Source: Carnobacterium funditum DSM 5970 (GTDB lineage: Bacteria > Bacillota > Bacilli > Lactobacillales > Carnobacteriaceae). From it: a stretch of 64,000 nt of DNA. The translations under genes were made by a program, and so were the position numbers. Under the pieces are notes generated by a model. The model made no database searches and was not told where the DNA came from. It saw nothing but the letters and a program-made list of their open reading frames with translations. Location: positions 1 to 64,000 of the forward strand of contig NZ_JQLL01000001.1 of assembly GCF_000744185.1 (NCBI RefSeq). Direction: 5' to 3'. Numbering within the stretch: the stretch's first letter is position 1; every line of letters begins with the position of its first letter. Of this stretch, positions 1 to 64,000 are shown piece by piece.

Positions 1-742
1 GTCCGGAAATACCAAAGTGAGTGAAAATCATATCCATTTGATGGCTGATGACTTTTTTTCCTTTTTTATTCATCACACTTAAAGTCACATCTCGCAGAGA
101 AAGTCCTTGTAAGGTTTTATCTTCAATAAAAGGTTCATCTGATAAGACAGGGACTTCTGTTGGGTAAAGAGGTTTGATACTGTGACCAGCTTTCTTAGCC
201 CACTTGTACCCATCACCTGTTGAACCAGTTCTAGGCATAGCTCGTCCACCAGTTGAAAGAATGATTTTTTTAGCAGATAATTCACGGTTGTCTTTAAGAA
301 TCAATCCCGTTACTTTTTTATCCTCAAACAAGATAGTTTCAACTGGTGCATCTGTATAAATAGCAATAGACAATCTATCCATTATGACAATCAAAGCTTC
401 TAAAACCGTTCGAGACTTATCAGTAGTGGGAAACATTCGACCATGATCTTCTTCTTTTAGTTTAACGCCATTTGAGCGAAAGAAGTCTATAATATCGTAA
501 TTATCGTATTGATGAAAAGCGCTGTAAAGGAAACGACCATTTCCAGGGATGTGTGCAACAATTTCTTCTTTATCACGGTTATTGGTGACGTTGCACCGAC
601 CTCCGCCAGTAACAAGCAACTTACGACCAAGGGTTTTATTTTTTTCGACGACGGCAACTTTAGCACCATTTTCGGCCGCTGAAATAGCTGCCATCATACC
701 ACTCGTGCCACCGCCAACTACGATTACATCGTAATCTGTCAT
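1..742 (-). CDS. NAD(P)/FAD-dependent oxidoreductase, BaiN/HI0933-like (partial)
   Basis: The first 247 codons of a flavoprotein whose 3' end lies beyond the left edge of the window. The N-terminus carries an FAD-binding Rossmann loop (GGGTSG, residues 10-15) and the family hallmark TGGGRCNVTN at about residues 45-54, which identifies the BaiN/HI0933-like group (often annotated as aminoacetone oxidase family FAD-binding enzyme). The substrate of this group in Firmicutes is not settled, so only a redox role in the cytoplasm is claimed. The ATG at 742 fits the family start and the reading frame is open to the window edge. It is transcribed divergently from the sugar transporter to its right. 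Confidence 0.85.
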   Translation of the reverse strand, partial: MTDYDVIVVGGGTSGMMAAISAAENGAKVAVVEKNKTLGRKLLVTGGGRCNVTNNRDKEEIVAHIPGNGRFLYSAFHQYDNYDIIDFFRSNGVKLKEEDHGRMFPTTDKSRTVLEALIVIMDRLSIAIYTDAPVETILFEDKKVTGLILKDNRELSAKKIILSTGGRAMPRTGSTGDGYKWAKKAGHSIKPLYPTEVPVLSDEPFIEDKTLQGLSLRDVTLSVMNKKGKKVISHQMDMIFTHFGISG

Positions 743-917
743 GACTATTCCTCTTTTCTATTGGACAAATTGATTTGTTTAGCTTAGCACATTTTGACAA
801 TCAATTCCATGTATCTAGTAAAAAAAAGTAGTGAAAGCATTTATATGTTGTAGAATACCGTGTATCCTTGTTATGATAGAGCAGTTGAAAGAAAAAAGAA
901 TAGAAAAGAGGATTATC

Positions 918-1775
918 ATGGAGGTCTTAATTGCGCTAATTCCAGCTTTTGCTTGGGGCAGCATTGGGTTAGTAAGTGGGAAGTTAGGCGGAACGGCACA
1001 GCAGCAAACTTTAGGAATGACAATTGGATCCTTCGTCTTTGCAATAGGTGCTTATATAGTATATCAACCTGCTTTTGAAGTGCAAATTATGATTGTTGGA
1101 TTAATATCAGGTTTATTTTGGACACTTGGTCAAAATAAACAATTTAAATCAATGAAATTGATGGGTGTATCGAATACATTGCCAGTTTCTACTGGGCTGC
1201 AACTGATGGCAAATACCTTAGCAGGAGTCTTATTGTTTCGCGAATGGACAAGTAGTCGAGACCTTTTTTTAGGAGTCCTTGCATTGGCATTGTTGATTAT
1301 AGGCGTTCGACTTACGACAATAACAGATCAAAAAGATTCAGGTAATGAAGCCATTTCAGTAAAAAAAGCTTGGATGAAAACTTTAGCCTTATCCACACTA
1401 GGGTACGCTACGTATACGATTATTATTAATGCTTCAGGAGTAGATGCCTTAGCGGTTATTTTGCCACAATCGATAGGGATGGTAATAGGTGCCTTGCTAT
1501 TTTCTAGAAAAGAAAAAATTTGGAATCACTACACTGCACGAAACATTCTTACAGGTCTTATCTGGGGTGTTGGAAATATCTTTATGCTCATTTCTATGAA
1601 AGCAATCGGATTAGCTGTTAGTTTTTCTCTGTCACAAATGGGCATCATTATTTCTACATTAGGTGGAATATGGTTTCTTGGAGAAACTAAATCAAAACGC
1701 GAATTTAAATACATCATTTTAGGTTGTTTATTAGTCATCAGTGGTGGAATTGTTTTAGGTTATTTGAAATCATAA
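918..1775 (+). CDS. GRP-family sugar transporter (GlcU/RbsU type)
   Basis: A 285-residue integral membrane protein made almost entirely of hydrophobic helices, about ten in number, opening with LIALIPAFAWGSIGLVSGK, which is typical of the glucose/ribose porter (GRP) family of the drug/metabolite transporter superfamily. Members import sugars by proton symport. The frame stays open upstream to 831, but the ATG at 918 is chosen because AGAGG lies seven bases before it and the family begins with a membrane helix here. Sugar specificity (glucose or ribose) cannot be read from the sequence. The next gene starts 19 bases downstream, so the two may share a transcript. Confidence 0.82.
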   Translation: MEVLIALIPAFAWGSIGLVSGKLGGTAQQQTLGMTIGSFVFAIGAYIVYQPAFEVQIMIVGLISGLFWTLGQNKQFKSMKLMGVSNTLPVSTGLQLMANTLAGVLLFREWTSSRDLFLGVLALALLIIGVRLTTITDQKDSGNEAISVKKAWMKTLALSTLGYATYTIIINASGVDALAVILPQSIGMVIGALLFSRKEKIWNHYTARNILTGLIWGVGNIFMLISMKAIGLAVSFSLSQMGIIISTLGGIWFLGETKSKREFKYIILGCLLVISGGIVLGYLKS

Positions 1776-1794
1776 AAGACAGGTAGGTTGAAGA

Positions 1795-3171
1795 ATGAAG
1801 CTTTTTCGTAAAAAACCATTGAATACAGCATCACTTGCAAAGTCATTATTAAGAAAAGAATTGAAAACATTTGATTTAATTTTATTAGGATTAGGAGCAA
1901 TTGTTGGAACAGGAATATTTGTAATCACAGGTACAGCAGCTGCAAATACAGCAGGTCCAGCCTTGATTATTTCGTTTGTCATTGCAGCATTTTCGTGTAC
2001 ATTATCAGCTTTATGTTATGCGGAATTTGCTTCCAGGGTACCAATTGGTGGTGGAGCTTATGGGTATATTTATACAATATTTGGCGAAATAGTTGGTTGG
2101 TTAGTCGGTTGGCTACTCATTTGTGAATACCTATTAGCCAATGCATCGGTTGCTTCTGGCTGGTCAGGATATGTTCATGGATTTTTAGAAGGCTTAGGTA
2201 TCAATTTCCCACAAGCTTTACGAGCATCTTATAACCAAGCTAACGGAACTTACGTTGATATTATTGCTATAGTTATTACATTACTGGTGACCTACTTAGT
2301 AGCACAAGGAGCAAAAAAAGCTTTGCAATTAAATAATGTGATGGTCATTGTAAAGTTTAGTTTAATTGCCTTATTCATTTTAATTGGGATGTTTTACGTA
2401 AAGCCAGTTAACTGGATACCGTTTATGCCATTCGGATTAAAAGGTGTGACTTCAGGTGCAGCAATTGTCTTTTTTGCCTTTTTAGGGTTTGATGCAGTCA
2501 GTACAGCCGCTGAAGAAGTGAAGAATCCACAAAAAGATGTACCAAGAGGAATAATTGGGTCACTCGGCATTGCCACTATTTTATATATTGGAGTGACACT
2601 TGTGTTAACTGGCTTAGTCCCTTATACGCAATTAAATGTGAAAGATCCAGTAGCCTTTGCAATGAGATTTATTGGACAAGACTTAATTGCCGGTATGATT
2701 TCAGTAGGAGCTATTTTAACATTGTTAACGGTTTTAATATCTATGACATATGGGCTAGCACGCTTAATTTATGTTATTAGTCGAGATGGTTTGTTGCCTA
2801 TTAGCCTTAGTCATGTAAATGAAAAAACTAAAACACCCTATAAAGCAACGATAGTAGTAGGGGTTTTTTCAGCAATACTAGCAGGGATCATTCCTTTAGA
2901 GCAGTTAGCAGCAGTAACCAATATTGTTACTTTAATGGTGTTTGTTATTATAGCAGCAGGTATTCTGAAATTAAGAAAAGAATATGGACAACCAAAACCA
3001 GGAGAATTCAAAGTTCCATGGGTTCCATTCTTCCCAATCTTATCCATCGTAGTCTGTGTGTATCTGATGACTCAATTATCCCTATCCGTTTGGCTTATGT
3101 TTATCATCTGGGTCACATTAGGACTAGCAATCTATTTCTTATACGGCCACAAACACAGCAAGCTCAATTAA
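1795..3171 (+). CDS. Amino acid permease, APC superfamily (YfnA/CAT-like)
   Basis: A 458-residue, twelve-helix permease. The first helix has the APC signature GLGAIVGTGIFVITG (residues 32-46), and the FFAFLGFDAVSTAAEEVKNP segment in the middle is typical of the cationic amino acid transporter (YfnA-like) branch. It probably imports an amino acid by proton symport; the substrate is unknown. The stop codon falls inside the conserved joint of the downstream hairpin repeat array: the last codons (AAGCTCAATTAA) match the sequence found between later repeat units, so the C-terminal KLN may be repeat-derived. No ordinary terminator follows; the array takes that position. Confidence 0.85.
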   Translation: MKLFRKKPLNTASLAKSLLRKELKTFDLILLGLGAIVGTGIFVITGTAAANTAGPALIISFVIAAFSCTLSALCYAEFASRVPIGGGAYGYIYTIFGEIVGWLVGWLLICEYLLANASVASGWSGYVHGFLEGLGINFPQALRASYNQANGTYVDIIAIVITLLVTYLVAQGAKKALQLNNVMVIVKFSLIALFILIGMFYVKPVNWIPFMPFGLKGVTSGAAIVFFAFLGFDAVSTAAEEVKNPQKDVPRGIIGSLGIATILYIGVTLVLTGLVPYTQLNVKDPVAFAMRFIGQDLIAGMISVGAILTLLTVLISMTYGLARLIYVISRDGLLPISLSHVNEKTKTPYKATIVVGVFSAILAGIIPLEQLAAVTNIVTLMVFVIIAAGILKLRKEYGQPKPGEFKVPWVPFFPILSIVVCVYLMTQLSLSVWLMFIIWVTLGLAIYFLYGHKHSKLN

Positions 3172-3174
3172 ACC

Positions 3175-4190
3175 AAGATGCGAAGCGCTCTGTTTAGGTA
3201 TGAAAGAAAAATAGAAAATGGCAAAGAGGATGCTTTTTATCCTCACAGCCAGTTATCTTTTTTCCGAATACCTAGAGCGCACAGCTCAATTAAACCAAGA
3301 TGCGAAGCGCTCTGTTTAGGTATGAAAGAAAAATAGGAAATGGCAAAGAGGATGCCTTTTATCCTCACAGCCAGTTATCTTTTTTCCGAATACCTAGAGC
3401 GCACAGCTCAATTAAACCAAGATGCGAAGCGCTCTGTTTAGGTATGAAAGAAAAATAGAAAATGGCAAAGAGGATGCTTTTTATCCTCACAGCCAGTTAT
3501 CTTTTTTCCGAATACCTAGAGCGCACAGCTCAATTAAACCAAGATGCTGAGAACAACGTTTAGTTTCGATAAGAAAATAGGAATCAGTCAAAGAGGATGC
3601 TTTTTATCCTATTGACTGGTTATCTTTTTCTCGAGAAACGGTTGTTCAAAGCTCAATTAAACCAAGATGCGAAGCGCTCTGTTCAGGTATGAAAGAAAAA
3701 TAGGAAATGGCAAAGAGGATGCTTTTTATCCTCACAGCCAGTTATCTTTTTTCCGAATACCTAGAGCGCACAGCTCAATTAAACCAAGATGCTGAGAACA
3801 ACGTTTAGTTTCGATAAGAAAATAGGAATCAGTCAAATAGGATGCCTTTTATCCTATAGACTGGTTATCTTTTTCTCGAGAAACGGTTGTTCAAAGCTCA
3901 ATTAAACCAAGATGCGAAGCGCTCTGTTTAGGTATGAAAGAAAAATAGGAAATGGCAAAGAGGATGCCTTTTATCCTCACAGCCAGTTATCTTTTTTCCG
4001 AATACCTAGAGCGCACAGCTCAATTAAACCAAGATGCGAAGCGCTCTGTTTAGGTAGGAAAGAAAAATAGAAAATGGCAAAGAGGATGCTTTTTATCCTC
4101 ACAGCCAGTTATCTTTTTTCCGAATACCTAGAGCGCACAGCTCAATTAAACCAAGATGCGAAGATCAACGATTGGTTTCGATAAGAAAAA
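3175..4190 (+). repeat. Hairpin repeat array, locus A (8 full units and 1 partial)
   Basis: Eight head-to-tail units of 122-123 bp, each starting with AAGATG (3175, 3297, 3419, 3541, 3664, 3786, 3909, 4031), and a ninth partial unit at 4153. Units end in CTCAATTA followed by the spacer AACC. Two types occur in the order A A A B A B A A (b). In unit 1 the stem pairs GCGCTCT 3185-3191 with AGAGCGC 3274-3280, AGGTAT 3196-3201 with ATACCT 3268-3273, TGGC 3219-3222 with GCCA 3248-3251, and GAGGAT 3226-3231 with ATCCTC 3239-3244 around the loop GCTTTTT. The right arm has a T-rich tract, so each unit resembles an intrinsic terminator, and the A-rich left arm would do the same on the other strand. 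The array begins directly behind the permease stop codon. Confidence 0.95.
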
Positions 4191-4608
4191 CGAGTGATTC
4201 AGATATTCTGCCTATTTTATTTTTTAATCAGCTCCTGAATTAGGTGTAGCTTTTCTTGCAAGCTGCTAAATGTCTATTGTGACGATACTTTTAACAAAAT
4301 TTATTAGAATCGCCTTAATGGCAGCGTTAACACTAATTTCGTGAATTCATCAGTTGGTGAGACAGTGAAGAGCTTGTAAAGTAGTCTTTCATAATGGACA
4401 AGTTCGAGATGAAAAATAAATAACTCGTCGAATATACAAATGAATACTAAATAGGAGAATTTATCGGTTTTGATAAAAAAATAATTAAGAAATAATAAAG
4501 AAATAGCGAAGCCAGTTAGAAAAGTCACAATAGTGATTTTTCTAACTGGTTTTATGCTATAATTGCCTTCATTACAAAAATGAACAATAGAAATGTAGGG
4601 ATGTAGAG
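4191..4608. other. Non-coding spacer between repeat array A and the ABC exporter
   Basis: About 420 bases of AT-rich DNA with no convincing gene. It holds the end of the truncated ninth repeat unit, then unremarkable sequence, then the palindrome at 4512-4549 and a TATAAT at 4555-4560 that may be the -10 box of the ABC exporter operon. A 74-codon frame on the minus strand (4304-4528) has no ribosome site and no recognisable domain. Confidence 0.5.
4512..4549. promoter_or_regulatory. 17-bp inverted repeat upstream of the ABC exporter operon
   Basis: Two 17-base arms, CCAGTTAGAAAAGTCAC and GTGATTTTTCTAACTGG, separated by AATA, with one mismatch. A TATAAT follows six bases later. The size and position, overlapping where a -35 box would lie, suggest an operator for a dimeric repressor of the exporter. 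The short T tract after it also allows a weak terminator reading. Confidence 0.45.
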
Positions 4609-5310
4609 ATGGCTTTTGTAGAAATTATTGAAGAATATAAACGTTATAAAATGGGAGATACAGTTATATCTGCCAATGATGGTATTTCTTTTGAAATTAA
4701 ACAAGGTGAATTTGCTGTTATTGTTGGTCCTAGTGGAGCCGGAAAATCAACCGTATTGAATATTTTAGGCGGCATGGATCAAGCCGATGAAGGACAAGTT
4801 AAAGTAGACGGAGTAGATATCGCTCAGTTTAATAAAAAACAGCTAACGAAATACAGACGTGATGATGTAGGTTTTGTTTTTCAATTTTATAATCTAGTTC
4901 CTAATTTAACAGCCAAAGAAAATGTTGAATTAGCAGCAGAAATATCAAAAAATGCATTAGATGCTGAAGAGGTTTTGCGTGAAGTTGGATTAGGTGCGCG
5001 TTTAGATAATTTTCCGGCACAATTATCGGGAGGCGAACAACAGCGGGTTGCCATTGCTCGCGCGCTAGCAAAGCAACCCAAATTATTGCTTTGTGATGAA
5101 CCAACAGGCGCCTTAGACTATGAAACGGGTAAACAAATTTTGAAATTACTACAAGATACCTGTGTTGATACAGGGACGACCGTTATTGTTATTACACATA
5201 ATCAAGCTATAGCACCAATGGCAGATCGAATAATTGAAATTAATAATGCTAAAGTACGTAAAACAACATTGAACCCTCACCCTACAGCTGTAGCAGATAT
5301 CGAATGGTAG
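4609..5310 (+). CDS. ABC transporter ATP-binding protein (MacB/LolD type)
   Basis: A 233-residue ATPase with Walker [10 protein letters not shown] (residues 40-48), signature LSGGEQQR (139-146) and Walker B LLLCDEP followed by TGALD (159-170), the form typical of MacB/LolD-like ATPases that work with FtsX-type permeases. It energises the permease encoded 12 bases downstream. Proteins of this type drive mechanotransmission or export of peptides, lipids or antimicrobials at the cell envelope rather than import. The last residues (about 215-233) are not part of the conserved domain. The palindrome and TATAAT just upstream suggest that the operon has its own controlled promoter. Confidence 0.92.
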
Positions 5311-5322
5311 GGGGGAGATAAT

Positions 5323-8300
5323 ATGAAAAAGAAAGCATTATGGAAAGATATTTTTAAGGAGATATGGCAATCCAAAGCTCGTTTCCTTTCTATATTCGCG
5401 ATTATCACTTTAGGAGTCGCTTTTTTTGCTGGAATTAAAGCGACCGGCCCTGACATGATTGATACAGCAGATCATTACTATCGGGATAAAAACTTGATGG
5501 ATCTCAAAGTAGTGTCTACTTATGGTTTGGAAGATTACGATATAAAGCAGCTTAAATCAGTGAAAAATGCTAATGTGCGCGGTGCGTACAGTCAAGATGT
5601 CATTCTAGAAGACAGTGGATTAGTTACAAAAGTTTTTAGTTATCCTGAAAATGGTGCCGAAGAATCAAATCAGTACGCCATAGTATCAGGAAGATTGCCT
5701 AGTAAATCAGGCGAAATTGCTTTGGATGCAACAGGAGAATACACTTCAAATTATTCTGTTGGAGATCAAATTGAGTTGTCAACAGATGATAAAGAAAATC
5801 CATTATCTAAAAAATTAACGACTACAAGTTATGAAGTAGTAGGATTTGTAAACAATCCACAATACATTGAAAATTTTACTAGAGGAAACAGCACAGTAGG
5901 AAAAGGGTCGTTAGATGGATTTGCAGTTATACCAGAGAAAAATTTTGATCTGGATGTTTATACAGAAGCTTACTTAACTTTTTCAGATACAAAATCACTA
6001 CAAGCTTATTCAGAAGAATATGAAGACAAAGTTGATGAGTACCAATCTGAAATTGAAAATATGACAAAAGAATTACCACAAAATCGACTAGAGAGTATTC
6101 AAAAAGAAGCACAAGTTGAAATAGATAAAGGCCAAAAAGAAGTCGATGTAGCAAAAGAAAAATTAGCAGATGGACAAATAAAATTAGACGAAGCTCAAAC
6201 AGAATTAAAACAAGGTTTTGCAGATTACGAAGAAGGTCTTGAAAATTTCAAAAAAGAAATCAGCGACGCACAAGCTGAGATCAATAAAAATAGTGAAAAA
6301 ATTGAAGATGCCAAAAAAGAATTAGCTGATCAAAAAGAAAATCTAGCAGCTGGGCAAGCTGAATTAAATAAGGCTAAACAATCATTCAATGAGCAAAGGA
6401 AATCAGCAGAAGCCGAACTAGCTACTGGTGAAAAAGAATTAGCTACTAATCAACAAAAACTAGATGAAGGTTTTAAAGCAGTTAATCAAGCTAAAGCAGA
6501 AATCGAAACTGGCAAGCAAGCTATTCAAGAGGCACAAACAACAATAAATGCTAAATTGAATGAAATCGATCAAAGCGAAAAACAAATGTCAAATCAAAAG
6601 CAACAACTTGAACAAGATCAAAAAGAGCTGGACCAAGCCAAACTAGAAATTGAAAATGGGAATGCATTGGTTGGTTACTTTGAAGAATTAATTCAAAAAT
6701 CAGTCGATTCTATTACAGAGAATGAACAAACTGAGGCGCTTATAAGAGCTCAAGAAGCAGATAAGATGTTTGGGACTGCGTTACAACAACAACTGACAGA
6801 TTTATTTACTGGTAACGCTGGTTCAGCAGAAGTAATAAAAGCATCATTAGCCAAGCTTACGGGCTCGATTACTGAAAGTGGAAAAGCTTTAATAGCCAAA
6901 CAAGCAGAGATTAATCAAGGTAAGGCAACAATAGAAGCAACTGAGAATGAGTTAGCCAAAGGCAAAGAGACCATTAAACAAAGTCAAGCTGAACTGAATG
7001 AACAAAGTAAAGCCGTTCAAGCCGGCGAACCTGAGGTAAAGAGTAAATTAGCTGAATTAGAGGCCGCTCAAGTTCAACTAAATCAAGCCAAAGAAACTTT
7101 TGAACAACAAAAAGCAAGTGCCAGAGAAAATTTAGCTGCTGGTGAAAATGAAATTGCTGAAAATCAACAAAAAATTAATGCAGGTGAACAAGCGATTCAA
7201 GAAGCAGAAACAGAATTAGTCGAAGGTGAAAACCAAGTAGCTCAAGGTCGAGAAACATTAAAAACAGAGCAAGCTAAAGGGGAAGCTGAATTAGCAGAAG
7301 CAAAAGAAACATTGGATAAAGGCCAAGTTGATTATGACAAGGCAGCAAAAGAATTTGAAATGAAAAAGAAAGATGCTATAGAAAAAATTGCAGATGGTGA
7401 AGCAGATTTAGTTGATGCAAAACAAAAATTAGCTGATCTTGCAAGACCAGAATATTTTGTCTTTGATCGTACGGTTAATCCAGGCTACAAAGAATACAGC
7501 GATAATGCTGAACGAATATCTGCTATTGCGCAGGTGTTCCCAGTATTTTTCTTCTTGATTGCCGCATTAGTTTCTCTTACAACGATGACAAGAATGGTAG
7601 ATGAACAACGATTACAAATTGGAACATTAAAAGCTTTAGGGTATAGCAATTGGGATATCTCTAAAAAATTCCTCGTCTATGCGTCACTTGCTAGTGTAAT
7701 TGGGACAATTATTGGCTTATTAATAGGTTATCAAGTATTTCCAGGTGTTATTTTTAATGCATATGGTTCATTGTATAATTTACCTGATATTCGAATTACT
7801 TACTATATCAGTTATGGCTTAATTTCGTTCTTAATTGCCATTCTTTGTACGGTAGCTTCGGCCTATGCAGCTACGAGAGTGGCTTTACAAAGTAATGCGG
7901 CTACTTTAATGCGACCAAAAGCGCCGAAAATAGGGAAACGCATTTTGTTAGAACGAATTCCATTCATATGGAACCGGATGGGCTTCATTCAAAAAGTTAC
8001 AGCTCGTAACTTATTCCGCTATAAACAACGGATGTTGATGACTGTTTTAGGAGTAGCTGGCTGTACAGCATTGATTTTAACTGGCTTCGGCTTATCTGAT
8101 TCTATTGCGGACATTTCAAGTTTACAATACGGGAAAGTGATGCAATATGATGCAATTGTTGCTTTTAATGTAGATGCAACTAAAGGAGAACAAGAAGAAT
8201 ACCAGGAATTAATCAATTCGCAAACCAAAATTACTAATAATATGGACGTATTACAAGAGGCTTATACTGTTTCGGAAAAAGACGTGAATACTCAAGATGT

Positions 8301-9123
8301 AACTGTTTTTGTTCCAGAAAATACGGAACAATTATCAGAATATATTGTACTAAATGATCGAAAATCAGGGGAGGTTTATTCGCTACCTGATGAAGGAGTA
8401 ATCATTACCGAGAAGTTAGCAAAATTATTTGATTTAAAAACAGGTGATACGATAACCTTGAAAGATGAAAATAATAAAAATGTTGATACGAAAGTCAAAA
8501 AAATTGCAGAAAACTATGCTGGGCATTACGTATTCATGACAAAAGAATACTATAAAGACCTATTTGAAAAAAGGCCAGCATATAATACACAATTGTTAAC
8601 TTACCAAGAAGATAAATCTTTTGAAGATAAACTAGGTAGCGATCTAACAGCTCAACCAAATGTTGCAGCGGTTAGTTTTGTACGACAAGTTAGCGGTGCA
8701 GTAGATGACACAATGGCTAGTCTAGCAATCGTTACGTTGGTATTAATTATATCAGCAGGGTTATTAGCGTTTATAGTATTATACAATCTAACAAATATAA
8801 ATGTCTCAGAACGAATTAGAGAACTATCAACGATAAAAGTTTTAGGATTTTTTGATAAAGAAGTAACAGCCTATATTTATCGAGAAAACATTATTTTGAC
8901 AGTCATGGGAATAGCCGTAGGATCCTTGCTAGGAGCACTTCTACACGGATTCGTCTTAACGACTGCGGAAATAGATATGTTAATGTTTAGCCCCGATATC
9001 CAACTACTAAGTTTTGTTTATTCAGGCTTATTGACATTACTATTCTCAGGAATCGTCATGTACGCCATGCATATCAAATTAAAAAATATAGATATGATAG
9101 AAGCCCTAAAATCAGTAGATTAA
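5323..9123 (+). CDS. FtsX-like ABC permease with long extracytoplasmic coiled coil
   Basis: A 1266-residue permease, partner of the ATPase just upstream. After a first transmembrane helix at residues 17-39 comes an extracellular domain that includes about 460 residues (roughly 246-705) of Lys/Glu/Gln/Ala heptad repeats, predicted to be a very long coiled coil interrupted near residues 445-530. The first FtsX domain follows (about 735-860, with DEQRLQIGTLKALGY), and a second at the C-terminus (about 1135-1260, with ERIRELSTIKVLGF). This layout matches large FtsX permeases of Lactobacillales annotated as efflux permeases; the substrate is unknown. The coiled coil is long enough to reach into the wall. 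The stop codon TAA is shared with the first joint of repeat array B. Confidence 0.88.
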   Translation: MKKKALWKDIFKEIWQSKARFLSIFAIITLGVAFFAGIKATGPDMIDTADHYYRDKNLMDLKVVSTYGLEDYDIKQLKSVKNANVRGAYSQDVILEDSGLVTKVFSYPENGAEESNQYAIVSGRLPSKSGEIALDATGEYTSNYSVGDQIELSTDDKENPLSKKLTTTSYEVVGFVNNPQYIENFTRGNSTVGKGSLDGFAVIPEKNFDLDVYTEAYLTFSDTKSLQAYSEEYEDKVDEYQSEIENMTKELPQNRLESIQKEAQVEIDKGQKEVDVAKEKLADGQIKLDEAQTELKQGFADYEEGLENFKKEISDAQAEINKNSEKIEDAKKELADQKENLAAGQAELNKAKQSFNEQRKSAEAELATGEKELATNQQKLDEGFKAVNQAKAEIETGKQAIQEAQTTINAKLNEIDQSEKQMSNQKQQLEQDQKELDQAKLEIENGNALVGYFEELIQKSVDSITENEQTEALIRAQEADKMFGTALQQQLTDLFTGNAGSAEVIKASLAKLTGSITESGKALIAKQAEINQGKATIEATENELAKGKETIKQSQAELNEQSKAVQAGEPEVKSKLAELEAAQVQLNQAKETFEQQKASARENLAAGENEIAENQQKINAGEQAIQEAETELVEGENQVAQGRETLKTEQAKGEAELAEAKETLDKGQVDYDKAAKEFEMKKKDAIEKIADGEADLVDAKQKLADLARPEYFVFDRTVNPGYKEYSDNAERISAIAQVFPVFFFLIAALVSLTTMTRMVDEQRLQIGTLKALGYSNWDISKKFLVYASLASVIGTIIGLLIGYQVFPGVIFNAYGSLYNLPDIRITYYISYGLISFLIAILCTVASAYAATRVALQSNAATLMRPKAPKIGKRILLERIPFIWNRMGFIQKVTARNLFRYKQRMLMTVLGVAGCTALILTGFGLSDSIADISSLQYGKVMQYDAIVAFNVDATKGEQEEYQELINSQTKITNNMDVLQEAYTVSEKDVNTQDVTVFVPENTEQLSEYIVLNDRKSGEVYSLPDEGVIITEKLAKLFDLKTGDTITLKDENNKNVDTKVKKIAENYAGHYVFMTKEYYKDLFEKRPAYNTQLLTYQEDKSFEDKLGSDLTAQPNVAAVSFVRQVSGAVDDTMASLAIVTLVLIISAGLLAFIVLYNLTNINVSERIRELSTIKVLGFFDKEVTAYIYRENIILTVMGIAVGSLLGALLHGFVLTTAEIDMLMFSPDIQLLSFVYSGLLTLLFSGIVMYAMHIKLKNIDMIEALKSVD

Positions 9124-9126
9124 ACC

Positions 9127-9417
9127 AAGATGCGAAGCGCTCTGTTCAGGTATGAAAGAAAAATAGGAAATGGCAAAGAGGATGCTTTTTATCCTCACAG
9201 CCAGTTATCTTTTTTCCGAATACCTAGAGCGCACAGCTCAATTAAACCAAGATGCTGAGAACAACGTTTAGTTTCGATAAGAAAATAGGAACCAGTCAAA
9301 TAGGATGCATTTTATCCTATTGACTGGTTATCTTTTTCTCGAGAAACGGTTGTTCAAAGCTCAATTAAACCAAGATGCGAAGCGCTCTGTTTAGGTATGA
9401 AAGAAAAATAGGAAAAT
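9127..9417 (+). repeat. Hairpin repeat array, locus B (2 full units, third cut by IS)
   Basis: Units start with AAGATG at 9127 (type A) and 9249 (type B). A third, type A, starts at 9372 and stops at about 9417, where the insertion sequence begins. The array starts four bases after the permease stop codon, and the joint ATTAAACC at the gene end equals the joint between units. The right half of unit 3 is not found beyond the IS, so DNA was probably lost there. Confidence 0.93.
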
Positions 9418-9491
9418 AAAAAACTGGACCTCAGAATGTACCGACCCCTAGAAGTTAGACCTAAAAAATCTAACTTTTGGGGGTTTTTCAT

Positions 9492-10064
9492 ATGGCAAAA
9501 TATACATTTGAACTTAAACTAGAAATCATTCAAGCCTATTTACGTGGTGAAGGGGGATATGGAACACTAGCGACTAGGTTTGGGGTTTTACACGCATACC
9601 AGGTTCGTATGTGGGTTAATAGTTATAAACAGTTTGGCGAAGAAGGACTTATGAGAAAAAGGAAAAATAATTCTTATTCTATTCAATTCAAAACAAATGC
9701 GGTAGAATTATATTTAACTACAGAGATGTCCTACTTTGAATTAGCGAATTTCCTTGAAATCACTAATCCTTCTATTCTTACACGTTGGGTAAAGGAATAT
9801 CGTCATTATGGTATTCAAAGGCTCTCTAAACAACAAGGGAGGCCACCGAAGGTGTCTGATAAAAAAGATAAAGTCATTATCTCTGAAAAGCTGCCTAATA
9901 AAGTAGAAACAACCCGAATCCAAGAACTTGAAAGACAAAACCGCGCTTTACAAATTGAGATTGCTTGTTTAAAAGAATTGAGGAGGTTGCGTCGCGAGGA
10001 AACTCGACTAGAAATGAAGTTATCTCAAGAATCATCCACAACCTCCGAAGAGACTTCCAATTAA
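9492..10064 (+). CDS. IS3-family transposase OrfA (helix-turn-helix protein)
   Basis: About 190 residues with two helix-turn-helix segments (YGTLATRFGV near residues 25-34 and YFELANFLEI near 80-90) and a C-terminal leucine-rich stretch around the frameshift site, as in IS150-type OrfA. The protein binds the IS ends and multimerises. The ATG at 9492 is preferred over an upstream GTG because the protein family starts with MAKY. Residues after the slippery site (about 162 on) are unlike the family and are probably bypassed when the fusion is made. Confidence 0.85.
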   Translation: MAKYTFELKLEIIQAYLRGEGGYGTLATRFGVLHAYQVRMWVNSYKQFGEEGLMRKRKNNSYSIQFKTNAVELYLTTEMSYFELANFLEITNPSILTRWVKEYRHYGIQRLSKQQGRPPKVSDKKDKVIISEKLPNKVETTRIQELERQNRALQIEIACLKELRRLRREETRLEMKLSQESSTTSEETSN

Positions 10065-10924
10065 AAGAAATTCTTGAGGTTCTTAAATTTCCAAAATCAA
10101 CTTACATGTATTGGCAAAAGAGATTCAATCGGCCTAATAAGGATGAAGAAGATGAAAAATTATTACTTCAAATTCGTAAAGATCATAAGGATTATGGGTA
10201 TCGTCGTGCACAAAAAGAGATGGAAAAGCGAGGACGCAAAGTAAATAAAAAGAAAGTTCAACGATTAATTAAAAAGCTAAAAATCCAAGTACACTCTTAT
10301 ACTCGTAAATCACGTAAGTATAGTTCGTATAAGGGGACTGTTGGTCGCATAGCGAAAAATAATATCCACCGCCGGTTCTATACTAATGTAGTTCATCAAA
10401 AAATCACAACGGATACGACTGAATTCAAATACTTTGAGACGGATAAAAACGGTGTTATCCGTCAGGGAAAGCTCTATTTAGACCCTTTCTTAGATATGTA
10501 TAATAGTGAGATCATCTCTTATCGTATTTCAAAAAGACCTACTGCATTAGCAATAATGGGGGCTCTTGAAGAGGCTATCGAAGCTACAAGTAACTGCCAT
10601 TATAGACGTACCTTTCATTCTGATCAAGGTTGGGCCTATCAAATGAAAAGCTACTCCTATAAATTAAAAGAACACAAAATTTTTCAAAGTATGTCCCGTA
10701 AGGGAAACTGTCTAGATAATTCACCAATCGAGAATTTTTTTGGAATACTCAAACAAGAAATTTATTATGGCGAAGTTTACCGCAGCTTTAATGAATTAAA
10801 ACAAGCAATAGAAAGTTATATCGAGTATTACAATAACGAACGGATGAAGAGTAAATTAAACTGGATGAGCCCTATTCAATTTAGAGAACAACAAACTGTA
10901 CTCCTTAATGATTACTCTGCTTGA
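9965..10924 (+). CDS. IS3-family transposase OrfB (DDE integrase core)
   Basis: The catalytic half of the transposase, up to 319 residues in the -1 frame relative to OrfA. It carries an HTH_21-like region (RKDHKDYGYRRAQKEM) and an rve integrase core with TTDTTEFKY, HSDQGWAY and the SRKGNCLDNSPIENFFG block, which supply the DDE residues. The frame opens at TTG 9965 but is probably read as an OrfA-OrfB fusion after slippage at 9968-9974 and not from its own start. It ends about 175 bases before the right inverted repeat. No internal stop is seen. Confidence 0.9.
   Translation: MFKRIEEVASRGNSTRNEVISRIIHNLRRDFQLKEILEVLKFPKSTYMYWQKRFNRPNKDEEDEKLLLQIRKDHKDYGYRRAQKEMEKRGRKVNKKKVQRLIKKLKIQVHSYTRKSRKYSSYKGTVGRIAKNNIHRRFYTNVVHQKITTDTTEFKYFETDKNGVIRQGKLYLDPFLDMYNSEIISYRISKRPTALAIMGALEEAIEATSNCHYRRTFHSDQGWAYQMKSYSYKLKEHKIFQSMSRKGNCLDNSPIENFFGILKQEIYYGEVYRSFNELKQAIESYIEYYNNERMKSKLNWMSPIQFREQQTVLLNDYSA
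9968..9974 (+). promoter_or_regulatory. Probable -1 ribosomal frameshift site in the IS
   Basis: The heptamer T TTA AAA lies in OrfA codon phase, so a one-base backward slip gives TTT AAA, which is in the OrfB frame. AGGAGG at 9980-9985, a ribosome-site-like stimulator, and a GC-rich stretch follow. This is the usual way IS3-family elements make the OrfAB transposase. Confidence 0.65.
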
Positions 10925-11104
10925 GTGTCTCTAAGGTCACAGCTAATCTCTAAACAATAAAAAAGCAGTCTTTGTTTAAACCATTTTTAGAAATAATTAT
11001 AGTGTAAAGGTAAAAGAGCACAAAAAAAGGAGTAGAATTAACTACTCCGTTAAAAGTCTAACTATTTGGGGTCACTACAGAAGAGGAAATCCAGTTTTTT
11101 TATC

Positions 11105-11628
11105 TTATTCAATTGAACTTGTAGAAAAAATACGAAACTTCTTAAGTTTCTGAATGAGATAAGCAGAAAACACAATATTCACTAGAATAGCGATAACACT
11201 ACCGATCAAAGCATCAAGAACTCGATTAAGACCATAGATATATGTGGCATTTATAGGAATAGTAAAATAAGTAATCATATAAGCAGCGGTTCCACCAATT
11301 ATCCCAGCATGATAATCTAACTTATCACAGATAATGATAACAAGCATTTGTCCAACAGAAACGCCAATGACTTCGAGAAGAAATGAATGACCTGTAGCTG
11401 TTGGAATAAAACTAAAGCAGTTGCAAGTAATGCTCCAACTGAATTTCCAAAAATACGTGTTTTCCCAAAATTAAAACTAGTTCTCCAATCTTCTCTTAAA
11501 GAAAAAACAGCTGCCAAGGCAGCTAATGCTGGAGTTCCTCTGTTTGTATAGTGAAAGAAAATCATACAAAGAGCTACTGCAATTCCTGTTTTAATCGTAC
11601 GCATACCTACCCGATAATGACTTTTCAA
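11105..11628 (-). pseudogene. Frameshifted FUSC/ArAE-like membrane protein gene
   Basis: Two frames on the minus strand together reproduce the intact paralogue next door (11782-12279). The N-terminal part (11628 to about 11390, TTG start) has MRTIKTGIAVALCMIFFHYTNRG-like sequence. The C-terminal part (to 11105) has IICDKLDYHAGIIGGTAAY. A single-base shift near 11385-11400 separates them; reading across it restores HSFLLEVIGVSVGQ, the expected middle. The site is not a homopolymer, so a real mutation is more likely than a base-calling slip. The family (aromatic acid exporter, DUF939-like) forms bundles of four to five helices. The stop codon lies only five bases from the right end of the IS. 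Confidence 0.75.
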
Positions 11629-11781
11629 AAATAATCACTCGCTTTTCATTTAACCTTTTTGAGAAGTAAGGTCTGATAATTCCTATCATACAGAGATTTA
11701 CTACCAAAACACAAGAACTTTTAGGCGGGAAAGATGGAGATTTGGTTAGATGTTACCGGAAATAGAACTCGAGCTAAAAAG

Positions 11782-12279
11782 TTAAGAGTGTATTTTATTT
11801 TTCGAGCGGTACGGAATGAGCCAATTAACAAGAACAGCAATAAAGGCGCCGATAAATGTATCAAAAATACGCTGAATCGTGTACAAAAGCGCATCATCAA
11901 CAGGTATCGTATAATAAATGATTAAAAAAGCAGCTGTACCACCAATAATTCCCGTATTATTTTTAAGTAAATCGCAAATTACAATAATCAAAATAATAGC
12001 TAGCGGTACACCAATCACTTCAATCAAAAAATGGGCGCCAAATATATTTTGAATGAGTACAACTAATGTTGCGGTTAACGCACCAATAGAGTTACCTAAA
12101 ATACGGTTTTTGCTAAACTTGAAACTCATTCTCCAATTTTCCCTCAAAGAAAAAATGGCTGCTAGACTAGCTATCATAGGTGCTCCACGATTAGTATAAT
12201 GAAATAATAGTATACAAATAGCTACAGCGATAGAAGTTTTAAAAGTGCGCATACCAATTGTATAACCTCCAATAGTCAT
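11782..12279 (-). CDS. FUSC/ArAE family (aromatic acid exporter-like) membrane protein
   Basis: 165 residues with about five hydrophobic helices and the conserved patches GMRTFKTSIAVAI and TGIIGGTAAFLIIYYTIP, as in the N-terminal membrane domain of the aromatic acid exporter (ArAE/DUF939) family. The C-terminal soluble domain of longer members is absent. Its role is unknown; export of small aromatic or organic acids is the family guess. AGGAGG lies just upstream of the ATG at 12279. The gene to its left is a second, broken copy in the same orientation, so the pair arose by tandem duplication. Confidence 0.75.
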   Translation of the reverse strand: MTIGGYTIGMRTFKTSIAVAICILLFHYTNRGAPMIASLAAIFSLRENWRMSFKFSKNRILGNSIGALTATLVVLIQNIFGAHFLIEVIGVPLAIILIIVICDLLKNNTGIIGGTAAFLIIYYTIPVDDALLYTIQRIFDTFIGAFIAVLVNWLIPYRSKNKIHS

Positions 12280-12447
12280 CAGATAACCTCCTTATTTAGT
12301 GGATGAATCTATGTATATAATTTACTATTCTATCATAAATTAAAAGTTTGAAAAGTAAAAATTAGAAATTCCGAATAGATAACGCTTACACGGAGTGGTA
12401 CAATAAGGTATCTAGAAGAAATAATAAAAAAGAGAGTAGGGAAAATA

Positions 12448-13617
12448 ATGAAGAAAATACCTATCTTATTTAGTCTATTATTATTAGGACTTATTTTATC
12501 TTCTTGTCGTTTTTTTAATGAAGATACTCCACCTGTTAATGAATCCGTATCTAGCCAAAAGGAAATGAATAGTCGTTCCAAAAAATCAACGAGTTCAAAC
12601 GAAATGAGCAGCTCTTCAAATGATGAAAGGTCTGCTAGTTCAGATACAGCAAAAGAAACAACGACTGAAAATCAAGTAGCCGATTATTTTCCTGAAACGG
12701 CTAATAAACAATACGTATACGTAGGTGAGGGCAACGAGTATGCTAGCTATAATGTCTTTACAGATTATGAAGCAAACAATCGTAAGCAAACAAGAACGAA
12801 CAATGGTGGCACAGAAGTAGTGAAGGTATTAGCTCTAGAAGAAAATCAATTAATCGTTCTTTTAAATCAAGGAGAAATTTATACTAGAGAAAACTGCCTT
12901 GAACGACAAACGACTAATGAAAATGAAGAAATAGAAATTTTAATAAAAAAACCTATCAAAGCTGGAACTAGTTGGGAAACAATTGGAGAACGTACTCGGA
13001 GCATTACTGCTATAAACGTTTCTGTTACTACCCCAGTTGGAACGTTTGAGACAATAGAAGTGACAACTGAAGGGACTGAAGATAAAGAAATGGCGTACTA
13101 TGCGCCTAATATTGGGTTAGTGAAAAGTGTGTTTGCATCAGAAGGTTACAACGTAACTTCAACATTAAGTGAAATAAAGGATGCTTCTTTGGTCCAAATC
13201 ATCCGTTTTTATTACCCTGAATCTGACGGAGAAACGATGTCTTTCGTTGATAAAAAAGTAACCTTTAAAACAAATGATGTCACAAGGAAAAAAATAGAAG
13301 AAGCATACAAAGAAGTTCCAAACGATAAGGTTGGAAATGTTCTTTCAAAAAATGCTAAGATTTTAAGTTTGTATTTAAATAAAGACGGGCATGTATATGT
13401 GGATGTTTCAAAAGAACTGACCTCTGAAATGAATGCGGGCTCAGCTTTTGAAACCTTGATCATTCAAAGTCTCGTAAATACAATTGGCGGTTATTATTAT
13501 ACAAATGAAGTTTACCTGACTGTGGAAGGCAAACCTTATAGTACAGGACATATCCAAATGAAAAAAGGTGAACCATTTATAGTAGATACTAAAAGTAGCC
13601 ATGATTTACAAAAATAA
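12448..13617 (+). CDS. GerMN-domain lipoprotein
   Basis: 389 residues. A signal peptide ends in the lipobox LILSSC (Cys20), followed by a Ser/Asn/Glu-rich linker (about 25-75), a beta-rich domain (about 80-240) and a C-terminal GerMN domain (about 248-385, with LNKDGHVYVDVSKELTSEM and LVNTIGGYYYTNEVYLTVEG). GerMN domains occur in spore germination protein GerM and also in cell-surface lipoproteins of non-spore-formers, where the role is unclear but often linked to the wall. It is probably anchored on the outer face of the membrane. It forms a single-gene unit with its own terminator at 13629. A partial cre-like match (12 of 14 positions) lies at 12377-12390. Confidence 0.8.
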   Translation: MKKIPILFSLLLLGLILSSCRFFNEDTPPVNESVSSQKEMNSRSKKSTSSNEMSSSSNDERSASSDTAKETTTENQVADYFPETANKQYVYVGEGNEYASYNVFTDYEANNRKQTRTNNGGTEVVKVLALEENQLIVLLNQGEIYTRENCLERQTTNENEEIEILIKKPIKAGTSWETIGERTRSITAINVSVTTPVGTFETIEVTTEGTEDKEMAYYAPNIGLVKSVFASEGYNVTSTLSEIKDASLVQIIRFYYPESDGETMSFVDKKVTFKTNDVTRKKIEEAYKEVPNDKVGNVLSKNAKILSLYLNKDGHVYVDVSKELTSEMNAGSAFETLIIQSLVNTIGGYYYTNEVYLTVEGKPYSTGHIQMKKGEPFIVDTKSSHDLQK

Positions 13618-13628
13618 AATAATAGTAG

Positions 13629-13672
13629 AGACAGAATAGCTGTAATGTAGTAGCTATTCTGTCTTTTTATTT
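13629..13672 (+). terminator. Rho-independent terminator after the GerMN lipoprotein
   Basis: Perfect 13-base arms AGACAGAATAGCT and AGCTATTCTGTCT around a ten-base loop, followed by a T tract. Confidence 0.9.
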
Positions 13673-13719
13673 AATAATAAACAATGTAAATAATAAATAA
13701 GAAAAAAAGTAATTAACAG

Positions 13720-13748
13720 TTGCTTAAATTGTCAGAATATTCTATACT
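13720..13748 (+). promoter_or_regulatory. liv operon promoter with a CodY-like box in its spacer
   Basis: A -35 box TTGCTT (13720-13725), a 17-base spacer and a -10 box TATACT (13743-13748). The spacer contains AATTGTCAGAATATT (13727-13741), which matches the CodY consensus AATTTTCWGAAAATT at 13 of 15 positions. CodY is activated by branched-chain amino acids and GTP, so it would occlude RNA polymerase when these amino acids are plentiful. The start of livJ is about 100 bases downstream. Confidence 0.72.
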
Positions 13749-13846
13749 ATTAATCACTAGCCTTTCTTATTAAATTCTAATGATAATGTTATCTAATTAT
13801 AATATTTTGTAAGAAGAAGCTAAAAAACCATATGGGAGGAAACTAA

Positions 13847-14995
13847 ATGAAAAAATTAATTGTCGGCCTTACAGCATTGGCATTATTCACCACAGCATGT
13901 GGTACACAAGCAAACTCGAAGGATGCAGATGCAATTAAAATCGGTGGGAATTTTGAATTAACCGGCCCTGTTTCTGCATATGGGACAGCAGAATCAAAAG
14001 GAGTCAAACTAGCAATTAAAGAAATTAATGAGGCTGGTGGCGTTTTAGATAAGCAATTAACGTACGTTGAATTAGATAATAAATCTGACACAACAGAATC
14101 AGCCAGTGTAGCCACAAAATTAGCAACGCAAGAAAATGTTTCTATTATTGTAGGACCTGCAACAAGTGGAGCAACAAAATCAGCAACTCCGTCAATCACA
14201 AGAGCGAAAGTTGCAATGATCACTCCTTCTGGAACAGATGATGGCTTAACATTAGATAGCAAAGGAAAAGTTCAACCGTATGTTTTTCGGACTGGATTTC
14301 AAGATTCTTTTCAAGGAGTAGCATTAGCTGAATTTGCAGAGACAAGTTTAGATTCTGAAAAAGCAGTTATCATTGGTGATAGTTCAAGTGATTATGCGAT
14401 TGGATTAACAAAATCTTTTAAAAAATCTTATACAGGTGAAATTGTCGCTGACGAAAACTTCACAGCTGATGATACAGATTTTAATGCCATCCTGACTCGG
14501 ATTAAAGACAAAGAGTTCGATGTTATTTATATGCCAGCCTATTATGAACAAGCAGGTCTAATCATCAAGCAAGCACGTGAAATGGGAATTGAACAACCTG
14601 TTTTAGGAGCCGATGGTTTTAGTAACCAAGCCTTGCTTGACTTAGCTGGCGAAGAAAATGTTTCAGACGTTTATTACTCAGCCCACTTTTCTTTAAATAA
14701 TCAAGAAAAGAAAATTCAAGATTTTATCAAAGCTTATAAAGAAGAATACAAGACTGAACCAGATGCTTTCTCTGCCTTGGGATACGATTCTGTCTACTTA
14801 GCAAAACAAGGAATTGAAGAAGCAGATAGTGCAGACCCTCAAGACGTTGCTAAGGCACTTGAAAAAGTAACTGACTTCAAAGGAATTACAGGTAATTTCT
14901 CTATTGATGAAAATCATAATCCAGTAAAATCCGTTTTTGTTATTGAATTACAAGATGGAAAAGAAATTGGTGGAGCGGAAGTAAAACCTAAATAA
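13847..14995 (+). CDS. livJ: Branched-chain amino acid ABC transporter, substrate-binding lipoprotein
   Basis: A 382-residue periplasmic-binding-protein-like lipoprotein. The signal peptide ends at LFTTAC (Cys18). The mature part has the type I Leu/Ile/Val-binding fold, with IKIGGNFELTGPVSAYG at its start and VGPATSGATKSATP (about 101-114) in the ligand cleft. It captures branched-chain amino acids outside the cell and hands them to LivHM. AGGAGG precedes the ATG. It heads the five-gene transporter operon behind a CodY-like promoter, which supports amino acid rather than other ligands. Its stop is 76 bases before livH. Confidence 0.92.
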   Translation: MKKLIVGLTALALFTTACGTQANSKDADAIKIGGNFELTGPVSAYGTAESKGVKLAIKEINEAGGVLDKQLTYVELDNKSDTTESASVATKLATQENVSIIVGPATSGATKSATPSITRAKVAMITPSGTDDGLTLDSKGKVQPYVFRTGFQDSFQGVALAEFAETSLDSEKAVIIGDSSSDYAIGLTKSFKKSYTGEIVADENFTADDTDFNAILTRIKDKEFDVIYMPAYYEQAGLIIKQAREMGIEQPVLGADGFSNQALLDLAGEENVSDVYYSAHFSLNNQEKKIQDFIKAYKEEYKTEPDAFSALGYDSVYLAKQGIEEADSADPQDVAKALEKVTDFKGITGNFSIDENHNPVKSVFVIELQDGKEIGGAEVKPK

Positions 14996-15071
14996 ATAGA
15001 ATAACCCAAAAAAAGGTGCAGGCTGAATGTAGCTTTGCATCTTTCTTAATTTAGTAGAAAAGAGGAGCCAT

Positions 15072-15950
15072 ATGGAAAATTTTATTCAGCAACTAATCAA
15101 TGGGCTTTCACTGGGCAGCATTTATGCTTTAATTGCTCTTGGTTATACTATGGTGTACGGCATCATCAAATTAATTAACTTTGCTCATGGTGAAATTTAT
15201 ATGGTTGGTGCTTTTGTCGGGTATACCACAATCAATACGTTTCAGTTAGGTTTAATACCATCGCTCATTATTTCTATGGTCTTTTGTGCGTTATTAGGAG
15301 CGCTTATTGAGCGTGTAGCTTACAAGCCATTGAGGAAAGCCACTCGTGTAGCTGCTTTAATTACAGCAATCGGTGTTTCGTTTTTATTGCAAAATAGTAT
15401 GATTTACATTGTTGGGCCTCAAGTTCGAGCGTTCCCACAAGTGATTATAAAAAAAGTGTATCAATTTGGAACCATTCAAATAAACCAATCACAAATTACT
15501 ATTTTTCTAACAACGATTATCTTGATGCTGGCATTACAGTTTATTGTTAAGCAAACTAAAATGGGTAAAGCCATGAGAGCAGTTAGTACGGATGCTGATG
15601 CTGCAAGATTGATGGGAATAAATGTCGATAATGTTATTTCCTTTACGTTCATCTTAGGTTCTTCATTAGCTGGAGCGGCAGGTGTGTTAGTTGGGATGTA
15701 TTACAATTCAATTGATCCTTTGATGGGTGTTGCACCTGGCTTAAAAGCATTTATTGCAGCCGTTCTAGGTGGAATTGGGATTATCCCAGGTGCCTTGATT
15801 GGAGGATTCGCCATTGGCATTATTGAAACGTTGATAAGCGGTTATGGCAGTTCATTAGTTAAAGATGCGGTCGTTTATCTTATTTTGATCATTATTTTAA
15901 TTGTTAAACCGTCTGGCTTACTAGGTAAAAATACAAAAGAGAAAGTGTAG
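15072..15950 (+). CDS. livH: Branched-chain amino acid ABC transporter permease LivH
   Basis: 292 residues with about eight membrane helices. The N-terminal segment GLSLGSIYALIALGYTMVYG and the following LINFAHGE are the diagnostic LivH sequence, and the loop RAVSTDADAARLMGINVD (about 172-189) is the EAA-like coupling helix that meets the ATPases. It forms the membrane channel with LivM. AGGAG lies just before the ATG. The gene abuts livM directly. Confidence 0.93.
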   Translation: MENFIQQLINGLSLGSIYALIALGYTMVYGIIKLINFAHGEIYMVGAFVGYTTINTFQLGLIPSLIISMVFCALLGALIERVAYKPLRKATRVAALITAIGVSFLLQNSMIYIVGPQVRAFPQVIIKKVYQFGTIQINQSQITIFLTTIILMLALQFIVKQTKMGKAMRAVSTDADAARLMGINVDNVISFTFILGSSLAGAAGVLVGMYYNSIDPLMGVAPGLKAFIAAVLGGIGIIPGALIGGFAIGIIETLISGYGSSLVKDAVVYLILIIILIVKPSGLLGKNTKEKV

Positions 15951-15959
15951 GTGTTAAAA

Positions 15960-16934
15960 ATGAAGCAATGGAATAAAACCAATCTTGGCTGGCTCATTTT
16001 TATCGCAGTTGCCTTTCTTGCCATTCAACTTCTTGTTTTTGCGGGTATAATAGATGCTTTTTATGAAATCACGTTAATGACAATCTTAATCAATATTATT
16101 TTAGCTGTTGGATTAAATTTAATTATAGGGTTTTCTGGTCAATTTTCTTTAGGACATGCTGGATTTATGGCTATTGGCGCTTATTGTACAGCCATCATGA
16201 CCATTAAAATCCCAACGTTACTAGGCTTATTTTTAGGGATTATACTTGGCGCTATAATTGCAGGAGTCGTTGCATTGATTGTTGGAATTCCAACTCTTCG
16301 TTTAAAAGGCGATTATTTAGCCATAGCTACATTAGGGGTTGCTGAAATTATTAGAATCGTTATTTTAAATATGGGAAGTTTAACGAATGGAGCAGCCGGT
16401 TTAAGCGATATTCCTTATTTGACGACTTGGCAGTTAGCCTTTATTTTTGTTGTGCTAACGTTGATAATTGTTGTTAATTACATTAAGAGTAGTGCTGGAA
16501 GAGCAACGATTGCGATTCGTGAAGATGAGATTGCCGCTGAAGCTATGGGAGTGAATACAACTAAATATAAAACCATTGCCTTTGTAATCGGTGCAGCTAC
16601 AGCAGCAGTAGCTGGTGGACTACATGCTACTTACTTTAGTGTTATTCGTCCAGCGGACTTTACATTTATGAAATCAATTGATATTTTAATTATTGTGGTT
16701 TTCGGTGGATTAGGAAGTATAACAGGAAGTGTCATAGCAGCGATTGTCTTAGGTATCATTAATGTTTTCTTACAACCGTTTGGACAATTACGGATGATTC
16801 TTTACTCGCTTGCCTTAATCGCCATCATGATTTTCAAACCGTCAGGATTATTTGGAACGAAGGAATTTACGATTTCAAGATTAATGAAAAAAAAGAAGAA
16901 AACCACTCCTAATAAAAAGGAGGAAATAAAATGA
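15960..16934 (+). CDS. livM: Branched-chain amino acid ABC transporter permease LivM
   Basis: 324 residues with eight to ten membrane helices. It has the LivM-type NLIIGFSGQFSLGHAGFMAIG segment (about 51-71) and the coupling loop IREDEIAAEAMGVN (about 185-198). It pairs with LivH in the membrane. The frame is open to a GTG at 15951 directly behind the livH stop; the ATG at 15960 is preferred because AGGTG stands six bases before it, but the GTG is possible. The 3' end overlaps livG by four bases, which implies coupled translation. The lysine-rich tail is cytoplasmic. Confidence 0.9.
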   Translation: MKQWNKTNLGWLIFIAVAFLAIQLLVFAGIIDAFYEITLMTILINIILAVGLNLIIGFSGQFSLGHAGFMAIGAYCTAIMTIKIPTLLGLFLGIILGAIIAGVVALIVGIPTLRLKGDYLAIATLGVAEIIRIVILNMGSLTNGAAGLSDIPYLTTWQLAFIFVVLTLIIVVNYIKSSAGRATIAIREDEIAAEAMGVNTTKYKTIAFVIGAATAAVAGGLHATYFSVIRPADFTFMKSIDILIIVVFGGLGSITGSVIAAIVLGIINVFLQPFGQLRMILYSLALIAIMIFKPSGLFGTKEFTISRLMKKKKKTTPNKKEEIK

Positions 16935-17704
16935 GTTTATTAGAAGTAACAAAATTGACAAAGAACTTTGGTGGGCTAGCAGCCGTGTCTATGGTAACTA
17001 TGGAACTCCAATCCAATGAATTGGTTGGTTTGATTGGACCAAACGGAGCCGGTAAAACGACTTTATTTAACTTATTAACAGGAGTATACGAACCAACAGA
17101 AGGCAGGATAGATTTAAAAACAGAGGGAAAAAAGCAGTCGTTAATTGGAAAGAAAACCTATAAAATTACGGATATGGGTTTAGGCAGAACCTTTCAAAAT
17201 ATTCGCTTATTCAAAGATCTAACGGTCTTAGACAACGTATTGATTGCTATGCATGCTAAAAATAAAGTTGGAACACTGGCTGGGTTATTCCGAACCCCTC
17301 GATTTTACGCCTCTGAGGAAAGAATGAAAAACGAAGCCATCGAATTACTTAAAATTTTTAATTTAGAAAATAAAATAACGGAGTTAGCAAAAAACTTGCC
17401 TTATGGAGAACAAAGACGATTAGAAATTGTCCGCGCACTAGCAACTAAACCTAAAATTTTATTTTTAGATGAGCCAGCAGCGGGAATGAATCCGCAAGAA
17501 ACAGCTGATTTAACGGATTTAATTCGTCAGATTCAAAGAGACTTCAAAATAACTGTTTTACTGATTGAACATGACATGTCATTGGTAATGAATGTTTGTG
17601 AACGAATTTATGTATTGGAATATGGCCGGATGATTGCTCATGGAACGCCAGCTGAAATCAAAAATAATAAAGCCGTTATTAAGGCTTATTTAGGTGGTGA
17701 TTAG
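16931..17704 (+). CDS. livG: Branched-chain amino acid ABC transporter ATPase LivG
   Basis: 257 residues. Walker A is GPNGAGKTT (about 36-44), Walker B is ILFLDEPAAGMNP (about 176-188), and the signature reads LPYGEQRRLEI in place of LSGGQ, as is normal for LivG. The C-terminal segment MNVCERIYVLEYGRMIAHG is family typical. It hydrolyses ATP for branched-chain amino acid uptake with LivF. The start overlaps the livM stop (ATGA). AGGAGG at 16919-16924 is the ribosome site. Confidence 0.94.
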   Translation: MSLLEVTKLTKNFGGLAAVSMVTMELQSNELVGLIGPNGAGKTTLFNLLTGVYEPTEGRIDLKTEGKKQSLIGKKTYKITDMGLGRTFQNIRLFKDLTVLDNVLIAMHAKNKVGTLAGLFRTPRFYASEERMKNEAIELLKIFNLENKITELAKNLPYGEQRRLEIVRALATKPKILFLDEPAAGMNPQETADLTDLIRQIQRDFKITVLLIEHDMSLVMNVCERIYVLEYGRMIAHGTPAEIKNNKAVIKAYLGGD

Positions 17705-17706
17705 TC

Positions 17707-18411
17707 ATGTTAGTAGTAAAAGATTTAACCGTTCATTACGGTGTCATAAAAGCAACTAAAGAGGTAAACTTTAAAGTGAATGAAGGCGAGATTGTATCGT
17801 TAATAGGCGCAAACGGGGCTGGTAAATCAACGATTTTAAAAGCGATATCTGGGTTACATCGGCCAACAGCAGGAGAGATCATCTACCAAGGAAAACCGAT
17901 TCAAAAAGAATCAACTAAAAAAATTGTTGAGTTAGGTATTTCTCAAGTACCCGAAGGTCGCCATATTTTTGGTGGCATGACAGTACTAGAGAATCTAGAA
18001 ATGGGTGCTTTTTTACGTAAAGATAAAGTAGGTATTCAAAAAGACTTGAAAATGGTTTTCGAGAGATTTCCAATTTTAGAAGAACGTAAAAAACAAGATA
18101 CCGCTACATTATCCGGTGGAGAACAACAAATGGTGGCAATGGGGCGGGCTTTAATGTCTCGACCTAAATTATTACTATTGGATGAGCCTTCGATGGGGCT
18201 AGCGCCTATTTTTATCAAAGAAATATTTAATATTATCAAAATGATCAATGACCAAGGAACAACTGTGTTACTAATTGAACAAAATGCTAAAGTAGCATTA
18301 GAAATTGCACAACAAGGCTATGTATTAGAGACTGGAAGAGTTGTGCAAAGTGGAACGGGAAAAGAATTATTGGCTAGTGATGATGTCCAAAAAGCCTATT
18401 TGGGAGGATAA
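17707..18411 (+). CDS. livF: Branched-chain amino acid ABC transporter ATPase LivF
   Basis: 234 residues. Walker A is GANGAGKST, the signature is LSGGEQQMVAMGRALM, and Walker B is LLLLDEPSMGLAP, a sequence specific to LivF. The internal SQVPEGRHIFGGMTVLENL segment is also a LivF hallmark. It is the second ATPase of the heterodimer with LivG. The start is two bases after the livG stop and the next gene starts five bases after its own stop, so all are one operon. Confidence 0.94.
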   Translation: MLVVKDLTVHYGVIKATKEVNFKVNEGEIVSLIGANGAGKSTILKAISGLHRPTAGEIIYQGKPIQKESTKKIVELGISQVPEGRHIFGGMTVLENLEMGAFLRKDKVGIQKDLKMVFERFPILEERKKQDTATLSGGEQQMVAMGRALMSRPKLLLLDEPSMGLAPIFIKEIFNIIKMINDQGTTVLLIEQNAKVALEIAQQGYVLETGRVVQSGTGKELLASDDVQKAYLGG

Positions 18412-18416
18412 ATACA

Positions 18417-19067
18417 ATGAATGTAAAAAATTATATGACGTCAACTGTTGTCACCGTATCTGAAGACTTGAAAGTCCTAGAAGCTCTTGATATCATGAAA
18501 GAGCATGACTTTCATCGTTTACCAGTCATTCGAAACGAGAAAATGGTCGGGTTGATTACAGAAGAGATTATCCAAGAAAATTCGCCATCGACCGCAACGA
18601 GCTTAAGCATCCATGAAATGAACTATTTGTTGACTAAGACAACAGTTGGAGATATTATGCGTAAACAAGTTATTACGATTAAAGCAGAAGATTTATTAGA
18701 AACAGCAGCAGCTCTTATGTTAGAAAATAATGTAGGTGTGCTGCCAGTTGTTGAAAACAAGGATAACGTTATTGGTATTATCACAGACAAAGATTTATTT
18801 AGAGCATTTATTGATGTCATGGGTTACAATAACAAGGGCAGTCGAATCGTCATTGATATCGCAAAAGACCATTCTGGTATTTTAGAAGATATTACGACTA
18901 TCCTTGCTGAAGATCAAGTTAGTATCAATCAAATTGCGGTTTACCGTCAAAACGAAAATACTCAAGTTGTTATCCAAATGGATAGCGCAAATACCGATGA
19001 AATCAAAGAAATTTTAGCAACTGAAGGATATACGGTTAGTTCTGCAACATTTAAAGAAGGAAAATAA
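18417..19067 (+). CDS. CBS-ACT domain protein (AcuB-like)
   Basis: 216 residues with two CBS domains (about 1-60 and 74-130, the latter with NNVGVLPVVENKDNVIGIIT) and a C-terminal ACT domain (about 140-210, starting RIVIDIAKDHSGILEDIT). CBS pairs bind adenosine ligands and ACT domains bind amino acids, so this is probably a cytoplasmic sensor. It is related to B. subtilis AcuB, but no other acuABC gene is present. Its position as the last gene of the liv operon, five bases after livF, suggests that it senses branched-chain amino acid or nucleotide state and modulates the transporter or a related enzyme. That role is inferred. Confidence 0.82.
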   Translation: MNVKNYMTSTVVTVSEDLKVLEALDIMKEHDFHRLPVIRNEKMVGLITEEIIQENSPSTATSLSIHEMNYLLTKTTVGDIMRKQVITIKAEDLLETAAALMLENNVGVLPVVENKDNVIGIITDKDLFRAFIDVMGYNNKGSRIVIDIAKDHSGILEDITTILAEDQVSINQIAVYRQNENTQVVIQMDSANTDEIKEILATEGYTVSSATFKEGK

Positions 19068-19080
19068 AATAAAGACTATA

Positions 19081-19138
19081 AAAAAACCCGTAGAATGGGG
19101 CTAGGACTTTTATCTCAGCCCCTTTCTACGGGTTTTTT
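19081..19138 (+). terminator. Strong terminator of the liv operon
   Basis: A long hairpin with outer arms AAAAAACCCGTAGAA and TTCTACGGGTTTTTT and an inner GGGGCT/AGCCCC stem. The flanking A and T runs make it bidirectional. Confidence 0.93.
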
Positions 19139-19242
19139 AGGGTTTCTCACTTACATTTCAGACTTAAGTAGGAGACAAAAGGAAACGATATAGTGTAAAA
19201 TGAAACGAATAAAGAGATTAAAACAATGAAGTGGAGGTTGGG

Positions 19243-20226
19243 ATGAACATGAATAAATTTAAAAAAATTAGTATAACACTAATTGCATCAGTCAGTCTTT
19301 TAGGAGCAATAGTTTCTGTAGCCCCTGCAATCACTCAGGCTGCAACAGGCGATATTGATACGACCGTGACAGACGAAAAATGGGGAAAACCGACTTTTGT
19401 ATATGGCGGAGGCCTATCTGATAACCAAATTAAAGAAACTGAAAAATTACTAGGCATTGATAATCCTGAAAATGTAGCAAGTGTGGCGGTTACCGGCTCT
19501 GATTTAGTTAATTATCTAAAAGAAGGATCAGGCAATACAGCTAATATGATTTCATCTGTCTTAGTCCAAAAAGAAGACTCAGGCAAAGGTGTCAAAGTAA
19601 CGATTGAAACACCAGAAAACATCACACAGATTACGCAAGACCAGTATGCTAACGCCGCTATAACAGCAGGTGTAAATGATGCTGAAATTGTTGTAGCGAG
19701 TGTCCGGAAAGTCACAGGAGAGAGTGCACTAACAGGCATTTACAAAGCTTTTGATGTTAATGGAGAAGATCTTGACCAGAATCGCATGGAAGTTGCTCAA
19801 AATGAATTAGAAACAACAAATGAAATTGCACAAGAAAATGCTGATAAATCTGGTTTTGATTCTGCAAAATTCGACCAAGCGATTATCGAAATAAAACAAG
19901 AATTAGCAGATTTAAAAGAAAAACAAGGTGAATTAGCAACGAAAGAAGATATTGAACGTATCATAAACGATGCTTTAAAAAATAACCAATTAGAGAATGT
20001 GGTAACACAAGATCAAATCAATCAATTGATGGCATTGTTTGAAAAATACCAACAGACAAGCGCTATTGATTCGGCACAAGTAAAAGAGCAATTGCTAAAA
20101 CTATCAGATTCAGTTCAATCTAAATTTGGTGATGCTCTTCAAGAAGCTAAAGACAGCGGAATGCTAGAGAAAGTTGGGAATTTCTTTAGTCAAATTTGGG
20201 ATGCAATCGTTGGTTTGTTTAATTAA
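19243..20226 (+). CDS. Secreted DUF1002 family protein
   Basis: 327 residues. A Sec signal peptide (about 1-33, ending AITQAATG) is followed by the DUF1002 core (about 40-185, with KWGKPTFVYGGGL and the GSDLVNYL segment) and a helical Gln/Glu/Lys-rich C-terminal part (about 190-327) that may form coiled coils. The function of DUF1002 is not known; members are exported Firmicutes proteins. The frame is open to a GTG at 19231, but GGAGG at 19233-19237 lies five bases before ATG 19243 (a second ATG at 19249 is also possible). It is a single-gene unit sharing a bidirectional terminator with the regulator that converges on it. Confidence 0.78.
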   Translation: MNMNKFKKISITLIASVSLLGAIVSVAPAITQAATGDIDTTVTDEKWGKPTFVYGGGLSDNQIKETEKLLGIDNPENVASVAVTGSDLVNYLKEGSGNTANMISSVLVQKEDSGKGVKVTIETPENITQITQDQYANAAITAGVNDAEIVVASVRKVTGESALTGIYKAFDVNGEDLDQNRMEVAQNELETTNEIAQENADKSGFDSAKFDQAIIEIKQELADLKEKQGELATKEDIERIINDALKNNQLENVVTQDQINQLMALFEKYQQTSAIDSAQVKEQLLKLSDSVQSKFGDALQEAKDSGMLEKVGNFFSQIWDAIVGLFN

Positions 20227-20288
20227 TTTCAACACAGCGCTAATGGTAGGGGAAATCAAAATTAAAAAATAGTGAAATAAGCAAACAG

Positions 20289-20334
20289 AAAAACCTCTGT
20301 TGAAATGGATGTCCATTTCAATAGAGGTTTTTTC
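20289..20334. terminator. Bidirectional terminator between convergent genes
   Basis: AAAAACCTCT, then TTGAAATGGA paired with TCCATTTCAA, then AGAGGTTTTTT. It has an A run on one side and a T run on the other, so it serves both the DUF1002 gene and the regulator. Confidence 0.92.
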
Positions 20335-20376
20335 GTCTGAAACAGGCTAGCTTATTAATAACCTTGAAATAGAAAA

Positions 20377-21030
20377 CTAGTTTGCTTCTTTTTTACGCAT
20401 GACCGTTTGTAAGTATCGGTAGACGCTTGCTTCTGAGATATTCAAAGTAGCAGCGACTTCAACAACAGCACCCTTGATTTGAAAAACACCTTTTTCCTCT
20501 AAAATTTCGATAATCTCAATTTTTTGATTTTGAGATAATTTAATATCTGGACTTAATAATTTAGAGTCAATGACGGTTAAAATGATATCTCGAACAGAAT
20601 TTGAAAAATTTTCAATATAGGGGGTTGTATGACTAGCGGTTAGATCATTCAAAGGCAAGATGATTTGAGCAAGGCTTAAGATATCTTTAGCGATGTATTT
20701 GTATTGATCAACATCAAAGTTAATACACAATAAACCAGTCAGTTTTCCAGCTGGATCTTTAATAAATAAAGTTGAAGAGCGGAATTCTCTTCCATTAGAC
20801 ATAGTACCTTTATACCCAGTAATGAAATCTTTTTCTAAGTAAACCTTATCTTCAATCAAATTTAACGCAAAGTCAGTTAATGGAGCATTTAAACTCCTAC
20901 CGCTTAATTCTCCGTTAGCGATAGCTCCGATATAAGAATCTTTTTCAGAAGTAAGAACGTGTAAAATAACTTCATATGTAGGACCCAAAAGTTCACCGAA
21001 GTAATAGACGATTTTTTTATACTGTTCCAT
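20377..21030 (-). CDS. YheO-type PAS/HTH transcriptional regulator of the D-serine genes
   Basis: 217 residues. The N-terminal YheO-like PAS domain (about 1-115) has YYFGELLGPTYEVILH and the SGR motif after GELSGRSLN. The C-terminal helix-turn-helix (about 165-217) has FQIKGAVVEVAATLNISEA and SVYRYLQ, of the HTH_22/DauR type. Relatives such as DauR control D-amino acid catabolism. It is divergent from the transporter, dsdA and ridA genes, so it is the likely regulator of that operon, with an unidentified small ligand bound by the PAS-like domain. A TTG lies 15 bases upstream in frame (21045); the ATG at 21030 is preferred. Confidence 0.85.
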   Translation of the reverse strand: MEQYKKIVYYFGELLGPTYEVILHVLTSEKDSYIGAIANGELSGRSLNAPLTDFALNLIEDKVYLEKDFITGYKGTMSNGREFRSSTLFIKDPAGKLTGLLCINFDVDQYKYIAKDILSLAQIILPLNDLTASHTTPYIENFSNSVRDIILTVIDSKLLSPDIKLSQNQKIEIIEILEEKGVFQIKGAVVEVAATLNISEASVYRYLQTVMRKKEAN

Positions 21031-21167
21031 AATCTCTTTTTCCAATTGGCAGCGAACTCCTTCTATAGTAAAATGTATCGAAATAAATAATGAAGTAAAA
21101 GATAACTTAATTAGATTTTAAGCCAAGATAGAAGAAAACACAACTGGTATTTTAATAATAGTTTAGA

Positions 21168-21250
21168 TTAATAATAAATTATCATTAAAACCATTGACAA
21201 GGACAAAATAATAAGATAAAGTGTAATTATGATAATAAATTATTATTTAT
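21168..21250. promoter_or_regulatory. Promoter TTGACA/TAAAGT flanked by twin AT-rich motifs
   Basis: The -35 box TTGACA (21194-21199), a 17-base spacer and the -10 box TAAAGT (21217-21222) face the D-serine operon. Two copies of ATAATAAATTAT (21171-21182 and 21232-21243), each in an imperfect palindrome, stand 61 bases apart on either side of it. They are candidate operators for the divergent YheO-type regulator. The spacing is close to six helical turns, which would suit looping. The whole divergent spacer (21031-21391) is otherwise AT-rich with no gene. Confidence 0.5.
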
Positions 21251-21321
21251 GTTATAAAAAATTATAAATATGATTTGAAAAAGGAGTCGATTTTAGAAGA
21301 GAATTATTTTTTAAATGAAAT

Positions 21322-21335
21322 TGTAATCGCTTACT
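21322..21335 (+). promoter_or_regulatory. Candidate cre site (CcpA) in the D-serine operon leader
   Basis: TGTAATCGCTTACT matches the cre consensus TGWAANCGNTNWCA at 13 of 14 positions. It lies about 100 bases downstream of the -10 box, where CcpA acts as a roadblock. This suggests glucose repression of D-serine use. Confidence 0.55.
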
Positions 21336-21391
21336 GGCAATGAGGATGTTGTTAAATTAAGAATGAATTAAATAATATACTGGAGGATAAT

Positions 21392-22483
21392 ATGGACATT
21401 TTATTTGGAACATTATTATTACTATTGGTTTTAGTATTCTTCACTTTATTCAATTACAAAGCTCCTCAAGGATCTAAAGCTATGGGAGCATTAGCCAGTG
21501 CTGCTTGTGCTAGTTTTTTGGTTGAAGCTTTTCACTTAGCTTTTTTCGGAAATATATTGAATATTGAATTTCTAAAAGAGGTTGGAGGAGCAAATGGAAG
21601 TCTTGGAGGAGTAGCCGCAGCTATTTTAGTGCCTTTGGCATTAGGAGTTTCGCCTGTGTATGCGGTACTTGTCGGTCTTTCTTTATCAGGATTTGGAATT
21701 TTACCAGGATTTATTGCAGGATACTTAATTTCATTTATTATTATATACATGGAGAAAAAAATACCCGGTGGATTAGACTTAATTGTTATCATTGTTGTTG
21801 CAGCACCACTTGCTCGTTTAATAGGATCACTAACGTCGCCAGTGGTAGATGCAACATTGATGCAAATTGGAGAAATACTAACTGCTACAGCTAATACAAG
21901 TCCGATTATGATGGGAATTATTTTAGGAGGGATTATGACGGTAGTTGCCACAGCTCCACTAAGCTCAATGGCTTTAACAGCGATGTTAGGATTAACAGGG
22001 GTTCCAATGGCTATTGGTGCACTAGCCGTTTTTGGTTCATCCTTTCTAAATTATGTGTTATTTAGTAAAATGAAATTTGGAAGCAAAAAAGATACTATTT
22101 CAGTAGCGATAGAGCCTTTAACGCAAGCAGATATCATTTCAGCAAATCCGATACCAGTTTATGCTACAAATTTTATCGGTGGAGCAGCAAGTGGTATAAT
22201 TGTATCGATAATGGGATTAGTTAATAACACCCCAGGAACAGCAACGCCCATAGCCGGCTTTGCAGTTATGTTCGCTTATAATCCTGCAGGGAAAGTATTA
22301 ATCGCAGCTTTAGCTTGTATGATTGTTAGTACAATTAGTGGTTTTATAGGTGCGCATATCTTTAGAAACTTCAAAATTAAAACAGCCGATCAAATTAGAT
22401 CTGGGAATATTAATGCAAAAGAACCAGTTTTAGAAACCGTTAAAGAAATTAAAAAATCAGTTGCTATTAAAGCAGATTATTAA
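21392..22483 (+). CDS. EIIC-like membrane transporter, probable D-serine or amino acid importer
   Basis: 363 residues with eight to ten membrane helices, of the PTS_EIIC_2 type usually annotated as a PTS sugar transporter subunit IIC. Motifs include GSLGGVAAAILVPLALGVSP (about 69-88) and TVVATAPLSSMAL. No EIIA, EIIB or HPr-like gene is near, so it probably does not work as a classical phosphotransferase. Its position directly before dsdA and ridA, under a D-amino acid type regulator, suggests that it brings in D-serine or a related hydroxy amino acid. This assignment is by context only. GGAGG lies before the ATG. Confidence 0.72.
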   Translation: MDILFGTLLLLLVLVFFTLFNYKAPQGSKAMGALASAACASFLVEAFHLAFFGNILNIEFLKEVGGANGSLGGVAAAILVPLALGVSPVYAVLVGLSLSGFGILPGFIAGYLISFIIIYMEKKIPGGLDLIVIIVVAAPLARLIGSLTSPVVDATLMQIGEILTATANTSPIMMGIILGGIMTVVATAPLSSMALTAMLGLTGVPMAIGALAVFGSSFLNYVLFSKMKFGSKKDTISVAIEPLTQADIISANPIPVYATNFIGGAASGIIVSIMGLVNNTPGTATPIAGFAVMFAYNPAGKVLIAALACMIVSTISGFIGAHIFRNFKIKTADQIRSGNINAKEPVLETVKEIKKSVAIKADY

Positions 22484-22596
22484 GAAAGAGGAAGCAAATA
22501 GTTACTCGTTAAGATAGGAATGCCTATTAAAAAAATCAGCTAATAGAAGAGGAGTTTTTATTAATGAGAACCAGCTTAGTAATGGAGGAAACGAAC

Positions 22597-23922
22597 ATGA
22601 ATTTAGAAGGGACACCTTTATTTAAAGATATTAAAGCAGCAAAAGAAGTATTTTGGATTAATCCTAATAAAGAGGTATTTGAAAAAGCAGCAGAAAAGTC
22701 TAGTATTTCAAAAATGGATATTGCAGATGCAGATGCTCGATTAACTCGATTTGCCTCTTATTTAAAAATAGTTTTTCCAGATACAGCTCCAACTGACGGA
22801 ATTATAGAATCACCTATTACAGAAATACCTCATATGAAAGCTTATCTTGAAGAAGAATGTAAAGGAACGATTGAAGGAAAAGTATGGTTGAAACGGGATG
22901 ATTTACTACCAATTGCTGGAACAGTAAAAGCACGCGGAGCCATCTATGAGGTCTTAAAGCATGCAGAAGATTTAGCGTTGGAACAGGGTTTATTGACTTC
23001 GATAGAGGAAGATTATGCTGTTTTTGCAAGTGATAAATTCAAAACATTCTTTTCTAACTACAAAATAACTGTTGGAACGACAGGCAATTTGGGTATTAGT
23101 GTTGGAACAGTTGGAGCAAAATTAGGTTTTGAAGTAATTGTCCATATGTCAGTTGAAGCAAAACAATGGAAAAAGAACTTTTTAAGAAGTCGAGGAGTGG
23201 TCGTGATTGAACACGAATCTGATTTTACGAAAGCGGTAACTGAAGGGCGTCAGCAATCTGATTTAGATCCAACTAGTTATTTTGTTGATGACGAACATTC
23301 TCGTGAGTTATTCTTAGGGTATACAGTAGCTGGGAGTAGATTGAAGAAACAATTAAGCGAAAAAAATATTTTAGTAGATGCAGACCATCCGTTATTTGTG
23401 TACTTGCCTTGTGGCATTGGTGGATCTCCAGGTGGCGTTACATTTGGTTTGAAACAGATTTATGGGGATAACGTTCATTGTTTCTTTGCTGAACCAACAC
23501 ATGTTCCTTCGATGCTCGTTGGCTTAATTACTGGTAAATACAATGAAATATCCGTTAAAGATATTGGTTTAGATGGGTTAACAGTTGCTGATGGTTTAGC
23601 TGTTCCACGTACATCAGGTTTTGTTGCTAAAGTATTAGAAAATTTCTTCAGTGGATCATATACGATAGATGATAACGAAACATATAAATTACTGACTGCT
23701 TTAATTGATCAAGAGGAGATCTATTTAGAGCCAGCTGCAATTGCTGGTTTACCCGGATCCATCCGTTTGTTGCAGTCACAAGCGGGGCAAGAATATTTGA
23801 AAGTCAACAACTTAGTCGATAAGATGACAAATGCGACACATATTTCATGGGCAACAGGTGGAAGTATGGTTCCTAAAGAGGATATGGATATTTTCTATAA
23901 AAAAGGCAAAAAAGCAGAATAA
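22597..23922 (+). CDS. dsdA: D-serine ammonia-lyase (D-serine dehydratase)
   Basis: 441 residues, equal to the 442 of the E. coli enzyme. A PLP enzyme that converts D-serine to pyruvate and ammonia through 2-aminoacrylate. The Schiff-base lysine lies in AGTVKARGAIYE (Lys111), and the phosphate-binding glycine loop is PCGIGGSPGG. The frame is open to 22564, but GGAGG at 22584-22588 stands eight bases before ATG 22597, which also gives the family length. It protects against D-serine, which poisons wall and coenzyme A synthesis, or lets it serve as carbon and nitrogen. It is preceded by the transporter and followed by ridA. Confidence 0.93.
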   Translation: MNLEGTPLFKDIKAAKEVFWINPNKEVFEKAAEKSSISKMDIADADARLTRFASYLKIVFPDTAPTDGIIESPITEIPHMKAYLEEECKGTIEGKVWLKRDDLLPIAGTVKARGAIYEVLKHAEDLALEQGLLTSIEEDYAVFASDKFKTFFSNYKITVGTTGNLGISVGTVGAKLGFEVIVHMSVEAKQWKKNFLRSRGVVVIEHESDFTKAVTEGRQQSDLDPTSYFVDDEHSRELFLGYTVAGSRLKKQLSEKNILVDADHPLFVYLPCGIGGSPGGVTFGLKQIYGDNVHCFFAEPTHVPSMLVGLITGKYNEISVKDIGLDGLTVADGLAVPRTSGFVAKVLENFFSGSYTIDDNETYKLLTALIDQEEIYLEPAAIAGLPGSIRLLQSQAGQEYLKVNNLVDKMTNATHISWATGGSMVPKEDMDIFYKKGKKAE

Positions 23923-23937
23923 TACATTAGAAAAAAT

Positions 23938-23973
23938 GGAATGAGTTGTTATGAATCAATAGACTCATTTTTA
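23938..23973 (+). terminator. Weak hairpin between dsdA and ridA
   Basis: AATGAGT pairs with ACTCATT around a 15-base loop and is followed by TTTT. It is AT-rich, so it may only partly end transcription and lower ridA expression relative to dsdA. Confidence 0.45.
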
Positions 23974-24031
23974 AGATGGAATTTAAAAAACTTTCTCTTA
24001 TTAGAGTAAAGAATTCATAGGAGGAATGAAC

Positions 24032-24415
24032 ATGTTAGAGACGATTCATACAAACAATGCACCAGAACCGATTGGCCCATATTCACAGGTTATTAAAGCT
24101 GGAGACTTTATTTTCCCAGCGGGTCAACTAGGAGTAGACCCAACAACAGGTAAGCTAATTGGAGATAATATCAAAGAACAAACAGAACAAGCAATAAAGA
24201 ATCTTTCCGCTGTTTTGGAAACTGCGGGTTCGTCTTTACAACAGGTCGTCAAGACAACTTGTTATTTATCTACAATGGAACATTTCCAGGCATTTAATGA
24301 AGCTTATGGCGAACAATTCGGTGGACATAAGCCAGCTCGGACTTGTTTTGCAGTACAAGAACTTCCGTTAAAAGGGTTATGCGAAATTGAAGTAGTTGCT
24401 GTTTTAAAGAAGTAA
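24032..24415 (+). CDS. ridA: RidA family 2-iminobutanoate/2-iminopropanoate deaminase
   Basis: 127 residues, the usual RidA length. It has NAPEPIGPYSQ near the N-terminus, GQLGVDPTTGKL (about 34-45), and the catalytic arginine in ARTCFAVQELP (Arg103) followed by EIEVVAV. It hydrolyses reactive enamines/imines such as 2-aminoacrylate to the keto acid. Since DsdA releases 2-aminoacrylate, co-location with dsdA is functionally direct: RidA clears the by-product before it damages PLP enzymes. The ATG at 24032 is chosen because AGGAGG (24019-24024) is seven bases before it; ATG 24026 is too close. Confidence 0.93.
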   Translation: MLETIHTNNAPEPIGPYSQVIKAGDFIFPAGQLGVDPTTGKLIGDNIKEQTEQAIKNLSAVLETAGSSLQQVVKTTCYLSTMEHFQAFNEAYGEQFGGHKPARTCFAVQELPLKGLCEIEVVAVLKK

Positions 24416-24562
24416 AGTAAGAAGAGTAGTTTGGTTAGATGGGCAATACACATGATGGCCTAAATTAGTCTTAGCAATAGGATAGAGCTGCTTAATACTA
24501 AAAAATAAAGTTGACAGTCTATTTATCTTAATCGCAATAGAAAGGTAAGTTTACAAAATAGA

Positions 24563-24589
24563 TTGACATCTACAGTATTTCGGTATAAT
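24563..24589 (+). promoter_or_regulatory. Riboflavin operon promoter
   Basis: TTGACA (24563-24568) and TATAAT (24584-24589) with a short 15-base spacer, about 25 bases before the first FMN riboswitch. No second clear promoter is seen before the second riboswitch. Confidence 0.65.
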
Positions 24590-24612
24590 CTAAACAGTAT
24601 AAAAATAAAATA

Positions 24613-24719
24613 GTCTTCAGGGCAGGGTGCAAGTCCCTACCGGTGGTAAAGCCCACGAGCCGTAAGGCAGATTCGGTTAGATTCCGAAGCCGACAGTTAT
24701 AGTCTGGATGAGAGAAGAC
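24613..24719 (+). ncRNA. FMN riboswitch, first copy
   Basis: A 107-nt RFN element. P1 pairs GTCTTC with GAAGAC. Conserved blocks AGGGCAGGGTGCAAGTCCCTA, CCGGTGGTAAAGCCCACGAG and CGGTTAGATTCCGAAGCCGA are all present, each trimmed here to the key part, followed by CAGTTATAGTCTGGATG. It binds flavin mononucleotide and then favours termination. Its own terminator lies at 24823-24854. It differs from the second copy by only a few bases, mainly in one stem (GGGTGCAAGTCCC against GGGCGTAAATCCC). Confidence 0.97.
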
Positions 24720-24822
24720 AAAGTGATTGCAAAAAAACTACGATAACTTTAATCTTATTTAGGGTGAATAGAAATCATGAGTTTATAAAGCAATGTTAGA
24801 ATAGTCTTATTTGACTGTAAGT

Positions 24823-24854
24823 AAAGCCCTGGATGTAAAATCTAGGGCTTTTTT
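24823..24854 (+). terminator. Terminator of the first FMN riboswitch
   Basis: AAAGCCCTGGAT pairs with ATCTAGGGCTTT around GTAAA, followed by TTTT. It lies about 100 bases after the aptamer, as expected for an expression platform. Confidence 0.9.
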
Positions 24855-24878
24855 GTGTACTGTTTTAAAAATAGAATA

Positions 24879-24985
24879 GTCTTCAGGGCAGGGCGTAAAT
24901 CCCTACCGGTGGTAAAGCCCACGAGCCGCAAGGCAGATTCGGTTAGATTCCGAAGCCGACAGTTATAGTCTGGATGAGAGAAGAC
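24879..24985 (+). ncRNA. FMN riboswitch, second copy in tandem
   Basis: A second complete 107-nt RFN element, 266 bases after the first and with all conserved blocks intact. The duplicated stretch includes the bases just before the aptamer (AAAAATA-AATAGTCTTCAGGG). The region between aptamer and terminator is different in sequence from copy one, with CGAATACA (25008 region) able to pair with TGTATTCG (25026 region). Its own terminator is at 25063-25094 and ribD follows. Confidence 0.97.
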
Positions 24986-25062
24986 AGCGTTTAAAGAGTT
25001 CAAAAGCAACCGAATACATAGTATGCGGTCTTATTTGCTGATCTCTGTATTCGAAAAACGAC

Positions 25063-25094
25063 AAAACCCTGAGGAAAAATTCCTTGGGTTTTTT
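25063..25094 (+). terminator. Terminator of the second FMN riboswitch
   Basis: AAAACCCTGAGGA pairs with TCCTTGGGTTTT around AAAAT, followed by a T run. It ends 35 bases before the ribD start. Confidence 0.9.
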
Positions 25095-25128
25095 ATTTTT
25101 GATTTTATTTTTGAATGGAGTGAGAACA

Positions 25129-26217
25129 GTGGATGAATTTTATATGAGGATGGCATTAGAGTTAGCAAGAAAAGGCAAAGGGTGGACGGCACCAAATCCT
25201 TTAGTGGGTGCTGTGATTGTTAAAGCTGGAAGAGTTATTGGACAAGGATACCACGAGGAATATGGTCAACCACACGCAGAAGTAAAGGCTATTGCATCAG
25301 CAAGCGAATGCGTTTCAGGGGCAACTTTATATGTCACATTAGAACCCTGTTCACATTTTGGTAAAACCCCTCCCTGTTCTGACTTATTAATAGAAAAAAA
25401 CATCAAACGAGTCGTTATTGGAATAACCGATCCAAATCCATTAGTTGCTGGAAAAGGAATTGAAAGGCTACGTAACAACGGCATTGAAGTTATTACCGGT
25501 GTGTTAGAAGTAGAAATCCAACAATTGAATGAGGTTTTTATAAAATACATTGTCACTAAAGAACCTTTTGTGGTGATGAAGAGTGCGATGTCACTAGACG
25601 GCAAAACGGCGACAGTAACGGGTGAATCTCAGTGGATTTCTAGTAGAACAGCTAGAGAACAGGTTCATGGCTTACGACATGAATTAGCTGGAATTATGGT
25701 AGGCATTGAAACCATCATCAGAGATAACCCACAATTAACTTCTAGAACGCCAAATAGCAAAAATCCTATTAGAATTGTTGTGGATAGTCAACTAAGAATT
25801 CCAATGGTATCTACTGTTTTACATTATCAGGATAAAGCTAAAACAATTATCGCAACGACTAAAAGAGCTAGTAGAGAAAAACTGAAAACGTTAAAGAAAA
25901 TGGGTATTGAAGTTATTGTGACCAAAGAGCAATTTGGAAGAGTTAATTTGCGTGAATTAATGAGGAGATTAGGCGCTAGGGGTATCGATAGTATTCTATT
26001 AGAAGGTGGAGCTACTTTGAATTTTTCAGCTTTAAAAGAAGGCATTGTCGACAAAGTACAAGTCTATATTTCACCAAAAATCATCGGAGGAAAAAATGCT
26101 AAAACTGCTGTTGAAGGAGAAGGCGTTTTGTCGTTAAAAAGTGCTTTTCAAATAAAGCGACTAAAAACGGTGATGGTAGGTGAGGATCTTTTTGTAGAAG
26201 GATATATTGATAAATAA
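25129..26217 (+). CDS. ribD: Bifunctional riboflavin biosynthesis deaminase/reductase
   Basis: 362 residues. The N-terminal deaminase (about 1-145) has the zinc site QPHAEVKAI and EPCSHFGKTPPCSDLL, and TAPNPLVGAVIV near the start. The C-terminal reductase (about 150-360) has MKSAMSLDGKTAT, SRTAREQVHGLRH and ILLEGGATLNFS. It carries out the second and third steps from GTP in riboflavin synthesis. The frame is open to 25084, inside the terminator, so a later start is needed: GTG 25129 has GGAG eight bases before it and matches the family N-terminus (VDEFYM). First gene of the rib operon, under two FMN riboswitches. Confidence 0.93.
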   Translation: MDEFYMRMALELARKGKGWTAPNPLVGAVIVKAGRVIGQGYHEEYGQPHAEVKAIASASECVSGATLYVTLEPCSHFGKTPPCSDLLIEKNIKRVVIGITDPNPLVAGKGIERLRNNGIEVITGVLEVEIQQLNEVFIKYIVTKEPFVVMKSAMSLDGKTATVTGESQWISSRTAREQVHGLRHELAGIMVGIETIIRDNPQLTSRTPNSKNPIRIVVDSQLRIPMVSTVLHYQDKAKTIIATTKRASREKLKTLKKMGIEVIVTKEQFGRVNLRELMRRLGARGIDSILLEGGATLNFSALKEGIVDKVQVYISPKIIGGKNAKTAVEGEGVLSLKSAFQIKRLKTVMVGEDLFVEGYIDK

Positions 26218-26244
26218 AGAAAAGCAATCGATCGGAGGGAATAG

Positions 26245-26898
26245 ATGTTTACTGGAATTATTGAAGAGATAGGAACAATCAAATCAATCAAAAAAGGTGA
26301 AAAGAGTTCAGTTCTTAAAATAAAAGGTCAAAAAGTGTTGCAAGGAACACGTATTGGAGATAGTATCTCGACTAATGGAATTTGTTTGACAGTGACGAAA
26401 ATAGAAAAAGATTCTTTTGAAGCAGACGTTATGTCGGAGTCTTTGAAAAGGACGAATATTGGGGAATTGATTTCTGGAAGCTACGTTAATTTAGAACGGG
26501 CACTAAGCCTTGAGACACGTCTTGGTGGGCATATTGTCAATGGTCACATTGATGGAATAGGAAAGATAAAGGAATTCAGGCGTGATGATAATGCCGTTTG
26601 GATTACGGTTGAAACAACTCTTGATTTATTAAGGTACATTATTGAAAAAGGTTCGATAGCTATTGATGGCGTTAGTTTGACAGTCGTGACTGTGGACGAC
26701 CAGTCTTTCCAAGTCTCAATTATTCCGCACACGGGTGAAGAAACGGGACTTTTATCTAAGCAACCCGGAGATACTGTAAATCTTGAATGCGATATGATTG
26801 GAAAATATGTCGAGAAGCTATTAAGACTCGATTCGAAAGAGCGGACTCAAGAGAATCATGTAACGCAAGGATTTTTAAAAGAGAATGGGTTCTTTTAG
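26245..26898 (+). CDS. ribE: Riboflavin synthase alpha subunit
   Basis: 217 residues formed of two lumazine-binding repeats, the first starting MFTGIIEEIG and the second LGGHIVNGHIDGIGKI (about 92-107). Catalytic-site features are SISTNGICLTV (about 43) and GSIAIDGVSLTV (about 136-147). It dismutates two 6,7-dimethyl-8-ribityllumazine molecules to riboflavin and the pyrimidine precursor. GGAGG lies before the ATG. It sits between ribD and ribBA with short gaps, the classical Firmicutes order. Confidence 0.95.
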   Translation: MFTGIIEEIGTIKSIKKGEKSSVLKIKGQKVLQGTRIGDSISTNGICLTVTKIEKDSFEADVMSESLKRTNIGELISGSYVNLERALSLETRLGGHIVNGHIDGIGKIKEFRRDDNAVWITVETTLDLLRYIIEKGSIAIDGVSLTVVTVDDQSFQVSIIPHTGEETGLLSKQPGDTVNLECDMIGKYVEKLLRLDSKERTQENHVTQGFLKENGFF

Positions 26899-26916
26899 AC
26901 CAGAATGGGGTAGAGC

Positions 26917-28110
26917 ATGTTTAATACAATTGAAGAATTATTGACTGATTTGAGAGCTGGAAAAAATATTTTATTAATAGATGATGAAGATAGAGAAAAC
27001 GAAGGAGATATTATTTGCGCTGCTGAATTCGCTACTACAGATAATGTGAATTTTATGGCTAGCCATGCCAAAGGCTTAATTTGTATGCCGATGACTAAAG
27101 CCTATACCAAGAAGTTACTATTGCCACAAATGATTCAAGACAATACAGATAATCACAAAACAGCTTTTACCGTTTCGGTGGATTATGTAGATACAACAAC
27201 TGGGATTTCGGCGGCGGAAAGGTCATTGACGGCAATGACATTAGTTTCTGATGATGCAAAACCAGCAGACTTTAGAAGGCCGGGTCATATGTTCCCGTTA
27301 GAAGCAGTTGATGGAGGAGTTTTAGCCAGAAATGGGCATACAGAAGCTACCGTTGATTTAATGCGTTTAGCAGGCTTAAAACCGGTTGGATTATGTTGCG
27401 AAATCATAAAAGAGGACGGAACGATGGCCAGGAGAAATGATTTATTGGATTTGGCCAAAGAGCATAAGTTGAAAATAGGGACAATTGCTGATTTGATTGA
27501 ATACCGTAAAACCAAAGAACAGGTTATCTTTAGACAATCTAAAGCATTCTTACCAACCAAATATGGCGATTTTGAGATTTATGCTTATGAACATGCTATC
27601 ACTGGAGAACACCATGTCGCTTTAATTATGGGAGAGATTAGTGATGGAAAACCAGTATTGTGTCGTATCCATTCTGAATGCTTGACAGGTGATGTATTTG
27701 GTTCTAAGAAATGCGACTGTGGTCAACAACTGGATACAGCAATGAAACAGATTTCTGACGAAGGTCGTGGTATTTTATTGTACATGCGTCAAGAAGGTCG
27801 TGGCATCGGTCTAGTTAATAAAATAAGAGCCTACGCTCTTCAAGATCAAGGACACAACACCATTGAAGCTAATTTAGCACTTGGCTTTCCAGCAGATTTA
27901 CGGGAGTACTATGAATGCAAACAAATTTTTGATGATTTGGGTGTTTCTCAACTACGTCTAATGACCAATAATCCACTGAAAGTGGAAAGCATGAATAAAT
28001 ATGGTTTAAATATCGTGGAAAGAATTTCACTTCAAATGGAGCCTTATATGGAAGACAAGGCCTATCTAAAAACTAAGCAAGAAGAAATGAAGCATTATTT
28101 AAACTACTAA
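26917..28110 (+). CDS. ribBA: Bifunctional DHBP synthase / GTP cyclohydrolase II
   Basis: 397 residues. The N-terminal 3,4-dihydroxy-2-butanone 4-phosphate synthase (about 1-200) has DDEDRENEGD (metal site) and RNGHTEATVDLMRLAG. The C-terminal GTP cyclohydrolase II (about 205-397) has the zinc motif SECLTGDVFGSKKCDCG and RQEGRGIGLVNKI. It supplies both starting compounds for riboflavin, from ribulose 5-phosphate and GTP. All catalytic motifs are intact. Third gene of the operon, 18 bases after ribE. Confidence 0.95.
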   Translation: MFNTIEELLTDLRAGKNILLIDDEDRENEGDIICAAEFATTDNVNFMASHAKGLICMPMTKAYTKKLLLPQMIQDNTDNHKTAFTVSVDYVDTTTGISAAERSLTAMTLVSDDAKPADFRRPGHMFPLEAVDGGVLARNGHTEATVDLMRLAGLKPVGLCCEIIKEDGTMARRNDLLDLAKEHKLKIGTIADLIEYRKTKEQVIFRQSKAFLPTKYGDFEIYAYEHAITGEHHVALIMGEISDGKPVLCRIHSECLTGDVFGSKKCDCGQQLDTAMKQISDEGRGILLYMRQEGRGIGLVNKIRAYALQDQGHNTIEANLALGFPADLREYYECKQIFDDLGVSQLRLMTNNPLKVESMNKYGLNIVERISLQMEPYMEDKAYLKTKQEEMKHYLNY

Positions 28111-28158
28111 GGCAAGAATCTGTTTATTATCAAAAAAGAAGAAAATGGAGGAATTAAA

Positions 28159-28620
28159 ATGAACGTATTCGAAGGACAATTAATTGCAAAAGATTTAAAA
28201 GTTGGTATTGTAATTGCACGCTTTAATGAATTTATTGGATCAAAATTATTAAGTGGAGCAGTGGATGGCTTGAAAAGACACGGAATGTTAGAAGAGGAAA
28301 TTACTATTGCGTGGGTACCAGGTGCTTATGAAATTCCGTTAGTTGCACAAAAAATGGCGAATTCAGGGAATTATGATGCGATTATTACGTTAGGTGCTGT
28401 AATCAAAGGAGCTACATCACATTACGATTATGTGTGTTCAGAAGTTTCAAAAGGTGTGGCTACGGCATCAATGAATACAGGTTTACCAATAATATTTGGT
28501 GTTTTAACAACAGACAATATTGAGCAAGCAATTGAACGCGCGGGTACCAAATCTGGGAATAAAGGATATGAAGCAGCAGTTTCAGCCATTGAGATGGCTA
28601 ACCTACTGAAAGTCATGTAA
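28159..28620 (+). CDS. ribH: 6,7-dimethyl-8-ribityllumazine synthase
   Basis: 153 residues, normal length. It has [17 protein letters not shown] at the N-terminus, [16 protein letters not shown] (about 55-70), [14 protein letters not shown] with the catalytic histidine (about 79-92), and [16 protein letters not shown]. It condenses the pyrimidine intermediate with dihydroxybutanone phosphate and assembles into icosahedral capsids in the cytoplasm. GGAGG lies before the ATG. The HAD gene starts nine bases after its stop. Confidence 0.95.
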
Positions 28621-28629
28621 GGTCTAGTT

Positions 28630-29295
28630 ATGGATAAATCAAGATTAAAGAATAGTCGAACTATTATTTTTGATTACGACGGCACTTTACATGATAGTAC
28701 GCTAAATTATATTACCGCCTTTAAAAAAGCTTATAATTATTTGATGGAAAATCAAAAAGCTGTCCCAAAAGACTGGCAAGATGAGGAAATCACTAAGTGG
28801 TTAGGCTATAACAGTGAAGAGATGTGGAAAAACTTTATGCCAGATTTGTCTAAAGAATACCAGATTGCAGCTTCAAAAATAATAGGAAAAATACTATTAG
28901 AAAAAGTTCTCTCAAAAGAAGCGATACTTTATCCAGAAGCACTAAAAACGTTAACTTACTTAAAAGGTAAGGGATATAAGCTTATCTTTTTAAGTAATTG
29001 TAGCCAGACATACATGAAAGCACATCAGCAGACTTTTCAATTGACTCGTTACTTTGATGAAATGTACTGTACAGAACAAGTTGGTTTTATTCCCAAACAC
29101 AGGATATTTCCCTTAGTTAAAAGTCAGTACCAAGAAGAATGTCTGATTGTTGGTGATCGCATCCATGATTTAGAGATTGGCCACTATCATAATTTGGTTA
29201 CCATAGGTTGCAATTATGGATTCGGAACAGAAGAAGAAATGCAAAAATCAGATATAAGAATAAATTGTATCCGAGAGCTACAAGAAATTCTATAG
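28630..29295 (+). CDS. HAD-superfamily phosphatase in the riboflavin operon
   Basis: 221 residues of the HAD IA (phosphoglycolate phosphatase-like) type. Motif I is FDYDGTLHDS (about 14-23), motif II LIFLSNCS (about 118-125), motif III a lysine in FIPKHR, and motif IV LIVGDRIHDLEIG (about 174-186). It begins nine bases after ribH and ends at the operon terminator, so it is co-transcribed with the riboflavin genes. Riboflavin synthesis needs a phosphatase for 5-amino-6-ribitylaminouracil 5'-phosphate, done in B. subtilis by HAD enzymes encoded elsewhere. A role in that step is a sound but unproven inference; a general sugar-phosphate phosphatase is the alternative. Confidence 0.8.
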   Translation: MDKSRLKNSRTIIFDYDGTLHDSTLNYITAFKKAYNYLMENQKAVPKDWQDEEITKWLGYNSEEMWKNFMPDLSKEYQIAASKIIGKILLEKVLSKEAILYPEALKTLTYLKGKGYKLIFLSNCSQTYMKAHQQTFQLTRYFDEMYCTEQVGFIPKHRIFPLVKSQYQEECLIVGDRIHDLEIGHYHNLVTIGCNYGFGTEEEMQKSDIRINCIRELQEIL

Positions 29296-29299
29296 AAAG

Positions 29300-29337
29300 A
29301 AATCCGGCTACTTTTATAAGTAGACCGGATTTTTTTC
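29300..29337. terminator. Terminator of the riboflavin operon
   Basis: AAATCCGG and CTACTT pair with AAGTAG and CCGGATTT around a short loop, followed by seven T. The A run on the other side may also serve the converging oxidoreductase gene. Confidence 0.9.
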
Positions 29338-30305
29338 TATTCAAAGTCGAAATTTAAGTCCCATTTTTCTCTGAGAGTATCCATTATTTCCATCACATCA
29401 TGGGTTAAGTTAAGTGAACTCGTATCATTTTTAGTCCGCACGATTTCGTTGAAGTGACAAATTTCGTAAGTCAAAGCTTGGGATTTATCTCCAGCTTGAA
29501 TGCGTTCAACAGACCCATCAGGATGTGTAAACGTCGCTTCATCAGCTCTTGGGAAATCAGTTACAGTGAAATACCCTTTTTCAAAAGCCACCACGCCTTG
29601 CTTAGGCATTTTTGCTCTAAAGGTAATGGCGATTGTAGCCATTTCATTCTCATCATTCTTTAAGATTATTCCAGCTTCTTCATCGACTCCAGTTTCAAAA
29701 AAGTTAACAGTCGTTAGAACTTCTTTAGGCTGGCTGGATAAAAAGAAACGAGCGAAAGATAAGGCATATGTTCCAATGTCTAATAACGCACCGCCAGCAA
29801 TGTCCTTATTAAAGAATCGGTTCAATGGGTCGGCTTCTTTTAAACTACCAAAAGAAACTTGAATCATTTTTAATTTACCAAGTGCACCATCAGCTGTTCT
29901 TTTTTTAAGTTCTTGATAAAGTGGCATATGATAAATAGTCATTGCTTCAGCCAAAACTAACTCTTTTTCTTTGGCAAGTTTCATAGCAGCATCTAATTGT
30001 TTGGTGTTCATCACTATCGCTTTTTCGCAAAGTACATGCTTGCCATGTGCTAAACTTTTCATAATAAGGTCTGCATGATGACTGTGTGGCGTAGCGATAT
30101 AAACCACATTTATAGAAGGATCATTTAATAAGTCATCATAGCTGCCATATGCTTTTTCGATTCCATGGTCTTTTGCAAATTGTTCAGCTTTTTCAATTGA
30201 ACGAGAACCAACGGCATAAATTTTTGCATCTTTTGCAGTAAAGGCTACAGTAAAACTTGTTGCAATTGAACCTAATCCTAAAATACCCCAGTTTAATTCT
30301 TTCAT
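29337..30305 (-). CDS. Gfo/Idh/MocA family oxidoreductase
   Basis: 322 residues. The N-terminal Rossmann fold has GILGLGSIATSF (about 7-18), and the family EKP motif appears as CEKAIVMN (about 92-99) after YIATPHSHHADL. The C-terminal half is the alpha/beta substrate domain. Such enzymes are NAD(P)-dependent dehydrogenases of sugars, inositols or dihydrodiols; the exact substrate cannot be told. The ATG at 30305 has AGGAGG-like sequence upstream (AGGAGTAAA). A single gene, convergent with the rib operon. Confidence 0.88.
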   Translation of the reverse strand: MKELNWGILGLGSIATSFTVAFTAKDAKIYAVGSRSIEKAEQFAKDHGIEKAYGSYDDLLNDPSINVVYIATPHSHHADLIMKSLAHGKHVLCEKAIVMNTKQLDAAMKLAKEKELVLAEAMTIYHMPLYQELKKRTADGALGKLKMIQVSFGSLKEADPLNRFFNKDIAGGALLDIGTYALSFARFFLSSQPKEVLTTVNFFETGVDEEAGIILKNDENEMATIAITFRAKMPKQGVVAFEKGYFTVTDFPRADEATFTHPDGSVERIQAGDKSQALTYEICHFNEIVRTKNDTSSLNLTHDVMEIMDTLREKWDLNFDFE

Positions 30306-30445
30306 TTTACTCCTCCTAAAGTTTATAAATATTACCAGAACGCAGTTCTACTCTTAGAAAATCTTCTGTTAAGCCTTCCCAGGCAACCATTTGATGATAG
30401 CCATTCGTTTAATACTAGGCATTATAATATTTGTGTCTTCTTAGC

Positions 30446-30730
30446 TTAGTCAATCCCATAACCGAGACATTGAGGGCTGAAAAGCAACTGTTCTTTATCT
30501 GAAACACTTTGAAAAATTGAATTGTTAGATAATATGTCCGATGAAGAATCTGTTTTATAACCTACAATCAATTGGAATAAGAAGTGTTCAATGATTGAAT
30601 GATTCTCCTGCTTGTAAAAAAGACGATGGTCTTTGATAGTATGATTTTCTTTCAGTACCTTTGTAAAATTAAGTGTGCACATAAACTTTTTAGCTAAGAT
30701 TAAACCAGAGTCAGTTGAAAGAGCACCACT
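30446..30730 (-). pseudogene. Decayed IS1380-like transposase, N-terminal fragment
   Basis: On the minus strand the translation TDSGLILAKKF (upstream of 30682), then FLFQLIVGYKTDSSSDILSN, then KEQLLFSPQC resembles the N-terminal region of IS1380-family transposases (a GLLL segment, then the helix with IAGY, then a D-rich loop, then a KxxLASQPS segment). The normal LASQPS reads LLFSPQC and the frame ends soon after, with no catalytic core. No full element is present. The family call is from memory of the motif pattern. Confidence 0.5.
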
Positions 30731-30772
30731 ATTATTTTAAAGCGAGATAATAGAATGGAAATTCAAGCCAGC

Positions 30773-30925
30773 TCATGAAATGTAGCCATTGAAAGAACCT
30801 CTTTCATGGTTTAGTTTAGGCACTTTAACTATAACAGATTGAGATTCTTTTTGTACACGTAAAGGGTATTTATCGAATAAGTGAAAAAACACGGTTGTAG
30901 CAAGGGTGATAATAGCTAGATACAT
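30773..30925 (-). CDS. Possible small membrane protein (50 aa), uncertain
   Basis: A 50-codon frame from ATG 30925. It has a hydrophobic segment (about residues 2-17, IITLATTVFFHLF) followed by a basic, soluble tail (DKYPLRVQKESQS). A related sequence at 33545-33698 keeps DKYPL-VQKE-QS at the protein level but carries a one-base shift, which suggests that both derive from a once-coding frame. There is no clear ribosome site. I do not recognise the protein; it may instead be part of a dead mobile element. Confidence 0.3.
   Translation of the reverse strand: MYLAIITLATTVFFHLFDKYPLRVQKESQSVIVKVPKLNHERGSFNGYIS
30777..30923. repeat. Diverged direct repeat, left copy (pairs with 33545-33698)
   Basis: About 150 bases that match 33545-33698 in the same orientation. 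Shared blocks include AAATGTAGCC, TTCTTTTTGTAC, AAAGGGTATTTATCGAATAAG and a TAATAGCT end. The best-kept stretch is trimmed here. The two copies flank the TetR-SulP pair. Confidence 0.75.
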
Positions 30926-31026
30926 TATACAGGAGTGTATAATAGTGTTAACTATTTAGCAACGTTCTAATCGAAGGATATTAAAATAACTTGATTTAAA
31001 ATTAAAAGAGGTTTATGATTATATCA

Positions 31027-31046
31027 CCTACCTAACGTAAGGTAGG
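31027..31046. promoter_or_regulatory. Palindromic operator upstream of tetR
   Basis: CCTACCTAACGTAAGGTAGG is a 20-base palindrome with one mismatched pair, centred on ACGT. It lies just before the ribosome site (GGAGGG) of the TetR gene, so it is the probable autoregulatory operator of the TetR-SulP operon. Confidence 0.65.
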
Positions 31047-31066
31047 GAAGTGGAGGGTTATATAAA

Positions 31067-31642
31067 ATGGAAACAAAAATGAAAATTACAGATTCAGCAT
31101 TTGAGTTATTTGCCAAAAAAGGGATAAGTTTCACGCTCACAGAAGTTGCTGAAGAGGTTGGTATTAAAAAAGCATCAATTTATGCACATTTTGAAAGCAA
31201 GGAAATTCTGCTGAAAGAAATAATTGAAAAAGAGCTTAAGGAATACTTTTTTGAAATAAACCAGGAAAATGATGATCTGAAGAAAATTTTTTTTGGCGTT
31301 TTAGATTACTATAACAACTCACATATTAAATTATTGTTTTGGAAAAGATTGCTCTTATTGCCACCAGACTCCATTGAGAATTCAATTATTGAAAGAGTCC
31401 ATCAACTTTCGGAAGAGAGGTTTCAAACAGTAAAGAAGTTGATTATAGTTGAGATTGAAAAAGAAATTTTAATAAAAGATTCAGAAGAATCGATTTGTCT
31501 TATGTTTTTCTCGCTCATTCACGGATTGCTATCTAGTGAACTGATTTACCATCCGTATGATATTAGAGAACACTATGACAAGATTTGGAATCATTTTTGG
31601 CGTGGTATTAGTAATCCAAACGTTAATAAGCAGGAGGCATAA
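31067..31642 (+). CDS. TetR/AcrR family transcriptional regulator
   Basis: 191 residues. The N-terminal helix-turn-helix (about 8-48) has FELFAKKGISFTLTEVAEEV and the recognition segment IKKASIYAHFESKEILL. The ligand domain is not recognisable beyond the fold. It most likely represses itself and the SulP gene that starts immediately after its stop codon (TAA at 31640-31642, ATG at 31643), using the palindrome at 31027-31046. A perfect inverted repeat (ATTATACA/TGTATAAT, 30924-30943) further upstream is a second possible site. Confidence 0.88.
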   Translation: METKMKITDSAFELFAKKGISFTLTEVAEEVGIKKASIYAHFESKEILLKEIIEKELKEYFFEINQENDDLKKIFFGVLDYYNNSHIKLLFWKRLLLLPPDSIENSIIERVHQLSEERFQTVKKLIIVEIEKEILIKDSEESICLMFFSLIHGLLSSELIYHPYDIREHYDKIWNHFWRGISNPNVNKQEA

Positions 31643-33340
31643 ATGTTAAAACCAAAATTATTTTCAATATTAAAACATCGTGAGACAGAACTCACAAAAA
31701 ATCAAGTAGTAAATGACATTACTGCTGGTATTATTGTGGCGGTAATAGCACTACCATTATCGGTTGCACTTGCAATTGCATCAGGCGTTGCACCTGAAAA
31801 AGGATTAATTACAGCTATAATAGCAGGTTTTCTTATCTCTTTTTTAGGCGGGAGTCGAGTTCAGATTGGTGGGCCAACGGGTGCATTTGTTATTATTGTC
31901 TATGGAATTGTAGCACAATATGGTATTGGTGGATTAACCGTAGCTACATTAATGGCAGGTAGTTTTATGGTTTTCTTTGGATTAATGAAGTTTGGTAGTG
32001 TGATTAAATATGTTCCCTATCCAATAACAACTGGTTTCACAAGCGGTATTGCTGTTGTTCTCTTGTCCACACAGGTCAAAGATTTTTTTGGATTATCCAT
32101 ACAAGATGTCCCTTCAGAATTCTTTGAAAAATGGAGAGTATATATAAGTCATTTTTCAACTATAAATATATCCACAACTTTGGTTGGAATAATTTCATTA
32201 TTAATCATTGTTTTTTGGCCAAAAATCAATAAAAAAATACCGGGATCTCTAATAGCACTACTGGTTGTTACAATGGGCGTTAAACTATTAAATTTACCAG
32301 TAGAAACAATTGGTAGTCGATTTGGTGAGATATCGAATAGTATTAAATTTGTGGGGATTAAAGAGCTTAATATATCCTTACCACTGATCAAAGATTTGTT
32401 TAGACCGGCACTAACCATTGCATTTTTAGCAAGTATTGAATCGTTATTATCAGCAGTTGTTGCCGACGGAATGATAGGGAAAAAGCATAACTCCAATATG
32501 GAACTTGTCGCACTAGGCATTGCGAATATCGTATCTGCTCTTTTTGGAGGAATTCCAGCAACTGGAGCTATCGCAAGAACAGCAGCCAATGTTAAAAATG
32601 GTGGCCGCACACCAATTGCAGGAATAGTTCATGCATCTGTATTATTATTGATTATGCTTGTATTTATGCCTTTGGCAAAGTTGATACCGATGGCTACATT
32701 AGCAGCAATATTAATAATTGTTGCTTATAATATGAGCGAGTGGCGTTCATTCAAAGCACTATTAAGATCCACAAAAAGTGATACAGCTGTTCTGTTAGTC
32801 ACATTTATTATGACAATTGCATTTGACTTAGTCATTGCAATCGAAATCGGAATGGTTATAGCGATGTTTCTATTTGTTCGAAGAATGTCAGAAAGTACCC
32901 AAGTATCAAATGTTAATCATAATTATTTAACTATATTCAGCGAAGATGATGAGGATGATTATGATGGAACAACAAGTTTTAATGATGGAACGCACATTGG
33001 ATTAAATAATAAAATTATGGTATATGAGATTACTGGACCTTTATTTTTTGGAGCAGCCAATACATTTCTTGATATTATGAATGAAGTGGAGAATAACACA
33101 AATGTATTAATCCTAAAAATGAAAAATGTTCCTAATATGGACGCAACGGCATATAACTCATTAAAGCGGATTGAAAAAAGGTGCCGAGATCAAGAAATAA
33201 TTTTATTGTTTGCTTGCGTCAATGAGCAGCCCTTAAAATTACTGGAAGCTTCAGGATTTTTTGCAAGTGTAAGTAAAGATAATTTTTTTGATTCAGTTAA
33301 GTCCGCAATTGATTATGCAGATGATTTGGTTATTCATTAA
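31643..33340 (+). CDS. SulP family inorganic anion transporter with STAS domain
   Basis: 565 residues. The membrane part (about 1-420) has the SulP hallmark VVAVIALPLSVALAIASGVAP (shown to 21 in the protein, here meaning about 31-51) and GGSRVQIGGPTGAF (about 69-82). An acidic linker rich in Asp and Glu (about 434-446) precedes a C-terminal STAS domain (about 458-562, with MDATAYNSLKRI). Family members carry sulfate, bicarbonate or other anions; substrate not determined. AGGAGG lies before the ATG. The direct coupling to a TetR regulator suggests inducible expression in response to a ligand. The pair is flanked by decayed repeats, hinting at past transfer. Confidence 0.88.
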   Translation: MLKPKLFSILKHRETELTKNQVVNDITAGIIVAVIALPLSVALAIASGVAPEKGLITAIIAGFLISFLGGSRVQIGGPTGAFVIIVYGIVAQYGIGGLTVATLMAGSFMVFFGLMKFGSVIKYVPYPITTGFTSGIAVVLLSTQVKDFFGLSIQDVPSEFFEKWRVYISHFSTINISTTLVGIISLLIIVFWPKINKKIPGSLIALLVVTMGVKLLNLPVETIGSRFGEISNSIKFVGIKELNISLPLIKDLFRPALTIAFLASIESLLSAVVADGMIGKKHNSNMELVALGIANIVSALFGGIPATGAIARTAANVKNGGRTPIAGIVHASVLLLIMLVFMPLAKLIPMATLAAILIIVAYNMSEWRSFKALLRSTKSDTAVLLVTFIMTIAFDLVIAIEIGMVIAMFLFVRRMSESTQVSNVNHNYLTIFSEDDEDDYDGTTSFNDGTHIGLNNKIMVYEITGPLFFGAANTFLDIMNEVENNTNVLILKMKNVPNMDATAYNSLKRIEKRCRDQEIILLFACVNEQPLKLLEASGFFASVSKDNFFDSVKSAIDYADDLVIH

Positions 33341-33374
33341 GAATACAGAAAATAAGTAGACCTAACTATTGATT

Positions 33375-33412
33375 AGCTTCTTCTATCACTTTTTGTGAAG
33401 AAGAAGCTTTTT
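33375..33412 (+). terminator. Terminator after the SulP gene
   Basis: Perfect nine-base arms AGCTTCTTC and GAAGAAGCT followed by TTTT. It ends the TetR-SulP transcript. Confidence 0.85.
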
Positions 33413-33544
33413 AAGTTGCGCCCAGCATGAGCGCAAGCCTACTATTAAAATCTGGCATAAAGGGTTTGAGCGCTTTTTTCACTTCCGAAATCCAGAAATT
33501 ATAGTTGAGAATACCCATCTAAGTGAAGAACTTTTTATGTTAGG

Positions 33545-33698
33545 AAATGTAGCCCATTCATAGTAAGCCAGTGATCTTTAATTTTGTAAATCCTGACTAT
33601 AGCCCTATTAGATTGGGGTTCTTTTTGTACGCCCAAAGGGTATTTATCGAATAAGCGGAAAATGCTATTGCAGCAAGCTTGGTAATAGCTGTATAAAT
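33545..33698. repeat. Diverged direct repeat, right copy (pairs with 30777-30923)
   Basis: The second copy of the 150-base repeat. In the minus frame it reads DKYPLGVQKEPQSN, against DKYPLRVQKESQSV in the left copy, with a one-base shift upstream. The rest of the spacer (33413-33855) is non-coding; a 35-codon minus-strand frame near 33405-33512 is not recognised. Confidence 0.72.
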
Positions 33699-33855
33699 TG
33701 TTTAGGATTAATATTTTTTATCATCCTTTATATAGCAAGCCATAGAACGAAAATTAATGAAAAGCCTTACACTTTTGTTTTAAAGCTTTTACATGTAAAA
33801 TAGGGGTAGCGCTTATTTTATTAATGAACGATATGAAGTGAGAGGAGAATTTATT

Positions 33856-34383
33856 ATGCAAGAAGCACTTATTCAGATTGTTTTATACACAATAAAGGAA
33901 AACTATCGAGCAGAAAAAGATTTTTATTCAAGCCAATTATCTATTAATCAGGACAATTGGGACCGTTGGAAAAATGGTGAAATTAGCTTGAAACCAAAGG
34001 ATGAACAGGTCATTATCAATTTATTTACGGATTATGAGTGGATGCTAGTCCAAAAAGTCATCAGAAACGCTACTTTTTTTCCTGAAGTAGAAGCTCATCC
34101 AGTTGAAGAATATTTAGGTATTAAATTTCACGTAGCAAAAAAATGGGTAAACAGTGGATCTGCAGAATTAGCTTTTCAGCAGGAAAACGAAAAGGAATCA
34201 AATGAAAAGCACTACAAGAAAAATAGTACTATTCTCAGAATTGATATGAACTATGATTTTTGGAGTTACAAAGATCGAATTGAATTAAGTTTACCTGGCA
34301 TTATTCAACAGCAAATTGAGACTGAAAAACAAGACTTGTTAGAATGGTTTAAAGAAAATATCGAAGACCACTATACGATATAA
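33856..34383 (+). CDS. Conserved hypothetical protein
   Basis: 175 residues, soluble and charged. The N-terminal third (about 20-65) has LSINQDNWDRWKNGEISLKP, reminiscent of a short helix-turn-helix or Cro-like segment, so nucleic acid binding is possible. The rest is acidic and aromatic with no domain that I recognise. The frame is open to a GTG at 33838, but AGGAG at 33843-33847 stands eight bases before ATG 33856. A single gene with its own terminator at 34410. Confidence 0.7.
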   Translation: MQEALIQIVLYTIKENYRAEKDFYSSQLSINQDNWDRWKNGEISLKPKDEQVIINLFTDYEWMLVQKVIRNATFFPEVEAHPVEEYLGIKFHVAKKWVNSGSAELAFQQENEKESNEKHYKKNSTILRIDMNYDFWSYKDRIELSLPGIIQQQIETEKQDLLEWFKENIEDHYTI

Positions 34384-34409
34384 CAAAAAAATAACTAACT
34401 GATTTTATG

Positions 34410-34440
34410 AGGCTGGGGCAAAAAGTCCCAACCTTTTTTT
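34410..34440 (+). terminator. Terminator after the hypothetical gene
   Basis: GGCTGGG pairs with CCCAACC around a GCAAAAAGT loop, followed by seven T. Confidence 0.88.
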
Positions 34441-34618
34441 GCTTATCTGAGTATTTAGTTGTTAAATAATTTTGGCCTATAAATCTGAAGTTAACCAACT
34501 ATTTTTTGTGACGATTTTGTTAATAAGTGTTATTATGGAAGAGAATCAAAATTTCTGAGTTTTAATGAAAAAGAACGGTTTTTAAAATGGGAATAAAAAA
34601 GAATGGGGCATTTATGAA

Positions 34619-35428
34619 ATGAAGCATAAAAAGATTTTGGCAAGTGTATTAATGTTGGGATTAATTAGTGGTTGTGGGATTATGGACCAAGCTTCACTAA
34701 GCGAATCTCAAGAAGCTGCAGAGACTAAGTCAACAACAGTAACGTCTTCTGTTGAACAATTGACGCCTGAAGAAGAGCAACAAATAAAAGAAAAAGAAGA
34801 ACATCAAGCTATGTTGGATGAACTGCCCGGTGTGTCAGTTTCTGATTGGAATTTGCTTTTAGTTAATAATTCTCAACAAATTGATCGTACTCTAGACTTA
34901 CCGTTAACGACTCTACCAAATGGTTATTTGATCGATGAACGGATAAAAGAGGACTATGAGAATTGGTTAGCAAAAGCATCTCAAGCAGGTTATGAAATGG
35001 TATTAGTCTCTAGTTATCGTTCAGTGGATTTGCAACAAAAAAATTATGATAACAGTATACAACGTTACCTCGATCAAAACTATACTCAAGAAGAAGCCGT
35101 TAAAATGACTAAAGATTATATCGCCATCCCAGGAGGCAGCGAACACCATACAGGATTAGCCGTTGATATGGTCGATTCAGATTGGCTAAAAACTGGAAAA
35201 GGCTTAATCCCTGAATACGATACCCAAGATTCACAACAGTGGCTATTAGATAATATGACAGATTACGGCTTCATCTTACGTTTTCCACAAGGTAAAGAGA
35301 AAGAAACGGGTATTCAGTATGAGTCATGGCATTTCCGCTATGTTGGTGTCGAAAATGCTAAGTATATTGAAAAATATAATTTGTCATTTGAAGAATACAT
35401 TCAATTATTAAAAGAAGCTGGAAAATAG
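34619..35428 (+). CDS. VanY-type D-alanyl-D-alanine carboxypeptidase lipoprotein
   Basis: 269 residues. The signal peptide ends at LISGC (Cys19), followed by an acidic linker and the VanY/peptidase M15B domain (about 85-265). Zinc and catalytic motifs are VSSYRS (about 124-129), GSEHHTGLAVDM (about 172-183) and ESWHFRYVG (about 235-243). It trims the terminal D-Ala from wall pentapeptides on the outer face of the membrane. Chromosomal copies of this kind act in wall maturation and do not by themselves imply vancomycin resistance; no vanHAX genes are here. A glucosaminidase gene follows after 43 bases. Confidence 0.9.
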   Translation: MKHKKILASVLMLGLISGCGIMDQASLSESQEAAETKSTTVTSSVEQLTPEEEQQIKEKEEHQAMLDELPGVSVSDWNLLLVNNSQQIDRTLDLPLTTLPNGYLIDERIKEDYENWLAKASQAGYEMVLVSSYRSVDLQQKNYDNSIQRYLDQNYTQEEAVKMTKDYIAIPGGSEHHTGLAVDMVDSDWLKTGKGLIPEYDTQDSQQWLLDNMTDYGFILRFPQGKEKETGIQYESWHFRYVGVENAKYIEKYNLSFEEYIQLLKEAGK

Positions 35429-35471
35429 AAATAATAACAAGTAAATGGACTAAAAAGAAAGGCGTGACAAA

Positions 35472-36128
35472 TTGGTTAAAAAAAAACCTCGAAAAAAATA
35501 TAAATCTTCGAAATATAAAAAGAAAAAACGGGGCATATTTTGTTTATCACCTAGTTATATTTTGGTTAGTTTATTAGCTATTTGTTTAATTTTTTTTAGT
35601 GCAATCACTTTGTTAAGCTCAAATTATACATCAAATAATACTGGAATATTTACCAATAAAAGCAACAATAACGAACAACAATTTATTGTTCAAACAGCTG
35701 AATACGCTAAAAATTTAAAAGAAACATATGGAATTCTCCCAAGTATCAGTATTGCTCAAGCAATCTTAGAATCTGATTGGGGTAGAAGTGAACTATCAGT
35801 AAAAAATAATAACTTTTATGGCATTAAAGGTGATAATCCAAATAAGACAGTTATGATGAATACAAAAGAATTTGTGAATGGAGAATGGATTGAAATAAAA
35901 GCACCTTTTAGAAAATACGATAGTTGGCAAGAGTCAATGGACGAACACGCAAGACTAATCGTATATGGTACAACTTGGAATGCGAATCAATATTCTACTG
36001 TTTTAGCAGCAACTGAGTATAAAGAAGCAGCCTATGCTTTGGAAAAGAGTGGGTACGCAACCGATCCAGACTATCCCGTGAAATTAATTCGTTTAATTGA
36101 ACAATACAACTTGCATCAATACGATTAA
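35472..36128 (+). CDS. Membrane-anchored GH73 N-acetylglucosaminidase
   Basis: 218 residues. A very basic N-terminus (about 1-22, mostly Lys) precedes a membrane anchor (about 29-50), then a GH73/LytG-like domain (about 65-218). It has LPSISIAQAILESDWGRSEL with the catalytic Glu in ILESDWG, NNFYGIKG (about 115-122) and the aromatic FRKYDSWQESMDEHA. It cleaves glycan strands of peptidoglycan. TTG 35472 is the only sensible start, with AAAGG upstream. It lies downstream of the VanY-type gene, so the two may act together in wall turnover. The terminator overlaps its stop codon. Confidence 0.87.
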   Translation: MVKKKPRKKYKSSKYKKKKRGIFCLSPSYILVSLLAICLIFFSAITLLSSNYTSNNTGIFTNKSNNNEQQFIVQTAEYAKNLKETYGILPSISIAQAILESDWGRSELSVKNNNFYGIKGDNPNKTVMMNTKEFVNGEWIEIKAPFRKYDSWQESMDEHARLIVYGTTWNANQYSTVLAATEYKEAAYALEKSGYATDPDYPVKLIRLIEQYNLHQYD

Positions 36129-36147
36129 ATTAATCGTATTGTTTTTT
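36117..36147 (+). terminator. Terminator overlapping the GH73 stop codon
   Basis: Perfect 12-base arms CAATACGATTAA and TTAATCGTATTG around one base, followed by six T. The stop codon TAA (36126-36128) lies in the left arm, so the last codons are part of the hairpin. Confidence 0.85.
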
Positions 36148-36505
36148 CTGAAAAGCTATTAAATGTCTATTATGAGGTTACTTTTCAGTTGTTTTTTTCA
36201 CTCCTATACTGGCTTATTTCTATACTGAGGGGGCCCATTTGAAAAGAAAATTTTAAAACTTGTTTATTTTCGCGAGTATGTGCAACAAGCTAACCGGTAT
36301 GGTCAAATCGGAATCATAGCAAAAAAGAAAAAAGGTTGAAAATAAAATCTATGATTGTTCACTCTAAAATATCGATTCTTGAATAGCGATAAACCTAGTT
36401 CAGTAAAAAATATTAGAACGATTCAGGTTCGATAAATTCTAGCTAACGTTTAAAGATTTAAGTAAAATAACGAGATAGGTTTGAAAACATTAGGAGGTTA
36501 GTTAA
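36148..36505. other. Non-coding spacer before the TIM-barrel gene
   Basis: About 360 AT-rich bases with no gene, RNA or repeat that I can support. AGGAGG at 36491-36496 is the ribosome site of the next gene. Confidence 0.5.
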
Positions 36506-37213
36506 ATGGAAGAATATGTTGGAGAAACGGCTCCCAAAATAACAACAGATTTAAGAAGAGATTATATTGAGGTACCAGAAATTATTCATAAAGTTAGCGG
36601 GATTGTCATAAATGGTAAGCGAATTCGTTCGTTGATTTTTACAACGGATATCGCTATTATTATGAATAACGATGCAGATGCTGTAATAGCCGTTTACCCA
36701 TTCACCCCACATCCAGCTATTGTTAACGGTATCACAACAGCAGCAAGTATGCCTGTTGTTGCAGGAGTAGGTGGTGGTTTAACACACGGACACAGATCCG
36801 CTAATATTGCTTTATTTGCAGAAGCACACGGCTGTATCGGTGTAGTTTTAAATGCGCCAACACCTTTAAGTACAATTAAAGAAGTAAATGAAGTAGTAGA
36901 TGTACCAATTATTTCAACAGTCGTTTCAGAATTTACAGATATACAAGAAAAATTAGATGCAGGAGTGGACATTGTAAATATCAGTGGAGCAGCGAACACA
37001 CCTAACATAGTTAGAGAAATCCGGCGAAATTTTCCAAACCTACCAATCATCGCTACCGGCGGACCAACAATAGAAAGCATAAAAGCAACTATAGAAGCCG
37101 GAGCCAACGCTATTACCTACACTCCACCAAGTAACGGCGAACTATTTAGCAAAAAAATGAAACTATACCGTAAACATGAAAAACAAGATGCTGAGGACTC
37201 TGAACAGTCATGA
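36506..37213 (+). CDS. TIM-barrel protein of unknown function
   Basis: 235 residues, predicted cytoplasmic beta/alpha barrel. Successive strands are visible as DAVIAVYPF, PVVAGVGGG, GCIGVVLNAP, PIISTVV, VDIVNISGA and PIIATGGPT followed by EAGANAITYTPP, a phosphate-binding arrangement like that in HisA/HisF or thiamine-phosphate synthase. Similar Firmicutes proteins are often labelled hydrolase, without proof. The last ten residues (KQDAEDSEQS) are encoded by a hairpin repeat unit, so the original C-terminus was altered. AGGAGG precedes the ATG. A single gene. Confidence 0.75.
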   Translation: MEEYVGETAPKITTDLRRDYIEVPEIIHKVSGIVINGKRIRSLIFTTDIAIIMNNDADAVIAVYPFTPHPAIVNGITTAASMPVVAGVGGGLTHGHRSANIALFAEAHGCIGVVLNAPTPLSTIKEVNEVVDVPIISTVVSEFTDIQEKLDAGVDIVNISGAANTPNIVREIRRNFPNLPIIATGGPTIESIKATIEAGANAITYTPPSNGELFSKKMKLYRKHEKQDAEDSEQS

Positions 37214-37300
37214 AAGAAAAATAGGAAATGACAAAAAGGATACTTCTTATCCTCAAAGTCATTTATCATTTTTCAGAATGACTAGAGTATGCAGCTCGGG
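37185..37300 (+). repeat. Hairpin repeat, locus C (single unit, translated at its start)
   Basis: One diverged unit starting AAGATG (37185) inside the end of the TIM-barrel gene, whose stop TGA is at 37211-37213. Its stem pairs are unlike those elsewhere but still match: ACTCT with AGAGT, AGTCAT with ATGACT, TGAC with GTCA, and GGATA with TATCC. The right end reads GCAGCTCGGG in place of CAGCTCAATTA. A possible second remnant (CCGAAGCGTTCTGCCTAG) lies at 37337-37354. Confidence 0.88.
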
Positions 37301-37400
37301 TACAAGCAGTCTAGTTCTTTGTTCATTTACAAAATCCGAAGCGTTCTGCCTAGCTGGATAAGTAAATACGAATTTGATCCAATTTGAGGAGGAATTGCTA

Positions 37401-39452
37401 GTGAAAGACACAAAACGCAATCAAAAAACCAAACGGCCATTATGGATGATGATTACTGCTATTATTTTGGTTAGTGCATTAATCATTGGTGGAGGAACAG
37501 GGTATTATTTTTGGTCAAAACAAAAAGATGAAAAAGCAGCACAGCAAACGGTCGATTCTTTTATCCATTCTTTAGAAAAACAAGATTATTCAGCGATGAG
37601 TAAATTAGTTTCAGAAAGTACATTAGAAAAAATCGGTTATACTAAAGATGATATGGAAAAACGCTATGAAACAATCTATGGGGGAATTGGTGCTTCTGAT
37701 TTAAGCGTTTCTGATTTAAAAGTCTCATTAAATGAAGAAAAAAAACAATACGATGTTTTATACACAGTACAGATGACTACTTCCTTAGGGAAATTAGATA
37801 AACAATCTTTTGTTACAACTATGACTAAAGAAAAAGATGAGTATAAATTAAATTGGAATACCCAACTTATCTTTCCAGAGTTAGAACCAAATGACAAAAT
37901 CAGTTTAACCACTACAATTGGAGAACGAGGAGATATACTTGCGACTGATGGATCTCCACTAGCAACAGAAGGAAAAGTTTGGGATGCTGGGCTTTACCCT
38001 GAAGCTTTGGGAGATGGAACAGATAAAGATAACAAGCTAAAAGTTATTGGTAATGAATTTGATGTTGCGGTTGAACAATTAGAAAATAAATTATCAGCTG
38101 AATGGGTTTTGCCTGAAAGCTTTGTTCCTTTTAAAATTGTAAAAGATGGAGATACCCCTGAGGTACCTGGGGTCCTTTATCAAGAAAAAACCATTCGAAC
38201 TTACCCATTAAATGAAGCAGCTGCTCACCTAATCGGATATGTTGGAGAAGCGACCGCCGAAGATATTAAAAAAAATCCAACATTACAAGCGGGTGACGTT
38301 ATTGGGAAAGCCGGTTTGGAGGCAACATTTAATGAAAGATTAAACGGCCAAAAAGGCGGAAGAATCGTCATTAATGATGAGACAGATGGATTAAAGAAAG
38401 TACTTCAAGAAACAGAAATTAAAAATGGGGAAGACATTACATTGACAATCAATGCAAAACTTCAAAAAGCTGCATACGAACAGTTAATAGATGAAAATAG
38501 TTCCGCAGTTTTTATGGATCCGAAAGATGGCAGATTATTGTCTTTAGTCAGCACACCTTCTTATGATGCAAACCTAATGACAATGGGCATTAGTACAGAA
38601 GAGTATCAAAAATATACTGATGATGTAAATAACCCTTTTCTTGCTCGTTTTGCAGCCGGATATGCTCCCGGTTCGACCTTTAAGACTATTACAGCAGCAA
38701 TTGGATTAGACTCAGGTATAACAACAACAGATAAAATCCACAAAATTGATGGATTAAAATGGCAAAAAGATTCATCATGGGGAGACCATTTTATCGTGCG
38801 TGTTTCAGATACACCGCAAGTAAATTTAGAGTCAGCTTTAGTCTACTCTGACAATATCTACTTTGCTCAAGAAGCTTTGGAAATGGGGCGAAAAGTTTAT
38901 GAAGAAGGACTATCTCAGTTTATTTTTGGAGAAAAGTTAAACTTACCCATTGCAATGAATCCAGCTCAAATTTCAAATGAAGGAACATTAGCTAAAGAAA
39001 CGTTATTAGCAGATACAGCATACGGACAAGGTCAACTATTGATGAATCCCATTCAACAGGCTGTCTCGTTTTCTGTTTTTGCAAATGAAGGCAAACTGAT
39101 TTATCCCAAATTAACGGCAGACCAAAAGACGACTGAACCTAAAATGGCCGTGACTGCTAAATCAGCGAATATAGTAAAAGATAACTTAATCAAAGTGGTA
39201 GAAAAACCTGAAGGAACAGCACACAGTCTAGCTTCACTAAACAAAAAGAATCTTGCAGCAAAAACAGGAACAGCCGAAACAACAGAATCAAAAGTAGAAG
39301 GTGAAGACGCAGAAACAAATGGCTTCCTACTAACATTTGATGCAGAAAATAACAGTTATCTAATGGTAGCGATGATAGAAGGCAAATCCAGTGGAGACGT
39401 CACAGCAACAATGAAACCCTTATTAGGAAATATCGAAGAACTAATAAAATAA
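37401..39452 (+). CDS. Class B penicillin-binding protein with MecA_N-like domain
   Basis: 683 residues. A membrane anchor (about 17-36) is followed by an NTF2-like MecA_N domain (about 45-160), a dimerisation domain (about 165-350) and a transpeptidase domain (about 365-683). Active-site motifs are STFK (Ser425), SDN (Ser483) and KTG (Lys621). This layout is that of B. subtilis PbpC, enterococcal PBP5 and PBP2a, which are low-affinity D,D-transpeptidases that cross-link wall peptides under beta-lactam stress. Whether this one lowers beta-lactam sensitivity cannot be told. GTG 37401 is chosen because GGAGG is eight bases before it. The stop codon overlaps the first AAGATG of array D. Confidence 0.9.
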   Translation: MKDTKRNQKTKRPLWMMITAIILVSALIIGGGTGYYFWSKQKDEKAAQQTVDSFIHSLEKQDYSAMSKLVSESTLEKIGYTKDDMEKRYETIYGGIGASDLSVSDLKVSLNEEKKQYDVLYTVQMTTSLGKLDKQSFVTTMTKEKDEYKLNWNTQLIFPELEPNDKISLTTTIGERGDILATDGSPLATEGKVWDAGLYPEALGDGTDKDNKLKVIGNEFDVAVEQLENKLSAEWVLPESFVPFKIVKDGDTPEVPGVLYQEKTIRTYPLNEAAAHLIGYVGEATAEDIKKNPTLQAGDVIGKAGLEATFNERLNGQKGGRIVINDETDGLKKVLQETEIKNGEDITLTINAKLQKAAYEQLIDENSSAVFMDPKDGRLLSLVSTPSYDANLMTMGISTEEYQKYTDDVNNPFLARFAAGYAPGSTFKTITAAIGLDSGITTTDKIHKIDGLKWQKDSSWGDHFIVRVSDTPQVNLESALVYSDNIYFAQEALEMGRKVYEEGLSQFIFGEKLNLPIAMNPAQISNEGTLAKETLLADTAYGQGQLLMNPIQQAVSFSVFANEGKLIYPKLTADQKTTEPKMAVTAKSANIVKDNLIKVVEKPEGTAHSLASLNKKNLAAKTGTAETTESKVEGEDAETNGFLLTFDAENNSYLMVAMIEGKSSGDVTATMKPLLGNIEELIK

Positions 39453-39738
39453 GATGCTGAGCGCTCTGTCCAGACATGAAAGAAAAATAGGAAATGTCAA
39501 AGAGGAGGCTTTTTATCCTCAAAGACAGTTATCTTTTTTCCGAATGTCTAGAGCGTAAAGCTCAATTAAAATAAGATGCTGAGCGCTCTGCCCAGACATG
39601 AAAGAAAAATAGGAAATGTCAAAGAGGAGGCTTTTTATCCTCAAAGACAGTTATCTTTTTTCCGAATGTCTAGAGCGTAAAGCTCAATTAAAATAAGATG
39701 CTGAGCGCTCTGTCCAGACATGAAAGAAAAATAGGAAA
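39451..39738 (+). repeat. Hairpin repeat array, locus D (2 full units and 1 partial)
   Basis: Units start at 39451 and 39573 (122 bp each) with a cut third at 39695. The first AAGATG overlaps the stop codon TAA of the PBP gene (39450-39452). Stem pairs are CGCTCT with AGAGCG, AGACAT with ATGTCT and TGTC with GACA. The joint between units is AATTAAAAT, ending with the same AAAAT found at the gene end, and unlike the joints at other loci. Confidence 0.94.
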
Positions 39739-39856
39739 TAGTGTTTAAAATGCATTTTATGAAATAAGAAATTAAAAGTAAGTTGCTATGAGGTTTAAAT
39801 TGTGGTATGTTTTGCCTAATCGAAAAACGTAACTATTAAAAAGGAGATCACGATTT

Positions 39857-41182
39857 ATGAATCCAGACCCCGACAGTCAGTCGATGTTAGGACAAATTTT
39901 ACTTATTATTGTTCTAACAGCTATCAACGCATTTTTTGCTTCAGCAGAAATGGCATTTGTATCTTTAAACCAAAGCAAAGTAAGAGAGAAAGCTGCCCAA
40001 GGTGATAAAAAATCAGCTGCAGTATTAAAATTATTGGCTAATTCAGATAACTTTCTTGCAACAATTCAGGTAGTCATTACACTAGCAGGATTTATTTCGA
40101 GTGCCTCAGCCGCAACAAGTTTTGCCTCACGTCTGGAACCTTTTTTAATTAGTATTCCAGGTGGGAAACAACTGGCAATCGTAGTGGTAACAGTAATTTT
40201 ATCTTATATTACGCTTGTTTTTGGCGAGTTGTATCCTAAACAAGTTGCTTTACAAAAAGCAGAAGAAGTTGCTCGCTTTACAGCTGGACCCATTAGAATA
40301 GCACAAATGGTTTTCACGCCTTTTGTAAAATTACTCTCGTTATCAACGGATTTATTGAAACGAATGACACCAATAGATTTTTCTAAAAAAGAAGAAAAAA
40401 TGACACGGGATGAATTTCGTTCTTATTTAGAAAATAGCCAAGCAAAAGGAGCTATTGATGTGGAACAATTTACCATGTTAAAAGGTGTTTTATCAATGGA
40501 TACGAAAATGGCGAGAGAGATTATGGTACCTCGAACAGATACCTATATGATTGACTATGAGGATGGGAATGAAGAAAATATTCCATTGTTATTAGACTGC
40601 AGATTTTCACGTGTACCCGTTTATATGTCAGATAAAGATAATATTATTGGCATTGTTCATGTAAAAAATTTGTTGAAGGCTTCAAGAAAAACTAATTTAG
40701 ACGATGTTGAAATTAAAGAATTATTGAATCCTCCATTATATGTGCCTGAAACTATTTTTATGGATGATTTATTATATGAACTAAAACGTACCCGAAACCA
40801 AATGGCTATTTTGAATGACGAATATGGTGGAGTGGTCGGAATAGCAACTTTAGAAGATTTACTAGAAGAGATTGTTGGGGACATTGATGATGAATATGAT
40901 GAAACCTATAGCATGATTGAACCTATAAATGAAAATCGCTACCTAGTAGATGGTTCAACACCGCTTTCTAAATTCAATGAATTTTTTAATACAAATATAG
41001 AATCAAATGATGTTGACTCTATAGCCGGCTTTTTCATTATGGAATATGGAAGTATTCCTCATCATGGAGAAGAAGCTTTAGTGGAGTATGCAGACTATAT
41101 CTTTACTTCTAATAAAATAGAAGGTTCAAGATTGGTAAACATATATGTTGATACTGTTCAACATGAAACAACGAATGATTAA
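39857..41182 (+). CDS. CNNM/CBS domain protein (hemolysin family, CorC_HlyC domain)
   Basis: 441 residues. A four-helix DUF21/CNNM membrane domain (about 1-190) is followed by a CBS pair (about 205-340, with DNIIGIVHVKN and ILNDEYGGVVGIATLEDLLE) and a C-terminal CorC_HlyC domain (about 355-435, with YLVDGSTPLSKFNEFF). The family includes magnesium or other divalent cation exporters and is often wrongly called hemolysin. AAGGAG precedes the ATG. A single gene with its own terminator. Confidence 0.9.
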   Translation: MNPDPDSQSMLGQILLIIVLTAINAFFASAEMAFVSLNQSKVREKAAQGDKKSAAVLKLLANSDNFLATIQVVITLAGFISSASAATSFASRLEPFLISIPGGKQLAIVVVTVILSYITLVFGELYPKQVALQKAEEVARFTAGPIRIAQMVFTPFVKLLSLSTDLLKRMTPIDFSKKEEKMTRDEFRSYLENSQAKGAIDVEQFTMLKGVLSMDTKMAREIMVPRTDTYMIDYEDGNEENIPLLLDCRFSRVPVYMSDKDNIIGIVHVKNLLKASRKTNLDDVEIKELLNPPLYVPETIFMDDLLYELKRTRNQMAILNDEYGGVVGIATLEDLLEEIVGDIDDEYDETYSMIEPINENRYLVDGSTPLSKFNEFFNTNIESNDVDSIAGFFIMEYGSIPHHGEEALVEYADYIFTSNKIEGSRLVNIYVDTVQHETTND

Positions 41183-41226
41183 ACCAGCATAATTAGTTTA
41201 GAAGGTTGTTAAACTATAGTAGATAT

Positions 41227-41267
41227 ACTCGAAAAGAACGGTTTCTTATTCTTTTCGAGTGTTTTTT
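41227..41267 (+). terminator. Terminator after the CNNM/CBS gene
   Basis: ACTCGAAAAGAA pairs with TTCTTTTCGAGT around a nine-base loop, followed by G and six T. Confidence 0.92.
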
Positions 41268-41299
41268 GTAAAAGGCGAACGAAAAAAGGATTTAGTTAA

Positions 41300-42205
<906 letters not shown>

Positions 42206-42206
42206 A

Positions 42207-43532
42207 ATGTTAACAAACTCAAAAGCAGCAGCTTTAGGATTACAACATGTATTAGCTATGTACGCGGGAGCTATCTTGGTCCCTTTATTGATTGGTGGAG
42301 CTATTGGGTTCAACTCAGAACAAATGACGTATCTTGTATCAATCGATATTTTTATGTGTGGAGTCGCTACGTTATTGCAATTGTTTGTTAACCGCTATTT
42401 TGGAATTGGCTTGCCTGTAGTATTAGGTTGTGCTATGCAAGCTGTTTCTCCCTTAATTTTAATTGGAACAACAAAAAGTATTGGGGCTATGTACGGATCA
42501 ATCATAGCTTCAGGTATTTTTATTTTACTAATTGCTGGTCTGTTTTCAAAAATCAAACGATTTTTCCCACCGGTTGTAACGGGAACTGTTATCACTGTTA
42601 TTGGTCTGACACTTATACCAGTTGGGATTGAGAAGATGGGCGGTGGCATGAAAAGCGCAGCTGATTTTGGTTCTAGCAAGTATTTATTTCTAGCTTTCTT
42701 AACAGTGGCTATTATTTTAGGCATCCAATTGTTTGCTAAAGGCTTTATTCATTCATTAGCTATTATTATTGGTTTAATTATTGGAACAGTTGTTGGGTCA
42801 TTTATGGGACTTGTTAGTTTAGCGCCTGTAACAGAAGCTACTTGGTTTCATGTTCCGCAACCTTTTTATTTTGGAGCACCTATTTTTGAGTGGTCCTCTA
42901 TTCTAACAATGATTTTGATTTCAATTGTTAGTATGGTTGAATCTACAGGGGTATATTTTGCTCTTGGGGAAGTAACCGGCCAAACAATTGAAGAAGAACA
43001 ATTGAAAAAAGGGTATCGTGCAGAAGGATTGGCTATTATTTTAGGTGGTATTTTTAATACCTTCCCTTACACGGCTTTTTCACAAAATGTTGGCTTAGTT
43101 CAAATGTCGGGAATCCGGACACGCAAACCCATTTATTTTGCAGCAGGATTTTTAATGGTATTAGGACTAGTACCCAAAATTGGGGCATTTGCGACGATCA
43201 TTCCTGAACCTGTTTTAGGTGGGGCAATGATGATCTTGTTTGGAATGGTTGCTACTCAAGGAATTAAAATACTTAGTCGAGTTGACTTAAACCAAGACGG
43301 CAACTTAATGATTGTAGCTTTATCTCTTGGACTTGGTTTAGGAGTAACCGTTGTTCCAGAGCTATTTGCGAAATTACCAGCAGCTGTTCAAACCTTTACA
43401 GGAAACGGCATAGTTGTAACGAGTATCACAGCGATTGGTTTAAACATTCTTTCTCATCACGGACGCAAAAAAAAGAGCGCTGAAACAATGACAAAAGAAG
43501 AAGCACTGACAGATTTACCGGAGACCATTTAA
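42207..43532 (+). CDS. pbuX: Xanthine permease
   Basis: 441 residues with about 12-14 helices of the nucleobase:cation symporter-2 family. It has GLQHVLAMYAGAILVPLLIG at the N-terminus, GCAMQAVSPLI, and the family motif QNVGLVQMSGIRTR (about 290-303), with the Glu-containing MVESTGVYFALGEVTG before it. It imports xanthine by proton symport for Xpt. It is in the same riboswitch-controlled operon as xpt, as in B. subtilis. Confidence 0.93.
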   Translation: MLTNSKAAALGLQHVLAMYAGAILVPLLIGGAIGFNSEQMTYLVSIDIFMCGVATLLQLFVNRYFGIGLPVVLGCAMQAVSPLILIGTTKSIGAMYGSIIASGIFILLIAGLFSKIKRFFPPVVTGTVITVIGLTLIPVGIEKMGGGMKSAADFGSSKYLFLAFLTVAIILGIQLFAKGFIHSLAIIIGLIIGTVVGSFMGLVSLAPVTEATWFHVPQPFYFGAPIFEWSSILTMILISIVSMVESTGVYFALGEVTGQTIEEEQLKKGYRAEGLAIILGGIFNTFPYTAFSQNVGLVQMSGIRTRKPIYFAAGFLMVLGLVPKIGAFATIIPEPVLGGAMMILFGMVATQGIKILSRVDLNQDGNLMIVALSLGLGLGVTVVPELFAKLPAAVQTFTGNGIVVTSITAIGLNILSHHGRKKKSAETMTKEEALTDLPETI

Positions 43533-43565
43533 CCGATTTTGGTGCTAACAATAAGATTTTTATAC

Positions 43566-43609
43566 AAAAAAAGCCTCAGCCCAAGTAACAATTAGGTTGC
43601 GGTTTTTTT
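43566..43609 (+). terminator. Probable terminator after pbuX
   Basis: AAAAAAGCC and CAGCCC can pair, with mismatches, with GGTTGC and GGTTTTTTT. The T run is strong and the stem imperfect. Confidence 0.6.
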
Positions 43610-43720
43610 AGCAAAAAAAATTAAAAAAACCAATCATTTTTACTTGCTATTTTATAAATATTTGATAGGCTTATAAGGAAATAAATAATCATATTAATAA
43701 CAGATCGGGGATTTTAATAA

Positions 43721-44278
43721 ATGGATACAAGTTTACAGTTTTTAGGCCTTATTTTCATAATCAATTTAGCATATGTAGCATTGAATACGATTCGATTTAT
43801 GTTGACGATGAAAGGTTATCGAATGGTTGCTCCATTCGTTTCGATGGTTGAAGTCACCATTTATGTAGTAGGGTTAGGATTGGTCCTCGATCGTTTGGAT
43901 AATTTTTGGAATATTGCGGCTTATGCACTCGGTTATGGTGTCGGGATTGCTGTTGGGATTCAAATCGAAGAATACTTGGCGCTTGGACACATCATGGTAA
44001 CGGCAATTGTTCCTGATATAAAAAGTGGAATCGCTGAAAATTTACGAGAATTGGGCTATGGCGTAACAACCAGTTATGCGCTTGGCAAGGAAGGCGATCG
44101 GTTAGTTTTAGAAATACTGACTACTCGTAAATCAGAACGGAAACTATACAAACAAATAAGTGAAATAGAATCTAAAGCATTTGTTATTTCTTATGAACCA
44201 AAGTATATAAGCGGTGGTTTTTGGACAAAGAAAGTTAAAAAGAGAAGACATGCATTAAAACAGCGCGGAGAACTATAA
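43721..44278 (+). CDS. UPF0316/DUF2179 membrane protein (YebE-like)
   Basis: 185 residues. Three membrane helices (about 5-25, 35-56, 65-82) precede a cytoplasmic DUF2179 domain (about 95-170), with GYGVGIAVGIQIEEYLALGH at the junction. The function is unknown; DUF2179 domains are thought to bind ligands. In many Firmicutes this gene stands just before the purine operon (purE or purK), and here it precedes purK. It ends in a basic tail (KKVKKRRHALKQRG). Confidence 0.85.
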   Translation: MDTSLQFLGLIFIINLAYVALNTIRFMLTMKGYRMVAPFVSMVEVTIYVVGLGLVLDRLDNFWNIAAYALGYGVGIAVGIQIEEYLALGHIMVTAIVPDIKSGIAENLRELGYGVTTSYALGKEGDRLVLEILTTRKSERKLYKQISEIESKAFVISYEPKYISGGFWTKKVKKRRHALKQRGEL

Positions 44279-44382
44279 AAAAATAAGCAGCCATTCGGTT
44301 ATAATTCATGACAGTTTTTGAGTTAACTGATAAACTAGTAAAAATAAGAAAAAAATAAATGAACTAGAAAGTAGTGAGACCG

Positions 44383-45504
44383 TTGCCGAATTTAATTATT
44401 CCTGGAAAGACGATTGGCATTATTGGTGGAGGTCAATTAGCAAGGATGATGGCATTGGCTGCTAAAGAAATGGGATATGCTGTTGGTATCTTGTATCCCA
44501 AGGAAAATTGTCCCGCTGCACAAGTAGCTGATTGGCAAATTGTAGCTAAATGTGATGATGAAGATGCACTGATGGATTTGGCTATGGGAAGTGATGTTTT
44601 AACCTATGAATTTGAAAATGTTGCTGCCGATAAAATTGCAGTGCTAAGTAAAACGGTTGCTGTTCCACAAGGGAGCGAACTTTTATCTATTGCTCAAGAT
44701 CGGATATTAGAAAAAGCCTACTTAGAAATGAACAATATTAACTTGGCACCTTATGCAACAATTTTAACGTTAGAAGACATTGAATTTTCCACTAGTTCAA
44801 TTGGTTTTCCTTGCGTTTTAAAAACTATTCGTGACGAGTACGAAAAAAAGGGACAAATGGTTCTCTATGGAGAAGAAGATATACCAAAATGTGAAGCATT
44901 ATTAAAAAAAGGAACCTGCATTTTAGAAGCTTGGATTCCATTTGAACGAGAATTGTCGATAGTGATTTCAAGGAATGCTGCAGGAGAGACATCCATTTTT
45001 CCTACAGCTGAAATTATACACCGTCAAAATGTTTTAAAAGAAACAATTGTGCCTGCAAGGGTTTCGGATGAGGTGTCTCAAGAAGTTGAACGAATCAGTC
45101 TAACTATTGCTGAAGGATTAGATTTAGTTGGTACATTGGGAATAGAATTGACATTAACCACTTCTGGTGCACTATATGTGAGTGAATTGGTATCACGTCC
45201 ACATTGTTCAGCTAATTACAGTATAGAGGCTTGCTCGACTTCTCAATATGAAACGCATATTCGAGCCATTTGTGGTTGGCCTTTACCTGACATTACCTTA
45301 TTTTCTAAAACCGTTTCTGTAACAATTTTAGGAGAACAAATGGACGGGGCAGAAAAGCAAATCCAATTGAAACCAAACTGGCACTTTCATTATTATGGAA
45401 AAAAAGAAGCACGAAAAGGTCGAGTCATGGGGCACATTACCATTTTGACAAAAGACATCGAGAAAACAATAGAACACATTTATGACACAGGAATATGGAT
45501 TTAA
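44383..45504 (+). CDS. purK: 5-(carboxyamino)imidazole ribonucleotide synthase
   Basis: 373 residues from TTG 44383. It has the N-terminal [20 protein letters not shown] loop (about 11-30) and an ATP-grasp domain (about 95-300, with [17 protein letters not shown] and [12 protein letters not shown]). It uses ATP and bicarbonate to carboxylate AIR in purine synthesis. The start is uncertain: GTG 44374 is in frame, but neither has a strong ribosome site. The partner PurE, which converts the product, is not in the window. purB begins 19 bases after its stop. Confidence 0.9.
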
Positions 45505-45523
45505 AAAAAGGAGCACAGGGCAA

Positions 45524-46816
45524 ATGATTGAACGGTATACAAGACCTGAAATGGGACAATTATGGACAGACGAGAATCGCTACAATACGTGGTTAGAAGT
45601 AGAAATTCTAGCTGTAGAAGCTTGGGCTGAACGGGGAGATATTCCTGAAGAAGAGGCTAGAAAAATACGCGAAAAAGCCGCTTTCGAAGTGAAACGTATC
45701 CTAGAAATAGAAGAAGAAACGCGTCATGATGTAGTAGCATTTACTCGTGCTGTTTCAGAATCACTTGGCGAGGAACGCAAATGGATTCATTATGGTTTAA
45801 CAAGCACAGATGTTGTTGACACAGCCTACGGATACCAATTGAAGCAAGTAAATGATTTATTACGTAAAGATTTAAACAGCTTTTTAGACATATTAGCTGA
45901 AAAAGCAAGGAAATATAAATACACTGTGATGATGGGTCGAACGCATGGAGTGCATGCTGAGCCAACGACTTTTGGTTTGAAATTAGCTCTTTGGTATTCT
46001 GAAATGAAGCGCAACATAGAACGCTTCGAACATGCTGCAGAAGGGATAGAAGCCGGTAAAATTAGCGGAGCGGTTGGAACATTTGCCCATACTCCTCCAG
46101 CTGTCGAAAAATATGTTTGTGAAAAATTAGGTATTCGAGCACAAGAAATTTCTACACAGATTTTACCACGAGATTTGCATGCGGAATATATGGCAACGTT
46201 AGCTTTAATAGCAACGAGTATAGAAAAGTTTGCTACTGAGATACGCGGACTTCAAAAATCTGAAACACGGGAAGTAGAAGAATTTTTTGCTAAAGGTCAA
46301 AAAGGATCTTCAGCCATGCCTCATAAACGTAATCCAATTGGTTCTGAGAACGTTACAGGCTTAGCACGGGTTATCCGAGGTCATATGGTCACAGCCTATG
46401 ACAACGTTGTTTTATGGCATGAACGGGATATCTCACATTCTTCAGCTGAGCGAATTATTTTACCAGACTCAACTATTCTTTTGGATTATATTCTCAATCG
46501 ATTTGGGAATATTATGAAGAATTTGACTGTTTATCCAGAGAATATGAAGCGTAATATGGGAGCTACTTATGGATTAATCTATAGCCAACGTGTCCTATTA
46601 AAATTGATTGACAAAGGGATGAGCCGAGAAAAGGCATATGACTTAGTTCAACCTAAAACAGCAATTTCGTGGGAAAGTCAGATTCCATTCCGTGACTTAA
46701 TAGAAGGAGATGCTAAAATCATGTCTCTTTTAACGATGGAAGAACTAGATGATGCATTCGATTACCACTACCACTTAAAAAATGTAGACGAACTCTTTAA
46801 TAGAGTCGGTCTCTAA
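45524..46816 (+). CDS. purB: Adenylosuccinate lyase
   Basis: 430 residues, the normal length. It has the fumarase/aspartase signature [10 protein letters not shown] (about 262-271), the catalytic-site histidines in [13 protein letters not shown], and [13 protein letters not shown] near residue 88. It acts twice in purine synthesis, releasing fumarate from SAICAR and from adenylosuccinate. The frame extends to 45482, but AAAGGAG stands before ATG 45524, the family start. It is the last purine synthesis gene here, since a terminator and a transporter gene follow instead of purC. Confidence 0.95.
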
Positions 46817-46852
46817 AAAATTCTGATTAAAAAAAGCTTGAAAGATTAAATA

Positions 46853-46899
46853 GATGGCATAGGGAACCTCGTAGTAAAAGGCGCCTATGTCATTTTTAT
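46853..46899 (+). terminator. Terminator after purB
   Basis: ATGGCATAGG pairs with CCTATGTCAT around a long loop, followed by a T run. Confidence 0.75.
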
Positions 46900-46933
46900 T
46901 TGTACCATACAGTCAAAAAAAGGAGGGGAAAGG

Positions 46934-47830
46934 ATGGCAAAAGCAAGAGCAAAAGTGATTACTGCAATGCTGATCTTTGGAACAATTGGGCTTTTTGTTA
47001 AAAATATTGAGTTGACTTCAAGTGAAATAGCTCTCTATCGTGGTTTTTTTGGCAGTATGTTTTTACTGTTAGTATTGGCTATCAAAAAGAAACGCCTATC
47101 TTGGGGAAATAGTAAAGAAAATGCCGCTATCCTATTTTATTCTGGAACAGCCATTGGTTTGAATTGGATTTTATTATTTGAAGCTTATCGCTATACGACA
47201 ATTTCAAACGCGACATTAAGTTATTATATGGCTCCTTTATTTGTTGTGTTGGCTTCGCCTTTTATTTTAAAAGAAAAATTAAACGGAGTAAAAATTAGCT
47301 GTGTGTTTTTAGCATTCATTGGGATGTATTTTATTGTCGACAGAAGCACAGTGAATGGGTTAGGCTACAATCATTCATTGGGAATAATGTATGGCATTGG
47401 AGCAGCGTTGTTGTATGCTAGTGTTATCCTGGCAACCAAGTTTTTGCGGAATAGTGCTAGTCTAGAAACGACGATTATCCAATTAATGACGGCTTCTATT
47501 GTATTAGCACCCTATGTTTTTTTGAAAGAAGGTTCTAACTTACTGTCTATTTCTGGAACGTCTTTAGTTTACTTGCTTTTTTTAGGTGTCGTTCATACAG
47601 GTATAGCCTATGCCCTTTACTTTTCTGCCATCCAAGTCTTGAAAGGGCAAACAATAGCCATCTTAAGTTACATTGATCCCATTTCAGCTGTTCTTCTGTC
47701 AACGTTATTTTTAAGTGAACGGATGACGATGGTCCAACTCATTGGAGGATTCTTTATTTTATCAGCAGCCTTTCTCAGTGAAAGTGGGGTAATAGAAAAA
47801 GGAATAGTAAGTCGCTCACTAAAAAAATGA
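46934..47830 (+). CDS. EamA/DMT family transporter
   Basis: 298 residues with ten helices in two EamA repeats (about 8-138 and 153-290). Conserved patches are the N-terminal MLIFGTIGLFVKNI and the end-of-repeat motif LKEKLNGVKISC, matched by LSERMTMVQLIGG in the second half. Such proteins export amino acids, nucleosides or other metabolites; the substrate is unknown. It lies between purB and a GntR-nucleoside hydrolase pair, so a purine nucleoside or base is possible but unproven. AGGAGG-like sequence precedes the ATG. Confidence 0.83.
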   Translation: MAKARAKVITAMLIFGTIGLFVKNIELTSSEIALYRGFFGSMFLLLVLAIKKKRLSWGNSKENAAILFYSGTAIGLNWILLFEAYRYTTISNATLSYYMAPLFVVLASPFILKEKLNGVKISCVFLAFIGMYFIVDRSTVNGLGYNHSLGIMYGIGAALLYASVILATKFLRNSASLETTIIQLMTASIVLAPYVFLKEGSNLLSISGTSLVYLLFLGVVHTGIAYALYFSAIQVLKGQTIAILSYIDPISAVLLSTLFLSERMTMVQLIGGFFILSAAFLSESGVIEKGIVSRSLKK

Positions 47831-47946
47831 AATACCAATAGGTCAGTGAAAAGAACTTAATGGTCTTGTATGTACAAGATAAAGGCTTTACAATTGGAAT
47901 ATAGAACACTAAACAAAGAATCTAACGATAAGTGAGTGGAACAGCA

Positions 47947-48600
47947 ATGGCCAAAACGAAAAAATTAGATGAAGTAGCTTATCAATACATAAAAGAAAAA
48001 ATCCATACAAGACAATGGGTACCTCAAACCCGTATCACAGAATTAGCCTTATCAAAAGAATTGAACATCAGCCGTACACCCATTCGCCAGGCCTTCCAAC
48101 AGTTGCAACAAGAAGGTTATTTAGACGTCGAGGTTTATAAAGGCGCCCGCGTTAGAGAAAAAAAAATTGAAGCACACGGCTTACAAGAACGAATGGAATT
48201 TATCGAAATGATTTTCGTTCATTACTTTCATTATTTACAAATAAAGGAGATCATATTTGATGGAACGCAAGTTGATGATAAATTAACCAGTCTAAAAAAA
48301 TGCCGCAATGAATCAGAAAAAATATTTCTTGATTTAGAAACACAATTGCTGCATAAAATTCTAGCTTTCAGTAAAAATGACTACTCCGTAAGAATTGTGA
48401 TGGATACTATCCGCGAATTACAGACGCAAAATAATCCAGACTATCTTTCTTTAATGCGAAAAAATAGAGACATTAAAATAAAACACTACGAAACATTAAT
48501 CCACTACCTAAAATTAGGAGATTATCCCCTAGCGCGAAAAGAAATGCGCATTCTAATTAATCAACTCACTCTTAGTATCATCCATAATATGTCAGATTAA
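47947..48600 (+). CDS. GntR family transcriptional regulator
   Basis: 217 residues. The N-terminal winged helix (about 5-70) has TRITELALSKELNISRTPIR and QAFQQLQQEGYLDV. The C-terminal part (about 75-217) is helical, in the position of a FadR/FCD-type ligand domain, but lacks clear metal-binding histidines. The frame is open to GTG 47932; ATG 47947 is preferred. It is 27 bases upstream of the nucleoside hydrolase in the same orientation and may control that gene and the transporter. Confidence 0.82.
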   Translation: MAKTKKLDEVAYQYIKEKIHTRQWVPQTRITELALSKELNISRTPIRQAFQQLQQEGYLDVEVYKGARVREKKIEAHGLQERMEFIEMIFVHYFHYLQIKEIIFDGTQVDDKLTSLKKCRNESEKIFLDLETQLLHKILAFSKNDYSVRIVMDTIRELQTQNNPDYLSLMRKNRDIKIKHYETLIHYLKLGDYPLARKEMRILINQLTLSIIHNMSD

Positions 48601-48627
48601 ACAGTAAAAAAAGAAGAGGCGAATAAA

Positions 48628-49566
48628 ATGAAGGAAAAAGTGTATTTGAATCATGATGGCGGAGTAGATGACCTAGTCTCTTTATTTATGTTGCTGCAAA
48701 TGAAAGACGTGGAACTAATTGGAGTAGGTGTTATTCCTGCAGATTGTTATTTAGAACCAGCAGTATCAGCGAGTCGGAAAATCATTGAACGTTTTGGTCA
48801 TGGAGCAGCTATCGAGATAGCTGCATCAAATTCTAGAGGAAAGAATCCTTTTCCCAAAGATTGGCGCATGCATGCTTTTACAATTGATGCCTTGCCGCTA
48901 TTAAATGAATTTGAACCAACTTCAACAAAAGAAACGACCATACCAGCTCATCAGCATTTAATTGAGAAGCTCCGTTCAAGTGAAGAAAAAGTTACACTCG
49001 TTTTTGTTGGACCGTTAACGGATTTAGCAAGAGCTCTAACAGAAGCCCCTGACATTCAAGAAAAAATTAAAAAGCTGGCTTGGATGGGTGGAACATTCCT
49101 CGAAAAAGGCAATGTTGAAGAACCAGAACATGATGGAACTGCAGAGTGGAATGCTTTTTGGGATCCTGAAGCTGTTCAAACAGTCTGGAACAGTTCGATT
49201 GAGATTGATCTAGTTGCATTAGAAAGCACAAACATGGTTCCTTTGACCATCGAAGTTCGAACAAAGTGGGCACGTCAAAGAGCCAATAGCGGTATTGATT
49301 TCTTAGGACAAGCGTACGCCATTGTACCGCCATTAGTCCATTTACATACTAACGCTACCTATTTCTTATGGGATGTTTTAACGACAGCAACTATTGGAAT
49401 AATGGACAGTATGAAACAAAAAGTTGTTCACTCAATAGTGCATTCGACTGGTGTTAGTCAAGGGAGAGTAGAACTATCGCCGGATGGTCGAGCAGTGAAT
49501 TTGGTTTATGAAGCTGATCCGGAAGTTTTTTTTGAGTATTTAACAGAGTTAGCCGAACAAAAATAA
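48628..49566 (+). CDS. Inosine-uridine preferring nucleoside hydrolase family protein
   Basis: 312 residues. The metal-binding N-terminus reads YLNHDGGVDDLVSLF (about 6-20), a variant of the usual DTDxGxDD in which the first Asp is Asn. The second conserved block is DGTAEWNAFWDPEAV (about 169-183). The FVGPLTDLARAL helix (about 128-139) is also typical. It should split nucleosides into base and ribose for salvage, in the cytoplasm. It is paired with a GntR regulator and an EamA transporter. Substrate range cannot be told, and the altered first Asp may mark a subfamily. Confidence 0.85.
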   Translation: MKEKVYLNHDGGVDDLVSLFMLLQMKDVELIGVGVIPADCYLEPAVSASRKIIERFGHGAAIEIAASNSRGKNPFPKDWRMHAFTIDALPLLNEFEPTSTKETTIPAHQHLIEKLRSSEEKVTLVFVGPLTDLARALTEAPDIQEKIKKLAWMGGTFLEKGNVEEPEHDGTAEWNAFWDPEAVQTVWNSSIEIDLVALESTNMVPLTIEVRTKWARQRANSGIDFLGQAYAIVPPLVHLHTNATYFLWDVLTTATIGIMDSMKQKVVHSIVHSTGVSQGRVELSPDGRAVNLVYEADPEVFFEYLTELAEQK

Positions 49567-49607
49567 CGTTTCGCTGAATGTTTCATATAATAACAGCTGA
49601 GGTAAAG

Positions 49608-49637
49608 ACATGTTCTATGTTTTTATCTCATTTTTTT
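49608..49637 (+). terminator. Terminator after the nucleoside hydrolase
   Basis: TGAGGTAAA and CAT pair with ATG and TTTATCTCA around TTCT, followed by seven T. Confidence 0.8.
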
Positions 49638-49800
49638 CATTTAAATCTCTTTATTCTTTTCTCGAATGGAGTCAATCTATGGTAAAATGAAAAATGGAAA
49701 CTTATGCAATAATTTATTTTTATTTGATAAAATAAAATGGTGAAACAAAGATGAATTGATTGAACGAACGAGTTTGATACAAAGAGAGGATGGTTAAATT

Positions 49801-52059
49801 TTGGTAATACAAAACAAATTGTTAGAGGGTATGAACCCAGGACAAAAGGAAGCCGTAGCCTATACAGAAGGTCCTCTTTTGATTATGGCAGGAGCAGGCA
49901 GTGGGAAGACGCGTGTGTTAACGCATCGCATTGCTTATTTAATTGATGAAAAAGGCGTAAATCCATGGAATATATTAGCGATAACTTTTACAAATAAAGC
50001 TGCTAAAGAGATGAAAGAACGGGTTGGTCGCTTGATGAAAACGGGTGGAGAAAGCGTATGGGTTTCAACGTTTCACTCGATGTGTGTGCGCATGTTGCGT
50101 CGTGATATAGACCGCATTGGATACAATAAAGCCTTTACCATTAGCGATCCTAGTGATCAACAAACCTTAATGAAACGAATTTTAAAAGAACGCAATATTG
50201 ACCCTAAAAAATACAATCCAAGAGCTATTCTATCTGAAATTAGCAATGCTAAAAATGAATTGATGAACGCAGAGGATTACCGCAAAACAGCTAATAGTTT
50301 TTTTGAAAAAATCGTAGCGGACTGCTACGATGACTACCAACGTGAGTTGCGCCGCAATCAATCAGTTGATTTCGATGATTTAATTATGCTAACGATTCGT
50401 TTATTTGAAGAAAGTCACGAAACGTTAGACTATTATCAAAATAAATTTCATTACATTCATGTAGATGAGTACCAAGATACAAATACGGCTCAATACACAT
50501 TAGTCAATATGCTGGCCAAACGCTTTAAAAACTTGTGTGTTGTTGGAGATGCAGACCAAAGTATCTACGGTTGGCGCGGCGCAAATATGGATAATATTTT
50601 AGATTTCGAAAAAGATTACCCGGATGCAAAAGTAGTGATGCTTGAACAAAACTACCGTTCTACCAAATTTATTTTGAAAGCAGCTAATGATGTTATTGCA
50701 AACAACAACAAGCGTAAAGTGAAAAAACTTTGGACTGACAATGATGAAGGGGATAAAATTACTTATTACCGTGGTCAATCTGAAGGCGATGAATCAAGAT
50801 ACGTTGTCTCGAAAATGCTAGAAGAAATGAAGACAGCTAATTATAACTATGGCGATTTCGCTGTTTTATACCGGACAAATGCTCAATCACGAGTGATGGA
50901 AGAAAATCTATTGAAATCCAATATTCCTTATAAAATGGTCGGTGGACATAAGTTCTATGACCGCAAAGAAATTCGTGATGTCTTAGCTTATTTACGTTTG
51001 ATTGCTAATCCTGAAGACAATATGAGTTTTGAAAGAGTAGTCAATACACCAAAAAGAGGAATCGGACCTGGTACAATTGAAAAATTAAGAAGTTTTGCCA
51101 ATGAATACGAGTGGTCTCTATTAGAAGCGGCATTGAACGTTTCAATCACAACTATCAAAGGTAAAGCAGCGGGTGAACTTGAAGGATTTGCTTTCATGAT
51201 GCGTGACTTACAACAAAAACAAGAGTACCTTCCAGTGACTAAGTTAGTAGAAGAAACGCTTGAACGCAGTGGTTATCTCAAAAGTTTAGAATTGGAACGG
51301 ACACTGGAGTCTGAAACGCGTGTTGAAAATATTAAGGAGTTCCTATCTGTTACCCAACAATTTGAAAAAGACAACAACGAAGATAAAAGCTTGCTTACTT
51401 TCTTAACGGATTTAGCTTTAATCTCAGATTTAGACAACGTTGAAGAAGAACCACAAAGTGAAGTGACGTTGATGACCTTGCATGCGGCTAAAGGATTAGA
51501 ATTTCCAGTCGTATTCTTAATTGGATTAGAAGAAGGGATCTTCCCACTTTCTCGCTCTATGATGGAAGAAGACGACCTAGAAGAAGAACGTCGCTTAGCT
51601 TACGTAGGGATCACTCGCGCTGAGAAAAAACTCTACATCACCAATGCTTATTCACGTGTGTTATATGGAAAAATACAAAGCAATCAGGCTTCGCGATTTA
51701 TTAGAGAAATTACGGATGAAGTCATCGAGTCAGGCAACAATCAAGCAGGGAACACACATGCAACACCCTTTAGTCGTTCAACCAGCTCAGCACCTTATCG
51801 GAACAATCAAGCAGAAAAAGCCGCTAGCACACCTTATCAATCACCAGTCAGCGATAAAACAGAAAGCGGCGCAGATAAATTAACATGGAGTACTGGCGAC
51901 AAAGCCATACACAAAAAATGGGGCATAGGAACAGTCGTCAAAGTAACCGGCGACGCCGACAACCTCCAACTTGATATTGCATTTAAAGAACAAGGAATCA
52001 AACGCCTACTAGCCGCATTCGCCCCAATAGAAAAACAAGATGCTGAGAACAACGATTAG
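49801..52059 (+). CDS. pcrA: ATP-dependent DNA helicase PcrA
   Basis: 752 residues, a UvrD/Rep superfamily 1 helicase. Walker A is AGAGSGKT (about 30-37), motif II is VDEYQDTN, motif III is [14 protein letters not shown], and motif VI is [15 protein letters not shown]. It unwinds DNA 3' to 5' in repair and plasmid replication and clears RNA polymerase. TTG 49801 is the start by comparison with the family ([13 protein letters not shown]). The C-terminal [11 protein letters not shown] is the normal end; the last residues (QDAENND) are encoded by the first unit of repeat array E, so the stop codon lies 23 bases inside the repeat. Confidence 0.95.
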
Positions 52060-52755
52060 TTTCGACAAGAAAAAAGGAAAAGTTCACAGAAATCTTTGAT
52101 TTCAAGAACGTTTATCTTTTTCTCGAGAAGTTGTTGATCACAACTCAATTACGCAAGATGTGGAGAGCTCTGTTTAGGTATGAAAGAAAAATAGGAACTA
52201 GCAAAGAGGATGCTTTTCATCCTCAAAGCTAGTTATCTTTTTTCCGAATACCTAGAGCTCACAACTCAATTACGCAAGATGTGGAGAGCTCTGTTTAGGT
52301 ATGAAAGAAAAATAGGAACTAGCAAAGAGGATGCTTTTCATCCTCAAAGCTAGTTATCTTTTTTCCGAATACCTAGAGCTCACAACTCAATTACGCAAGA
52401 TGTGGAGAGCTCTGTTTAGGTATGAAAGAAAAATAGGAACTAGCAAAGAGGATGCTTTTCATCCTCAAAGCTAGTTATCTTTTTTCCGAATACCTAGAGC
52501 ACACAACTCAATTACGCAAGATGTGGAGAGCTCTGTTTAGGTATGAAAGAAAAATAGGAACTAGCAAAGAGGATGCTTTTCATCCTCAAAGCTAGTTATC
52601 TTTTTTCCGAATACCTAGAGCTCACAACTCAATTACGCAAGATGTGGAGAGCTCTGTTTAGGTATGAAAGAAAAATAGGAACTAGCAAAGAGGATGCTTT
52701 TCATCCTCAAAGCTAGTTATCTTTTTTCCGAATACCTAGAGCTCACAACTCAATT
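52037..52755 (+). repeat. Hairpin repeat array, locus E (6 full units, pcrA-ligA)
   Basis: Units start with AAGATG at 52037 (type B, 118 bp), 52155, 52276, 52397, 52518 and 52639 (type A, 121 bp). The first 23 bases are the end of the pcrA coding sequence. The joint is AATTACGC, peculiar to this locus. Type A stems here pair GAGCTCT with AGAGCTC, AGGTAT with ATACCT and CTAGC with GCTAG. The five type A units are nearly identical, a sign of recent amplification. The last one ends at CTCAATTA, 33 bases before ligA. Confidence 0.96.
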
Positions 52756-52757
52756 AA

Positions 52758-55933
<3,176 letters not shown>

Positions 55934-55935
<2 letters not shown>

Positions 55936-56672
55936 GATGTGGAGAGCAACGATTAGCTTCGACAAGAAAATAGGAAAAGTTCACAGAAATCTTTGATTTC
56001 AAGAACTTTTATCTTTTTCTCGAGAAGTTGTTGATCGCAACTCAATTAACCAAGATGTGGAGAGCAACGATTAGCTTCGACAAGAAAATAGGAAAAGTTC
56101 ACAGAAATCTTTGATTTCAAGAACTTTTATCTTTTTCTCGAGAAGTTGTTGATCGCAACTCAATTAACCAAGATGTGGAGTGCTCTGTTTAGGTATGAAA
56201 GAAAAATAGGAACTAGCAAAGAGGATGTTTTTTATCCTCAAAGCTAGTTATCTTTTTTCCGAATACCTAGAGCACACAACTCAATTAACCAAGATGTGGA
56301 GTGCTCTGTTTAGGTATGAAAGAAAAATAGGAACTAGCAAAGAGGATGTTTTTTATCCTCAAAGCTAGTTATCTTTTTTCCGAATACCTAGAGCACACAA
56401 CTCAATTAACCAAGATGTGGAGTGCTCTGTTTAGGTATGAAAGAAAAATAGGAACTAGCAAAGAGGATGTTTTTTATCCTCAAAGCTAGTTATCTTTTTT
56501 CCGAATACCTAGAGCACACAACTCAATTAGCCAAGATGTGGAGAGCAACGATTAGCTTCGACAAGAAAATAGGAAAAGTTCACAGAAATCTTTGATTTCA
56601 AGAACTTTTATCTTTTTCTCGAGAAGTTGTTGATCGCAACTCAATTAAGACAAGATGCGGAGAACTCTGCCT
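55934..56672 (+). repeat. Hairpin repeat array, locus F (6 full units and 1 partial, camS-gatC)
   Basis: Units start at 55934 and 56052 (type B, 118 bp), 56170, 56291 and 56412 (type A, 121 bp), 56533 (type B), with a fragment at 56652. The first AAGATG overlaps the camS stop codon. The joint is AATTAACC or AATTAGCC. Type A stems pair GTGCTCT with AGAGCAC, AGGTAT with ATACCT and CTAGC with GCTAG; type B stems pair GTTC with GAAC and AAATC with GATTT. About 80 bases separate the last full unit from the gatC promoter. Confidence 0.95.
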
Positions 56673-56784
56673 TTATAAAAGCCAAGCCACTTTTTTCTTT
56701 GATATAGAGGCTGAACGGTCTTTGTGGTAGAATAGAAAAGAAGTTTTAGACAAGATGACAGATAGAAAGAGAGTTGAAACCCAA

Positions 56785-57093
56785 ATGACTAATATTGATG
56801 TAAAAGAAGTTAAACACGTTGCGTTACTATCAAAACTAGAATTTCAAGAAGAAGAAATTTCAGGCTTTACAAAACAATTAGATGCTATTATTACGATGGT
56901 TGAACAGTTGGACGAACTAGATACAAAAGACGTGCCTGTAACAACTCATGGATTAGAAGTATCCAGTGTAATGCGTAAAGATAAAGTAACACCAGGAATG
57001 GACCGCAATGAACTATTCAAAAACGTTAAAACACAACAAGATGGGTTAATTAAAGTTCCTGCTATGATAGATAATGGGGAGGCTGGAGCATAA
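56785..57093 (+). CDS. gatC: Asp-tRNA(Asn)/Glu-tRNA(Gln) amidotransferase subunit C
   Basis: 102 residues, normal length. It has [20 protein letters not shown] at the start and the [10 protein letters not shown] segment in the middle. GatC holds GatA and GatB together in the enzyme that makes Gln-tRNA(Gln), and Asn-tRNA(Asn) where needed. The frame is open to ATG 56755, but the family start matches ATG 56785. An extended -10 box (TGGTAGAAT, 56725-56733) marks a promoter between the repeat array and gatC, as expected if the array blocks read-through. Confidence 0.93.
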
Positions 57094-57094
57094 A

Positions 57095-58546
57095 ATGACT
57101 GTATTAGATCACACTTTAGAAGAATTACACCAATTATTAGTAAATAAAGAAACAACAGCTGAAGCAATTATGAAAGCTGTTTATGCACGAATTGCTGAAA
57201 CGGAAGATAAAATCGGTGCATTTATTACGTTGACAGAAGAAGAGGCGTTAGAAAAAGCTCGCGAAATGGATGCCGCAGGAATTGACCCTAATAATATTCT
57301 ATCTGGACTACCGATTGGTATTAAAGACAATATCGTAACAAAAGGTGTCTTAACAACAGCAGCTAGTAAAATGTTAGAAGACTTCATGCCTATTTATGAT
57401 GCAACGGTTATGGGGAAAGTCACGGATTCAGGAATGATTTCAGTTGGAAAACTAAATATGGATGAATTTGCTATGGGTGGAAGTACAGAAAGATCGGCTT
57501 TCAAAATCACACATAATCCCTGGGATTTAGCTAAAGTTCCTGGTGGTTCTTCAGGTGGATCAGCTGCAGCAGTGGCTGCTGGACAAGTTCCAATGACATT
57601 AGGATCAGACACAGGCGGATCTATCCGCCAACCGGCTGCATTCACTGGAATTGTTGGAATGAAGCCAACTTATGGCCGCGTGTCACGTTTTGGTTTGATT
57701 GCCTTCGCATCAAGTTTAGATCAAATTGGACCATTAACTCGCACCGTTAAAGACAATGCAATCGTTTTAAATACCATCAGCGGATACGATGAAAAAGATT
57801 CAATGAGCTACAATGAAGCAACGCCTGATTTTACAGCTGGAATTGAAGATGGCGTAAAAGACATGAGAATTGGTGTGCCGAAAGAGTACTTACAAGAAGG
57901 ACTAGAAACTGGAGTAAGAGAAGCTGTACTTAAAGCAATTGAAACCTTTAAAGAACTAGGTGCAATTGTAGAAGAAGTTAGTTTGCCGCATTCAAAATAC
58001 GGCGTTCCTGCTTATTATATTATTGCTTCATCTGAAGCATCTTCGAATTTACAACGGTTTGACGGCATTCGTTACGGCTACCGTTCACCAGAAGCTAAGA
58101 CATTAGAAGAAGTTTACGTGCAATCACGCTCGGAAGGCTTTGGCATGGAAGTGAAACGTCGTATCATGCTAGGAACATTCTCATTGAGTTCTGGTTTTTA
58201 TGATGCTCACTTTAAAAAAGCTGGACAAACGCGGACGTTAATTCGTCGTGATTTTGAAAAAGTTTTTGAAGACTACGATTTAATCTTAGGACCAACAACA
58301 ACAACAACCGCATTTAATATTGGTGGTCAAGTACATGACCCAGTAGCAATGTATTTAAGTGATATCTTAACTGTTCCAGTGAACTTAGCTGGTGTTCCTG
58401 CAATTTCGATTCCTGCAGGTTTTTCAAATGGCATGCCAGTGGGCTTACAATTGATTGCAAAACACTTTGATGAACAGACGATTTATCAAGCAGCTTATGC
58501 ATTTGAACAAGCCACTGAATTCCATAAAGAAAAACCAAATTTGTAG
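57095..58546 (+). CDS. gatA: Asp-tRNA(Asn)/Glu-tRNA(Gln) amidotransferase subunit A
   Basis: 483 residues of the amidase signature family. The Ser-cisSer-Lys triad lies in GIKDNI (Lys77) and in the [15 protein letters not shown] and [12 protein letters not shown] blocks (about 149-185). It frees ammonia from glutamine for GatB. GGAG stands six bases before ATG 57095, one base after the gatC stop codon, so translation is coupled. Full-length and intact. Confidence 0.96.
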
Positions 58547-58561
58547 GGGGCGAGAATAAAA

Positions 58562-59992
58562 ATGAATTTTGAAACAGTCATCGGACTTGAAGTACACGTA
58601 GAATTAAAAACAGAATCAAAAATGTTCTCACCATCTCCAGCACATTTTGGTGCAGAACCCAATACCAATACAAACGTAATAGACTGGGGTTACCCTGGAG
58701 TATTGCCTGTAATCAATGAACAAGCTGTAGAGTACGCAATGAAGGCTGCTATGGCCTTAAATTGCGAAATTTCAACAGATACTAAATTCGACCGTAAAAA
58801 CTATTTCTATCCAGATAATCCAAAAGCCTACCAAATTTCACAATTTGATAAGCCTATTGGGCACGATGGTTGGATTGACATTGAAGTCGAAGGCAAACAA
58901 AAACGTATTCGCATTGAGCGTGTTCATTTAGAAGAAGATGCTGGTAAAAACAACCACGGAACAGATGGTTATTCCTATGTCGATTTAAACCGTCAAGGCA
59001 CACCATTGATTGAAATCGTATCTGAAGCAGATATGCGTTCACCAGAAGAAGCTTACGCTTATTTAGAAGCTCTTAAACAAATTGTACAATACACTGGAGT
59101 CAGTGATGTGAAGATGGAAGAAGGCTCGATGCGTTGTGATGCGAACGTTTCATTGCGTCCAATTGGGCAAGAAACTTTTGGAACAAAAGCTGAATTAAAA
59201 AACTTGAATTCATTCAACTTTGTTCGTCGTGGATTAGCCTTTGAAGAAGTCCGTCAAGAAAAAGTCTTATTATCTGGTGGAATCATTGAACAAGAAACAC
59301 GTCGTTACGATGAAACAACAGGTGCAACGATTTTGATGAGAATTAAAGAAGGATCAGACGATTACCGTTATTTCCCGGAACCAGATCTGCCTAATTTAGT
59401 TATCGATGATACGTGGATTGAAAAAGTGAAAAATAGCATCCCAGAAATGCCATCAGAACGCCGTATTCGCTATGTAAAAGACTTCGGATTATCCGATTAT
59501 GATGCCATGGTTATGACGGCAACAAAAGAAATGTCAGATTTCTTTGAAGAAACACTAGCTAAGAAAGTTGATGCCAAACAAGCTTCCAACTGGTTAATGG
59601 GTGAAGTTTCAGCATATGTAAACAGTGAAAAAATAGAATTACATGATACGAAATTAACACCAGAAAACTTAGCCGGCATGATTAATTTGATTGCCGATGG
59701 CACAATTAGTTCAAAAATAGCTAAAAAAGTCTTCCAAGAACTCATTCAAAAAGGCGGTAGCGCTCAAGAAGTTGTGGAAAAAAATGGTTGGATTCAACTA
59801 AGCGATCCTTCAAAATTAATTCCAATGGTTAACGAAGTACTGGATAAAAATCCTCAATCTATTGAAGATTTCAAAAACGGAAAAGATCGAGCAATCGGTT
59901 TCTTGGTTGGACAAATTATGAAAGCTACTAAAGGACAAGCCAATCCAGGGATTGTAAACAAGCTATTGAATGAAGAGTTAGCAAAGCGTTAA
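58562..59992 (+). CDS. gatB: Asp-tRNA(Asn)/Glu-tRNA(Gln) amidotransferase subunit B
   Basis: 476 residues. The N-terminal kinase-like domain has [20 protein letters not shown], the family signature region has [12 protein letters not shown] (about 194-205), and the C-terminal GatB/YqeY domain ends the protein (about 330-476). It phosphorylates Glu-tRNA or Asp-tRNA and transfers ammonia from GatA. It forms the third gene of the gatCAB operon. Confidence 0.96.
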
Positions 59993-60021
59993 TGATTGGT
60001 TAATAGTAAAGGAGAGTTTCT

Positions 60022-61050
60022 ATGCGTGCCAGAATTATTTATAATCCAACTTCGGGACGGGAGCTAGTCAAACGTAACTTAGTGGATATTCTTCAAATAT
60101 ATGAAAACGCCGGATATGAAACCAGCGCTTTTGAAACAACAGCAAAAAAATATTCAGCACTTCATGAAGCAACCAGAGCAGCTAAGGCAGGTTTTGAATT
60201 AATCGTAGCTGCTGGTGGAGATGGGACAATCAATGAAGTCGTAAATGGAATTGCTGAATTAGAAAAAAGACCGAAAATAGCCATTATACCTGCTGGGACA
60301 ACGAATGACTACGCAAGGGCTTTGCATATTCCGAGAAACAACTTGATAGAGGCAGCTAAGTTGATACAAAAGAAAGAAACAGTTAAAATGGATATTGGAA
60401 AAGCCGTCATGGCTGAAAAAGAAAGCTACTTTATCAATATTGGTGGAGGAGGACTTTTAACAGAATTAACCTATGATGTTCCATCAACGCTAAAATCTGT
60501 TTTTGGTTCATTAGCTTATTTTGTTAAAGGAGCAGAAATGCTGCCACGGATTAAACCGATTCCTATGCATATCGAATACGATGAAGGCACTTATGAAGGC
60601 ACAGCTTCAATGTTTTTTATAGCGCTAACCAATTCAGTGGGCGGTTTTGAACAAATTGCTCCTGATGCTTTATTAGATGATGGAAAGTTCACGATGATTG
60701 TCGTGAAAACAGCCAGTCAAATTGAAATTCTCCATTTAGTTGCGTTGCTATTGAATGGTGGAAAGCATATTGACCACCCAAGTATTTTATACGCAAAAAC
60801 GAGTAAAATTCATGCCAGACCAGCAGATGATTCCAGGATGATGATTAATTTAGATGGCGAATATGGTGGAGATGCTCCAGTTACGTTTATTAACTTATAT
60901 CAACACATCGAAATCATTGCAAACAGTGATGATATCAGTGCGACTGGCTATACCATTGATCCTATTGAAGAATCTGAAGAAGAAGCCTTCATTAAGGAAG
61001 TAGAAGGACTGACTGAATTAGATATTAGTGGAGACCGAATCGTTTCTTGA
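60022..61050 (+). CDS. dagK: Diacylglycerol/lipid kinase family protein (DagK-like)
   Basis: 342 residues. The N-terminal catalytic domain has IIYNPTSGRE (about 5-14) and the glycine-rich GGDGTINEVVNGI (about 65-77), then IPAGTTNDYARAL (about 90-102). The C-terminal domain is beta-rich. Members phosphorylate diacylglycerol recycled from lipoteichoic acid synthesis to phosphatidic acid at the membrane. It follows gatB by 29 bases, the conserved position in Firmicutes, and ends in a terminator. Its last 25 residues are acidic and not conserved. Confidence 0.9.
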   Translation: MRARIIYNPTSGRELVKRNLVDILQIYENAGYETSAFETTAKKYSALHEATRAAKAGFELIVAAGGDGTINEVVNGIAELEKRPKIAIIPAGTTNDYARALHIPRNNLIEAAKLIQKKETVKMDIGKAVMAEKESYFINIGGGGLLTELTYDVPSTLKSVFGSLAYFVKGAEMLPRIKPIPMHIEYDEGTYEGTASMFFIALTNSVGGFEQIAPDALLDDGKFTMIVVKTASQIEILHLVALLLNGGKHIDHPSILYAKTSKIHARPADDSRMMINLDGEYGGDAPVTFINLYQHIEIIANSDDISATGYTIDPIEESEEEAFIKEVEGLTELDISGDRIVS

Positions 61051-61073
61051 AAATAAAAATAAGTAAACTTTGA

Positions 61074-61119
61074 GTTTGCTACTCTTTTGTGTCATAATGA
61101 AGAGTAGCGAACTTTTTTT
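61074..61119 (+). terminator. Terminator after the lipid kinase
   Basis: GTTTGCTACTCTT pairs with AAGAGTAGCGAAC around a 13-base loop, followed by seven T. The rest of the gap (61120-61390) has no gene that I can support. Confidence 0.9.
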
Positions 61120-61392
61120 AAATGGAACCAATAATTAAACAGTCTGATAATTAAAATAATAAAGCTTAGTTCTTGCAAAAAAAGTAAAAACTTAGTTAAA
61201 CATTCTGATACAGCTGTCATTTGAATTTCAGTCTCATGAGATAGATAGGATTATTTTATCCATCATCCAACTAAACCGGTCGAGTCAGGAACACTCCCAG
61301 TTCAATAAGGATGACAAAAAGTAAAGGATATCCAAAAGAACACGCTGACAGAAAATAAAATCAATCGACTACACCAACTATGAATTAAAAAT

Positions 61393-61420
61393 ACTCGTTG
61401 AAAAACGAAGGGAGTTTTTT
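61393..61420 (+). promoter_or_regulatory. Leader hairpin with T tract covering the rlmCD ribosome site
   Basis: ACTCGTT, loop GAAA, AACGAAGGGAGT, then six T, just before ATG 61426. The right arm contains the ribosome site GGGAG. It can act either as a compact terminator or as a cover for the ribosome site. Confidence 0.4.
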
Positions 61421-61425
61421 ATAAA

Positions 61426-62811
61426 ATGAAAAATAACAAGACAATACCCGTTCAAAAAAACGAAAAACACACAGTTAAGATTGAAGATTTAACACATGAA
61501 GGTATGGGAGTAGCGAAAATAGATGGCTACCCACTATTTATTGAAGATGCTTTACCTGGTGAAGAGATGGAAGTTAAAATTCACAAAACCGGTAAATCTT
61601 TTGGTTATGCAAAAAGTATGAAACGTTTGACTTCTAGTCAAAACCGCGTTGAGATAAAAGACGAAAACTTTACACGTGCTGGAATTACACCATTGCAACA
61701 CATCCATTACCCAGCTCAATTAGCTTTCAAAAAACAACAAATTAAAAATGTCATGAAACGTATCGCTAAAGTCTCTGATGTAAAAATTCTTGATACAAAA
61801 GGCATGACTGAGCCTTGGGGATACCGCAATAAAGCGTCTGTTCCAGTAAGAAAAATTGGCGACAAGTTAATGACAGGATTTTTCCGTAAAAATAGCCATG
61901 ATTTAATTGCAATGGAGAATTTTTACATTCAAGATCCTAAAATTGATGAAGCAATTGTTAAAGTTCGTGACATTATGCGTACGTACAATGTCAAACCTTA
62001 CAATGAAAAAGACAACACGGGTAACTTACGCCATATTATTGTGCGTCGTGGCTATTACACAGGTGAGATGATGATCGTTCTTGTAACAAGAACAGCTAAA
62101 TTATTCCCTGCAAGTAAAATTATTCCAGATATCACAGAGGCATTGCCTGAAGTAGTCAGTGTCGTTCAAAATGTGAACCCAACTCGTACAAATACTATTC
62201 TTGGTGAGGAAGCCATTGTAATGTTTGGCGAAGATAAATACACAGATACGTTACTTGGGAAAAAATATGAAATTTCACATCGTTCATTCTACCAAGTAAA
62301 CCCAACACAAACAGAAAAATTATACAACGTTGTGTTAGATTTTGCTGCATTAACAGGTGAAGAAACGGTTATTGATGCCTACAGTGGTATCGGAACCATT
62401 ACTTTAACTCTAGCAGACAACGCAAAACACGTTTATGGAATTGAATCTGTTGAACAAGCTGTTGAAAATGCAAGAACAAACGCTAAATTAAATAATGTTG
62501 AAAATGTTACATTTGAAGCAGGATTAGCTGAAGAAGTGATGGTTGAGTGGAGTAAAGAAGGCCGTAAAGCTGATTTAGTCGTAGTAGATCCACCACGTAA
62601 AGGGCTAGAGGAAGCGTTTATTAATGCGGTCATAGAAATGCAACCAGCTAAAATGATTTATGTGAGTTGTAACCCAGCAACATTAGCACGTGACGTCGCT
62701 TTATTAGCAGATGGCGGCTATATAGCTGAAAAAATTCAGCCAGTAGACTTATTCCCACAAACAAGTCATGTAGAGAGTGTGACATTGTTGTCACGTACAA
62801 CTGCTAAATAG
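61426..62811 (+). CDS. rlmCD: 23S rRNA (uracil-5-)-methyltransferase RlmCD
   Basis: 461 residues. An N-terminal TRAM domain (about 8-70, with VKIEDLTHEGMGVAKIDGYP) binds RNA. The methyltransferase part has SFYQVNPTQTEKLY (about 286-299), DAYSGIGTIT (AdoMet loop, about 316-325), VVDPPRKGLE, and the catalytic cysteine in YVSCNPATLARD (about 411-422). The family methylates U747 and U1939 of 23S rRNA in Gram-positives. Four-cysteine iron-sulfur residues of the E. coli RlmD type are not seen. The start is ATG 61426 with GGGAG upstream. Confidence 0.92.
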   Translation: MKNNKTIPVQKNEKHTVKIEDLTHEGMGVAKIDGYPLFIEDALPGEEMEVKIHKTGKSFGYAKSMKRLTSSQNRVEIKDENFTRAGITPLQHIHYPAQLAFKKQQIKNVMKRIAKVSDVKILDTKGMTEPWGYRNKASVPVRKIGDKLMTGFFRKNSHDLIAMENFYIQDPKIDEAIVKVRDIMRTYNVKPYNEKDNTGNLRHIIVRRGYYTGEMMIVLVTRTAKLFPASKIIPDITEALPEVVSVVQNVNPTRTNTILGEEAIVMFGEDKYTDTLLGKKYEISHRSFYQVNPTQTEKLYNVVLDFAALTGEETVIDAYSGIGTITLTLADNAKHVYGIESVEQAVENARTNAKLNNVENVTFEAGLAEEVMVEWSKEGRKADLVVVDPPRKGLEEAFINAVIEMQPAKMIYVSCNPATLARDVALLADGGYIAEKIQPVDLFPQTSHVESVTLLSRTTAK

Positions 62812-62848
62812 ACACCTAAAATCTTAATTTAAAGGCACATTTAAGAGT

Positions 62849-62905
62849 ATTGCTATTATAGAGAATTACTTGAAAAAGTGGTGATTCTCTATAATGGCAA
62901 TTTTT
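62849..62905 (+). terminator. Terminator after rlmCD
   Basis: ATTGC and ATTATAGAGAAT pair with ATTCTCTATAAT and GCAAT around a long loop, followed by TTTT. Confidence 0.88.
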
Positions 62906-63269
62906 CGTTTTAGGGCGTATTTTTTGGTGAAGCATCTATTTAGCAAGTGAATAATCTCTTAGAAACTAAATTCGCAATAGAAAAAGCACAAAAAAATATT
63001 GAATCTAGGTATAGACAAGAAACATTAAGCAAGAGATTCTATGCTAGCACATGATCTTGAAAAAGTAACCATGGATAAAAGAATTTGTTGGAAAACTGCT
63101 ATTCATTTGTAAAAAGATACTGCATTTAGAATTTTTTTGAAATTTAGCATAATTTAGCATTAGATGAAGCAAGTGAAGATTAATTAAGAGAAATTCTATA
63201 TAGCAAGACGTTCTATATTAGTATAATTTCTATGTATTAGCACAACTAGCTATTGTAAATTAGTTATGA
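62906..63269. other. Non-coding AT-rich spacer
   Basis: About 360 bases with no supportable gene. Two related stretches (ATTTAGCATAATTTAGCATT and TTCTATATAGCAAG/TTCTATATTAG) look like short local repeats only. Confidence 0.45.
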
Positions 63270-63353
63270 TATAATTTTAGATATTATTAGATAAAGTTCG
63301 GGTTTTATTGGTGCCCGCTACTATCAAATGTGATAGGTTTAGGGGGTTTTTTC
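63270..63353 (+). promoter_or_regulatory. Promoter and switch-like leader of the MpsC-type gene
   Basis: TATAAT at 63270-63275, then a leader of about 70 bases. CGGG (63299-63302) can pair with CCCG (63314-63317). Alternatively CCC (63314-63316) and CTATC (63321-63325) pair with GATAG (63332-63336) and GGG (63342-63346), followed by six T (63347-63352) right before ATG 63354. The two folds exclude each other. I do not recognise a known riboswitch class. Confidence 0.4.
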
Positions 63354-63716
63354 ATGACAAAAGGACAAATTGAATCGAAGTTAAGCGAAGCAATTAGTAA
63401 GTTTGAAATTGAACAGATGGGAAGAGGACCAGAGAAAATCAGAACGACTATCTTTCAGGATTTGATTATTATCAGACTAAAAGGATTTCTTAGTGTATCA
63501 GAGAAAAGACTCGCTCAAAATAAGGACGGTATTGAATTAATAAAAAAAGTAAGAACGGCCTTGTTTGAAAATGCACGTAACGAATTGGAAGAGGCTGTTA
63601 AGTCCGTTATAGATGTTAATATAATAAGCACGTATTCAGATGTGAGCACCAAAACAGGTGAAAAGATTATTGGCATCGTTGTTGATCAGAATATTGAAGA
63701 AAATTTAATCGATTAA
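63354..63716 (+). CDS. MpsC/DUF2294 family protein
   Basis: 120 residues, soluble, with the DUF2294 features GRGPEKIRTTIFQDLIIIRL (about 17-36), a central helix (KVRTALFENARNELEEAV) and a short beta end. NCBI groups this family with MpsC, named after a Staphylococcus gene next to the MpsAB bicarbonate/cation transporter; mpsAB is not in the window. Its own biochemical role is unknown. The frame is open to 63330 but the ATG at 63354 matches the family. The GGGGG ribosome site and a T tract lie in a hairpin just upstream. Confidence 0.75.
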   Translation: MTKGQIESKLSEAISKFEIEQMGRGPEKIRTTIFQDLIIIRLKGFLSVSEKRLAQNKDGIELIKKVRTALFENARNELEEAVKSVIDVNIISTYSDVSTKTGEKIIGIVVDQNIEENLID

Positions 63717-63761
63717 GTCTTTGGAAGACTTTTTGAAAGGTCTTTGACCAGTCAAAAGTAA

Positions 63762-63808
63762 CCCAATAATAAAAGTTCTGTTAAAGAATTTTTATTATTG
63801 GGTTTTTT
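63762..63808 (+). terminator. Terminator after the MpsC-type gene
   Basis: CCAATAATAAAA pairs with TTTTATTATTGG around a 14-base loop, followed by G and seven T. Confidence 0.9.
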
Positions 63809-63809
63809 T

Positions 63810-64000
63810 ATTATAAATCAAACAGGGGAGCTTTATAGTGGCGCAATAGATTTAAAACCTTGTTCTCCTACAAGCCAAAAATCAGATGAATAAATAGTTG
63901 CTAATTATGAGGATAGATCAACTTTACATCTATCAGTAAGAAAATCAACTAATGTAGGATTTTTAATAACAAGAATTATTGGAATTAAGTATCAGGTAAC
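63810..64000. other. Right edge, no gene recognised
   Basis: The last 190 bases show no open frame that I can assign. On the minus strand WLVGEQGFKSIAPL followed by a stop (about 63835-63880) looks like a protein C-terminus, but a stop codon lies about 30 bases upstream in that frame, so it may be the end of a decayed gene. Confidence 0.3.

Follow-up and report, generated by a model that had tools for sequence, protein, structure and literature searches.

Two FMN riboswitches in series before the rib operon of Carnobacterium funditum: platforms that follow position and aptamers apparently homogenised by gene conversion

Results

Two complete FMN riboswitches precede ribD

The window analysed here is a stretch of 64,000 nucleotides from Carnobacterium funditum DSM 5970, in which tandem FMN aptamers stand upstream of ribD-ribE-ribBA-ribH. 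The features of the leader and of the operon, given in window coordinates, are the following.

24563-24568 and 24584-24589, + strand: likely single promoter of the leader, TTGACA and TATAAT separated by a 15-nt spacer (12 of 12 letters)
24613-24719, + strand: FMN aptamer 1, from P1 to P1 (Rfam match 24609-24723, 119.6 bits)
24616-24623, + strand: core strand 1, UUCAGGGC, expected in P1 and the core when FMN is bound and predicted to be the antiterminator strand when free
24720-24822, + strand: expression platform 1, which separates aptamer 1 from terminator 1 and is orthologous by position across the 10 tandem genomes
24823-24854, + strand: intrinsic terminator 1, stem 24823-24851 plus U-run, with the 5' arm AAGCCCTGGAT
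24879-24985, + strand: FMN aptamer 2, from P1 to P1 (Rfam match 24875-24989, 115.8 bits)
24882-24889, + strand: core strand 2, UUCAGGGC, as predicted by folding of single modules
24986-25062, + strand: expression platform 2, which shows no relation to platform 1 and is likewise orthologous by position across the 10 tandem genomes
25063-25094, + strand: intrinsic terminator 2, with the 5' arm AAAACCCTGAGGAA, core stem 25068-25088 and U-run 25089-25094
25129-26217, + strand: ribD (TIGR00326, 387.3 bits), with a GTG start placed from a ribosome-binding-like GGAG at 25117 and from the alignment of relatives
26245-26898, + strand: ribE, riboflavin synthase (family search)
26917-28110, + strand: ribBA (family search)
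28159-28620, + strand: ribH, lumazine synthase (family search)

Both aptamers were recovered by cmscan with the Rfam family RF00050 (E values of 2.4e-27 for the first and 2.7e-26 for the second), far above its gathering score of 66.2, and neither matched any other family at gathering threshold. With their P1-to-P1 limits read by eye, the aptamers are 107 nt long each, lie 266 bases apart and differ at 4 positions. Two terminator-like hairpins were detected in the leader region (24823-24851 and 25068-25088), compared to a mean of 0.7 (s.d. 0.8) in shuffles of the same region. A previous sequence-only reading of this DNA had proposed two complete FMN riboswitches in series, each with its own terminator, with near-identical 107-nt aptamers 266 bases apart and with ribD coming only after both. 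The Rfam matches and the two hairpins bear this out, its coordinates and anatomy were right, and ribD is indeed found downstream of both modules, followed by ribE, ribBA and ribH.

Within the same genome, platforms 1 and 2 show an identity of 0.49, the value for shuffled sequence being 0.48 ± 0.03. Moreover, comparison of the rib leaders of relatives, as the sequence-only reading had proposed, revealed the same tandem arrangement in nine other genomes. The ten tandem genomes are G000 (the window), G004, G005, G007, G008, G010, G011 and G012, all from the window's family, and G213 and G265, from another family. As the platforms are unlike each other and the arrangement recurs in nine more genomes, we see no obvious duplication introduced by the assembly and reject a fresh copy of the first unit, in agreement with the earlier claim that the second unit is not a recent copy. 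A further claim, that only the aptamers are held the same, was right about the aptamers and too exclusive about the rest, as CCCTG is present in the terminator 5' arm in 20 of 20 platforms; in addition, part of the aptamer sameness looks like the product of gene conversion and not of conservation only (see below).

A CTTATTT-like stretch was also seen by us in both platforms of the window (24800-24815 and 25028-25038, and also at about 24752-24760), and it occurs twice in platform 1 of most relatives. A second antiterminator formed by these stretches and the aptamer 3' end was considered and found unsupported, as this pairing had a mean of 0.31 versus 0.27 in dinucleotide-shuffled platforms and was at or below 0.05 in 6 of 21 modules.

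A single promoter and the neighbouring genes

Seven of the 10 tandem genomes have the TTGACA element with the 15-nt spacing before module 1, and two have a 17-nt spacing; in G011, no promoter match above chance level was detected there. The 15-base spacer is unusually short, and it is conserved. A second promoter between the modules, which would generate two alternative leaders, is extremely improbable. A TTGACT-19-TAAAAT match is present between the modules of the window, but the best promoter-like match there scored 9.5, with the 95% value of shuffles at 10.0, and none of the 11 intermodule stretches from the ten genomes exceeded the 95% value of its own single-base shuffles. The sequence-only reading had singled out a promoter in this place as what would count against it; nothing beyond chance was found in the window or in its relatives.

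Downstream of the operon, a gene for a HAD-type hydrolase (28630-29295) starts about 10 bases past ribH. Such a gene directly follows ribH in six of the ten tandem genomes (the window, G005, G007, G008, G010 and G012), and it was not found in the stretch fetched from G004, G011, G213 and G265. It may serve the phosphatase step of riboflavin synthesis, which we take to be a gap in the pathway. The genome of the window also carries a single FMN aptamer, which lies before a gene for an ECF-type transporter component that matches a riboflavin-transporter family of Pfam. Elsewhere in the window, a purine riboswitch aptamer (41372-41470, 75.8 bits) lies before two frames (41324-42205 and 42207-43532) that look, by eye, like genes for a purine phosphoribosyltransferase and a purine permease, respectively.

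Each module is predicted to be an ordinary FMN OFF-switch

Single modules were folded up to the terminator 5' arm, and in these folds pairing of the arm displaces P1. The core strand paired with the terminator 5' arm in the minimum free energy structures of 17 of 17 modules from eight genomes, with 7-8 pairs, and the probability of this pairing was 0.99-1.00 in all 21 singly folded modules from the ten genomes. It persisted when the intervening platform was shuffled (average at least 0.94). The 5' arm of terminator 1, AAGCCCTGGAT, is identical in all ten genomes and its 3' arm is variable, which fits a 5' arm that has two partners.

The same pairing was surveyed in other Lactobacillales. Among 52 aptamers examined, 29 had a detected terminator, a set that includes 10 tandem modules of the window's lineage; the terminator finder was insensitive and missed the other 23, tandem modules of the window's lineage among them. 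Pairing at six or more positions was found in 26 of the 29, and 21 of the 29 had no better pairing window elsewhere in the aptamer. In some aptamers of this survey, a TTCGGGG core is accompanied by a CCCCG arm. As core:arm pairing is common outside the window's lineage, each module would thus be an ordinary FMN OFF-switch that acts by transcription termination.

According to this model, at low FMN the UUCAGGGC strand of each aptamer would pair with the 5' arm (CCCUG) of the terminator that follows it, and the polymerase would continue. Bound FMN would keep this strand within P1 and the core of the aptamer, the terminator would form and transcription would end. The polymerase would have to clear both checkpoints before reaching ribD, so the residual read-through of two checkpoints in series should be roughly the product of the two. 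When complete modules (aptamer plus whole terminator) were folded freely, P1 and the terminator were formed in the absence of ligand in the four modules looked at (4/4). This counts against the model: the ligand-free fold being already the terminated one, read-through would have to rest on co-transcriptional timing.

Distribution of the tandem arrangement

In the window's family, RibD was found above cut-off in 8 of 18 genomes, and exactly these eight carry two or three neighbouring FMN aptamers; they also have, as a rule, one further single FMN aptamer elsewhere. The other ten genomes of the family have one FMN aptamer each. All aptamer copies in the other tandem genomes score over the RF00050 gathering score. 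G007 corresponds to a Carnobacterium MAG and G010 to Carnobacterium jeotgali, whose leader contains three units, the platforms of the first two being nearly identical and the third corresponding to the usual platform 2.

These data bear on the question of whether one module is a relic of duplication that has survived by chance and has no regulatory importance. Recombination between repeats can make copies cheaply, and the extra C. jeotgali unit, with a platform nearly identical to that of the first, could illustrate it. A repeat pair should be as easily deleted, yet loss was observed in none of the eight family genomes with RibD, and a full aptamer, an intact terminator and a core-complementary arm have been kept in both modules of all ten genomes despite the divergence of ribD and of the platforms, which makes a relic very unlikely.

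The leaders of G213 and G265 are homologous two-switch leaders, and the proteins of their rib operons are 77-90% identical to those of the window. Finding such a leader and such identities in another family suggests horizontal transfer. The transferred leaders look mosaic. In both of them (L107 in G265 and L108 in G213), platform 1 and ribD group with G010 and G012, and platform 2 groups with G004, each with high support. Upstream of the G213 leader lies an open frame that by eye is Fic/Doc-type-like and may be a mark of a mobile context.

Tandem FMN aptamers before ribD were also detected in two distant genomes, G282 (L102, Lactobacillales) and G733 (L100, from another order-level group), with rib operon identities to the window of 35-50% and 45-70%, respectively; these are probably independent cases. 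G282 likewise combines nearly identical aptamers with different platforms.

A looser DNA pattern, applied to an order-wide sample of 395 Lactobacillales genomes, detected 11 with a tandem, every one of which was confirmed with Rfam; in a class-wide sample, 2 of 398 genomes had one, both confirmed. These counts are lower bounds, as the survey patterns admit only spacings within a range of about 60 bases. The earlier statement that FMN riboswitches are usually single agrees with a tandem in at least 11 of the 395 Lactobacillales genomes. A separate pattern scan of genome contigs, which may leave out the window's own genome or near relatives, returned nine stretches. Among these, cmscan identified a tandem in two (L062, and L063 with three aptamers), one aptamer in six and none in L067; a more permissive rescan of the six one-aptamer stretches (L067 excluded) did not find a second aptamer.

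Platforms follow position and aptamers do not

Platforms at the same position have mean identities between genomes of 0.73 and 0.74, and the trees of ribD, platform 1 and platform 2 all split G000, G005 and G007 from the rest. The ribD tree was built without far outgroups, as these introduced long-branch distortion. For the aptamers, a tree with the first aptamers as a clade was rejected with the corrected-gap alignment (lnL lower by 20.8, AU p 5.5e-7) and also with MAFFT gaps (AU p 2.6e-4 and 1.1e-4). An early version of this test, carried out without the middle aptamer of C. jeotgali, gave an AU p of 9.45e-46, a value on which we do not lean. All four copies from G005 and G007 form one group (support 99/97); in the aptamer tree with corrected gaps, 12 of the 14 inner branches have weak support.

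Distances between the copies show the same conflict. Within a genome, the aptamers differ on average at 2.6 positions in the seven genomes that make up the two main clades, compared to 8.75 and 9.8 differences between aptamers at the same position across the two clades. The two aptamers of G004, G213 and G265 differ from each other at 6, 8 and 7 positions, respectively. The aptamer 3' end exists in two forms. The two forms are split between the first and the second aptamer in G004, G213 and G265; both copies are of the second-aptamer form in G000, G005 and G007 and of the first-aptamer form in G008, G010, G011 and G012, where the last aptamer retains one extra T in three of the four genomes.

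As the aptamers do not follow position while the platforms do, these patterns are best read as gene conversion between neighbouring aptamers in seven of the ten genomes, with little or none in the other three. The 3' ends would be explained most simply by one conversion in each direction, the two having occurred in separate lineages and one tract having left a visible end. A letter by which the G005 and G007 copies are united recurs in the single ribU-type aptamers, which are otherwise clearly distinct, so part of the tract may have been copied from these.

Strong purifying selection alone could also make aptamers alike without gene conversion. FMN aptamers are in general highly conserved, with few variable columns, some branches of the aptamer tree are weak, and one shared letter is found again in the ribU aptamers. 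Selection would not make neighbours share lineage-specific variants, and the clade of first aptamers was rejected under three alignments while the platforms follow position, so we consider this explanation unlikely. In the explanation that we consider likely, the tandem pair is ancestral in this Carnobacterium-like lineage, the platforms have diverged by position, and gene conversion has homogenised neighbouring aptamers in several lineages.

Whole-leader folds predict cross-pairing between modules

As both aptamers carry UUCAGGGC and both terminators a CCCUG arm, the strand of aptamer 1 could also antiterminate terminator 2. In folds of the whole leader up to arm 2, core 1 paired with arm 2 at 0.99-1.00 and core 2 with arm 2 at 0.00 in all ten genomes, and aptamer 2 was left intact in every one of them. 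Taken singly, the modules fold as independent switches; the cross-pairing predicted for the whole leader speaks against strict independence. When the two alternatives were enforced, the cross-paired state was lower than the in-module state by 3.2-7.6 kcal/mol in the ten genomes with the Turner 2004 parameters, and with Turner 1999 and Andronescu 2007 it was favoured by more than 1 kcal/mol in seven of ten genomes each. For the window, the differences were -3.5, -0.3 and -0.3 kcal/mol with Turner 2004, Turner 1999 and Andronescu 2007, respectively.

Strand exchange is thus allowed by the sequence, as far as these models go. Two interlocked switches, in which the second decision depends on the first, could use it as follows: once terminator 1 has been read through, its hairpin could form upstream of the elongating polymerase and release strand 1, and strand 1 would then license read-through of terminator 2. 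The whole-leader probabilities and the Turner 2004 energies, both consistent across the ten genomes, speak for such a route. We nevertheless regard it as unlikely, as the advantage depends on the parameter set (0.3 kcal/mol for the window with two of the three), folding 470 nt at equilibrium is weak evidence that takes no account of kinetics, tertiary structure or ligand, and complementarity between each core and each arm is an automatic consequence of repeating the module. An extended version, in which freed strand 1 captures arm 2, a leaked FMN-bound transcript is caught, and gene conversion keeps the sensors interchangeable with the platforms free to diverge, likewise appears improbable to us.

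Expected dose response

For identical, independent and saturating switches, simple arithmetic reduces the FMN span from 10 to 90% response from 81-fold with a single switch to 40-fold with a tandem. As the span narrows by no more than this, the tandem would be expected to bring more in depth of shut-off than in steepness. The sequence-only reading had described the pair as a two-input NOR gate; two switches in series were indeed found, but the name is loose, as both inputs are one ligand, and the published term is pseudo-cooperative. Boolean logic-gate tandems respond to different ligands, and here both aptamers are assigned by sequence to RF00050. Cooperative tandems of the glycine type have a shared expression platform, and here a terminator follows each aptamer. 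The leader does contain two features of the pseudo-cooperative class, namely at least two aptamers of the same class in one leader and an expression platform for each aptamer (two terminators, with core:arm pairing in each module).

The two aptamers might instead have unequal affinities and switch at different FMN levels, which would make the response graded instead of sharper. In aptamer 2 of the window, the P2 loop begins with C in place of U (24894), a substitution found in 3 of 60 distinct aptamers matched in the loci, two of which are the second aptamers of G000 (the window) and G004. We consider such a pair of thresholds unlikely, as U is present in both aptamers of the other eight tandem genomes.

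Discussion

The explanation that we favour, and consider likely, is that the leader contains two FMN OFF-switches in series with product-like read-through, descended from an ancestral pair whose aptamers have been homogenised by gene conversion. The outcome would be a deeper shut-off of the rib operon and a modestly sharper response, following the published pseudo-cooperative scheme.

Discussions of tandem switches for a single ligand usually centre on their effect on the dose response. In this case, the same two platforms can be traced by position through ten genomes and the sensors cannot, which provides something testable on how tandems persist; this evolutionary conflict between sensor and platform is the part worth a specialist's time. 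If gene conversion is the cause, tandem aptamers evolve in concert like other repeats, and the sameness of neighbouring aptamers would mislead when recent duplication, or functional need alone, is deduced from it. If strand exchange takes place, tandem riboswitches held to be independent would be coupled via a common core strand and the calculation of read-through would be altered. No paper on homogenisation or gene conversion of aptamers in tandem riboswitches was found in the open-licence literature, and the main text of a recent survey of contiguous FMN riboswitches (PMC12452182, Microb Genom 2025) does not contain the words "concerted", "gene conversion", "duplication" or "recombination".

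The tandem arrangement itself is already known and, being in print, is no oddity of the window's genome. That survey reports contiguous FMN riboswitches, 87% of them double and 13% triple, that precede ribE, ribB and ribH in Bacillota. Pseudo-cooperative tandem FMN riboswitches, 31 doublets and 4 triplets with a complete expression platform per aptamer, have been described previously (PMC9481103, RNA Biol 2022). They have, like the window locus, the same ligand twice and a platform for each aptamer, and we found no difference in kind. The word Carnobacterium is absent from the main text of that paper, and the 31 doublets may include the window locus or relatives of it.

Among other known systems, the single FMN termination switches of other Lactobacillales have the same aptamer and core:arm pairing as the window locus, in one copy only. 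Tandems other than glycine riboswitches are described as rare in the text of PMC2258182. Tandem TPP riboswitches, as described in PMC9481103 and PMC2258182, are independent one-ligand switches in series with a more digital response; they are likewise one-ligand devices in series, with another aptamer and before other genes. Glycine riboswitches consist of two aptamers and one platform (PMC6944388, PMC2258182), and it has been argued that one of the aptamers is prone to degrade. Both they and the window locus place two aptamers for one ligand in one leader. Unlike the glycine riboswitch, the window locus has a terminator for each aptamer, and its neighbouring aptamers appear to have been homogenised instead of one of them degrading.
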